Positions 1 through 45,526 of a DNA stretch of 45,526 nt are shown here, piece by piece. The DNA comes from an uncultured beta proteobacterium. GTDB lineage: Bacteria > Pseudomonadota > Gammaproteobacteria > Burkholderiales > Burkholderiaceae_C. Made by a program: the position numbers and the translations under genes. The stretch is taken from positions 1 through 45,526 of the forward strand of contig CAIRBF010000061.1 in assembly GCA_903876715.1 (NCBI GenBank). Direction: 5' to 3'. The notes under the pieces were generated by a model. The model was given only the letters and a program-made list of their open reading frames with translations. It did not search any database and was not told where the DNA came from. Numbering within the stretch: the first letter of the stretch is position 1; each line of letters starts with the position of its first letter.

Positions 1-513
1 CGCCGGGGCGGCGCGCGCAGCCACGACCTGAGCGTGCAGGGCGTGGTGTCGAAGGATGGCACCTCCTACCTGGTGGCCTGCAAGGGTCTGGACGACGCCT
101 TCTTCGTCTACGCCGTGCACCGCATCCAGGCCGCGGAGGTGCTGCCAGCGCGTGCCGTGGACCGTGCCGACTTCGACCTCGAGTCCTATATCGCGGCCAC
201 GCACCGCATGAGCTTCACCGACGGCAACGGCCGCGCGGTAGCGCTGGAGCTGCGCGTGGCCCCCGAGGGGCTGTGGCACTTCAGTGAGCGCCCTCTGTGC
301 GAGAACCAGCACATCGATCCCCAGCCCGGCGGTGACGGCCGCCACGGCGTCACCGCCACGCTGCCGATGAGCGAGATGCTGGTGCCCTTTCTGCTGAGCC
401 TGGGCGAGAGCGTCGAGGTGGCCGGCCCAGCGGAACTGCGCGCCGAGGTCGCGCGCCGGGTGCAGGCGACGGCACGGCACTACGCGGGCGCGCCAACTGC
501 AGACGGACCGTGA
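1..513 (+). CDS. WYL-domain transcriptional regulator, C-terminal part (5' end outside window)
   Basis: The frame is open from the first base, so only the last 170 or so residues are present and the N-terminal helix-turn-helix is missing. What is visible is the WYL core followed by its C-terminal extension: a strand-rich segment containing FFVYAVHRIQAAEVL, then a beta block with ELRV and a segment reading RPLCENQHI, which matches the usual P-L-x-x-x-Q step in WYL proteins. The end (VARRVQATARHY) looks like the final helix of this family. Members usually sense a small ligand or nucleic acid through the WYL fold and regulate adjacent genes. It ends 22 nt from the convergent end of the 52-residue gene. 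Family assignment is fairly firm; the target is unknown. Confidence 0.75.
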   Translation, partial: RRGGARSHDLSVQGVVSKDGTSYLVACKGLDDAFFVYAVHRIQAAEVLPARAVDRADFDLESYIAATHRMSFTDGNGRAVALELRVAPEGLWHFSERPLCENQHIDPQPGGDGRHGVTATLPMSEMLVPFLLSLGESVEVAGPAELRAEVARRVQATARHYAGAPTADGP

Positions 514-535
514 GCGCCCGGCGGCTCGGTCGGGT

Positions 536-694
536 TCAGGAGATGCGCTGCATCACCATCACCCGGCCGGCGCCGTACTGCGCCTCGGCAAGGTCCTTGG
601 CCTCGAGCATGTTGTTCGCGTAGATGGCGCTGTGGACGAGCTGGCCACCACCCAGGCGGACGATGATGGACCACTTGTAGACGGGCACGGACAT
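536..694 (-). CDS. small conserved-looking hypothetical protein, 52 aa
   Basis: A complete short gene on the minus strand, ATG at 694-692 to TGA at 538-536. It is preceded by a strong Shine-Dalgarno, GCAGGAG, eight to nine bases before the ATG, which is much of the case for it being real. The product starts MSVPVYKWSIIVRLGGGQ and ends with AKDLAEAQYGAGRVMVMQ. The pattern of a beta strand, a turn, a second strand, a helix rich in Ala/Glu and a last strand suggests a compact alpha-beta fold with no membrane segment. I do not recognise a function. It lies between a WYL regulator (convergent) and a methyltransferase (divergent). Confidence 0.65.
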   Translation of the reverse strand: MSVPVYKWSIIVRLGGGQLVHSAIYANNMLEAKDLAEAQYGAGRVMVMQRIS

Positions 695-835
695 GGGCTT
701 GCTCCTGCAAAGGTGAGGGTTGAGGGAGCCAGGCGGCCGAAGGGCCTGCGCTGGCCGGGCAGGAGAGCAGTCTCGGGGGGAGGGGTGTCAGAAGTTGTCG
801 CCTCGAAGTCCGCGCAGGTGCCGTGGACCGCCGTC

Positions 836-861
836 GCCAGGACGCCGGTCCGGCGTCTGGC
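836..861. repeat. GC-rich dyad between divergent genes, candidate operator
   Basis: GACGCCGG and CCGGCGTC flank a single T (841-857). The dyad extends by a further four pairs (GCCA at 836-839, TGGC at 858-861) if G840 is bulged. It sits in the 256-nt gap between the 52-aa gene (start 694) and the methyltransferase (start 951). No T tract follows on either strand, so an operator or mRNA hairpin is likelier than a terminator. The rest of the gap shows nothing clear. Confidence 0.4.
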
Positions 862-950
862 GCCGCGCATCGCCAGCGACAGCGTCTGTCGCCCTCGGAC
901 GCCACACTGCCGGCCCCGGCACCCCACCGCCCACCACCGCAGGACATCCC

Positions 951-1646
951 ATGCCCCTCACTGCCTTCGGACGCGCCCTGCTGGCCGCCGCCCAGGGCCG
1001 ACCTCAGGCCGTCCAACTGTCATGGGACGGCGCCGGGCCCGTGCGCCACCCCTGCGGCGACTACCTCGAAGTGCGTGACGACGAGGTGCTGCTGCTGGAC
1101 GAGATCGCCCTGCCGCCCGGCGCTGCGGTGCTGGACATCGGCTGCGGCCTGGGCCGGCACCTGCGCCACCTGCGCCGGCGGCACCCCGGGGCCCGGCTGT
1201 TCGGCGTGGACCGGTGCGACGGACTGCGCGCGCACTGCGAGCAGGTCATCCCCGGGCCGGCCCGCTTCTTCGCGACGGCGGACGCCCTGCCCCACGGCCA
1301 GCGCTATGACCTGATCCTGCTGCTGGGCAACGGGCTCGGGATCTTCGGCGCGGAGGCCAATGCGCGCGCCGGGCTGGGCCGCCTGCTCGACGCGCTGGCG
1401 CCGGGCGGCTGCGTGCTGCTCGAGACCGGCCAGCAGCCGGGCTGCGACTACCGCGCCAGCGCGGTGGAGATCGCCTGGCGCGGCCACCGTGACGGCCCCT
1501 TCATCTGGGGCGGCGGCACGCGCGCCTGGCTGCGCGACACGGTGAACTCGCTGGGCGCCCGCTGCGAGTTGCATCCGAGCGAGGCGCCGGGCAGGCTGTT
1601 CTTCCTGGCCCGGGTCTGGCGCGCAGCCGGGGGCATCGATCCCTGA
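951..1646 (+). CDS. class I SAM-dependent methyltransferase
   Basis: A 231-residue protein, using the ATG at 951 because the Rossmann fold begins soon after it and the upstream part of the open frame is low-complexity Arg/Pro translation. The SAM-binding motif I is LDIGCGLGRHLRHL at about residues 61-74, followed by an acidic motif II (LFGVDRCDG), motif III (ATADALP) and a motif IV-like stretch (YDLILLLGNGLGIFG). The motif after it (LAPGGCVLLE) is typical of small-molecule methyltransferases. The C-terminal third (WGGGTRAWLRDT onward) carries substrate specificity and gives no clue. The acceptor is unknown. The stop lies 52 nt before the ADP-ribosylglycohydrolase fusion, so the two are probably cotranscribed. 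Confidence 0.8.
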   Translation: MPLTAFGRALLAAAQGRPQAVQLSWDGAGPVRHPCGDYLEVRDDEVLLLDEIALPPGAAVLDIGCGLGRHLRHLRRRHPGARLFGVDRCDGLRAHCEQVIPGPARFFATADALPHGQRYDLILLLGNGLGIFGAEANARAGLGRLLDALAPGGCVLLETGQQPGCDYRASAVEIAWRGHRDGPFIWGGGTRAWLRDTVNSLGARCELHPSEAPGRLFFLARVWRAAGGIDP

Positions 1647-1698
1647 GCACCCTGCCGATTCCACCCAAGCACCCCACGCATCCGAAGGACATCAACCC

Positions 1699-3171
1699 AT
1701 GCCCCTGCACACCCCCCTGCCCCCGGTTCCCGCGCTTTCCCCGCCCGAGATCCAGCGTGTCCTCGGCACCGTGCTCGGCGCCGCGGTGGGCGACGCGCTC
1801 GGGGCGCCCTTCGAGTTCGGCCCCGCGGGGGCGTGGTCGGCCCGCTTCGCCCGGCCCCTGCACGGCGCGCGCACCGAAATGGTGGGCGGCGGCCCCTTCG
1901 GCTGGGCCCCGGGCGAGTTCACCGACGACACGCAGATGGCGCTGGCCCTGGCGCTCGCGCTGCAGGCCGCCGGCGGCTACGACCCCGACGTGGTTTGGCA
2001 GCACTGGCGCGCCTGGGCCGGGGACGCGGCGGACGTCGGCCTCACCACGCGTCACGCGCTGGACTTCGCCGACTGGCGCGAGGTCGAGCACCCCGACCCC
2101 GAACGCACCGCCGCCAACGGCGCGCTGATGCGCGCCTTCGTGCTCGCCCCGGCGCTGCTGGCCCTGCCCCGCGAGCGCGCGCAGGCCGTGGTCCTGCATC
2201 AGGCCGCATTGACGCACCCGCACCCGGCCGCCGCCTGGGGCGCCTGGCTGGTGGTGGCGATGATTCGCAGCGCCATCCGCGGGGGCGACATGTTCCACGC
2301 GCTCGAGCACGAACTCGCGGCGCTGCCGCCGCTGCAGGCCGCGCCCTTCCGGCTGACGCTGCAGCCAGGCTGGCACCCCAGCCTGCCGCACCCGGGCAAC
2401 GGCAGCGTCTGGGGCTGCCTGGCGCAAGCGGTGTGGGCGGTGCGCTCGACGGCCCGCTACGCCGACGCCGTGCGCGCCGCGGTGGACCTGGGCGGCGACA
2501 CCGACACCGTGGCCTGCGTGGCCGGCGCCCTGGCGGGGGCACGGCACGGCGTGCAGGCCATCCCCTCGCGCTGGGTCACAGCAGTGCACGGCCGCCTGCG
2601 CGGGCCCGCAGGCGAGCATCGGTTCGACAACGCCGGCCTGCAGCACCTGGCGCTGCGCCTGGCCGGGCAGGAGCCCGTGGCCGAGCAGCCACCCGAGCCG
2701 GCTGCCGGCCCCGCCGAGGTGGCGCCCGGGCTGCACGCCGCCAACCTCGCCGGCGCCTCGGGTGCGCCCGCCGACTGGGCCGTGGTCTCGCTGTGCCGCA
2801 CAGGCACGCGCTTCGCCGGCCACGCAGTGCGGCGGCAGGTCTACATGGTCGACCAAGCCGGCGGCCACAACGAGGCCCTGGCCGAGGGCCTGCGCGACGT
2901 GCTCGACAGCGTCGACGCCTTCCTCGCCGAGGGCCGCCGCGTCGTCGTCCATTGCCACGGCGGCCGCAGCCGCACCGCGCTCGTGCTCAAGGCCTGGCGC
3001 ATGCGCCACACCCGCTGCACCGAGCGCGAGGCGCACGACTGGCTCAGCGCCCAGTGGCCGCTCGCGCAGCGGCTGAACGAGGACTTCACGCATATGCTGC
3101 GCCAAGGCGAAGGCGATGTCGGCGTTCAGGGGGGACCGGAGGCGGGACGCGCCGGTGCATTCCTGCCGTAG
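1699..3171 (+). CDS. ADP-ribosylglycohydrolase fused to a C-terminal dual-specificity/tyrosine phosphatase domain
   Basis: The protein has 490 residues in two domains. Residues 20-310 are an ADP-ribosylglycohydrolase (DraG/ARH family): a GAAVGDALGAPFEF entry, a TDDTQ motif at about 75-79 and a GGDTDT motif at 265-270, which together supply the acidic residues that hold the two magnesium ions. After a Pro/Ala-rich linker (about 310-345), residues 350-470 are a cysteine phosphatase. Its P-loop is HCHGGRSR, a CX5R signature with Cys419 and Arg425. The family removes ADP-ribose from proteins or small molecules; the phosphatase could act on a phosphorylated ADP-ribose product or on a protein, which is inference. 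The ATG follows a GAAGGA ribosome site. No signal peptide, so cytosolic. Confidence 0.85.
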   Translation: MPLHTPLPPVPALSPPEIQRVLGTVLGAAVGDALGAPFEFGPAGAWSARFARPLHGARTEMVGGGPFGWAPGEFTDDTQMALALALALQAAGGYDPDVVWQHWRAWAGDAADVGLTTRHALDFADWREVEHPDPERTAANGALMRAFVLAPALLALPRERAQAVVLHQAALTHPHPAAAWGAWLVVAMIRSAIRGGDMFHALEHELAALPPLQAAPFRLTLQPGWHPSLPHPGNGSVWGCLAQAVWAVRSTARYADAVRAAVDLGGDTDTVACVAGALAGARHGVQAIPSRWVTAVHGRLRGPAGEHRFDNAGLQHLALRLAGQEPVAEQPPEPAAGPAEVAPGLHAANLAGASGAPADWAVVSLCRTGTRFAGHAVRRQVYMVDQAGGHNEALAEGLRDVLDSVDAFLAEGRRVVVHCHGGRSRTALVLKAWRMRHTRCTEREAHDWLSAQWPLAQRLNEDFTHMLRQGEGDVGVQGGPEAGRAGAFLP

Positions 3172-3207
3172 CCGCCACGCGCGGACCGTGACTTGTGGGC
3201 CGCGGGT

Positions 3208-3259
3208 GATCTTTCCTCGGTGAGCCTGGCGGAATGAACTACCGCAAGCCGGAAAGATC
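3208..3259. repeat. 9-bp inverted repeat in the gap before the Bug/dioxygenase operon
   Basis: GATCTTTCC (3208-3216) and GGAAAGATC (3251-3259) are perfectly complementary across 34 nt. A TTGACA hexamer follows at 3280-3285, but no good -10 box lies 16-18 nt downstream of it. A regulatory role for the 3172-3385 gap is possible and unproven. Confidence 0.25.
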
Positions 3260-3385
3260 GGCCCTTGCGCAGCGCCCCCTTGACATTCAGAATCGGTGTC
3301 GGCTGGTGGCTCGCCGGCCCGGACTTCTCAGCACGGCAGCATCGATCGACATCGACGCGTCGGCACATCAAGAAAAGGGAATCCC

Positions 3386-4354
3386 ATGCCCTCCAGGAGA
3401 CAAGTCGTCGCCCGCCTCGGCGCTTCGGCCGCAGCGCTGGCCATGCCGGCGCTGCGCGCACAGGACGCCCGGCCCTTGCGCATCGTCATCCCCTTCGCCG
3501 CCGGCGGCAGCTCGGACGCCATGGCGCGGCTGCTGGCCACGCCATTGCAGGCCGAGCTCGGTCGTCCGGTGATCGTCGACCCGACGCCCGGCGGCAGCGG
3601 CCTACTCGCGGCGCGCAAGCTGCTCAACGCCCCGGCCGACGGCACGATGCTGCTGAACATCTCGCCCACGACGATGATCATCCTGCCGAAGACGACGAAG
3701 ATCGGCTTCGACCCGCACGAAGAATTCGTGCCCGTGACCAACATGGGTTCCAACCCGCTGGTGCTGGGCGTGCACCGATCGGTGCCCGTGACGACACTGG
3801 GCGAGTTCATCGACTGGGTGAAGGCGCGCCCGGCGAAATCCGTGAACTACGCCTCGGGCGGCACAGGCACCTCCACCCATCTGGTGGCCGAGCTGTTCTT
3901 CAGGCGTGCCGGGCTGCAACTGAACCACGTGCCCTACAAGGGCGGCGCGCCCGCGCTCCAGGACCTGCTCGCGGGCCATGTGTCGGCCTACTTCGGCAAC
4001 CCGGCGGAGTTCCTGGCGCACCTGGGCAGCGGCCACATCCGCGTGCTCGCCACCTCGGGCGAGAAGCGCCTGCCAGAGCTGCCCAACACCCCGGCGCTGA
4101 ACGAATCCATCCCCAACCTCTCGCTCGTCACCTGGAACGGCCTGGCCTTCCGCAAGGGCACGGCTCGGGAGGACGTCGAACGCGCGTCGCTGGCGGTGCA
4201 GAAAGTCTCGCGCCTGCCCGACTACATCGCCGGCATGCACAAGATCGGCATCTCGCCCATCGGCGACTCGCCCGCGCAGTTCGCGGCGACGATCCGGCGC
4301 GACCGCCTGCTGTGGGACGAAGCGATCGAATTGGCCGGCCTCAAGCCCGAGTGA
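3386..4354 (+). CDS. Bug/TctC-family periplasmic solute-binding protein
   Basis: The 322-residue product begins with a signal sequence (MPSRRQVVARLGASAAALA, cleavage expected near LRAQ). The double Arg at its start makes Tat export possible as well as Sec. The mature part opens with PLRIVIPFAAGGSSDAMAR, the classic Bug/TctC start, and later has NPLVLGV, YASGGTGTSTHL and HVPYKGGAPALQDL, all signatures of this fold, which usually binds a carboxylate. ATG 3386 is chosen for the AAAAGGGA site just upstream; an upstream ATG at 3296 would bury the signal peptide. No permease genes (TctA/TctB) follow, so it is one of the many orphan receptors of Burkholderiales. It leads an operon of catabolic genes whose substrate it probably captures. 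Confidence 0.9.
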   Translation: MPSRRQVVARLGASAAALAMPALRAQDARPLRIVIPFAAGGSSDAMARLLATPLQAELGRPVIVDPTPGGSGLLAARKLLNAPADGTMLLNISPTTMIILPKTTKIGFDPHEEFVPVTNMGSNPLVLGVHRSVPVTTLGEFIDWVKARPAKSVNYASGGTGTSTHLVAELFFRRAGLQLNHVPYKGGAPALQDLLAGHVSAYFGNPAEFLAHLGSGHIRVLATSGEKRLPELPNTPALNESIPNLSLVTWNGLAFRKGTAREDVERASLAVQKVSRLPDYIAGMHKIGISPIGDSPAQFAATIRRDRLLWDEAIELAGLKPE

Positions 4355-5418
4355 ACCTCGACCACACCCCCGGCCCGCTCGCCGACGGGCGTGCCGACTG
4401 GCGCCCGCCGGACGTGCGGGACGACCCGGCGCTCGAACACACGCTGTCGCCGGCGGAGGTCGCCACACTGGAGCGGACGCTCGCACGTTCGCTCGCCAGT
4501 GGCATCGCGCTGGACGACCTGGACGCGAGCCACTTCCCGCTGCCCGGCTTCGAGCCCTTGTTCGAGCGCCTGCGGCGCGAACTCGAGACCGGCCGCGGGA
4601 TGTTCCTGCTGCGGGGCTTCCCGGTGGATCGTCACTCCAAGGATGCGCTGCGCCACCTCTACGTGGGCTTCAGCCGCCACCTGGGGCCGACGCTGGCGCA
4701 GAGCCGCGGCGGCGACCACCTGGGTGACGTGCGCAACCTGAACGTCGATGTCAACAGCCCGCGCGGGCGCGCCTACACGAGCAAGCAGAAGCTCACTTTC
4801 CATGCCGACCAGGCCGACGTGGTGGGGCTGCTCGTGCTGCGCGTGGCCAAGGCCGGCGGCCTGAGCATGCTGGCCAGCGCGCTGGCCATCCGCAACGAGA
4901 TCGCGCGCACCCGGTCCGACCTGTTGCACGTCTTGCACCAGCCCATCGGCTGGAGCTGGCAGGAGCAGCAGCCCACGGGCGCGTCGGGCTGGTACAGCCA
5001 GCCCATCTACACCGAACGCGACGGGCGGTTCTCGAGCTGCTACATCCGCACCCACATCGTCTCGGCCCAGCGCTTCGAGGCCGTGCCGAGGCTGACGCCG
5101 CTGCAGATCGAGGCGATGGACCTGATCGACCGCCTCGCGCACAGCCCGGAGTTCCACATCGCGGCGATGTTCCAGCCCGGCGACCTGCAGTTCCTGAACA
5201 ACCACGTGATCCTGCACTCGCGCACCGCCTTCGAGGACCACGACGAGCCCGACCGGCAGCGCCACCTGCTGCGCATCTGGCTGGCGGTGCGCAACAGCCG
5301 CCCGCTGCACGAGAGCCGGCGCGCCTTCTACCGTGAGGTCGCGCCGGGCGCCTTGCGCGGCGGCTACACGGCACGCGACGGCCGCCGCGTGTACGAGACG
5401 ACCGCCGCGATGACCTGA
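4351..5418 (+). CDS. TauD/TfdA-family Fe(II)/2-oxoglutarate-type dioxygenase
   Basis: The start is a GTG that overlaps the previous stop (GTGA), giving 355 residues, and no alternative ATG lies close by. The double-stranded beta-helix core shows the iron facial triad: FHADQ places His151 and Asp153, and LHSRTAFED places the distal His289. RHLLRIWL gives the conserved Arg308 that usually holds the 2-oxoglutarate carboxylate. This branch resembles the taurine/2,4-D and gamma-butyrobetaine hydroxylases, whose members hydroxylate a carbon next to an acid, amine or ether. It is translationally coupled to the Bug receptor, which suggests it carries out the first oxidation of the imported compound (inference). 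Confidence 0.85.
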   Translation: MNLDHTPGPLADGRADWRPPDVRDDPALEHTLSPAEVATLERTLARSLASGIALDDLDASHFPLPGFEPLFERLRRELETGRGMFLLRGFPVDRHSKDALRHLYVGFSRHLGPTLAQSRGGDHLGDVRNLNVDVNSPRGRAYTSKQKLTFHADQADVVGLLVLRVAKAGGLSMLASALAIRNEIARTRSDLLHVLHQPIGWSWQEQQPTGASGWYSQPIYTERDGRFSSCYIRTHIVSAQRFEAVPRLTPLQIEAMDLIDRLAHSPEFHIAAMFQPGDLQFLNNHVILHSRTAFEDHDEPDRQRHLLRIWLAVRNSRPLHESRRAFYREVAPGALRGGYTARDGRRVYETTAAMT

Positions 5419-5441
5419 GCGCCCGAGGACGACCGCTGCCG

Positions 5442-5876
5442 ATGAAAGTGAACCGCGTCGCGCACATCGCCGTCGCCGCCGAGCGGCTGGAGGCGGTCCA
5501 GGCCGTCTTCGGCGACCTGCTGGGCCTGCCGGTGCTGAAGGAGGACCGGTTCGCCTCGGGCACCCGCATGGCGATGTACGAAGCCGGCAACCTGCACGTC
5601 GAGGTGTTGCACAACGCCGCGCCCGACTCGCTGCCCGGGGCCTTCGTGCAGGCGCGGGGCAGCGGCTTCTTCCACATCTGCCTGGAGGTCGACGACTTGG
5701 CCGAAGCCCTGGCTGAACTCGCCGCCAAGGGGGTGCGCATCCACCCCCGGTCGCCGCGGCACGGCGCCGCCGGCCACCCCGTGGCCTTCCTGGACCCCGA
5801 CACCACCGGGGGCTTGCTGCTCGAACTGGCCCAGTCCCCGCACCCCGATGGACAACACCCTGCACACCCCGCCTGA
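5442..5876 (+). CDS. VOC-superfamily protein (glyoxalase I / methylmalonyl-CoA epimerase-like)
   Basis: 144 residues with two beta-alpha-beta-beta-beta modules. The metal ligands expected of the superfamily are visible: the early His in VAHIAV, the Glu in HVEVL, the His in FFHICLEVDD and the final Glu in LLLEL. The HIAVAAERLEAV opening and GVRIHPRSPRHGAAG loop most resemble methylmalonyl-CoA epimerases, but no CoA gene is nearby, so an epimerase, isomerase or ring-opening lyase of the pathway is equally possible. It starts 23 nt after the dioxygenase and its last 29 nt overlap the next gene. Confidence 0.75.
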   Translation: MKVNRVAHIAVAAERLEAVQAVFGDLLGLPVLKEDRFASGTRMAMYEAGNLHVEVLHNAAPDSLPGAFVQARGSGFFHICLEVDDLAEALAELAAKGVRIHPRSPRHGAAGHPVAFLDPDTTGGLLLELAQSPHPDGQHPAHPA

Positions 5877-6627
5877 AGAACGCCCCGTGCTGTTGCTGGT
5901 CGGCGCCGGCCTGGGCATCGGACGCGCCATCGCCCGGCGCGCCACGGCGCGCGGCTTCGCGCTCGCGGCCTGCGACATCGACGTCGGCGCGCTGGATGCG
6001 CTGCGGCCCGAGCTGGCCCCGGACGCCTTGCTCGGCCAGGCTGACATCGTCGACGCCGGCAGCGTCCAGGGCTTCGTTCACGCCGCGCTGGAGCGCTTCG
6101 GCCGCATCGACGCCGTGATCAGCAATGCCGGCGGCATGATCTCGCTCGTGCACGAGGGCGCGGTGGCGGCCAACATCCGGCCCTTCCGCGACATCCCGGC
6201 GAAGGACTGGAAGCCTATCATCGACCTGAACCTGTACGGGCCGCTGAACGTGGCGCACGCCGTGCTGCCAGCGATGCTGGAGCGAGGCCGCGGGCGCATC
6301 GTGTTCATCTCCTCCGTGTCGGGGCTGACCGGCGGCGCCGGCCTGAGCGTGTACGCGGCCGCCAAGGGCGCCGTCCATGCCTTCGCCAAGTCGCTGGCGC
6401 GCGAGGTGACGGCCGCGGGCGTCTCGGTGAACTGCGTCGCCCCGGGCGCGGTGGCCACGCGCGCCTTTCCGGAGGGCTCACCCTCGATCGAGCGCCGCCT
6501 GCGCAGCGTGTCGATCGGCCGCCTGGGCCAGCCCGAGGAGATCGCCGAGGTGGCGGTCTACGTGGCGGTGGACGCGCCGCCCTACCTGAGCGGGGAGATC
6601 ATCTCCGTCTCGGGCGGCCCGCCGTGA
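5848..6627 (+). CDS. SDR-family NAD(P)-dependent oxidoreductase
   Basis: A 259-residue classical short-chain dehydrogenase. The cofactor motif GAGLGIG is at residues 19-25, an Asp follows strand 2 (CDID, about 43-45), which favours NAD(H). NAG is at 93-95 and the catalytic triad is Ser156, Tyr169 and Lys173 (VYAAAK). The end LSGEIISVSGGPP is the usual SDR tail. It overlaps the VOC gene by 29 nt and the next dehydrogenase by 4 nt (GTGA), so translation is coupled. It probably oxidises an alcohol made by the dioxygenase step; the substrate itself cannot be read from the sequence. Confidence 0.88.
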   Translation: MDNTLHTPPEERPVLLLVGAGLGIGRAIARRATARGFALAACDIDVGALDALRPELAPDALLGQADIVDAGSVQGFVHAALERFGRIDAVISNAGGMISLVHEGAVAANIRPFRDIPAKDWKPIIDLNLYGPLNVAHAVLPAMLERGRGRIVFISSVSGLTGGAGLSVYAAAKGAVHAFAKSLAREVTAAGVSVNCVAPGAVATRAFPEGSPSIERRLRSVSIGRLGQPEEIAEVAVYVAVDAPPYLSGEIISVSGGPP

Positions 6628-7643
6628 CGGGGCAGCCCGGCACGGACGCGGTGGGCCACGCGGACGCCGGCGCGGTGAAAGCCCGTCTTAGCGTCGCGGC
6701 AGCGTCGCCGTCGTTCTGCGAGCACCCGGCCCTGTGCGCCGAGCTGCGCGCGCTGTTCCCGCAGGCGCGCTTGAACACCTCGTTGCGACGCCTGCACGGT
6801 GACGAGCTGGTCGAATTTCTGCAAGGCAGCGACGTGGCCATCGTCGGCCTGGAGGCGATGACCGCCTCGGTCATCGCCAGGCTGCCCGAGTTGAAGATCA
6901 TCGCCAAGCTCGGCACCGGCGTGGACATGCTCGACGGCGCGGCCATGGCCGCGCGCGGCATCCGCCTGGGCTGGAAGCCCGGCGCCAACGCGCTGTCCAT
7001 CGCCGAGCTGGTGATCGCGTTCGCGCTCGTGGCGCTGCGCAACATGGGCATCACCAACCTCGCGCTGCGCCAGCGCGGCGACCTCACGCGACGCATGGGG
7101 CGGTTGCTGAGCGGCCGGGTCTTCGGCCTGCACGGCTGCGGGCACATCGGCCAGCACGTGGTGCGCCTGCTCGCCCCCTTCGGCTGCCAGGTGCTGGCCT
7201 GTGACATCGCCGACCGCGCCGACTTCTACGCCGCCCACGGCGTGCAGGCGGTGGGCTTCGACGAACTGCTCGGGCGGTCGGAGGTGCTGTCGCTGCACAT
7301 CCCGCTCACCCCGGCCACCCGCGGCCTGTACGACCGCCAGGTGCTGGCCCGCCTGCGGCCGGACTGCGTGCTGATCAACACCGCGCGCGGCGAGCTCGTC
7401 GACGAGGCTGCCCTGCACGAGCGCCTGAGCGCGGGCGCGCTGGCCGGCGCCTGCGCCGACGTCTTCGCCAGTGAACCGGCCTTCGACTCGCCGCTGATCG
7501 CCCTGCCCAACTTCTTCGGCACGCCCCACATCGGCGGCAGCGCCGCCGAGGCCCGCCTGGCCATGGGGCGGATCGCGCTGCAGGGCATCTTCGACAACTT
7601 CGTGCCCACCCCGGGCCTGCCGCCTTTCGATGAACCAGCCTGA
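6624..7643 (+). CDS. D-isomer-specific 2-hydroxyacid dehydrogenase
   Basis: A 339-residue protein of the phosphoglycerate/hydroxypyruvate dehydrogenase family, started at GTG 6624 overlapping the SDR stop. The nucleotide-binding motif GCGHIGQHV is in the middle of the chain. The catalytic Arg is in INTARGELVDEAAL, the Glu in DVFASEP and the His in TPHIGGSAAEA, in the order and spacing of the family. The acid after strand 2 (CDIAD) suggests NAD. It interconverts a 2-oxo acid and a D-2-hydroxy acid and presumably handles a late intermediate of this operon. The first 25 or so residues are low-complexity, so the true start could be slightly downstream. Confidence 0.88.
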   Translation: MTGQPGTDAVGHADAGAVKARLSVAAASPSFCEHPALCAELRALFPQARLNTSLRRLHGDELVEFLQGSDVAIVGLEAMTASVIARLPELKIIAKLGTGVDMLDGAAMAARGIRLGWKPGANALSIAELVIAFALVALRNMGITNLALRQRGDLTRRMGRLLSGRVFGLHGCGHIGQHVVRLLAPFGCQVLACDIADRADFYAAHGVQAVGFDELLGRSEVLSLHIPLTPATRGLYDRQVLARLRPDCVLINTARGELVDEAALHERLSAGALAGACADVFASEPAFDSPLIALPNFFGTPHIGGSAAEARLAMGRIALQGIFDNFVPTPGLPPFDEPA

Positions 7644-8385
7644 AGCCATGCCCGCAAGGGCCCACTACGGCCACCGCGCCCGCCTCGGCCTGATCGTGCC
7701 GCCGAACAACACCGTCACCGAATCCGAATGGGCCGATGCCATGCCTGCCGGCGTGACCGTACACGCGCTGCGCTTCCGGCTCAACCCGCTGGCCCGCAGC
7801 CCGGCAGAGCTTGACCTGCTGCGCGCCGGTCTGCGCGATGCGTGCGCACTGCTGGCCGAGGCCGAGATCCATGCGCTGGCCTTCGCCTGCACCGCGCCCT
7901 CGGCGGTGAGTCCGCGCGCCGACATGGAGGGACTGATGTCGCAAGCCGGCGGCGGCCTGCCGGCCGCCACGGCGGCCGCGGCCGTGGTGGACGCACTGAA
8001 CGCGTTGTCGGCCCGGCGCGTGGTGCTCGTCTCCCCGTTCTCTGCCGCGGTCACGCAGCATGAAGCTGACTTCCTGGCCCGGGAGGGGCTGCAGGTGTTG
8101 GCGCAGCACTCGCTGGGCCACGGCACCTGGCAACCCGGGGTCAAGCTGGCCATCCACCGCATTCCCCCAACCCAGGTGTGCGAAGCCGTGCTGGCCCTGG
8201 ACCACCATGAGGCCGACGCCATCGTGCTTTCAGGCACCAGCCTGGTCACCTTCCCGGTGCTGCAGGAACTCGAGGCACGCGCCGGCAAGCCCGTGGTCGG
8301 CAGCAACCAGGCGCTCCTGTGGTCCACCTTGCGCAAGGCCGACGTGCACGACGCGCTGGAGCTCGGGCGGCTGTTCGCCCTCTGA
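7630..8385 (+). CDS. Asp/Glu racemase-superfamily protein (maleate isomerase / arylmalonate decarboxylase-like)
   Basis: A 251-residue protein overlapping the dehydrogenase by 14 nt; the ATG at 7648 is an alternative start. It opens with RARLGLIVPPNNTVTESEW, the phosphate- or carboxylate-binding loop of maleate isomerases. The first catalytic Cys is Cys87 in FACTAPSAV. The position of the second Cys is filled by LSGTSLVTF (residues 200-208), with no Cys. Maleate isomerase and most racemases use two Cys, whereas arylmalonate decarboxylase uses one (on the other half). A one-base isomerase or decarboxylase is therefore likelier than a true racemase. Its place at the end of the operon fits a C-C or cis-trans step on a dicarboxylate. 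Confidence 0.75.
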   Translation: MNQPEAMPARAHYGHRARLGLIVPPNNTVTESEWADAMPAGVTVHALRFRLNPLARSPAELDLLRAGLRDACALLAEAEIHALAFACTAPSAVSPRADMEGLMSQAGGGLPAATAAAAVVDALNALSARRVVLVSPFSAAVTQHEADFLAREGLQVLAQHSLGHGTWQPGVKLAIHRIPPTQVCEAVLALDHHEADAIVLSGTSLVTFPVLQELEARAGKPVVGSNQALLWSTLRKADVHDALELGRLFAL

Positions 8386-8403
8386 CAGCCTGTCGAGGCT
8401 GTC
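8384..8403. terminator. candidate hairpin at convergent gene ends
   Basis: GACAGCCT and AGGCTGTC pair around a GTCG loop, overlapping the racemase stop codon and lying between two convergent operons. There is no T tract, so it may work with Rho or only stabilise the 3' end. Confidence 0.4.
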
Positions 8404-8475
8404 GACCAGTTTGGCTTCAGTGTTGGCGTTGGGGGGGCGCCCTCGGTGCAACACGTCGGCCGCGCCCCATCGGGA

Positions 8476-9465
8476 CTATTCGGCCTTGATCTGCGCCGCC
8501 TTGACGACTTTTTCGTACTGAGCCAGATCACTGCGCAAGACGGTCGCGTAATCAGCCGGCGAAAGTGACCCAGGCGTTGCGCCCTGCCCCAGCATGGCAT
8601 TACGCAAGTCGGGGGCGGCCAGGATGTCGCGAAGTTCACGGTTCAGCCGTTCGATGACAGGAGCTGGCGTCCGAGACGGTGCAAAAAGGGAAATGCTGGT
8701 GGTGATGTTGAAGCCCTTCAATTCGGGCGAGTCGGAAACCAGCGGTACATCAGGCAACGCAGTGATGCGCTTGTCGCCGGTCACGCCCAGCGCCTTGAGC
8801 CGACCTGCCGTGATATGGGGCAGAGCAGTCGAGGGAACCGACAGCGTCATGTTGACCTGACCGGAGATGAGGTCCGTCACCAACTGCGGCGTGGCCTTGT
8901 AGGGAACATGCAGCAGCTCGATACCGGCCTGCATGGACAGCTGCTCCATCGCCACGTGCGTGAGATTGCCGATGCCGGGGCTGCCGTAATTGAGCTGGCG
9001 CGGACGGGACTTCGCATAACGGATCAGCTCGGACACGCTGTTCACGGGCAGCGCGGCGCTCGTGACCAGCACGTAGGGCGTCGTGTTGATCACCCCGATG
9101 GGCGTGAAATCCTTGAGCCCGTCGTACTTGACGGTGTCGGGCGTGACCAACGGCGTGAGCGTCAGCGATGTGTCGGGAGCCACCATCAGCGTGTAGCCGT
9201 CGGGCGCCGATCTGGCCGCCTTGGTCGTACCGATGACACCCGAGGCGCCAGGCAGGTTCTCGATCACGATGGACTGTCCCAGGCGCTCGGCCAAGCGGGT
9301 CGACACTTGCCGAGCAGCGTTGTCGACCGCAGCGCCAGCCGCGAAGGGAACAATGATCGTGATCGGCTTGCCCTGCGGCCAAGCTGCCGACGGCTGCGCT
9401 GCCGCCAGCGGGGCGATGGCGCAGCAACTGATGACGGCAAGGAGACTCTTGAAGTTCAGCGACAT
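8476..9465 (-). CDS. Bug/TctC-family periplasmic solute-binding protein
   Basis: 329 residues, with a Sec signal (MSLNFKSLLAVISCCAIAPL, cleavage after AAA or AQP). The mature domain carries KPITIIVPFAAGAAVDNAAR, GASGVIGTTKAARS, LNYGSPGIGN and LLHVPYKATPQLVTDL, the family landmarks. ATG 9465 is preferred over the GTG at 9474 because AAGGAG lies eight bases before it, whereas it would abut the GTG. The Bug fold normally has an aspartate in the AGGxxD loop, kept here as Asp in AAVDNAA. It is the last of three minus-strand genes, 35 nt after the nucleoside phosphorylase, an unusual partner for this receptor family. Confidence 0.9.
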   Translation of the reverse strand: MSLNFKSLLAVISCCAIAPLAAAQPSAAWPQGKPITIIVPFAAGAAVDNAARQVSTRLAERLGQSIVIENLPGASGVIGTTKAARSAPDGYTLMVAPDTSLTLTPLVTPDTVKYDGLKDFTPIGVINTTPYVLVTSAALPVNSVSELIRYAKSRPRQLNYGSPGIGNLTHVAMEQLSMQAGIELLHVPYKATPQLVTDLISGQVNMTLSVPSTALPHITAGRLKALGVTGDKRITALPDVPLVSDSPELKGFNITTSISLFAPSRTPAPVIERLNRELRDILAAPDLRNAMLGQGATPGSLSPADYATVLRSDLAQYEKVVKAAQIKAE

Positions 9466-9500
9466 GGCAGGCACTCCTTAGGGTGATCGCAGGGGGTTCT

Positions 9501-10406
9501 TCAGCTCTTGGTTACCGCCGGAACGGGCTGCACAGCCCCCGTTTCCACCGGCGCGTCATCGAGGCTGCAGTGCGTGAGCCAGCCCGGGCGCGTGCCGTGA
9601 AAGCCACTGCGCAATGCCTTGCCGCACGAGCAGGACCGCGCCTGCGGCAACAACTGGACAGCGGCAATCAACGCCTGCTCGATCCGATCGTGCAGTCCGT
9701 TGGCGTAATAGTTGTCGTTCATGCTGCCCGGACCGACATGGAGCACCGCAGGTGCCATCCCCGCACCGTAGTTGATCACGGGCGCAATGGAGGCAAAGCA
9801 CATCTCTGCCTCACGCGCCAAAACGACCTCGGGCACCAGCGGTGTACCGACAATATCGGCGCCATCACGCTGCAAGGAGCGAATCTCGGCAGGCGTCTCG
9901 AAACGCGGGCCTTCGGTGCACGCAAACACACCGCGTTTGATGACATGGTCCGGCAGAGAGGATGTCGCCTCCAGCAAAGCGAGGCGCACCTCGTGACAGA
10001 AGGGCTCGGTCATGTCGACGCGAACCCAGCACTCTTCCTCGTCGAACAGCGAATGCGACCGGCTCTTGGTCCGGTCGAGAACGTCATGCGAGATGACAAT
10101 ATCGCCCGGCTGGATCGAGGGGTTGACCGAGCCGATCGCGTTCTGCGAGATCACGCGCTCGACGCCAAGCATGCGCAAGGCCCAGATGTTGGCCCGGTGA
10201 TTGATCTTGTGGCTGGGCGTCACGAGTTTGGGGCCATAGCGCAGCACAACTGCCGCGTCGCGACCGCCGATGCGGCCCACGAGCACACCGGCCGTCCCCC
10301 AGGGCGTCTTGACTTTCTCTTCGCGGCGATCGGTCAGCAGCCGCTCGGACGCCGCACTGGAGATCAGGCCGACGGGTGCCTGCGAAGGGGACGTGCTTGA
10401 GCTCAA
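9501..10406 (-). CDS. MTA/MTI phosphorylase-type purine nucleoside phosphorylase
   Basis: 301 residues, started at a TTG (10406) with GAGG eight bases upstream; no ATG fits. The motif block SHKINHRANIWALRMLGV, followed by NAIGSVNPSIQPGDIVI and DRTKSR, is diagnostic of the methylthioadenosine phosphorylase branch. TEGPRFETPAEIR and GTPLVPEVVLAREAEMCFA supply the purine and ribose sites. GTPLVPE replaces the GMTxxPE of the usual family. A CSC motif near the C-terminus (RSCSCGKAL) recalls the CXC pair of thermostable and pseudomonad enzymes. The upstream deaminase would deliver methylthioinosine, so this is probably a methylthioinosine phosphorylase making hypoxanthine and methylthioribose-1-phosphate, as known in Pseudomonas aeruginosa. 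Specificity is inference. Confidence 0.82.
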   Translation of the reverse strand: MSSSTSPSQAPVGLISSAASERLLTDRREEKVKTPWGTAGVLVGRIGGRDAAVVLRYGPKLVTPSHKINHRANIWALRMLGVERVISQNAIGSVNPSIQPGDIVISHDVLDRTKSRSHSLFDEEECWVRVDMTEPFCHEVRLALLEATSSLPDHVIKRGVFACTEGPRFETPAEIRSLQRDGADIVGTPLVPEVVLAREAEMCFASIAPVINYGAGMAPAVLHVGPGSMNDNYYANGLHDRIEQALIAAVQLLPQARSCSCGKALRSGFHGTRPGWLTHCSLDDAPVETGAVQPVPAVTKS

Positions 10407-10422
10407 TGGTTGTACCTCAGGG

Positions 10423-11730
10423 TCAGGGTGGGAGATGGGTCTCGCAGTGTCGTTCTATGGTGTGCCGGATCTCGGCCTCGTCCACGCGCGTGAAGTGCCC
10501 TTCGTCGTAGATGGCCTCGCCGTGCACCATGACTGTGCGCACATGTTGCGGCCCGGCGCGATACACCAGGTCGGACAGGACCCTTTCCGCCGAGAGACCC
10601 AGCGGATGCCAGAGGTCGAGCACCACCAGATCGGCCTCCTTGCCAACCTCCAGGCTGCCGATCTCCTGCTGCCAGCCGATGGAGCGCGCACCTTCTCGGG
10701 TGGCCATCGCCAAGGCATCGCGCGCCGACAGCGCATGCCCGTCGAGCGTGTGGGCACGCTGCAGCAGCACCGACATGCGCATTTCCTGGAACAGGTCCTG
10801 CCCGTTGTTGCTGAGCATGCTGTCGGTGCCCAAGCCCACGGGCACGCCCATTCCGCGCAGCGCAGGCACCGGCGCCACGCCGCTGGCCAGCTTGGCGTTG
10901 CTGGTCGGGTTGTGCGAGACAGCCGCACCGGTGGCGGCGAGGATCTCGATCTCGTTCGCCTCCAGCCAGACGCCGTGAGCGAGCAAGGTATGCGCGTCGA
11001 GCACGCCCAGCCGGTGCAGCCACTCGATCGGGCGGCAACCGTGGCGCTCGCGCACCATCTCCACCTCCTGCCGGTTCTCGGCGACGTGGATGATGAACGG
11101 AAGACCACGCTCCCGCGCCGCACGGTGGATCTCCTGGACCCTCTCGGCCGTGCAACTGTAGGGAGAGTGGGCGCCGAGGTAGAAGCGGCAGAGCGGATCA
11201 TCGCCTCGTTCGAGGATGGCTCGATCGGTCTCCTCAAGGGCCTGCGGCCAGTTGTGCCGCCCGGCGGGCCGCAGTTCGGGCGAACTCGCCAGCGCGCCAC
11301 TCAGCGAGCGCATGCCGATACCAGACGCCACCATTGAAAAGAGATCCGCCCCGTAACGGGTGCAATCGCATACGGTCGTGATGCCGTTGCGCACCATCTC
11401 CATCACCGCCACCTGGCAGCCTCGGTAGTTGTCCTCCAGGGTCAGCGTCGAGGTGTACGGTGCGATGGTCCTGGACCACTGGAACAAATCACCATCATCG
11501 CCGCGACCGCGGTGCAGGCTCAGCCCGCCATGCGCGTGGGTGTTGACCAGACCAGGCATGACAACCTGGCCACCCAGGTCGACCTCACGTGCATCGCCCA
11601 GGGCCGGACGTTCGGCATCGGGCCCGAACCAGCGCACAAGCCCTTCCTTGATGAGCATCGAGCCGCGCGGAACGCAACTGTGGTCTGCGTCGCCGGTGTA
11701 GATGAAAGCGTTGCGAAGCAGAAGGTCCAT
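10423..11730 (-). CDS. amidohydrolase-superfamily deaminase, methylthioadenosine/SAH deaminase-like
   Basis: 435 residues from the ATG at 11730 (the open frame runs further upstream, but the fold begins MDLLLRNAFIYTGD). Metal ligands of the cyclic-deaminase branch are in place: NTHAH gives His65 and His67, FIIHVAEN a third His, LLAHGVWL the fourth, and GLGTDSMLSNNG the Asp. The E in HVAENRQEVE is the general acid/base. The composite C-terminal domain ends with IGSLEVGKEADLVVLDL. This is the TrzN/SsnA/MtaD branch. Its pairing with a phosphorylase 17 nt downstream favours deamination of methylthioadenosine or a related purine nucleoside over a guanine- or triazine-type substrate. Confidence 0.85.
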   Translation of the reverse strand: MDLLLRNAFIYTGDADHSCVPRGSMLIKEGLVRWFGPDAERPALGDAREVDLGGQVVMPGLVNTHAHGGLSLHRGRGDDGDLFQWSRTIAPYTSTLTLEDNYRGCQVAVMEMVRNGITTVCDCTRYGADLFSMVASGIGMRSLSGALASSPELRPAGRHNWPQALEETDRAILERGDDPLCRFYLGAHSPYSCTAERVQEIHRAARERGLPFIIHVAENRQEVEMVRERHGCRPIEWLHRLGVLDAHTLLAHGVWLEANEIEILAATGAAVSHNPTSNAKLASGVAPVPALRGMGVPVGLGTDSMLSNNGQDLFQEMRMSVLLQRAHTLDGHALSARDALAMATREGARSIGWQQEIGSLEVGKEADLVVLDLWHPLGLSAERVLSDLVYRAGPQHVRTVMVHGEAIYDEGHFTRVDEAEIRHTIERHCETHLPP

Positions 11731-11802
11731 GGATAGGCCATTCTGCACGGCGCAAGTTGCTGTGGCAATGCAGACGATGCTGATTGCGCGTCTGGCCGAC
11801 AG

Positions 11803-11833
11803 GGTTGACGAACATGGCCAAGACAGGTCAACC
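11803..11833. promoter_or_regulatory. 7-bp inverted repeat upstream of the deaminase operon
   Basis: GGTTGAC (11803-11809) and GTCAACC (11827-11833) are complementary with 17 nt between them, 73-103 nt upstream of the deaminase ATG. It could be an operator. No nearby -10 box is convincing. Confidence 0.25.
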
Positions 11834-11861
11834 ACAAGCATCATGGCTGCGACTGCCGCTG

Positions 11862-12077
11862 CAACTGAAAATCGGGCTCCTCAAGCAGGCCGAAACCAGC
11901 TAGACCGTGGCTGAGATCTTCCTCAAGAGCGGGCTCTCGGACGCCACGCACAACAAGCAGCGCGCCGGGTTCGGCGACATGGAGGCGTCGGTTGCACGGC
12001 GGCTGCGCGAACTGCAGGCGAAGCACGCACAGCTCAAGAGCCTGCTGTCCAATCAACCCGACCAAGCCAGTGAGTGA
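11862..12077 (+). pseudogene. decayed IS3-family transposase orfA remnant
   Basis: In one frame the translation reads IGLLKQAETS, a TAG stop at 11901-11903, then TVAEIFLKSGLSDATHNKQR, followed by AGFGDMEASVARRLRELQ and a C-terminal KHAQLKSLL. This matches the IS3-group OrfA plan: a helix-turn-helix (IIGxLKQAE...GLSDATFYKWRAKFGGMEAS) then a leucine-rich coiled coil. The usual FYKW is eroded to HNKQ, the N-terminal dozen residues are missing, and no orfB follows (the tRNA and a terminator take its place). The element is therefore dead. It marks an old insertion next to the tRNA gene. Confidence 0.75.
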
Positions 12078-12161
12078 GATCCGCTCTGGGAAACGCAGTC
12101 CAGGGAGTCAGGTTTCGTGAGAACCGAGCACGATACAGGAACTGCTGTGCCCCGTTCAGCA

Positions 12162-12176
12162 GCCCCGCTGCGGGGC
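12162..12176. repeat. 15-bp perfect palindrome
   Basis: GCCCCGC and GCGGGGC flank a single T. It is the first of two palindromes between the IS remnant and the tRNA terminator, with only four bases (12177-12180) before the next one. Confidence 0.6.
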
Positions 12177-12180
12177 GGTC

Positions 12181-12203
12181 GCGGCACATGCAGCATGTGC
12201 CGC
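12181..12203. repeat. 23-bp perfect palindrome
   Basis: GCGGCACATGC and GCATGTGCCGC are perfect 11-base arms around A12192. No T tract follows on either strand, so it does not look like a plain intrinsic terminator. It could be an operator, a transposon end, or a hairpin read on RNA. Confidence 0.6.
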
Positions 12204-12228
12204 CGTCCGCACGTGGCGCCGGGCTTCC

Positions 12229-12263
12229 GAAAACGGAAACGCCCAACCGAGAGAGGTTGGGCG
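12229..12263 (-). terminator. Rho-independent terminator of tRNA-Ala
   Basis: Reading the minus strand, nine bases before the palindrome of CGCCCAACC pair with GGTTGGGCG around a TCTCTC loop (12240-12263), followed by TTTCCGTTTT. It lies nine bases after the tRNA 3' end. Confidence 0.85.
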
Positions 12264-12271
12264 CTGAACGG

Positions 12272-12347
<76 letters not shown>

Positions 12348-12418
12348 ACTCGAGCCGGTTATTCTAGCCACAAAGATCGAAGTGCCCTTTCAGCCGCCCA
12401 TCCAACGGAACCACGACC

Positions 12419-12994
12419 ATGCCCGTCACCCAGATCACCCTGCTGCCCGGCTACCCGCCCGAAGTCCGGGAGCGCCTCGTCAACCATGTGAGCGCCGCAG
12501 TGCGTTCGGTGATCGCCAGCCCCGAGGCGGGCACGACCACCTTCGTGCAGGAGGCGGCCACCTACCGCCGCGACGCCCGTGTGTTCACCGAAGGCCGGCA
12601 GGCGCACCCGCCAGCGTCCGTGCTCGTGCGCGCCTTCCTGCAGGCCATGCAGGAGCGCGAGATCGGGCACGCCCGAGGCTTCCTGGCACCGGGCTTCGAG
12701 ATGTGCTTTCCAGGCGGCGTGCGCTTTGGCGAGTTGGAGGAACTCGTGGCCTGGGGCCGAGAGCGCTACCAGAGCGTGGCCAAGACCTTCGACCGCTTCG
12801 ACGAGTGCTGGGCCGCCGACGGCACGGTCGTCTATTGCCACGGCACGCTGCACGGCCGCTGGCCCGACGGCAGGGAGTTCGAGGGCGTCCGATTCATTGA
12901 TCGCTTCCTGGTCGTCGACGGGCGGCTGGCGCGCCAGGACGTGTGGAACGACCTCGCCGAGCACCAGCGCGCGCAGGTGCAGGTGCGCGCCTAG
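12419..12994 (+). CDS. tautomerase-like domain fused to a SnoaL/NTF2-like domain
   Basis: 191 residues with two parts. Residues 1-65 resemble the 4-oxalocrotonate tautomerase fold: the protein starts MPVTQITLLPGYPPEVRERL, so Pro2 would be exposed after Met removal, and the helix and second strand (TTTFVQEAATY) follow the family plan. Residues 68-180 are an NTF2-like cone (AFLQAMQEREIGHARGFL, then CFPGGVRFGELEELVAW and a final VVDGRLARQDVWNDL). The family includes cyclases and hydratases as well as ligand-binding proteins. The catalytic Arg pair of tautomerases is not obvious. The gene stands alone between the tRNA and the hydrolase; no ribosome site stands out before the ATG. Confidence 0.6.
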   Translation: MPVTQITLLPGYPPEVRERLVNHVSAAVRSVIASPEAGTTTFVQEAATYRRDARVFTEGRQAHPPASVLVRAFLQAMQEREIGHARGFLAPGFEMCFPGGVRFGELEELVAWGRERYQSVAKTFDRFDECWAADGTVVYCHGTLHGRWPDGREFEGVRFIDRFLVVDGRLARQDVWNDLAEHQRAQVQVRA

Positions 12995-13092
12995 CCTTGC
13001 CCCACCGGCCTCACCGTACCGCGTCCGCCGCGCCACCCTGGCCCTCCGCCGACGCCGCGCCCCCCGCCCGCCATCACCTCCGGAGCATCGAC

Positions 13093-13983
13093 ATGCAGAG
13101 CAAGCTCGACCCCGCCTGGCTCGACGCCGAGTACAACAACCGCGCGCTCGTTCCCGAACATGCCGAGATCTTCACCCGTTGGGCGCGCGATTCGGCCCAG
13201 GCGCGCGCGAGCCAGCCCTGCGTCCTGGACCTGCGCTACGGTGACGGGCCGGCCGAGACCTTGGACGTCTTCTGCCCCGGCGCAGACCGGGGTGCTGCGG
13301 AGCCCGGGCCCGGTGGGGCGCCGATCCTGTTCTTCATCCACGGCGGCTGGTGGCGCTCGATGGACAAGGCCGACCACTCCTTTGTCGCGCCCGCGTTCAC
13401 CCGCGAAGGCACGCTCGTGGTGGTGCCGAACTACGCCTTGTGCCCGACGGTGGGCATTGCCGACATCGCGCTGCAGATGACGCGCGCGCTCGCCTGGACC
13501 TGGCGCCACGCAGCCGCACACGGGGGCGACCCGCGGCGCATCGTCGTGGCGGGGCACTCCGCAGGCGGGCACCTGGCCGCGATGCTGCTGTGCGCTCACT
13601 GGCCGACGGTGGCACCCGACCTGCCGGCCGACCTGGTGCGCACGGCGCTCGCCGTCTCGGGCGTGTTCGACTTGCGCCCGATCAGCCGCGTCAGCTTCCT
13701 GCAACCCGACCTGCGGCTCAGCGGCGAGGACGTGCGCCGCCTCAGCCCCGTGGGCTTTCCGCCACCGGCGGGGCGGCTCCACGCGGCGGCCGGTGCGCTC
13801 GAGAGCAGCGAGTTCCACCGCCACAACCGCCTGATCCGCCAGCGCTGGGGCGCACAACGGGTGCCGGTGTGCGAAACCATCCCGGGGCGCAACCACTTCA
13901 CCGTGATCGACTCACTGGCCGAGCCCGGCAGCCGGCTGCACTCACTGGCCATGCAACTGCTGCGGGACACCCGCATCAATTGA
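13093..13983 (+). CDS. alpha/beta hydrolase, HGGxW type (kynurenine formamidase-like)
   Basis: 296 residues from ATG 13093, which has GGAG eight bases upstream. The oxyanion-hole motif is HGGWW at residues 83-87, the nucleophile elbow GHSAGG puts Ser156 in place, and NHFTVID gives the catalytic His268. The HGGxW form is the one found in arylformamidases of the mammalian/yeast type (kynurenine formamidase), which open N-formylkynurenine. Carbamate or ester hydrolases share it. The 3-hydroxyanthranilate genes 10 kb away make a kynurenine role attractive, but there is no physical link. A GC hairpin with TTTGTT follows at 14045-14067. Confidence 0.75.
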   Translation: MQSKLDPAWLDAEYNNRALVPEHAEIFTRWARDSAQARASQPCVLDLRYGDGPAETLDVFCPGADRGAAEPGPGGAPILFFIHGGWWRSMDKADHSFVAPAFTREGTLVVVPNYALCPTVGIADIALQMTRALAWTWRHAAAHGGDPRRIVVAGHSAGGHLAAMLLCAHWPTVAPDLPADLVRTALAVSGVFDLRPISRVSFLQPDLRLSGEDVRRLSPVGFPPPAGRLHAAAGALESSEFHRHNRLIRQRWGAQRVPVCETIPGRNHFTVIDSLAEPGSRLHSLAMQLLRDTRIN

Positions 13984-14044
13984 GATCTATCACCGAACGT
14001 GTACGCATTGCCTGAGTCAATCGCACGGATTGAAACTTCCCATT

Positions 14045-14067
14045 GGCCGGCGCGGCCGGCCTTTGTT
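14045..14067 (+). terminator. Rho-independent terminator after the hydrolase
   Basis: GGCCGGC and GCCGGCC pair around GCG, followed by TTTGTT. It separates the hydrolase from the rubrerythrin unit. Confidence 0.75.
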
Positions 14068-14135
14068 ACCGTTCGCCCCGTTTGCCGCTTAGCCGCGGCG
14101 AATTGGTCCACTTCCACGATGACAGGAGCCACCCC

Positions 14136-14558
14136 ATGGGACTGAAAGGTTCGAAGACCGAACAGAACCTGAAGGACGCCTTCGCAGGCGAATCTCAGGC
14201 CAACCGCCGCTACCTCTACTTCGCAAACAAGGCTGACGTCGAAGGCCAGAACGACGTGGCAGCGCTGTTCCGCTCCACGGCCGAAGGCGAGACGGGCCAC
14301 GCACACGGCCACCTCGAGTTCCTCGAGCACGGGTCCGGTGACCCGGCCACCGGCATGCCGATCGGCTCGAGCCGCCAGAACCTGGCCGCCGCCGTCGCTG
14401 GCGAGACCCACGAGTACACCGACATGTACCCGGGCATGGCCAAGACCGCGCGCGACGAAGGGTTCGACGAAATCGCCGACTGGTTCGAGACCCTGGCCAA
14501 GGCCGAGCGCTCGCACGCCAACCGCTACCAGAAGGCTCTGGACGCGCTGGTCGACTGA
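14136..14558 (+). CDS. rubrerythrin (di-iron domain only)
   Basis: 140 residues, ATG at 14136 with AGGAG just upstream. The four-helix bundle carries two copies of the ferritin-like motif: Glu19 in [20 protein letters not shown] in helix 2, ETHEY in helix 3 and [10 protein letters not shown] in helix 4. These are the ligands of the di-iron site that reduces hydrogen peroxide. The C-terminal rubredoxin domain of classical rubrerythrins is absent, so an outside electron donor is needed. The Fe-S protein encoded next is the obvious candidate. A strong terminator follows, yet the next gene is close, so partial readthrough may set the ratio. Confidence 0.92.
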
Positions 14559-14583
14559 AGTCCGCTTCAGCGGCACACCTGCG

Positions 14584-14608
14584 ACAAGGGGCTTCGGCCC
14601 CTTGTTTT
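14584..14608 (+). terminator. Rho-independent terminator after rubrerythrin
   Basis: CAAGGGGC, TTCG loop and GCCCCTTG, then TTTT. A textbook TTCG-capped terminator 25 nt after the stop. Confidence 0.9.
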
Positions 14609-14700
14609 CTGGTGCGCCGCCCCGAACACACGGCGCGGCGGCGGTCATTGGTAACCGGCCGCGGCGCCTATCGAACACTCACCCCTGAAGAGCATCCGCC

Positions 14701-16044
14701 ATGCGTGAAGGCAACCTCCAAGCCCCCACCCGCCACCCGCTGGATTGGAAGAACCCGGAGTTCTACGACGAATCGTCGGCGCTCAAGGAGATGGAGCGGG
14801 TGTTCGACATCTGCCACGGCTGCCGTCGCTGCGTCAGCCTGTGCCAGAGCTTTCCCACGCTGTTCGACCTGGTGGACGCCACTGACGACGGCGAGGTGCA
14901 CGGCGTCAAGAAGGAAGCCTACTGGAAGGTCGTCGACCAGTGCTACCTGTGTGACTTGTGCTACATGACCAAGTGCCCGTACACGCCGCCGCACCCGTGG
15001 AACCTGGACTTCCCACACCTGATGCTGCGCGCCAAGGCGATCAAGCACAAGAAGGGCGAAGTCCACGCCAGCGAGAAGTTCCTCGCCTCGACGGACACGC
15101 ACGGCAGCTTCGCCGGCATCCCCATCGTCGTGCAGGCCGTCAACGCCGTGAACAAGACGAAGTTCGCGCGCAAGCTGATGGACAGCCAGCTCGGCGTGCA
15201 CCCCGATGCCTGGATGCCCAGCCTGGCCAGCCAGCGCTTCCGCTGGGGCCGCTCGATGAGCAACACGACCTTCCCTGCCGTCAACGGGCAGCGCACGCCG
15301 GGCAAGGTGGCGATCTTCTCGACCTGCTACGTGAACTACAACGAGCCTGGCATCGGCGAGGACCTGATCAAGCTGCTCGACCACAACGAGATCCCCTACG
15401 TCATCGTCGAGAAGGAGAGCTGCTGCGGCATGCCCAAGCTCGAGCTCGGCGACCTCGACGCCGTGGCCCGCCACAAGGAGGACAACATGCCCATGCTGGC
15501 GAAGTACGCCCGCGAGGGCTGGGCCATCGTCAGCCCGGTGCCCAGCTGCACGCTGATGTTCAAGCAGGAGCTGCCGCTGATGTTCCCCGACTGCGCCGAC
15601 ACGAAGGCAGTCAAGGCGGCCATGTTCGACCCCTTCGAGTACTTCATCGCGCGCCACAAGGACGGGTTGCTGAAGACCGACTTCAAGGCGGCGCTCGGCA
15701 AGGTCAGCTACCACATCCCCTGCCACGGCCGGGTGCAGAACATCGGCAAGAAGACCGAGGAGATGTTCAAGCTCATCGGCCAGACGGTGGAGGTCAAGCT
15801 CAACACGGTCGAGCGCTGCTCGGGCCACGCCGGCACCTACGGCGTCAAGAAGGCCTACCACCCGGTGGCGATGAAGATCGGCAAGCCGGTCTTCAAGGCC
15901 ATGGCCAAGGACGAGCCCGACGTCATCAGCAGCGACTGCGCGCTGGCCGGCCACCACATCGCCCAGGGCATGCAGCAGGCCGGCACACCGGCCAAGGCGC
16001 TTCAGCACCCGCTGAGCCTGGTGCGCCAGGCCTACGGCCTCTGA
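14701..16044 (+). CDS. HdrD/GlpC-like (Fe-S)-binding protein
   Basis: 447 residues. The N-terminal part holds two 4Fe-4S motifs: CHGCRRCVSLC and CYLCDLCYMTKC, each closed by a Cys-Pro step or its equivalent. The rest has two CCG-type domains of the heterodisulfide-reductase family: ESCCGMPKLELG in the first and ERCSGHAGTYG in the second, where the CCG is changed to CSG. No membrane segment is visible. The family passes electrons between a quinone or flavoprotein and a thiol or metal partner. It sits 92 nt after the rubrerythrin terminator and 34 nt before DUF3501, a grouping I recall from other proteobacteria, consistent with a peroxide-reducing chain. Confidence 0.87.
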   Translation: MREGNLQAPTRHPLDWKNPEFYDESSALKEMERVFDICHGCRRCVSLCQSFPTLFDLVDATDDGEVHGVKKEAYWKVVDQCYLCDLCYMTKCPYTPPHPWNLDFPHLMLRAKAIKHKKGEVHASEKFLASTDTHGSFAGIPIVVQAVNAVNKTKFARKLMDSQLGVHPDAWMPSLASQRFRWGRSMSNTTFPAVNGQRTPGKVAIFSTCYVNYNEPGIGEDLIKLLDHNEIPYVIVEKESCCGMPKLELGDLDAVARHKEDNMPMLAKYAREGWAIVSPVPSCTLMFKQELPLMFPDCADTKAVKAAMFDPFEYFIARHKDGLLKTDFKAALGKVSYHIPCHGRVQNIGKKTEEMFKLIGQTVEVKLNTVERCSGHAGTYGVKKAYHPVAMKIGKPVFKAMAKDEPDVISSDCALAGHHIAQGMQQAGTPAKALQHPLSLVRQAYGL

Positions 16045-16078
16045 CGGTTTCCCTTCCCACGTATCCAAGGAGTCTCAC

Positions 16079-16660
16079 GTGACCACCATCACCCGCGACA
16101 GCCTCCTGACCCTGGAGGCCTATTCCAAGGTCCGCAAGACCATCCGCGCCGAAGCGATCGCGCACCGCAAGCTGCGCAGCGTCGCCCTGGGCGAGCACAT
16201 CACGCTGCAGTTCGAGGACGAGAAGACGATCCGGCGTCAGATTCAGGAGATGCTGCACATCGAAAAGATCTTCGACGAAGACGGCATCCAGAGCGAGCTC
16301 GAGGCCTACGGCCCGCTCGTGCCGGACGGCTCGAACTGGAAGGCGACGATGCTGATCGAATACCCCGATCCGCACGAGCGCAAGCGCGAGCTCGCGCGCC
16401 TGATCGGCGTGGAGGATCGGATGTTCGTCGAGGTCGAGGGACACCCGCGCGTCTACGCCATCGCCGACGAGGACCTCGACCGCGAGAACGACGAGAAGAC
16501 GTCGTCGGTGCACTTCGTGCGCTTCGAGTTGCCGAAGGCCGCACGCGAGGCGGTGCGCGCGGGTGCGAGCGTCAAGCTCGGCTGCGACCACACCAACTAC
16601 CCGGCGCACGTCACCATCGCAGCCGACACGCTGGCCAGCCTGGCTGGCGACCTGCGCTGA
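16079..16660 (+). CDS. DUF3501 family protein
   Basis: 193 residues starting at GTG 16079 with AAGGAG seven bases upstream. The sequence ITRDSLLTLEAYSKVRKTIR, then HITLQFEDEKTIRRQIQEML, is characteristic of DUF3501, a family I know mainly as a neighbour of rubrerythrin and HdrD-like proteins. The function is not established. The protein is soluble, without Cys-rich motifs, and ends in a regular helix. It is the last gene of the unit and runs into a GC hairpin shared with rarD. Confidence 0.85.
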   Translation: MTTITRDSLLTLEAYSKVRKTIRAEAIAHRKLRSVALGEHITLQFEDEKTIRRQIQEMLHIEKIFDEDGIQSELEAYGPLVPDGSNWKATMLIEYPDPHERKRELARLIGVEDRMFVEVEGHPRVYAIADEDLDRENDEKTSSVHFVRFELPKAAREAVRAGASVKLGCDHTNYPAHVTIAADTLASLAGDLR

Positions 16661-16670
16661 ACCGCGCCGC

Positions 16671-16697
16671 GCGGGGGGTGATTCAGTCGCCCCCCGC
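16671..16697. terminator. hairpin between convergent genes
   Basis: GCGGGGGG and CCCCCCGC pair across an 11-nt loop that contains the rarD stop codon. There is no T run; it probably serves both convergent transcripts. Confidence 0.4.
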
Positions 16698-17567
16698 TGA
16701 AGGCGTCCGCACGCCGCGCAACGCATGCGCCGTGTAGACCGCCAGTGCCACCCAGATGAACGCGAAGCCGATGAGCTTGTCGGCATCGAACGGTTCTCGG
16801 AAGAAGAACACACCGCAGGCCAGCTGCAGCGTCGGCGACACATACTGCATCAGACCCAGGGTGGCCAACCTCAGGCGTCGCGCCGCGGCGGCAAACAGCA
16901 TCAGCGGCAGCGCCGTCAGCGGACCGGCCAACAGGATCAAAAAGGTCAGCGCGTGGTCGCCGCGCAGCAGCACGCCGTCGGCCGACACCGTCCACCACAC
17001 CAGCCAGGGCACCGCCAATGGCGCGACGAGCAGGGTCTCGAGCGCCAACCCCTCCAGCGGGCCAAGCGGTGAGGTCTTGCGCAGCAGCCCGTACACCGCG
17101 AAGCTGAAGGCCAGCGACAGCGCGTACCAGGGCAGGTGCCCCGTCTGCCAGGTGAGCCAAGCCACGCCGCAGGCTGCCAGGGCCACGGCCGCGCGCTGCA
17201 CCGGCGCCAGACGCTCGCGCAGCACCAACACGCCGAGCAGCACGTTGACCAAGGGGTTGATGAAGTAGCCCAGGCTCGCCTCGACCACACGCCCGTTCTG
17301 CAACGCGACGATGTAGAGCAGCCAGTTCACGGCCAGCACCAGCGCACTCGCGCCCGTCCAGAGCAGCACGCGGGGCTGGCGCAGCGCCGCGCCCAGCCAG
17401 CTCCATTGGCGCCTGACTGCCAGCACCCCGGCCAGGAAGACCAGGCACCACACCGCGCGATGAAGCACCACCTCCATCGGCGCCACCGTGGCCAGCAGGT
17501 GGAAGTACAGCGGGAACAGGCCCCAGGCCACGAAGGCCATGGCCGCGTACAGGACTCCAGGGTTCAT
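16683..17567 (-). CDS. rarD: EamA-family permease RarD
   Basis: 294 residues with about ten hydrophobic segments in two EamA repeats. The start MNPGVLYAAMAFVAWGLFPLY and the phrases LHRAVWCLVFL, NWLLYIVALQNGRVVEASLG and NPLVNVLLGVLVLRERL are RarD signatures. The substrate of RarD is not settled; chloramphenicol tolerance was the original phenotype. Its 5' end lies 28 nt after livF, and it may be the last cistron of the liv transcript. Confidence 0.88.
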   Translation of the reverse strand: MNPGVLYAAMAFVAWGLFPLYFHLLATVAPMEVVLHRAVWCLVFLAGVLAVRRQWSWLGAALRQPRVLLWTGASALVLAVNWLLYIVALQNGRVVEASLGYFINPLVNVLLGVLVLRERLAPVQRAAVALAACGVAWLTWQTGHLPWYALSLAFSFAVYGLLRKTSPLGPLEGLALETLLVAPLAVPWLVWWTVSADGVLLRGDHALTFLILLAGPLTALPLMLFAAAARRLRLATLGLMQYVSPTLQLACGVFFFREPFDADKLIGFAFIWVALAVYTAHALRGVRTPSAGGD

Positions 17568-17595
17568 GCGGGAGGATTGTCCCCGCGTACAGGCA

Positions 17596-18308
<713 letters not shown>

Positions 18309-18312
<4 letters not shown>

Positions 18313-19064
18313 ATCAGCTCTCCCTGCTCGCCGAGGTAGGCCTCGCGGACCTCGGCGTTGTTGCGGATCGCCTCGGGCGTGCCACAGGCGATGGCGCGAC
18401 CGTAGACCAGCACGGTGATGCGGTCAGCGAGCGCGAACACCGCGTCCATGTCGTGCTCGACGAGCAGGATGGTGTAGCGCCCCTTCAGCCCGGCCAGCAG
18501 CCGGACCACGCTCTCGGACTCGGCGTGGCTCATGCCGGCCATGGGCTCGTCCAGCAGCAGCAGCTTTGGGCGCGAAGCGAGCGTCATCGCGATCTCGAGT
18601 TGCCGCCGCTCGCCGTGCGCGAGCGCGCCCACGGGCGTGTGGGCACGGTCGGCCAGGTTCACCTGCTCGAGCGCCGCAAGAGCGGGCTCGGTGAGCCCGC
18701 GCTGCCGCATGACCGGCGTCCAGAAACGGAAGCTGTGGCCGGCGTGGCCCTGGACCGCCATGCAGACGTTCTGCAGCACGGTGAAGTCGGGAAACACCGA
18801 GGTGATCTGGTAGGAGCGCCCGAGCCCGGCGAGCGAGCGCTCATGCGGCGCCAGGCGGGTGATGTCGCGGCCGTCGAAGACGATGCGGCCCTCGTCGGGG
18901 AAGAACTCGCCGCTGAGCTGGTTGATCAGCGTCGTCTTGCCCGCGCCGTTGGGGCCGATGATGGCGTGGATCTCGCCCGGCACGAGCGACAGCGACAGGT
19001 CGTCCGTGGCCGTCAGCCCACCGAAGCGCTTGACCAGACGCTCCACCACGAGCACCGCCGTCAC
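18309..19064 (-). CDS. livG: branched-chain-type ABC transporter ATP-binding protein LivG
   Basis: 251 residues, started at GTG 19064, which overlaps the livM stop (GTGA); longer versions of this open frame run inside livM. Walker A is GPNGAGKTTL and Walker B is LLLDEPMAGM. The signature is LAHGERRQLEIA, where the usual LSxGxxQ is altered in the first residues, as in most LivG proteins. The family C-terminal segment (LVEHDMDAVFALADRITVL) is intact. Confidence 0.93.
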
Positions 19065-20041
19065 CGCGGGCCCTCCTTGCCGGCCGACAGGCGGCCGTAC
19101 AGCCCCTGCTTGAGCACCAGGACGACGAGCACGATGAACAACCCGATCAGCGCCAGCCAATGCTGGCTGAGGAACTTGTCGAGCCAGGGAACGCCGATGC
19201 TGAAGGACGACAGCACCTCCTCCAGCACGAGCAGCGCCGCGGCGCCGACCACGGGGCCGAACAGCGTGCCCAGGCCGCCGAGCACCGTGATCACGATCAA
19301 TTCGCCGGAAACCGTCCAGGCCATGTAGGCGGGCGCGACGAAACGCGTCAGGTTGCCCAGCAGCACGCCCGCCAGCACACACACCTGAGCCGAGATCACG
19401 TAGGCCACGAGCTTGTAGCGCAGCGTCGGGAAGCCCAACGCCTTCATGCGGCGCTCGTTGCTCTTGCAGCCGCGCAGCACCATGCCGAAGCGCGAGTGCA
19501 CGAGCCGGTGCAGCAGGTACAGCACCCCGACCAGCAGGCCGAAGGTCGCGTAATACAGTACCGTACCATTGGCCAGCGAGAACAGCCCGAAGTCGCTGCG
19601 GTTGGGGATCTGCAGGCCGTCGTCGCCGCCATAGTCGCGAAGGCTCACGCCCAGGAAGAACAGCATCTGCGCGAAGGCCAACGTGATCATGATGAAGGCC
19701 ATGCCGCTGGTGCGCAGGCACACCGCTCCGACGGCGAGCGCGACGACGCCACCCACGGCGAGCGCCACCACGAGGTGCGCCCAGCCATTGCCCACGCCGT
19801 GGAAGGTGAGGATGCCCACCGCGTAGGCGCCGATGCCGATGTACATCGCGTGCCCGAAACTGACCATCCCGCCATAGCCCAGGATCAGGTTCAGCCCCAG
19901 CGCCGCGAGCGCGAAGATCATGATGCGCGTGAACAACGTCACGTAGAAGGTCTGCCCCAGCACACCGGACAGCAAGGGTACCGCGGCCAGCAGCAGGAGC
20001 ACGGCCGCGGCGACGATCACGCGGGGCGAGAGCCTAACCAT
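19061..20041 (-). CDS. livM: branched-chain-type ABC transporter permease LivM
   Basis: 326 residues and about ten membrane segments. GLNLILGYGGMVSFGHAMYIGIGAYA is the core LivM motif (split here for length: GLNLILGYGG and VSFGHAMYIGIGAYA). SNERRMKALGF marks the loop that contacts the ATPase. It overlaps livH by 8 nt. Confidence 0.92.
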   Translation of the reverse strand: MVRLSPRVIVAAAVLLLLAAVPLLSGVLGQTFYVTLFTRIMIFALAALGLNLILGYGGMVSFGHAMYIGIGAYAVGILTFHGVGNGWAHLVVALAVGGVVALAVGAVCLRTSGMAFIMITLAFAQMLFFLGVSLRDYGGDDGLQIPNRSDFGLFSLANGTVLYYATFGLLVGVLYLLHRLVHSRFGMVLRGCKSNERRMKALGFPTLRYKLVAYVISAQVCVLAGVLLGNLTRFVAPAYMAWTVSGELIVITVLGGLGTLFGPVVGAAALLVLEEVLSSFSIGVPWLDKFLSQHWLALIGLFIVLVVLVLKQGLYGRLSAGKEGPR

Positions 20042-20957
20042 GCTTCACCGGGAACAGGCCCTGCGGCCGCCAGGCCAGTACAGCGGCCATCAGCAGGTAG
20101 ATGAGCATCGAGGCGATCGCCGGGCCGACAGCCTGCGCGATCGAGCGCTCGAGGAACTCGCGCAGCAGCGTGGGCAGCAGCGCGCGACCCATGGTGTCGA
20201 CGATGCCCACGATCAGCGCGCCGTAGAAGGCACCGCGGATCGAGCCGATGCCGCCAGTGACGATGACCACCAGCGTCAGGATCAGGATGGGCTCGCCCAT
20301 GCCGGCCTGCACCGACACGATGGGCCCGGCCATCAGGCCGGCCAGACCGGCCAGGCCGGCCCCGAGCGCGAACACCGTCAGGTTCAGGCCCTTGATGTTG
20401 ACACCCAGCGCCGAGACCATCTCGGGGTTGGAGGCGCCAGCGCGGATCAGCATGCCCACGCGCGTGCGGTGGATCACCGCATACAACGCCAGCCCCACGA
20501 GCAGGCCGACGACGATGATCGCGAAGCGGTACGAGGGGTAGGCCAGCCCGAACAGGTCCACCGTGCCCGACAGGCCCTTGGGCACGTTCATGTAGACCGA
20601 GGCCGGGCCCCAGACGAAACGCACCACCTCGTTGAAGAACAGGATCAGGCCGAAGGTGGCCAGCACCTGGTCGAGGTGGTCGCGCGTGTACAACGTGGAC
20701 AGTGCGATGCGCTCGACCAGCACCCCCAGCAGCATGGTGCCGGGCACGGCGACCAAGGCCGCGGCAAGGAAGGAGCCGCCGAAGGCGTTGTAGCCCGCGG
20801 CAGCGAAGTAGGCCCCCATCATGTACAGCGAACCGTGGCTCAGGTTCACGAAGTTCATGATGCCAAACACCAGCGTCAGCCCGGCCGAGAGCAGGAACAG
20901 CAGCACGCCGAGCTGCAGCCCGTTGAGCAGTTGCGTGAGCAGGAGGCCGGTGGTCAT
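20034..20957 (-). CDS. livH: branched-chain-type ABC transporter permease LivH
   Basis: 307 residues. The opening LLLTQLLNGLQLGVLLFLLS and the phrases FGIMNFVNLSHGSLYM and SNPEMVSALGVNIKGLN (the EAA-type coupling loop) identify LivH. It lies 95 nt after livK, and a stable hairpin occupies that gap. Confidence 0.92.
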   Translation of the reverse strand: MTTGLLLTQLLNGLQLGVLLFLLSAGLTLVFGIMNFVNLSHGSLYMMGAYFAAAGYNAFGGSFLAAALVAVPGTMLLGVLVERIALSTLYTRDHLDQVLATFGLILFFNEVVRFVWGPASVYMNVPKGLSGTVDLFGLAYPSYRFAIIVVGLLVGLALYAVIHRTRVGMLIRAGASNPEMVSALGVNIKGLNLTVFALGAGLAGLAGLMAGPIVSVQAGMGEPILILTLVVIVTGGIGSIRGAFYGALIVGIVDTMGRALLPTLLREFLERSIAQAVGPAIASMLIYLLMAAVLAWRPQGLFPVKHG

Positions 20958-21001
20958 GACGGGAAGGAACGCGGTCGCGTGTGGCGCCAGCCGAAAAGGA
21001 T

Positions 21002-21025
21002 GCGGGGCGACGCGTGCCGCCCCGC
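21002..21025 (-). promoter_or_regulatory. intercistronic hairpin between livK and livH
   Basis: GCGGGGCG and CGCCCCGC pair around an 8-nt loop, 27 nt after the livK stop. Such hairpins often protect the mRNA of an abundant binding protein and lower expression of the downstream permease. Confidence 0.5.
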
Positions 21026-21052
21026 CAGCTCAGGCGCGAACCGGACCCGAAC

Positions 21053-22222
21053 TCACATCTTGCACTGCGAGGCGTAGGCGTCGCCGTGGTTCTTCAACGG
21101 GGTGGTCACCGTTTTCAGGCTCACGCGACCCTTGGCGTCCTTGGCCACCTCGAAGATGTGCTGGTCCTGGACCGGGAAGTGATTGTTGTTGAAGCGGAAG
21201 CTGCCGCGCACCGACTGGAAGTCAGCCGCCTTCAGCGCCGCACGGAAGGCGTTCTTGTCGGCCACGTTGCCGCGGACCTTGGCGATCGCCGAATCCAGCA
21301 ACAGCGCCGCGTCGTAGCTCTGCGCCGCGTACTGCGAAGGAATGCGCTTGTACTTGGCCTCGAACTCGTCGACGAAGCGGCGGCTCGCGGGATTGTTGAA
21401 GTCCGGGCCCCAGAAGGTGCCGGAGACCACGCCCAGCGCGGCGTCGCCTTGCGCCGGCAGGGTGGAGCCGTCGGTGGTGGAGGTCGTCAGCAGCGGGATC
21501 TTGCCCAGCAGGCCGGCCTGCTGGTACTGGCGCACGAAGTTCACGCCCAGGCCGCCGGGGTAGAAGACGTAGACGGCATCGGGCTTCTTGGCCGCGACCT
21601 GCGCGAGTTCGGCCGCGAAGTCGGGCTGGTTCAGCGGTGTGTAGATCTCGTCGATCACCTCGCCCTTGTAGAAGCGCTTGAAGCCGGCGACGAAGTCCTT
21701 GCCCGCCTGGTAGTTCGGGGCCATGCCAATGACGCGCTTGTAGCCCTTGTCCATCGCGTACTTGCCGACGACCTCGGCCTGGTTGTCGTTCTGCCACGAC
21801 GTGATGAACTGGAACGGCGAGCACTGCGCGCCGGCGATCGGTGCCGGACCGCCGTTGGAGCCGATCAGGAACACGCCCGCCTCCGTGATGGGCTTGTGCA
21901 CCGCCATCATGATGTTGGAGAAGGTGATGCCGGTGATGATGGGTACCCGCTCGCGCTCGATCAGCTTCTGCACGATCTGGGTGGCGACGTCGGGCTTGAG
22001 CTGGCTGTCCTCGCGCAGCACCTGCACTGGCACGCCGCCCAGGCGGCCGCCATTGCGTTCGACCACCATCATGAAGCCATCGTACTGGTCCTGCCCGAGC
22101 GCCCCTTGCGGGCCGGAGAGTTCGGCCACGAAGCCGATCTTGATCGGCGCCTGCGCCTGGACGGCGCCGGCAGCCACGGCCAGGCACGCAGCAGCGGCCA
22201 GGCGGGACAGGTTCTTCAGCAT
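21053..22222 (-). CDS. livK: periplasmic ABC substrate-binding protein, LivK type
   Basis: 389 residues from ATG 22222, which has AAGGAG six bases upstream. A signal peptide (MLKNLSRLAAAACLAVAAGA, cut after VQAQ) precedes the type I periplasmic fold PIKIGFVAELSGPQGALGQD. The hinge strands YGFM-like repeats and the phrase NYQAGKDFVAGFKRFYKGE are those of the ABC type I receptors for amino acids and aromatic acids. The true ligand is probably not leucine: the cassette lies directly after hydroxyanthranilate genes, so an aromatic acid or kynurenine-like compound fits (inference). Confidence 0.9.
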   Translation of the reverse strand: MLKNLSRLAAAACLAVAAGAVQAQAPIKIGFVAELSGPQGALGQDQYDGFMMVVERNGGRLGGVPVQVLREDSQLKPDVATQIVQKLIERERVPIITGITFSNIMMAVHKPITEAGVFLIGSNGGPAPIAGAQCSPFQFITSWQNDNQAEVVGKYAMDKGYKRVIGMAPNYQAGKDFVAGFKRFYKGEVIDEIYTPLNQPDFAAELAQVAAKKPDAVYVFYPGGLGVNFVRQYQQAGLLGKIPLLTTSTTDGSTLPAQGDAALGVVSGTFWGPDFNNPASRRFVDEFEAKYKRIPSQYAAQSYDAALLLDSAIAKVRGNVADKNAFRAALKAADFQSVRGSFRFNNNHFPVQDQHIFEVAKDAKGRVSLKTVTTPLKNHGDAYASQCKM

Positions 22223-22424
22223 TTCGATCTCCTTCGGGTGACTTCCCCGTGCACCGTCAAGTTTAGTGCCGCGACCCGGGAGCGCCGCCCCGGGTCTACC
22301 CGGGTCACCCCCGGGGCGACGGCCTGCGGTCGGGTCACGAGAAGACGCCTTGATGCTCGCATGACTCTCGAGTCCCTTCCCCGCGCGGGGGCCGGACCGG
22401 GCGACGCCCGGCCCCTGGGGGCGC
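22223..22424 (-). other. 202-nt gap nbaD-livK with stacked GC hairpins
   Basis: It holds CCGGGC-GAC-GCCCGG (22396-22410) just after the ACMSD stop and GACCCGGG / CCCGGGTC (22273-22280, 22289-22296) nearer livK. There is no T tract. The gap and hairpins suggest livK has its own promoter or a processed transcript, but I see no convincing -35/-10 pair. Confidence 0.4.
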
Positions 22425-26061
<3,637 letters not shown>

Positions 26062-26078
26062 GGCACGTCCTCCCCTCC

Positions 26079-27098
26079 TCAGGCCGGCGCGCCGTCCGTC
26101 CTGGACCCCGCGCCGGGGCCGTAGGCCTGCAGCGCCGCGGCGAGCTGGCCACGCACCGCCTGCAGCAGGGCCTGCGGCGCGACCACCGCGCAGTGGGCCC
26201 CGTGGCGCAGCACGTCCATCACCAGCTCGGTCTCGCTCACGTAGGGCAGCCTCATCTCGAAGCGACCGTCGTCCAGGAAGCGGGTCTTCTGCCGCGGGTG
26301 CCACTGCTCGCGGCAGACCCAGGCCGCAGCCTCAGCACTGAACAGCAGGTGCGCCCACTGCGCCTGCGCGCCGGCGAAGATGCCGTACCCGGCATCGAGC
26401 TCGGCCTCCACCACCTTGACGGAGACGTCGCGCGCCCGCGTCTCGAGCACGGCAGCGCGCTCGACGGCGTCGAGCGCGAAGCGCAGCAGACGCCCGCGTG
26501 CGTGACACCAGGCATCCAGGTACCAGGTGTTGCGGTAGTGCACGAGGCGTTGCGGCGACACATCGCGCTCGCTGACGGCGCGGCGCCCGCGCGACTGGTA
26601 GCGCATGTGCACCTGCCGTCGTCGCACGAGGGCGTCGCCGAAGAGCTCGAACCACTTGCTCGGCACCGGCCGGCGCCCGACGCTGAAGACGCGTACGCGC
26701 CTCATCAACAGCGTCGCCTCCTTCTCGGACGAGCCGAGCATGCCCTGGAGGCGCTCCAACAAGGGCTGCAGGTGACGCGACAGCACGCCGCCGTCGTCCA
26801 GCCCCTGGATCAACTGGTGCATCGTCAGCAGGGCGTGGATCTCGCGCTCGCTGAACCACACGCCCGGCAACTCATGCTGCACCGGCGCACGGCTGCCGCC
26901 GGCCTGCGGCTGGAGCTTGTAGCCACGCTCGAAGGCGTCCCAGACGATGGGCGCGTTCATGCGGTCCCGCAGGTACTGCAGGTCGCGCTTGAGCGTGGCT
27001 GGCGAGACCTCGAGCTCGCCCAGCAGCGTCGTGAAGTCGACGCAGCCCCGGGACTTGATCAGGGTCTCGATGCGGTAGAAGCGTTCAGCGCGTTCCAT
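26079..27098 (-). CDS. WYL-domain transcriptional regulator, DeoR-like HTH
   Basis: 339 residues from ATG 27098. The winged helix is at residues 1-60 ([21 protein letters not shown], then [20 protein letters not shown] as recognition helix). The WYL core follows ([21 protein letters not shown], then [27 protein letters not shown]), where WYL reads WYLDAWC, the exact family motif. The C-terminal extension is intact, unlike the truncated WYL gene at the start of the window. Its likely targets are itself or the neighbouring permease or aspartoacylase; unknown. Confidence 0.88.
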
Positions 27099-27247
27099 GC
27101 ACGCTCCAAGCAGCCGGCGGTGACACGCGCGATAATCAGAGCTTCGGCGCCTCGGGCGCCCCGCTGCTGCCCGAAACGCCGAAGAGCGAAGGGCCGTTGC
27201 ATTCCTCGGGCCCACGCCCTTCGTAGCATACCTTCCGGAACGCCCCG

Positions 27248-27484
27248 ATGGCCAAGACCCCACCCAAGACCACCGTCTCCAGCGAAGGCCTGCGCTACCA
27301 CTCCAAGGTGCCGGGCTCGCCCTTCGTGGCCACTGGCCATTTCGGCGCTGCCACGATGTCCTGCTTCCTGTGTGGCAAGCACCGCCCGCGTGCGCAGTTG
27401 AAGTCGCGCAAGCTGATGGGCAAGACACATTTCGTGTGCGCGCCATCCTGCAAGGAACTCGAGGCAACGCTGACCGCGCGCTGA
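27248..27484 (+). CDS. small zinc-ribbon-like protein, 78 aa
   Basis: A free-standing gene divergent from the WYL regulator. It contains SCFLCGKHRPRAQLKSRKL, then FVCAPSCKELEATL, a CxxC plus CxxxC set that could bind zinc. Basic residues between the pairs (KHRPRAQLKSRKL) suggest nucleic-acid contact. It is not a known family to me, though the pattern looks conserved. 27485-27638 shows no gene or clear signal. Confidence 0.6.
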   Translation: MAKTPPKTTVSSEGLRYHSKVPGSPFVATGHFGAATMSCFLCGKHRPRAQLKSRKLMGKTHFVCAPSCKELEATLTAR

Positions 27485-27638
27485 CGGTACGCCGCACGGG
27501 GGCGCGCGCCGGCCAGCAGACGGGCGGCGCCACCTGAACACTCTCCTTGGCGCTCGGCACGGCCACAACACGGCTTTCGATCGCGGGAGTGAGGATGCGG
27601 CCAAGCGCTCCTCCGGGTTGCCTTGATGAGCGCAGGCG

Positions 27639-28598
27639 TCAGTTTGCCAGCGGACGCGCGAGGTAGACGCCCTCGCGCCCTGGCACCGGCTCGCGCGCGG
27701 GCATCAGGATCGTGCAGCGCGCGCACGGCGACCGGATCTCTTCGTCGCCGTCCGTGGCGATGAGCTCGCCTTCGTCGAAGGTTTCGAAGCCGACGACGGG
27801 CCTGGCGAAGCGGAACTCGGGCGTGCGCACGACGACCGTGCGCAACAGTTCCACCCGCATCTGGGCTACCCCGCGCGCGCCGGGCGGAGGGCCGCGATCG
27901 ATCAGGCCGAAGTGGGCCAGGAAGTCCAGCGTCACCTCGGTAGCGAGCTCCGCCGTGGCGCGCAGGAAGTGCTGGCCGCATTCGGCCACCAGGGCCACGC
28001 CGCCCTCCCCGTCGTCGCCCTCGGGCAGGCCATGCGCCCCATGCTGGATCAGGGGCACCCCCGAACCCAGGCCCGAGGGCATCACCATATGGATCGCGGG
28101 CTGGCCGATAGCGCAGGCCGCCAGCGCGTTGCGCGCACGGCGCGGGTAGACCCAGAAGGGCTGGACGGCCTGGCTCGTGGAGTGCAGGTCCAGGATGTGG
28201 TCGGCCGCCAGCACGGCCGGGCGCATTGCCCGCGCCCGCCGCAACTCCGGGCTGTCCTCGGACCCGTCCAGCCACTGCGGGGACCAGATGCGGTTCATGT
28301 TGTGCACGAGTTGGCGGCTGTCAAACGGGCGCGCCGCATCGAAGCTCTCGTAGGCCTCGACGTTGGCGAAGCTCACCGTCAGCGTGCCGCGCAGCGGACG
28401 CACGCCGGCGTCGAGCAGGTGCGTGGCCGCCACCATGCCGCAGAACTCGTTGCCGTGCGTGAGCGCGTTGACCAGCACGTGCGGTCCAGGCCGCCCGGAG
28501 TCAAAACGGTGCACATAGTCGATGCCGATGTTGCCGTGCCTGTAACTCGACAAGTCACGCGGCCAGACCTCGATCTCGTGGGGAATGCTCACAGTCAT
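27639..28598 (-). CDS. succinylglutamate desuccinylase / aspartoacylase-family zinc hydrolase
   Basis: 319 residues from ATG 28598 (no strong ribosome site, so the start is not certain). The zinc motif H-x-x-E is in NALTHGNEFCGM, the third ligand in LDLHSTSQ, and Arg residues that grip the substrate carboxylate lie between (NMNRIWSPQWLDG). A C-terminal beta domain (LRTVVVRTPEFRFARPVVGFE) is typical. The family cleaves N-acyl amino acids or removes acyl groups from small amides. The gene stands alone; a long inverted repeat lies upstream. Confidence 0.8.
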   Translation of the reverse strand: MTVSIPHEIEVWPRDLSSYRHGNIGIDYVHRFDSGRPGPHVLVNALTHGNEFCGMVAATHLLDAGVRPLRGTLTVSFANVEAYESFDAARPFDSRQLVHNMNRIWSPQWLDGSEDSPELRRARAMRPAVLAADHILDLHSTSQAVQPFWVYPRRARNALAACAIGQPAIHMVMPSGLGSGVPLIQHGAHGLPEGDDGEGGVALVAECGQHFLRATAELATEVTLDFLAHFGLIDRGPPPGARGVAQMRVELLRTVVVRTPEFRFARPVVGFETFDEGELIATDGDEEIRSPCARCTILMPAREPVPGREGVYLARPLAN

Positions 28599-28635
28599 GT
28601 GGGCATTGTGGCAGCCGAGTCCGCAGGACAGACGC

Positions 28636-28672
28636 CGCACACCCCGGCGTTCACGACACGCCGGGGTGTGCG
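28636..28672. repeat. 14-bp perfect inverted repeat upstream of the aspartoacylase gene
   Basis: CGCACACCCCGGCG and CGCCGGGGTGTGCG pair perfectly around a 9-nt loop (28650-28658), 38 nt before the hydrolase start on the minus strand. No T tract follows, so it could be a leader hairpin, an operator or the end of a lost gene. The remaining gap to cheY at 29000 (about 330 nt) holds no gene I can support and no convincing sigma-28 or sigma-70 promoter. Confidence 0.55.
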
Positions 28673-28999
28673 TCACAAATGGCGGGTAGTCCGGCCTCAT
28701 ATTCCCCCGATCGACCGGCATCCCGCTGCGGCACCATCCGCAGCGATGTTCGGGGCCCTCTCATCGGCTCGGCATCACCACGCCAACGAGCCCGGTTCCA
28801 GCCTTCAGCGCTCGCTGCGCTCAGCCAATCGGGCCCTTCAGGCCCGCACAGAACGAGTTGCAATGCGGTGCGATGATGTTGACTCGAAGACACATTCCAG
28901 CAAGCCGATGCAGTACCTGACCCGCAGGGCGGAGAACCGAACCCTCCGGGCCGGAGCGACGCAAGTTCCGTTTCGATCCCTGTAACCAAGGGTGCAACG

Positions 29000-29362
29000 A
29001 TGAAGATACTGATTGCCGATGACAGCCGTGCGATGCGCCAGGTGGTGGCCTTCATGCTGCGGGAAGCCGGCTACCGAGGCCACACGATCGTCGAGGCAGC
29101 GGACGGCGCGCAAGCACTCGAGCTGGCGCGGAGCCAGCTGCCAGACCTGATCATCTCGGACTGGAACATGCCGAACATGACCGGCATCGAGTTCCTCGTC
29201 AAGCTGCGCGAGGACGGCTCCACCACGCCGTTCGGGTTCGTGACCACCGAGGTCAGCCCCGAGATGCGCAACCTGGCGACCGCCAGCGGCGCGTCCTTCC
29301 TGATCGGCAAGCCCTTCACGGCCACCGACTTCCAGGTCGCGCTGGACGCCTGCCTGCCCTGA
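29000..29362 (+). CDS. cheY: CheY-like single-domain response regulator 1
   Basis: 120 residues. The acidic pocket is Asp7/Asp8, the phosphoacceptor Asp54 (SDWNMPN), the switch Thr82 (FVTTE) and Lys104 (IGKPF). No output domain. It opens the chemotaxis operon and is not the same protein as the second CheY at 32208, so the two may bind different partners. It is likely to control the flagellar motor or to act as a phosphate sink. Its downstream neighbours are a CheX-like and a CheZ-like gene, both candidate phosphatases for it. Confidence 0.92.
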   Translation: MKILIADDSRAMRQVVAFMLREAGYRGHTIVEAADGAQALELARSQLPDLIISDWNMPNMTGIEFLVKLREDGSTTPFGFVTTEVSPEMRNLATASGASFLIGKPFTATDFQVALDACLP

Positions 29363-29376
29363 ACAAGGAGAACACC

Positions 29377-29838
29377 ATGGCAAAGATTGCCAGCGCACAG
29401 GAGTTCGCCAAGGCACTGTCCATGCTGCTGCGGCGTGATGTCAAGGCCAAGCCCGCGAGCCCGCTGCCGCCGGCGCGGCTGAAGATCGGCGGCATCTACA
29501 AGTACGGCGACGGCAGGGTGCTGGGGTCGGTCACGGTCGACCTGAACTTCGCAGCGCGATCGGGTGCGGCGCTGTCGATGATCCCGGCCGATGTCGCCGC
29601 AGAGCAGATCCGCGCCGGCGAGCTCGACGAGGTGCTGCGCGAGAACTTCGCCGAGGTCCTCAACGTGCTGTCCCGGGCCTTCGTCGCCGAGGGCGACGGC
29701 CGGGTCGCGTTGCAGACGTCGGTGTTCCCACCGCAGCCCATGCCCGAGCCAGGCTCGGCCGCCCAGGCCAGGGCGAGCTTCGATGTCGACATCTCCGGCT
29801 ATGGCAGCGGCTCGGTAAGCCTGCACGTGCTGGGCTGA
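29377..29838 (+). CDS. CheX/CheC-like putative CheY phosphatase
   Basis: 153 residues. The stretch LDEVLRENFAEVLNVLSRAF contains Glu93 and Asn96 in the E-x-x-N pattern that CheC/CheX/FliY phosphatases use to hydrolyse CheY-P. It is one copy only, as in CheX. The rest has alternating strands and helices (VLGSVTVDLNFAARSGAALS) like the CXY fold. The match is remote, and the last third (SAAQARASFDVDISGYGSGS) is not typical. It sits 14 nt after cheY. Alternatively an adaptor without catalysis. Confidence 0.5.
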   Translation: MAKIASAQEFAKALSMLLRRDVKAKPASPLPPARLKIGGIYKYGDGRVLGSVTVDLNFAARSGAALSMIPADVAAEQIRAGELDEVLRENFAEVLNVLSRAFVAEGDGRVALQTSVFPPQPMPEPGSAAQARASFDVDISGYGSGSVSLHVLG

Positions 29839-29845
29839 CCCGACG

Positions 29846-30349
29846 ATGGACGGGGCGGAGCGGACCGACGGCCGGCGTGCGGCAGCGACCGCGCCGCTGC
29901 TCACCTCGGGGCACGCGGAGTCGATCGCCGAGCAGATCGCGCGCGCGCAGAGGCTGGTGGAGTCGTCGCTCGCGCAGCTGCGCGAGAGCTTCCTCGCCCT
30001 GGCTGACATCAGCCCCGCCGCCCTGGACACCGAACCCGGCCGATACCACTTCGAGCGCGCCGTGATCGCGTTGCAATCCGAAGACACCGTCGGGCAACTG
30101 CTCGCGCTGACACGGCAACGGGCCGAGGACCTGGAGCGGTCCCTCGCGCAAGCCCGTACCTTGATCGGTGAAATCGTGTCCGGCCCGGATCATCCGCGCG
30201 CGCCGCAGGCCGCGCAGGCCTGCTGCGACACCCGCCTCGCCGCGCTGTGCGCCGTCTTGAACTTGCCGGAGGCGGGCCTGTCGCCCACCGTGAAGCAAAG
30301 CTCCGCGGCCCCTGGAGCGATGCAGCTTTTTGACGAGGAACACCCTTGA
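29846..30349 (+). CDS. short CheZ-like protein
   Basis: 167 residues, mainly helical. Residues 77-84 read QSEDTVGQ; in CheZ the active site is Q-x-x-D-L-T-G-Q, with a catalytic Asp and Gln spaced by three. Here Asp80 and Gln84 keep that spacing. The C-terminus, [20 protein letters not shown], resembles the CheZ tail that docks on CheY (SPVxQxxMxxGxIELF-like). It is 20-25% shorter than typical CheZ (about 214 aa), missing much of the N-terminal helix. It overlaps the MCP start (TTGA). Proposed CheY phosphatase; motif-level evidence only. Confidence 0.5.
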
Positions 30350-32193
30350 AATTCAATCAATTCAGCATCGGCAGCCGCCTGGCCAGCACGTTCGGTCTGG
30401 TCGTGCTGATCACCGCAAGCCTGGCGATCGTCGCCACCTTGCTGGTGGAGTCGATCAAGGCCGACATCGAGCACGAGGCCGACGTGCTCGCTCGCCGCGA
30501 ACTGCTCGCGACCCAGTGGACGGCTGACATTCGGCTCAACCACGAGCGCACCACCGCCCTGTTCCACAGCAACGATGCGCAGTACACGCAGGCCGTCCAG
30601 CGCGACATCGCGACCACGGGAGAACGAATCGGCGAGACGGCGCGCCAGCTGGCAGCCCTGACGGAGAGCGCGCAGTTGCGCAACCTGATGGATGCGGTGG
30701 TGCGCGCGCGGGCCGCCTACACGGCCAAGCGTCAGGAGCTGGTCGTCGTGAAGGCGGGAGGCGGCGAGCTCGACGAGCGGGGCCTGACCCAACTCGCCAC
30801 GCTGTCCAGCGCCTACCTCAAGGCGGTGGACGACTTCTACAACGGCATGAAGGCCGATTCCGCGCGCAGCGAAGGCCACACGCGGCAGACCGCGGTCAAC
30901 GGCCAGTGGCTGCTGGGGGCAGGCGGGCTGCTTGCTGTCATCATCGGTACGCTGTCATCGATCCTGATCTCACGCTCGATCGTGGTGCCGCTGGCGCAGG
31001 CGGTAAAGCTCGCCGAAGCGATCAGCGCCGGCGACCTCACCCGGGAACTGCCCACGGAAGGCAAGGATGAAACGGCACGGCTGCTGGGGGCACTCGGCGT
31101 GATGCGCGCCAACCTCGCCCGGCTGGTCGGGGAGGTGCGCCGCAACGCCGAATCCGTCTCCACCGCCAGCCACGAGATCGCCGCGGGCGCCAGCGACCTG
31201 TCGGCGCGCACGGAGCAGCAGGCGTCGGGCCTGGAGCAGACGGCCGCGTCGATGGAGCAGTTGAAGTCGACGGTGCGCCAGAACGCCGACAACGCGCAGC
31301 AAGGCAACCAGCTGGCGCGGCAGGCCTCGACCGTGGCCACCGAGGGCGGCGAGGTGGTCGGGCGGGTGGTCGAGACGATGAAGGGCATCAACGACAGTTC
31401 GCGCCGGATCGCCGACATCATCACCGTGATCGACGGCATCGCGTTCCAGACCAACATCCTCGCCCTCAACGCCGCCGTGGAGGCGGCACGCGCCGGTGAA
31501 CAGGGGCGCGGCTTCGCAGTCGTCGCCAGCGAAGTGCGCTCGCTGGCGCAACGAAGTGCCGAGGCTGCCAAGGAGATCAAGTCCCTGATCACCGCCAGCG
31601 TCGAACAGGTGGGACAAGGCAGCGCTCTGGTCGACCGCGCCGGATCGACGATGCAGGACGTGGTGATGTCGATCCGCCGGGTCACCGACATCATGAGCGA
31701 GATCAGCGCGGCGAGCAACGAGCAGGCGGTGGGCGTCTCGCAGGTCAGCGAGGCGATCGCGCTGATGGACCAAAACACCCAGCAGAACGCCGGTCTCGTC
31801 GAGGAGTCGGCCGCATCGGCCGAGGTGCTCAGGCAACAGGCCGAGGAGATGGTGCGGACCGTCTCGGTGTTCCGTCTCGACCGGGTCGCGAACTCGGGCC
31901 ACGGCGCGGATCCGGTGCCGGCCAAGGCGCGCGCAGGCTCCCGGACTGGACAGGGGGCGCTGCAGCCGTACGTCCATCGCAGCGCGGCGGACACCAGGGC
32001 GGCGCGCGCGGGCGCACCCCGCCTGGCCACGGCTTCCGCGACGGCCTCGGCGCCGCACGCATCGGCGCACAAGTCCACGCCACGACTGGCGCCGTCCACC
32101 GCGGCGTCCAACGACACCGCGTCGCCCGCCCCCCGCACGACCGCCAACCTCGGCGCCACGGGCGCTGCGGCTGGCGACTGGGAAAGCTTCTGA
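30346..32193 (+). CDS. methyl-accepting chemotaxis protein with C-terminal CheR/CheB tether
   Basis: 615 residues, TTG start at 30346 with GAGGAA upstream, overlapping the CheZ-like stop. TM1 is about residues 12-34, a periplasmic four-helix sensor spans 35-185, TM2 about 187-211, then HAMP and the signalling hairpin whose tip reads [20 protein letters not shown]. After the hairpin come about 100 residues of Ala/Ser/Pro-rich linker and a last pentapeptide DWESF. E. coli Tsr and Tar end in NWETF, the CheR and CheB anchor, so this receptor should tether the methylation enzymes. The ligand cannot be read. Confidence 0.92.
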
Positions 32194-32207
32194 GCGAGAC
32201 ATCCAAC

Positions 32208-32573
32208 ATGAGCAAGGTCGTTCTCACCATCGACGACTCGCCATCCATCCGCAAGATGGTGGCGATGACGCTGCGCATGGGCGGCTATGAGGTCCTGGAG
32301 GCCGTCGACGGCGTCGACGGGCTGGAGGTGGCGCTGGGTCACGAAGTGGACCTGGTCATCACCGACCAGAACATGCCGAACATGGACGGGCTGACCCTGA
32401 CGCGCCAGCTGCGCGCGCATCCGCGCTTCGAGCGTGCGCCTATCCTGATGCTGACCACCGAGTCGAGTCCGGAGATGAAGGCGCAGGGCAAGGCCGCCGG
32501 ACTGACCGGCTGGATGGTCAAGCCCTTCGACCCCCAGACGCTGCTGAGCGTCGTCGGTCGCCTGCTGAGCTAA
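32208..32573 (+). CDS. cheY: CheY-like single-domain response regulator 2
   Basis: 121 residues. The pocket is Asp9/Asp10, phosphoacceptor Asp53 (TDQNMPN), Thr pair in LTTES and Lys in VKPFDP. It lies directly before cheA, the usual position of the CheY that the kinase feeds. It differs from the first CheY by most surface residues. Confidence 0.93.
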   Translation: MSKVVLTIDDSPSIRKMVAMTLRMGGYEVLEAVDGVDGLEVALGHEVDLVITDQNMPNMDGLTLTRQLRAHPRFERAPILMLTTESSPEMKAQGKAAGLTGWMVKPFDPQTLLSVVGRLLS

Positions 32574-32587
32574 AGCCGGAGCGCGCG

Positions 32588-34438
32588 ATGGACCTGGACA
32601 TGAGCCAGTTCACAGCGATCTTCGTCGAGGAGGCGCAGGAGCACCTGGCCGCGATGGAGGCGCAATTGCTCGCCATCCAGGTCGAGGCCGTGACGAAGGC
32701 AGAGCTCAACGAGATCTTTCGCGCCGCGCACTCGATCAAGGGCGGCTCGGCGACGTTCGGTCTGGGCGACGTGACCGGCGTGGCGCACGAGCTCGAGTCC
32801 CTGCTCGATCGACTGCGCAACGGCGAGCTCGCCCTGACGCACGAGATGGTGGACGCGTTGCTAAAGGCGCGCGACATGATCGCGCAGATGATCGCGGCCT
32901 TCGAAGGCAAGGGCAGCGTCGATGCCGGCGAGGTGGCACGGGTGTGCGAGGTGGTGCGACGGCTCGCCGCCACCCCGAACAGCACGCACACGGCGGACCC
33001 GCCGCCGCGCGAGGCTGCGGCGCCCGCCCCGACAGCGCCCATGCAACTTCCCGCAGCCGCGACAACAGCGACAACAGCGACAACTGGGGCGGCAAGCGCT
33101 GCGGGGCCGGCACCAACGCCGGCCGCGGCGGCGGCGGCGGCCCCGGCCCTGCCGCCGGGTGAGGGGGTCGCATTTGGCTTCTTCGACGGCGCCCCGGCGT
33201 CTCCCACGCCAGCCGCGCCCTCGCGCGCCAGCAATTCCTCGTTCGAGTCGAGCTCGATCAGGGTCAGCGTCGAGAAGGTCGACCAGATCATCAACCTGGT
33301 CGGCGAACTGGTGATCACGCAGGCGATGCTGGCGCAAACCGCGGCCAGCGGGGACGCCCGGCTCCAGGAACGACTCAGCCTCAGCCTGGCCCAATTGGAC
33401 CGCAACACGCGCGACCTCCAGGAAGCGGCGATGTCGATCCGGATGATGCCGATCTCGACCGTCTTCAACCGTTTTCCACGCGTGGTGCGCGACCTCGCCG
33501 CGCGACTGGGCAAGCAGGTCGAGTTGCGCCTGATCGGTGAGACGACCGAGCTCGACAAGGGGCTGATCGAGAAGATCAGCGATCCGCTGACGCACCTGGT
33601 GCGCAACAGCCTGGACCACGGCATCGAGACGCCGGCCGAGCGCGTGGCCCGCGGCAAGGGCGTGATGGGGTTGGTCACGCTGATGGCATCGCACCAGGGC
33701 GGCAACATCGTGATCGAGGTGCGCGACGACGGCCGCGGGCTCGACCGCGAGCGCATCCTGGCCAAGGCGCGCGAACGCGGTCTCGCCGTCCCCGAGAACC
33801 CGCACGACGTGGAAGTCTGGGGCCTGATCTTCGAGCCGGGGTTCTCCACTGCTGCCGAGGTGACCGACGTGTCGGGTCGGGGCGTGGGCATGGACGTTGT
33901 GCGCAGCAATATCGTCGCGCTGGGCGGCCGGGTGGAGATCCACAGCGAAGCCGGCCTCGGCACCTGCATGACCGTGCGCCTGCCGCTGACGCTGGCCATC
34001 CTGGACGGCTTGTCGGTTTCGTGCGGCGACGAAGTCTTCATCCTGCCGCTGAACAACATCGTCGAGTCCCTGCGGCCGTCGCCCGATGCGGTGAAGACGA
34101 TCACCGGACGCGGCCGCGTGGTGTTGATCCGCGGCGAATACCTGCCCGTGGTTTCGCTGGCCGAGATGATGGGCCTTCAAGGCCGGGAGAACACCGAGAG
34201 CCAGGGCATCCTGGTCGTGCTGGAGACCGGACAGCGCCGCCTGGCCCTGTTCGTCGATGCGCTGCTCGGCCAGCACCAGGTCGTGATCAAGAGCCTGGAG
34301 AGGAATTTCCGCAAGGTGTCGGGCGTTTCGGGCGCGACCATCATGGGCGACGGACGTGTCGCGCTGATCCTCGATGCGGCCGGGCTGGCCCGCATGGCCG
34401 TGCCGCGCGCGCCCGAGCCCTCGATCGTCCACGCCTGA
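32588..34438 (+). CDS. cheA: chemotaxis histidine kinase CheA
   Basis: 616 residues. P1 is 1-110 with phosphorylated His48 in AAHSIKGGS. A low-complexity Ala/Pro/Thr linker fills about 130-215 where P2, the CheY-docking domain, would be. P3 dimerisation (IRVSVEKVDQIINLVGEL) starts near 220, P4 has the N box HLVRNSLDHGIE, G1 box DDGRGLD and G2 box GRGVGMDVV, and P5 (CheW-like) closes the protein. The lack of a P2 is shared with some single-CheY systems but is odd here with two CheYs. A 9-bp tandem repeat lies in the linker. Confidence 0.94.
   Translation: MDLDMSQFTAIFVEEAQEHLAAMEAQLLAIQVEAVTKAELNEIFRAAHSIKGGSATFGLGDVTGVAHELESLLDRLRNGELALTHEMVDALLKARDMIAQMIAAFEGKGSVDAGEVARVCEVVRRLAATPNSTHTADPPPREAAAPAPTAPMQLPAAATTATTATTGAASAAGPAPTPAAAAAAAPALPPGEGVAFGFFDGAPASPTPAAPSRASNSSFESSSIRVSVEKVDQIINLVGELVITQAMLAQTAASGDARLQERLSLSLAQLDRNTRDLQEAAMSIRMMPISTVFNRFPRVVRDLAARLGKQVELRLIGETTELDKGLIEKISDPLTHLVRNSLDHGIETPAERVARGKGVMGLVTLMASHQGGNIVIEVRDDGRGLDRERILAKARERGLAVPENPHDVEVWGLIFEPGFSTAAEVTDVSGRGVGMDVVRSNIVALGGRVEIHSEAGLGTCMTVRLPLTLAILDGLSVSCGDEVFILPLNNIVESLRPSPDAVKTITGRGRVVLIRGEYLPVVSLAEMMGLQGRENTESQGILVVLETGQRRLALFVDALLGQHQVVIKSLERNFRKVSGVSGATIMGDGRVALILDAAGLARMAVPRAPEPSIVHA
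33059..33085 (+). repeat. 9-bp tandem repeat in the cheA linker
   Basis: Nearly three copies of GCGACAACA (26 of 27 bases), encoding ATT repeats in the Ala/Thr-rich linker. Slippage here would change linker length by three residues without frameshift. Confidence 0.6.
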
Positions 34439-34486
34439 GAGGCTGAGAGTCTTACCCCCATGCCTGCACTGCAGCCGGAGATCCGC

Positions 34487-34954
34487 ATGACGGACACGAC
34501 GACCAACCGCACCGCCAGCACGCCGTCGATGGACAGCGAACTGCTGACATTCAAGCTCGGCAACGAACACTACGCCATCGACATCCTGAAAGTCCAGGAA
34601 ATCCGTCGCTACGAGGCCGTCACGCGGATCGCGGGCGCGCCCGACTACCTCAAGGGCGTGATCAACCTGCGCGGGAACATCGTCCCTATCGTCGACATGC
34701 GCATCCGCTTCGGGCTGCCCCATGGGGAATACGACCGCTTCACGGTGGTGATCATCCTGAACGTCGGCCACCGCGTCGTCGGCATCGTGGTCGACGGCGT
34801 GTCGGACGTCGTCCGCCTGAGCCCCGAGCAGGTCCAGCCTGGGCCGGCGATGGCGGCCATCGACTCCAGCTGCATCACAGGGCTGGGCACACTCGACGAC
34901 CGGATGCTCATCCTGCTGAACATCGACGCGTTGCTGTCAAGCATCGACCACTGA
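34487..34954 (+). CDS. cheW: coupling protein CheW
   Basis: 155 residues from ATG 34487, chosen because CGGAG lies seven bases before it; the ATG at 34460 has no site. The SH3-like fold carries FKLGNEHYAIDILKVQEIRR and the core NLRGNIVPIVDMRIRFGLP, the standard CheW signature. It links the receptors to CheA P5. The next gene begins right at its stop. Confidence 0.93.
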   Translation: MTDTTTNRTASTPSMDSELLTFKLGNEHYAIDILKVQEIRRYEAVTRIAGAPDYLKGVINLRGNIVPIVDMRIRFGLPHGEYDRFTVVIILNVGHRVVGIVVDGVSDVVRLSPEQVQPGPAMAAIDSSCITGLGTLDDRMLILLNIDALLSSIDH

Positions 34955-35809
34955 ATGGCCGAGTCGCAGCCCGTGCGGGACTTCGAGTTCACCACCGCCG
35001 ACTTCGCGCGCGTGCGCCGGCTGATCCGCGAGCACGCGGGCATCGCGCTGGGCGAATCGAAGTCGGACATGGTGTACACGCGCCTGTCGCGCCGGCTGCG
35101 TGCTTGCGGGTGCACGCGGTTCTCGGACTACATCGACCGCCTCGAACGCGGCGACCCCGCGGAGTGGGAGCAGTTCACCAATGCGTTGACGACGAACCTC
35201 ACCTCGTTCTTCCGCGAGCCGCACCACTTCCCGCTGCTGGCCCGCCACCTGCAAACCCTGCGCCGCAACCGGCCCCTGCGGATCTGGTGCTGCGCGGCCT
35301 CCACCGGCGAGGAGCCATGGTCGATTGCGATCACTGCCTGCGAGGTCTTCGACTCGCTCGCGCCGCCGGTCCAGATCCTGGCCACTGACGTCGACACCCA
35401 GGTGCTCGTGACGGCGCGACGCGCGGTCTACGATCTCGAGCGCCTGGAGAGCCTGCCGCAGGCTCGGCTGCAACGCTTCTTCCAGCGTGGCACGGGCGCG
35501 AATGCCGGCATGGCGCGTGTCAAGCCTGAGCTGCACGCGCTCGCCCAGTTCAAGCAGGTCAACCTGCTGCACGACGACTGGGTGCGTGGTCCGCCTTACG
35601 ACGCGATCTTCTGCCGCAACGTGATGATCTATTTCGACAAGCCCACCCAATACTCCATCCTGGCCAAGCTCACGCGCATGCTGGAGCCGGACGGGCTGCT
35701 GTTCGCGGGCCATTCGGAGAGCTTCTTCCACGCGGGGGACCTGGTGCGGCTGCGCGAGCACACCGTGTACGAGCCGGTCGCGCAGCGCGCCGCGCGGAGG
35801 CAGGCATGA
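34955..35809 (+). CDS. cheR: chemotaxis protein methyltransferase CheR
   Basis: 284 residues. The N-terminal helical domain includes [14 protein letters not shown] and [13 protein letters not shown]. The SAM site follows ([17 protein letters not shown], then ILATDVD), and the motif [12 protein letters not shown] completes it. A beta subdomain able to grip a receptor pentapeptide is present, matching the DWESF tail of the MCP. Confidence 0.94.
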
Positions 35810-36483
35810 GCGAACCGGGTCGCCGTCTGGCACTCGCCCCCGCGCGCGACGGGGCGAGGGCTGGCGCGGCCGGCCCCGGCGCGGGCATCGCCCAGGCGCC
35901 GAGCGCCAGCCTCTACTTCGAGCCGACGTTCGGCATGAACGCCGCGAAGATCCTGCCCGGGGAGTACTTCGTGACCGATCGGGACGCCGCCCTGATCACG
36001 CTGCTGGGCTCGTGCGTGGCGGCCTGCATCCGCGATGTCGAGTTGCGCATCGGCGGCATGAACCACTTCCTGCTGCCCGACAGCCAGGGGCACGACCCCA
36101 CCGGCGCAGCGCCGGCCCGCTACGGCGCCTATGCGATGGAGGTGATGATCAACCAGCTCGTGAAGATGGGCGCGCGCCGCAACCGGCTGCAGGCCAAGGT
36201 CTTCGGCGGCGCCAACGTGCTGCGCGGTCTGAACGAACGCAACGTGGGCGTGCGCAACTGCGAGTTTGTGGTCGAGTTCCTGCGGGTGGAGGGCATCCCC
36301 CTGATGGCCCAGGACCTCGGGGGCAACCAGGCGCGCAAGGTGGCCTACTTCCCCGCCACCGGCGAAGCGCGCGTCAAGCGCCTGGCGACCAACACGCCCG
36401 CCACGCTGCTCGAGACCGAGCAGCAGTACCGGCGGCGTGTATCGAGCGGCCCCACCTCGGGCAGCGTCGAGTTGTTCGACTGA
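35806..36483 (+). CDS. cheD: receptor deamidase CheD
   Basis: 225 residues; overlaps cheR by four bases (ATGA). The catalytic Cys is in [10 protein letters not shown] and the His in [19 protein letters not shown] and the [16 protein letters not shown] segment complete the family. It deamidates Gln to Glu on receptors. An N-terminal Ala/Gly-rich tail of about 30 residues is extra. Confidence 0.93.
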
Positions 36484-36494
36484 GCGGCCTGGCC

Positions 36495-37562
36495 ATGAAA
36501 CCGATCTCCGTGGTGGTGGTCGACGACTCGGCGCTGATTCGTTCGGTCCTCAGCGCCATCATCAACGCGACGCCGGACATGCGGGTGGTGGCAACCGCGC
36601 CCAACCCGCTGGTGGCCCGCGAGCGCATCCGCGAGCTCGACCCCGACGTGATCACCCTGGACATCGAGATGCCGCAGATGAACGGCCTCGACTTCCTCGA
36701 GCGTCTGATGGCGCTGAAGCCCACGCCGGTGGTGATGATCTCGAGCATGACCCAGCGCGGCAGCGAACTGACGCTGCGCGCGCTCGAGCTGGGCGCGGTC
36801 GACTTCGTCGCCAAGCCGCAGTTCTCGATCGAGCAGGGGATGAACGATTACGCCGAGATGATCGTGACCAAGCTGCGCGCCGCGGCCTCGGCCCGGGTAC
36901 AGCAGCGACCGCGGTCACCCGCGCCCGCGCTGGCGCCGCAGGAGCCCTCGACAGCCGCGGGCGCGGTGACCCGGCGTCCGCTCCTGTCGACCGAGAAGCT
37001 GATCGCAGTCGGCGCATCGACCGGCGGCACCGAAGCCATCCGTGATTTCCTGCTGGCGCTGCCGCCCGACGCTCCCGGCGTCGTGATCGTCCAGCACATG
37101 CCTGAGCGATTCACCCGCACCTTCGCCGCCCGGCTGGACCGCGAAACCCGATTGAGCGTGTGCGAGGCCGAGGAGGGCCAGCGTGTGCTGCCCGGTCACG
37201 CCTACATCGCTCCAGGCAACGCGCACCTGCTGCTCAAGCGCAACGGCGCCCAGTACGTCACCACCCTGTCGTCGCAGCCCCCCTGCAATGGCCACCGGCC
37301 GTCGGTGGACGTGCTGTTCCATTCGGTGGCCCGCCATGCGGGTGCCAACGCGATCGGTGTCATCCTGACCGGCATGGGCCGCGACGGCGCAGCGGGTCTG
37401 CTGGCCATGCGCCAGGCGGGCTGCGAGACTTTTGCCCAGGACGAAAAGACTTGCGTGGTCTTCGGCATGCCCCGCGAGGCGATCGCCCTAGGGGCGGCGA
37501 CAGAGGTGCTGCCAATCGAGCGGATCGCGCCCCAGGTGCTGCGCAGGTTCGGCCGCGGTTGA
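36495..37562 (+). CDS. cheB: protein-glutamate methylesterase CheB
   Basis: 355 residues from ATG 36495. Receiver domain: Asp10/Asp11, phosphoacceptor Asp56, Lys107. A Pro/Ala linker (135-160) leads to the esterase: Ser175 in GASTGGTEA, His201 in QHMPERFT, and Asp in [10 protein letters not shown], the same spacing as in the E. coli triad. It removes methyl groups set by CheR. It is the last gene of the plus-strand operon and converges on the Aer-like receptor. Confidence 0.95.
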
Positions 37563-37626
37563 AGGCCGCTCCGGCAAGCGCCGGGGGACGCGGGTCAGCC
37601 GACCGGCCGACCAGTCGACCGGCCAC

Positions 37627-39174
37627 TCAGATCTTGAAGGCGTTGACGGTGTCGAGCAGGTCCTGGGCCTGTTGCTTGAGCGCGATCGCCGCCGCGCCCA
37701 TCTCCTCGACCAGCGAGGCGTTCTGTTGCGTGCCCTGATCCATCTGGACAACGGCGTCGCCGACCTGGGAGACGCCGGAACTCTGCTCGGCACTGGCCGC
37801 GCTGATCTCGCCCATGAGGTCGGTGACCCGGCGGATGCTCGAGACGACCTCCTGCATCGTCGTGCCGGCGGCGTCGACCAGCGCGCTGCCCTGCTCCACC
37901 TGCTCGGTGCTGGCGGTGATCAGGGACTTGATCTCCTTGGCCGCCTCGGCGCTGCGTTGCGCCAGCGAACGGACCTCACTGGCGACCACTGCGAACCCGC
38001 GGCCCTGCTCCCCGGCGCGGGCCGCCTCGACCGCGGCATTGAGGGCCAGGATGTTGGTCTGGAACGCGATGCCGTCGATGACGCCAATGATGTCTGCGAT
38101 CCGGCGGCTGGCGCTGCTGATGTCCTTCATGGTGCCGACCACCCGCGACACCGCCTGCCCGCCCTTGGCCGCGACCTCGGAAGCGCTCTTGGCCAGCAGG
38201 TTGGCCTGCTGGGCGTTGTCGGCGTTCTGCTTCACGGTCGCGCCCAGTTGCTGCATGCTGGCCGCCGTCTGCTCGAGCGCACTGGCCTGCGCTTCGGTGC
38301 GGCTGGACAGGTCGCCACTGGCCTGCGAGATCTCACCGCTGCTGCGGTCGAGCACCCGCGCGCGCCGGGCGAGATCGTTGATCGGCACGCGCAGGTTCAG
38401 CACCGACTGATTCACCACGCGCATCAGCATCCCGATCTCGTCGATGCGGGGCAGATGGACGTTGGACGCCTGGAAGCTGTTGGCGCCGAACTGGGCGTGG
38501 GCGAGGATGGCTGCGATCGGACCGGCCAGCTGGCGCTCGAGCATCACGCAGGCGGCCAGCGCCCCGAGCAGCGCGGCGGCGGCGCCGGCGCCCCACTGCA
38601 CGGCAGACAGGTCCAGCAGCCCCAGCGGGCCCGCGGCGATCAGCGCGGCCATCGCGCAAGCCAGCCGGATACGCCAGCGCACCGGCATCCGGGCGAAAAC
38701 GGAGGTCCAGGCCAGGGCGCCGGTGCGCACGATCAATCCCTTGCGGAAGCCCAGCCCGCGCGCTCGCCCCTCCCGGAAGCGGCGATAGAGGTCCTCCGCC
38801 GCACCGATCTCGTCGCGCCTGGGCTTGGTGCGCACCGAGATGTACCCGCAAACCTGCCCTTCGCGTTCGATGGGCGTGGCATTGGCGCGCACCCAGTAAT
38901 GATCACCGTCCTTGCGGCGGTTCTTCACCAGCGCCGTCCAGGACTGGCCGCTCTTGAGGGTGGCCCACATGTCTGCAAAGGCCTCGGGTGGCATGTCAGG
39001 GTGGCGCACGAGGTTGTGCGGCTGCCCCATGAGTTCCTCACGCTCGAAGCCACTGACCTCGATGAACGCCTCGTTTGCGTAGGTGATGTAGCTTTGTGTG
39101 TCGGTGACCGACATCAGGGTCACGTCGTCCGGGAACTCGTACTCGCGTTGCGTGACCGGTTGGTTGTGGCGCAT
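37627..39174 (-). CDS. aer: Aer-like PAS-domain chemoreceptor
   Basis: 515 residues from ATG 39174 (AGAGG upstream). The PAS domain (about 15-120) contains [20 protein letters not shown], then [17 protein letters not shown] and [15 protein letters not shown], nearly the whole FAD-binding set of Aer. Two hydrophobic segments follow (about 170-212), then a HAMP-like stretch and the signalling hairpin. The hairpin tip is the same as in the MCP. There is no C-terminal pentapeptide, as in Aer, which is not methylated by the same route. Probably senses redox or oxygen. The nucleotides of the two receptor tips differ at many third positions, so they are old paralogues. Confidence 0.88.
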
Positions 39175-39410
39175 TCGAAGCCTCTGGTCTCTTGCTGCGG
39201 GCGAAGACCAGAATTTTCCGAGCGGGATGGCCTGACGAAACCGGGGAACACGGGCGGTTCCGACGCCCTACACCACGCTTGGCGCCGACGGCGGCGGCGT
39301 GGGGGGCCAACACGGCTCTTGGCGCGATGGCCTGCGCGACAGCCGGTCCGGGCGACATGTCACCGGACTGCTGCGCGCCATCGCGGCAACGCAGCGGTGA
39401 GCATCGTCGC
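39175..39410. other. 236-nt gap with no visible gene
   Basis: Both neighbours are on the minus strand. I see no ORF with a ribosome site, no terminator with a T tract and no clear promoter here. Confidence 0.4.
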
Positions 39411-40598
39411 CTACGAGGCTCGATACCTCTCCACGCTTGTCTCGTCGACTTCGACCCCGATGCCAGGTCGGTCGGTGACGACGAAATCACCGTTCTCCCA
39501 GATCAGTGGCTGCTTGACGATCTCGTTGAAGAATCCACTCGACGTGCCTATGCTTTCCTGGATCAGGAAGTTGGGGATGCTGGCGTCGATCTGAAGTGCC
39601 GCGGCCGTGATGATGGGTCCGCCCCAAACATGCGGTGCCATGAGGACGTAGTTCGCTTCGGCAAGGGCGGCGATCTTTTTGACTGCCGTGATACCGCCCG
39701 CGCTACCCAGATCGGGCTGAGCGACCGCGCAGGCCTTCTCGGCGAAGATCTGCTGGAATTCGTGCACGGTAACCAGCCGCTCGCCGGTGGCAATAGGTAT
39801 GCGCGTCGAGCGAGCGACCTTGCCCATCTCGCTGTAGTTCTCCGGCGGACAGGGCTCTTCCAGCCAGAGCGGGTCATGTTTCTCCAGCCTCGCCGCCAGC
39901 CGGATCGCCGCGGCGGGCGTGATCTGACCATGCGTGCCGATCAGGATGTCCGCCCGCTCACCCACTGCGGCTCGGATGGCGGCCACTGCTCGATCCGCGT
40001 GCCCCAGTTCAGCCTGTGACAAGTCCCAGGGCCTGAAGGTACGCTGTGCACTCTTGTTCTGGATGAGGGGGTCGAACTTCAGGCCAGTGAAACCCTGGTC
40101 GACCAGTTGGAGCGCGATCTCTGCCAGGCGCTCCGGCTCCTGGGTCCACATCCTCACCGTTTCCTGCGGACCCTGATGGCCGTGCGGGTCGTAGATGTAG
40201 GTGTAGCTGCGGATCCGCTCGCGAACCCGGCCTCCGAGCAGGTTGTACACCGGCGTCTTGTAGTGCTTTCCGGCGATGTCCCAAAGCGCCGTGTCAAAGG
40301 CACTGATGACGCCGAGCATGACGTAGTCCGGATGCTGGTAGGTCAGCCCCGAATACAGCTTGCTGAAGAGGTGTTCCCGGTCCAGGGCATCCTCTCCTTC
40401 GAGATAGGTGGAGAAGATGTTCTTGACGAGTTCCAGGTACGCGCCACTCAAGCCGTTCAGCGTGCTGAGTATGGCCGTCTCACCCCAGCCCTCGAGCCCG
40501 GTGTCGGTCTCCAGCTTGATGAAGTACCAATGGCGCCCCCCCTTGTGCGGCGGCGGTGTTGCGACGACGAAGGGTCTGACGTTGGTGAGTCTTGGCAT
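39411..40598 (-). CDS. enolase-superfamily (mandelate racemase/sugar-acid dehydratase) protein
   Basis: 395 residues from ATG 40598 (GGAG upstream). N-terminal capping domain: NVRPFVVATPPPHKGGRHWY. The barrel carries the metal Asp/Glu steps: GLKFDPLIQ, GTHGQITPAAAIRLA, WLEEPCPPEN, TGERLVTVHEF and the QPDLGSAGGI strand, then PHVWGGP. The pattern with a KFDP and HGQ strand is that of galactonate/gluconate-type dehydratases. It should dehydrate a sugar acid to a 2-keto-3-deoxy acid. Downstream in the same direction as the GMC operon. Confidence 0.85.
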   Translation of the reverse strand: MPRLTNVRPFVVATPPPHKGGRHWYFIKLETDTGLEGWGETAILSTLNGLSGAYLELVKNIFSTYLEGEDALDREHLFSKLYSGLTYQHPDYVMLGVISAFDTALWDIAGKHYKTPVYNLLGGRVRERIRSYTYIYDPHGHQGPQETVRMWTQEPERLAEIALQLVDQGFTGLKFDPLIQNKSAQRTFRPWDLSQAELGHADRAVAAIRAAVGERADILIGTHGQITPAAAIRLAARLEKHDPLWLEEPCPPENYSEMGKVARSTRIPIATGERLVTVHEFQQIFAEKACAVAQPDLGSAGGITAVKKIAALAEANYVLMAPHVWGGPIITAAALQIDASIPNFLIQESIGTSSGFFNEIVKQPLIWENGDFVVTDRPGIGVEVDETSVERYRAS

Positions 40599-40711
40599 GG
40601 TGTCGGCTCCGGGTTGCCGCTGTTGAGGTGTTGGAAGCTCAGGTCGTTGGAGGCGACGATCCCGGGGGGTTCCTGGAGTCACACCGCGCCGCGCAGTTCG
40701 ACTCATTCCGG

Positions 40712-41149
40712 CTAGAAGGCAGGACGTGCCCTGACCGGGTCGAGCAAGGTCCAATCCCCCTGCTCCAGTTCGAAGCCCCTGGGAAACGGCGGCCTGGCTT
40801 CCATACCGAGGGCCCGCATCACGCGCGGGTCCCCGTAGTAGCCTTGTGCCGTCAGCATCTGCAATGTGCGAGCAGCCTCGGGAAAGCGCTGCCGGAACGC
40901 CGCGCAAGCTTGGTGAGGATCATCGCGCGCCAGGCCTGCGAACCCACGCAGCGCCGAGGACAACTCTGCGGCCTGTTTAGACGCCGCATCGAGGATCACA
41001 CGCAGGATGGCCGGGTCCGCCGCCGACGGAAGCCCGCGCCGGGGACTTGCGGGAATGATGCACGCGACGAGGGCCACCAGCGCCCAGGACTCTTCGAGCG
41101 TGAAGTCACCCGCCACGTCGGCAGGAGGCCAAGGACCGGACGTCGCCAT
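40712..41149 (-). CDS. gluconate 2-dehydrogenase subunit 3-like protein
   Basis: 145 residues from ATG 41149; a TTG at 41161, overlapping the GMC stop, is an alternative. The segment VALVACIIPASPRRGLPSAADPAI and the C-terminal QGYYGDPRVMRALGMEARPP resemble the small subunit that accompanies GMC flavoproteins. Classical subunit 3 has a Tat signal for the complex; none is seen here. It probably stabilises or exports the GMC enzyme. Confidence 0.65.
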   Translation of the reverse strand: MATSGPWPPADVAGDFTLEESWALVALVACIIPASPRRGLPSAADPAILRVILDAASKQAAELSSALRGFAGLARDDPHQACAAFRQRFPEAARTLQMLTAQGYYGDPRVMRALGMEARPPFPRGFELEQGDWTLLDPVRARPAF

Positions 41150-41153
41150 GGTG

Positions 41154-42758
41154 TCAGTCAAAGAGGTTGGCCAGCCGCGTCTTGATCTGGTCTGCGATGT
41201 ACAGCGCAGTGGCCTGCAGGGTGCTGGTGGGGTTCACGCCCCCCCCGGTCACGAAGACGCTGCCATCGACGATGAACAAGTTTTTCACGTCGTGAGCGCG
41301 TCCCCACTCGTTGACTACCGACCGAGAGGCGTCCAGACCCATTCGCGCGGTGCCCAGCAAGTGCCAACCAGCAAACGGTACTGGCGCGGTCGTGAACACG
41401 TCCGTCGCTCCGGCCGCCCGCAGGACCTCGATGCCGCGCGCCACGGCGTGATCGAGCATCCTCGCGCTGTTCTCGCTCAAGGTGTAGCTGATGCGCGGCG
41501 CCGGGATGCCATCCGAATCGGTCAGGGTCGGATCCAGCGTGACGCGGTTGCGCTCTTCCGGCAAGTCTTCGCACACTGCGGCCAGGCTGGTGACCCGGTT
41601 GAACAAGGCGTGGAACTTGTCGTGGTGTCCTTCACCCCACGGGAGCAAGCCCTTCTCGAAGCCGGTCGTGGCGGTCGCAACCGGCCCCATGCCGCGCGAG
41701 GTCTCGAAGCTGTAACCGCGAACGAATCCTCGGGCACGGTCGGTCCGGTAGAACTGGTGGCTCTGGATGCACTTGTGCGGGCCCTTGTAGCCGTCCAACG
41801 GTTCATCGAAGACGCCCTGGATCGCCGCATACGGATGCAACATCAGGTTCTTGCCTACGAGCCCCGTGCTGTTGGCGAGCCCCTCGGGACACGCGGCCGA
41901 TTTCGAATTCAACAGCAGGCGCGGCGTCCCGACACCATTGGCCGCGACGATCACCACGTGGGCGCCCAGCGCATGCTCCTGCCCCTTGGCATCGGAGTAC
42001 ACCACTCCCGAGGCCATGCCCTCGCGGTCGACCGTGATCTCGCGGACGCGGCAACCGGTGCGCAGTTCGACCCCCCGGCGCAAGGCCTGCGGCCAGTAGG
42101 TGACATCCACACTGCCCTTGGCGCCTTGCGCGCAGCCGCTGACGCAGGCGCCCAGGTTGATGCACCGGGCCCGCCCTTCGTGATCCTGCGAGGCGATCGC
42201 CATATCGGAGGGCCACCAATGCCAGCCCAGCCGATTGAAGCCTCTGGCCAAGGCTGCACCAGCCCGTCCGAGCGGCAGGGGCGGCATGAGCGGCGTCTTG
42301 TCCTTGGGGTAGGCAGGATCTCCGGCGAGACCGGCCACGCCCATGATCCGGTCGTTCTCTGAGAAATACGGCTCGAGTGTGGTGTAGGAAATGGGCCAAT
42401 CGTCCGCCACGCCGTCGAGAGATCGCACCTGGAAGTCGGAAGGGTGCATGCGCGGGAAGTGCGCCGCGTAGAGAACCGTGCTGCCGCCGACCCCGTTGTA
42501 GTTCGCGATCTTGATGGGCGAATCGTCATCGTTGACCGGGTAGTCTTCCCGCCGCTTGCGGTGGTTCGGGCTGATGTTGAAGTCACCCGCGCGGCGCGCC
42601 TCCCAGTCCATTCCGGTCGCCGGGAACTTCATCGGGTCCACGGCCATACCTTGTTCGAGGCAGACGATCCTCATCCTGGTTTCGGCCAGGCTCCAGGCCA
42701 CGGCGGCCCCCGACGCACCGGCTCCGATGATCAAGACGTCGACGGTTGGCGCTGGCAT
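41154..42758 (-). CDS. GMC-family FAD oxidoreductase (gluconate 2-dehydrogenase large subunit-like)
   Basis: 534 residues from ATG 42758. FAD motif GAGASGAAVAWSL with Gly12, Gly14 and Gly17; a second GMC stretch YNGVGGSTVLYAAHFPRM; a Cys-rich loop CINLGACVSGCAQGAKGS, as in dehydrogenase members with a cluster or disulfide; catalytic His in AGWHLLGTARMG and the Asn in GGGVNPTSTLQAT. These enzymes oxidise a sugar or sugar-acid hydroxyl and pass electrons to a cytochrome c, absent from the window. A candidate promoter with an operator precedes it. Confidence 0.88.
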   Translation of the reverse strand: MPAPTVDVLIIGAGASGAAVAWSLAETRMRIVCLEQGMAVDPMKFPATGMDWEARRAGDFNISPNHRKRREDYPVNDDDSPIKIANYNGVGGSTVLYAAHFPRMHPSDFQVRSLDGVADDWPISYTTLEPYFSENDRIMGVAGLAGDPAYPKDKTPLMPPLPLGRAGAALARGFNRLGWHWWPSDMAIASQDHEGRARCINLGACVSGCAQGAKGSVDVTYWPQALRRGVELRTGCRVREITVDREGMASGVVYSDAKGQEHALGAHVVIVAANGVGTPRLLLNSKSAACPEGLANSTGLVGKNLMLHPYAAIQGVFDEPLDGYKGPHKCIQSHQFYRTDRARGFVRGYSFETSRGMGPVATATTGFEKGLLPWGEGHHDKFHALFNRVTSLAAVCEDLPEERNRVTLDPTLTDSDGIPAPRISYTLSENSARMLDHAVARGIEVLRAAGATDVFTTAPVPFAGWHLLGTARMGLDASRSVVNEWGRAHDVKNLFIVDGSVFVTGGGVNPTSTLQATALYIADQIKTRLANLFD

Positions 42759-42862
42759 TCGGCCGGAGTCCTCGCGTTGGCTTGAAGATACTGCGCAACA
42801 TCGCGCAGCCGCGCGAACCACGCCACGACCGCAGCCCGTCGTGGGTAGCCGCGCGGCCCCGC

Positions 42863-42891
42863 AGTCTAGAGCAACAGACCATTTACATCAA
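42863..42891 (-). promoter_or_regulatory. candidate sigma-70 promoter for the GMC operon
   Basis: On the minus strand: -35 TTGATG (42891-42886), 17-nt spacer, -10 TAGACT (42868-42863). The -35 half overlaps the 15-bp palindrome at 42887-42901. Confidence 0.5.
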
Positions 42892-42901
42892 TATGATTGA
42901 T
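42887..42901. promoter_or_regulatory. operator 1, candidate MarR site
   Basis: ATCAATATGATTGAT: arms ATCAAT and ATTGAT around ATG. It lies between the divergent GMC and MarR genes. Its twin at 43614 differs at only three bases. Confidence 0.65.
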
Positions 42902-43014
42902 AAACATTCGAAGACCGTCATGGTGGCCCATCGATGGGGCGGTGGCCTGCCGGCCCATCACCGAGGTCGCAGCACATCGACTGCGACACATCTCGCAACA
43001 TGGAGGGATCAAGC

Positions 43015-43587
43015 ATGAAAGGGTCGTCGGATCTGCGGGCCGCAGACGAGTACCTGTTCGAAGACAAGGCCTGGTTCCAGGGTGACGGCCCGGACGCCGC
43101 GATCGGCGACGCCACCCTGTTCCAGACCACGGAACTGCTGTTCCTGGTGCACCTGTGCACCGCCGAAGACACGGCGATACAACTGAAGAAGCACGGCCTC
43201 GGAAGGATCCATCACCGGCTGCTCTACGTGGCTGTCAAGAAGCCCGGCTGCTCGGTGGCAGAGGTGCTCTCGTTCCTTCGGGTGACGAACCAGAACATTC
43301 ACAAGGCGCTCACGGATCTGGTGCGGCTGGAACTCGTCGAGCAACGCCGGTCGCCCTCGGACCAGCGCAGACGGGAACTTCACGCCACGCCGAAAGGAAA
43401 CGCTGTCTTCGAGGACCTGATGCGCATGCAGTATGAGCGCTTCGATCGCGTCTACCGCACCTGCGGCAAGTTCGCAGTGCGCGACTTCTGGCGGGTCCTG
43501 TGGTGCATGCTCGACGAGAGCGATCGCGGTTGGCTGCTGCAGAAGAAGCGCCATCCGACGCCAGACCCCACCGATACCGGCACATGA
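43015..43587 (+). CDS. MarR-family transcriptional regulator
   Basis: 190 residues from ATG 43015, which has GGAGGG eight bases upstream; ATG 43000 is an in-frame alternative without a site. The winged helix is at about residues 85-135: VAEVLSFLRVTNQNIHKALTD for the recognition helix and RRSPSDQRRRELHATPKG for the wing. The N-terminal 40 residues are an extra arm. MarR proteins bind palindromes as dimers and release on ligand binding. Two matching sites (42887 and 43614) flank this gene, which suggests autoregulation and control of both neighbours. Confidence 0.88.
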   Translation: MKGSSDLRAADEYLFEDKAWFQGDGPDAAIGDATLFQTTELLFLVHLCTAEDTAIQLKKHGLGRIHHRLLYVAVKKPGCSVAEVLSFLRVTNQNIHKALTDLVRLELVEQRRSPSDQRRRELHATPKGNAVFEDLMRMQYERFDRVYRTCGKFAVRDFWRVLWCMLDESDRGWLLQKKRHPTPDPTDTGT

Positions 43588-43613
43588 TCCATTCGCGCCC
43601 CAACCTCATTCAT

Positions 43614-43628
43614 ATCAATAGTATTGAC
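43614..43628. promoter_or_regulatory. operator 2, candidate MarR site
   Basis: ATCAATAGTATTGAC: core TCAATA, G, TATTGA. Shares the consensus ATCAATAnnATTGAy with operator 1. It overlaps the -35 hexamer that drives the TRAP genes. Confidence 0.65.
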
Positions 43629-43652
43629 AATTTTTCAGGTCAGGCGCATGAT
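43624..43652 (+). promoter_or_regulatory. candidate sigma-70 promoter for the TRAP operon
   Basis: -35 TTGACA (perfect, 43624-43629), 17-nt spacer, -10 CATGAT (43647-43652, four of six). The start of the receptor gene is about 170 nt downstream. Confidence 0.55.
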
Positions 43653-43819
43653 CTTCTCGTAGTCACGGGTCGGCCGCCGGGGTCCCCATCAGAGCCGGCT
43701 GATGACCGAACAGCGCGATCGCAGGGCTGGGCGGCGTGACTCAGGAAAGGTTGCGGGGCGTGAGATGCCCTTCGAGCCTTGTTGTGTCCGCCAGTTGCCA
43801 GAACATCGAGAGGAGCATC

Positions 43820-44821
43820 ATGAACTTCAAAGCACTGTCCGTCCTGACCGCTGCATTGATGTCTGCGGGCCCCGCCCTTGCCGCCGAGGTGACCGAACTC
43901 CAATATGCAACCGTTGCGCCTGAGAGAACGCCCTGGGGCGCGCACTTTCTGAACCGCAAGCAGGCGGCTGAAACAGCGGCGAAGGGGTCGCTGAAGATCG
44001 ACATGTTCTTCAGTTCCCAACTCGGCGACGAACCCACGGTGGTGCGCCAGTTGATTCGCGGCCGGATCGATATCGCAGGGCAGTCCAACACCGCCACTTC
44101 ACTGATCGTCCCCGAGTTTTCCCTGCTGGCAGCGCCATTTCTGTTCAAGGACGCGGCGCAATCGGACTGCGTCTTCGATAACCACGTCAAGCCCATCTTC
44201 GGTCCCTTGCTGGAAGCCAAGGGCGTGGTGCTGCTTTCCTACATGGAAGTCGGTTTCCCAGCGCTCTACTCCAAGACCCCGATCAGGACGGTCGCGGATA
44301 TCAAGGGGATGAAGATCCGCGTGGCGCCCAGCGCGCCTTACCCGCTGTACTTCAACGAGGCCGGCGCCATCGCCGTTCCACTCGCAGGATCGGACACGGT
44401 GCCCGCGATGCAGACGGGGCAGGTGAATGCGATCCACAACTCGACGGTGTTCGGCCTATCGGTCGGCTACCAGAAGATCGGCCCCCACGTCACCTATCTG
44501 CCGTCTCATCACGACATCGGCACCGTCGTGATGAGCAAGAGAAGCTGGGACAGGCTGACGCGGGAGCAGAAGGACTCCATGCTCGAGATGGGCAAGGAGG
44601 TCAACGCCTTGCGCAAGAGCATCCGTGACACCCAGGAGGCGCTGCTGAAGGGAGCGGCGGGCAAGGACGGCGTCATGGTCTACCGACCCGAGGGCGCAGA
44701 ACTGGCCGAGTTCCGTGCCCGCGGCGCCAAGGCGCAGGAAGAGCTGGTCAAGTCGATCGGCCCGAGTGCCGTGCCGATCTGGGCCAGGATCCAGGCCGCC
44801 GTGAAAGCCTGTGGCGGCTGA
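43820..44821 (+). CDS. TRAP transporter substrate-binding protein, DctP type
   Basis: 333 residues from ATG 43820 (AGGAG upstream; the upstream open frame is not translated). Signal peptide MNFKALSVLTAALMSAGPAL, cut after ALA. The fold reads TELQYATVAPERTPWGAHFL, LIRGRIDIAGQSNTA, and the ligand Arg in KGMKIRVAPS. It binds an acid, probably the sugar acid oxidised by the GMC operon (inference). Confidence 0.9.
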   Translation: MNFKALSVLTAALMSAGPALAAEVTELQYATVAPERTPWGAHFLNRKQAAETAAKGSLKIDMFFSSQLGDEPTVVRQLIRGRIDIAGQSNTATSLIVPEFSLLAAPFLFKDAAQSDCVFDNHVKPIFGPLLEAKGVVLLSYMEVGFPALYSKTPIRTVADIKGMKIRVAPSAPYPLYFNEAGAIAVPLAGSDTVPAMQTGQVNAIHNSTVFGLSVGYQKIGPHVTYLPSHHDIGTVVMSKRSWDRLTREQKDSMLEMGKEVNALRKSIRDTQEALLKGAAGKDGVMVYRPEGAELAEFRARGAKAQEELVKSIGPSAVPIWARIQAAVKACGG

Positions 44822-44845
44822 TCGCGCTGCCCAGCGAGTCCTCCC

Positions 44846-45334
44846 GTGCTCAGGCTGGTCTCATGGTTGAACCGGGTGGAGGCGGCGCTTGCCGCCATCG
44901 CTTACCTGATCGTGACCGGCCTGCTGATCGCCAGCATGGCGTCGCGCGAATTCTTCTCCAAGTCACTGGGAAGCGCTGAGACCCTGGCCGTCTTCGCCGC
45001 CGTATACGCCTCCTTCTTCGGCATGGTCCTGGCCACGGCCGCGAATGCCCATCTGCGACCGCAATTCGCAGACAAGTGGCTCCCCGCGGCCTGGCACCAC
45101 CAGGTGGCCAGGCTGGGCGATGGGGTCTCCGCCCTGCTCTTCTGCGGCATCGGCCTCGTGGCCACGCTCTATTTGTCGGACACATTTGCCAACAAGGACC
45201 TCGCACCCATCATCTATTGGCCGCTGTGGACGATACAGATCGTCATCCCGTACGCGTTCTTCTCGTGCGCGTTGCGCCATCTGGTGTTCGCGATCAGCCC
45301 CCAAACCAAGCCCGAGCCCACGATATCGGAATAG
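44846..45334 (+). CDS. TRAP transporter small permease, DctQ type
   Basis: 162 residues, GTG start at 44846. Four hydrophobic segments (about 13-33, 44-66, 88-110 and 125-147) with the family phrase SREFFSKSLGSAETL. It forms the Q subunit of the transporter with the M protein that follows. Confidence 0.85.
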   Translation: MLRLVSWLNRVEAALAAIAYLIVTGLLIASMASREFFSKSLGSAETLAVFAAVYASFFGMVLATAANAHLRPQFADKWLPAAWHHQVARLGDGVSALLFCGIGLVATLYLSDTFANKDLAPIIYWPLWTIQIVIPYAFFSCALRHLVFAISPQTKPEPTISE

Positions 45335-45337
45335 ACC

Positions 45338-45526
45338 ATGACAGCGCTCGGGCTTCTGGCACTCGTCCTGCTGCTGCTGGTGCTTCGGCAGAGCGTCATC
45401 CTCATCCTCATCGTCAGCGCTGCATACGTCCACCTGTTCTGGGGCCGGGCGGACCTCACCTACCTGATCGATGACATCTGGACCGCGGTCAACCGGGAGT
45501 CGCTGCTGGCGATCCCGATGTTCATC
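45338..45526 (+). CDS. TRAP transporter large permease, DctM type (3' end outside window)
   Basis: Only the first 63 residues are present, starting at ATG 45338, three bases after the dctQ stop. MTALGLLALVLLLLVLRQS is the first membrane helix and ESLLAIPMFI the beginning of the next conserved motif of DctM. Assignment rests on position and this short stretch. Confidence 0.82.
   Translation, partial: MTALGLLALVLLLLVLRQSVILILIVSAAYVHLFWGRADLTYLIDDIWTAVNRESLLAIPMFI

Follow-up and report, generated by a model that had tools for sequence, protein, structure and literature searches.

Towards its end, the 45,526-nucleotide stretch of DNA analysed here (hereafter the window) carries a gene for a MarR-family regulator with an oxidation operon on one side, an uptake operon on the other and a short palindrome in each of the two intervening gaps. 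This arrangement raises the question of whether the palindromes are operators of the regulator, and whether one protein controls both operons. The first-pass annotation had placed palindromes at 42887 and 43614 with the MarR gene between them; both are present there, and the gene (43015-43587, plus strand) does lie between the two sites.

Genes, sites and predicted promoters

The 190-aa regulator matches Pfam PF12802 (MarR_2) at 42.7 bits, against a cut-off of 27, and scores just under the cut-off for PF01047 (23.1 against 24.6 bits). It passes no NCBIfam equivalog cut-off: assignment as BilQ (NF045593, its best NCBIfam match) was rejected at 40.5 bits against a cut-off of 125, as was assignment as LdtR (NF047395) at 16 bits against 250. 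An AlphaFold2 model, of low confidence (mean pLDDT 55), agrees with the MarR fold in its helix order and two wing strands and no further than that. As far as can be read from the sequence, the regulator also has inverted repeats at its own and the neighbouring predicted promoters, as is the case for the MarR family.

Three genes for enzymes or their partners lie on the minus strand. The first encodes a 534-aa GMC oxidoreductase (41154..42758) that scores above its Pfam cut-off and whose closest solved structures are the large subunits of FAD glucose and fructose dehydrogenases (E 4.5e-53). It is adjoined by the gene for a small partner protein of 149 aa (40712..41161), probably of the gluconate-dehydrogenase-subunit-3 type. 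This partner has no Pfam or NCBIfam match of its own, and an orthologue from a related cassette (L021, described below; 48% identical) matches PF13618 (Gluconate_2-dh3) at E 0.0068, below the cut-off. Large-subunit homology and an adjoining small partner gene are features of the FAD glucose/fructose dehydrogenase complexes; a cytochrome subunit gene and a signal peptide, by contrast, were not noticed by eye. The third gene (39411..40607) encodes a 398-aa enolase-superfamily (MR_MLE) sugar-acid dehydratase-like protein, again above its Pfam cut-off. It passes no NCBIfam equivalog cut-off, and assignment as D-galactonate dehydratase was rejected (251 bits against the equivalog cut-off of 311 for NF010624).

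The plus strand beyond the regulator encodes a TRAP transporter, comprising the 333-aa solute-binding protein DctP (43820..44821), the small permease DctQ (44846..45334) and the start of the large permease DctM (45338..45526, frame read by eye), inside which the window ends. DctP and DctQ are both above their Pfam cut-offs, and the complete DctM of a related cassette (L020) matches TIGR00786 dctM. Many solved TRAP receptors match DctP at similar scores, so that its substrate is not fixed by these matches. The spacing of the three genes suggests that they share one transcript.

Operator 1 has the core ATCAATATGATTGAT (42887-42901) within the 21-bp frame TACATCAATATGATTGATAAA (42884..42904) and is located between the GMC and MarR genes; the six positions of its core arms are all paired (6/6) around a 3-nt centre. 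Operator 2 has the core ATCAATAGTATTGAC (43614-43628) within the 21-bp frame CATATCAATAGTATTGACAAT (43611..43631), is located between the MarR and DctP genes and has 5/6 core positions paired. With up to three mismatches on both strands, the palindrome pattern has 8 matches in the window, against a shuffle mean of 1.91 (0/100 shuffles reach 8). For operator 1 of the window, none of 1000 shuffles contains a match as good, and RTCAAYNNNRTTGAY occurs within the window at the two operators only.

Predicted promoters overlap both sites. The TRAP promoter (43624..43652, plus strand) consists of TTGACA (43624-43629), a 17-nt spacer and CATGAT (43647-43652), and its -35 hexamer falls inside the 21-bp frame of operator 2. 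The GMC-operon promoter (42863..42891, minus strand) consists of TTGATG (42891-42886), a 17-nt spacer and TAGACT (42868-42863), with the -35 hexamer inside the frame of operator 1. With 4/6 matches in each hexamer (8/12 overall), the GMC promoter of the window is the weaker of the two. A consensus promoter scan of 42700-43900 found the TRAP promoter as its sole site (1 found, 0.4 expected); the GMC promoter is under the threshold of that scan and so is not listed by it. For marR, a plus-strand promoter starting from site 1 (TTGATA) would have to rely in the window on CATGGT, a poor -10 (3/6) after a 16-nt spacer.

Conservation across four cassettes

The cassette is present in four genomes: the window's own, a Rubrivivax metagenome-assembled genome (MAG; locus L020), a Hyphomicrobiales MAG (L021) and genome G1502 (L095). 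L020 and L021 were found by a scan of genome contigs, and L095 came from a 385-genome sample of the class to which the L021 genome belongs (that of G429). At least the L020 and L021 genomes are metagenome bins, and these four genomes are the only ones from which the cassette is known. The MarR proteins are 87% (L020), 63% (L021) and 55% (L095, by tblastn) identical to that of the window, and in a tree of the first 23 MarRs collected the four form one clade (100/100). Each cassette has the GMC and small partner genes in one direction and MarR, DctP and DctQ in the opposite direction. DctM is seen where the DNA extends far enough, namely in L020, in L095 and, with its first part, in the window. 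As third enzyme the window and L020 have an MR_MLE dehydratase, and L021 and L095 an LDH2-type dehydrogenase. This LDH2-type hydroxyacid dehydrogenase is encoded at 606-1673 in L021 and at 10336-11406 in L095; L095 has extra genes for a PhyH-like dioxygenase after LDH2 and for an FAD-linked oxidase after DctM.

Conservation beside orthologous genes had been named beforehand as the observation whose absence would speak against the sites, and both sites are kept in 4/4 cassettes. RTCAAYNNNRTTGAY occurs exactly twice per cassette, once in each gap, in all four, and nowhere else in the 45.5, 12.6, 6.4 and 15.0 kb concerned. When the eight gaps of these four loci are dinucleotide-shuffled, between 1 and 21 of 20,000 shuffles contain a match; for gap 1 of L021, the count is 10/20,000 once approximately 50 nt of GMC coding sequence are removed. 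Among the sixteen half-sites, TCAA is present at positions 5-8 in 16/16 and T at position 9 in 14/16. The 21-bp form TATRTCAAY-N3-RTTGAYATA is matched by both sites of L021 and both sites of L095 without a mismatch, and operator 1 of the window and L020 differs from it at 2/18 places. The 15-bp palindrome of the first-pass annotation is present, but its extent was understated: in L021 and L095 the site covers 21 bp, with 9-bp arms.

The promoters are conserved along with the sites. TTGACA with a 17-nt spacer is present in the TRAP promoters of 4/4 cassettes, with the -10 hexamers CATGAT, CATGAT, CAGGAT and CAGAGT (4, 4, 3 and 3 of 6 positions). The GMC promoter hexamers (TTGATG-17-TAGACT) are identical in the window and L020; the other two cassettes have TTGACA as the GMC -35, with spacers to the best -10 of 18 nt (L021) and 17 nt (L095). 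The earlier description of each palindrome overlapping a -35 element with a 17-nt spacer thus holds for the TRAP promoter in all four cassettes and for the GMC promoter in 3/4, the exception being L021, whose better -10 follows an 18-nt spacer. The right arm of operator 1 continues, in both L021 and L095, into TGATATAAT, a candidate extended -10 that could serve marR.

An alignment of gap 1 between the window and L020 has 169/256 identical columns overall and 19/20 in the block with most of the site, and the gap 1 site is a conserved island between these two sequences. Gap 2 has 183/233 identical columns, with 19/20 in the site block and 20/20 in a leader block; here the operator is not the sole conserved block, as part of the mRNA leader is equally conserved between the window and L020. 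The TRAP mRNA leader (approximately 160 nt) contains a 65-nt hairpin at 43728-43792 of the window, which is nearly unchanged at 6715-6778 of L020. The two leader hairpins fold alike (z -2.35 and -2.00), the leader of L095 differs from that of the window and L020 by eye, and a search of 42700-43900 against Rfam gave no match up to E 1. The hairpin may, at most, add a further level of control.

An orthologous MarR was found in 0/36 genomes of the same genus (best weak match E 4.3e-6), in 0/398 other genomes sampled from the family (three of which have distant relatives, best E 3.1e-29 to 1.3e-27) and, with a threshold of E 1e-20, in none of 368 further genomes from a sample of the class. Because the orthologue is so scarce across the sampled genus, family and class genomes, the cassette is both rare and patchily distributed. 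A comparison of window positions 39411-45526 with L020 positions 2406-9586 shows the cassettes to be 79-91% identical gene by gene; the 500-nt stretch past the dehydratase gene is unrelated (42%). This identity next to an unrelated flank, together with the absence of the MarR orthologue from the 36 same-genus genomes, points to a module that moves as one unit and looks to have been exchanged horizontally.

The site in the wider MarR branch and in whole genomes

To follow the site beyond the cassettes, the 21-bp form was sought at each MarR gene in a segment that began 330 nt upstream of the matched part and ended 30 nt within it, and the best match was judged against 1000 dinucleotide shuffles. 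The form is found upstream of 31/39 examined MarR genes of the branch, each at no more than 16/1000 shuffles, a count that covers the two best same-genus matches outside the window's genome and 6 of 39 plasmid records. Without the four cassettes, which were the source of the 21-bp form, the independent part of this result is 27/35. In the first set, made up of 23 hand-picked genes, 17 are at 16/1000 shuffles or fewer and the other six at 75 to 863; by group, the site is present in 4/4 cassettes, 5/5 genes of a sister group (approximately 44% identity), 1/4 of the window's family and 7/10 petP-like genes. The second set of 16 genes (11 leftover matched genes, the same-genus best matches L005 and L006, and the plasmid loci L023, L024 and L027) has 14/16 at 4/1000 shuffles or fewer, the exceptions being L023 (455) and L024 (1000). 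Altogether the 21-bp form is absent upstream of eight of the 39 genes (L073, L074b, L075, L076, L097, L098, L023 and L024). At least four sites (L022, L025, L078 and L079) overlap the start codon in ATGGCTG, and coding constraint may help to preserve sites in this position.

The genes that carry the site have different surroundings. Sister genes adjoin a Liv-type binding protein, an AMP-ligase and a thiolase; Pfam assigns every one of them in L096 and the thiolase in L070, and the rest were named by eye. The ten petP-like MarRs form a clade of their own in the tree of the first 23 (100/100). Their proteins have approximately 30-40% identity and their neighbours differ from those of the cassette; most have a response-regulator-like sequence downstream (by eye; annotated for L027). 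The half-site TATGTCAAY, of the same type as in the window, is nevertheless located upstream of 7/10 of them, with a second half that is mostly CTGACATA and with the motif overlapping the start codon in some. Two petP-like MarR genes without a site near the start have paired TCAGTA/TCAATA-type palindromes, 18 nt apart, approximately 800 nt upstream (L097 8668-8700 and L098 6357-6389).

The site is thus co-inherited with the MarR branch. The strongest argument for MarR as the protein that recognises this site is that the site follows this family of regulators into different surroundings, which ties the predicted operator to the regulator and not solely to the promoter. It is fairly likely that the whole branch, spread over different pathways and proteobacteria, reads a single operator code of the form given above.

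The window's genome (5,582,208 bases in 505 contigs, 98.24% complete) was also searched as a whole. ATCAATANNATTGAY at up to one mismatch gives both operators and one other place, C208:8566. RTCAATNNNATTGAY at up to one mismatch occurs at 9 places, of which only the two operators are exact. Five of the seven others are within open frames (some of which may not be genes), and one, C240:20188, overlaps the beginning of such a frame. The last, C227:14848, was rejected as a MarR site: it is one end of a different perfect palindrome, TTGACGTTAACGTCAA. With six of the seven near-matches falling inside an open frame or at its start, and the seventh belonging to another palindrome, the two operators appear, by this pattern, to make up the entire regulon in this genome. 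In the window's genome and in G428 (L102, approximately 2849-2874, and L084), TTGACGTTAACGTCAA stands upstream of a gene that was named acyl-CoA-mutase-like by eye, and it is presumably a LiuR-type motif; G428 has six other match places, and the TTGACGTTAACGTCAA place is the one among them that was examined.

The pattern is commoner in the L021 genome, where, at up to one mismatch, it matches 11 times in the forward and 8 times in the reverse orientation (control: 1 and 0). These correspond to 16 places, 2 of which are those of the cassette. Seven of the 14 others were examined: five, including one of a pair on C172, are inside open frames and two are intergenic (C91:11870 and the second of the C172 pair), and none of the seven stretches has a MarR match by tblastn. 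The L021 palindromes examined were rejected as sites of this regulator and taken as chance or as belonging to other regulators.

Regulatory interpretation

We consider it quite probable that the window encodes a small catabolic cassette under an autoregulated MarR-type repressor that is released by a ligand at both operons. A MarR dimer would bind the two 21-bp operators, of which operator 2 would cover the -35 of the TRAP-uptake promoter and operator 1 the -35 of the GMC-operon promoter, upstream of MarR itself. The bound repressor would exclude RNA polymerase from these promoters, and a ligand derived from the substrate would free it, such that uptake and oxidation would rise together. The ligand is probably a sugar acid or other alpha-hydroxy acid imported by the TRAP transporter, or its oxidation product. 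The analysis itself establishes the sites, their placement over predicted -35 elements and their co-inheritance with this MarR branch, whereas MarR binding, repression, autoregulation and the class of ligand are inferred; for autoregulation, the position of operator 1 is what suggests it, the marR promoter of the window being not clear.

The overlap with the predicted -35 elements also favours repression over activation. A regulator that binds both sites as an activator, or that represses one operon and activates the other, is an unlikely reading: LdtR, of the MarR family, is described as an activator in the available text of PMC3999280, but its sites there are upstream of the -35, whereas the dyads of the window span the TRAP and GMC -35 hexamers, where a bound dimer should block RNA polymerase. 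We give a slightly lower probability still to the sites belonging to another transcription factor, with the MarR gene between them by coincidence. MarR binding to the sites is a prediction, and the abundance of the pattern in the L021 genome leaves room for other proteins that may use similar palindromes there. Against this, the site follows the MarR branch elsewhere (5/5 in the sister group, 7/10 among petP-like genes, 1/4 in the window's family and 14/16 further genes), and in the one such case seen, a GMC homologue (45-46%) with no MarR or TRAP match within 14 kb has no adjoining site.

It is highly improbable that there is no operator at all, and that the palindromes reflect either chance or back-to-back -35 boxes under promoter selection. 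TTGAY on both strands is indeed already -35-like, as this explanation would have it. The left arm of operator 2, ATATCAAT, is however kept in 4/4 cassettes even though a leftward promoter is unneeded there, in L021 and L095 the arms extend over 9 bp, and the gap shuffles match in no more than 21 of 20,000 cases.

An autoregulated, ligand-released repressor would be in keeping with what has been described for this family. In the portions of PMC4992311 available, MarR regulators are mostly repressors acting on inverted repeats between divergent genes, and a MarR repressor with an inverted-repeat operator over divergent promoters is a standard arrangement; repression by promoter occlusion is described in the available part of PMC5797941. 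YvmB/PchR of Bacillus subtilis (PMC4992311) and AesR of Corynebacterium glutamicum (PMC13413800) are, on the available text of both papers, like the window in having a MarR protein and an inverted-repeat operator located over promoter elements and serving the regulator's own gene and a divergent operon. The operator of AesR overlaps promoter elements of both operons, and its repeat 1 has a 6-N3-6 layout, as in the window (PMC13413800, same portions). Compared with these two systems as there described, the window has other operator letters and a second operator beyond the regulator gene, before the TRAP operon.

CouR of Rhodococcus jostii, another MarR-family protein, has the operator cATTGAnnnnnTCAATg (as quoted in the available part of PMC13277315), with ATTGA/TCAAT half-sites as here; by comparison of the operator letters, the arms are reversed (ATTGA-N5-TCAAT against TCAAT-N3-ATTGA). 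LdtR of Liberibacter and Sinorhizobium binds its own and a neighbouring promoter, as is proposed for the regulator of the window, and, unlike the latter, is an activator with a split T-rich site upstream of the -35 (PMC3999280, available text). In the open-licence literature we found no account of a MarR locus with TRAP and GMC or gluconate dehydrogenase genes, and titles and the starts of abstracts gave no MarR/TRAP divergent-repressor locus of this type. Among the petP/petR/MarR matches listed none was relevant by title, and among the matches listed an operator of this sequence was not described for the MarR branch. The operator letters do occur in a primer in PMC5797941.

What is new here is not the circuit, which is of a well-known kind, but an operator common to a branch of MarR regulators. 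The 21-bp site is a testable candidate operator that follows this branch across Rubrivivax-like and Hyphomicrobiales genomes, and it predicts which operons are under the control of this regulator. The locus itself offers a compact sensor cassette, with a regulator, two promoters, uptake and oxidation, that lends itself to a screen for the inducer. More broadly, the site would be of use in regulon prediction for the MarR branch. If the branch does read one shared operator code, pathways as different as TRAP uptake with GMC oxidation, Liv-type uptake with CoA ligation and thiolysis, and the petP-like regulators with their response regulator would be joined by it, and the regulons of the branch would be predictable from sequence alone.
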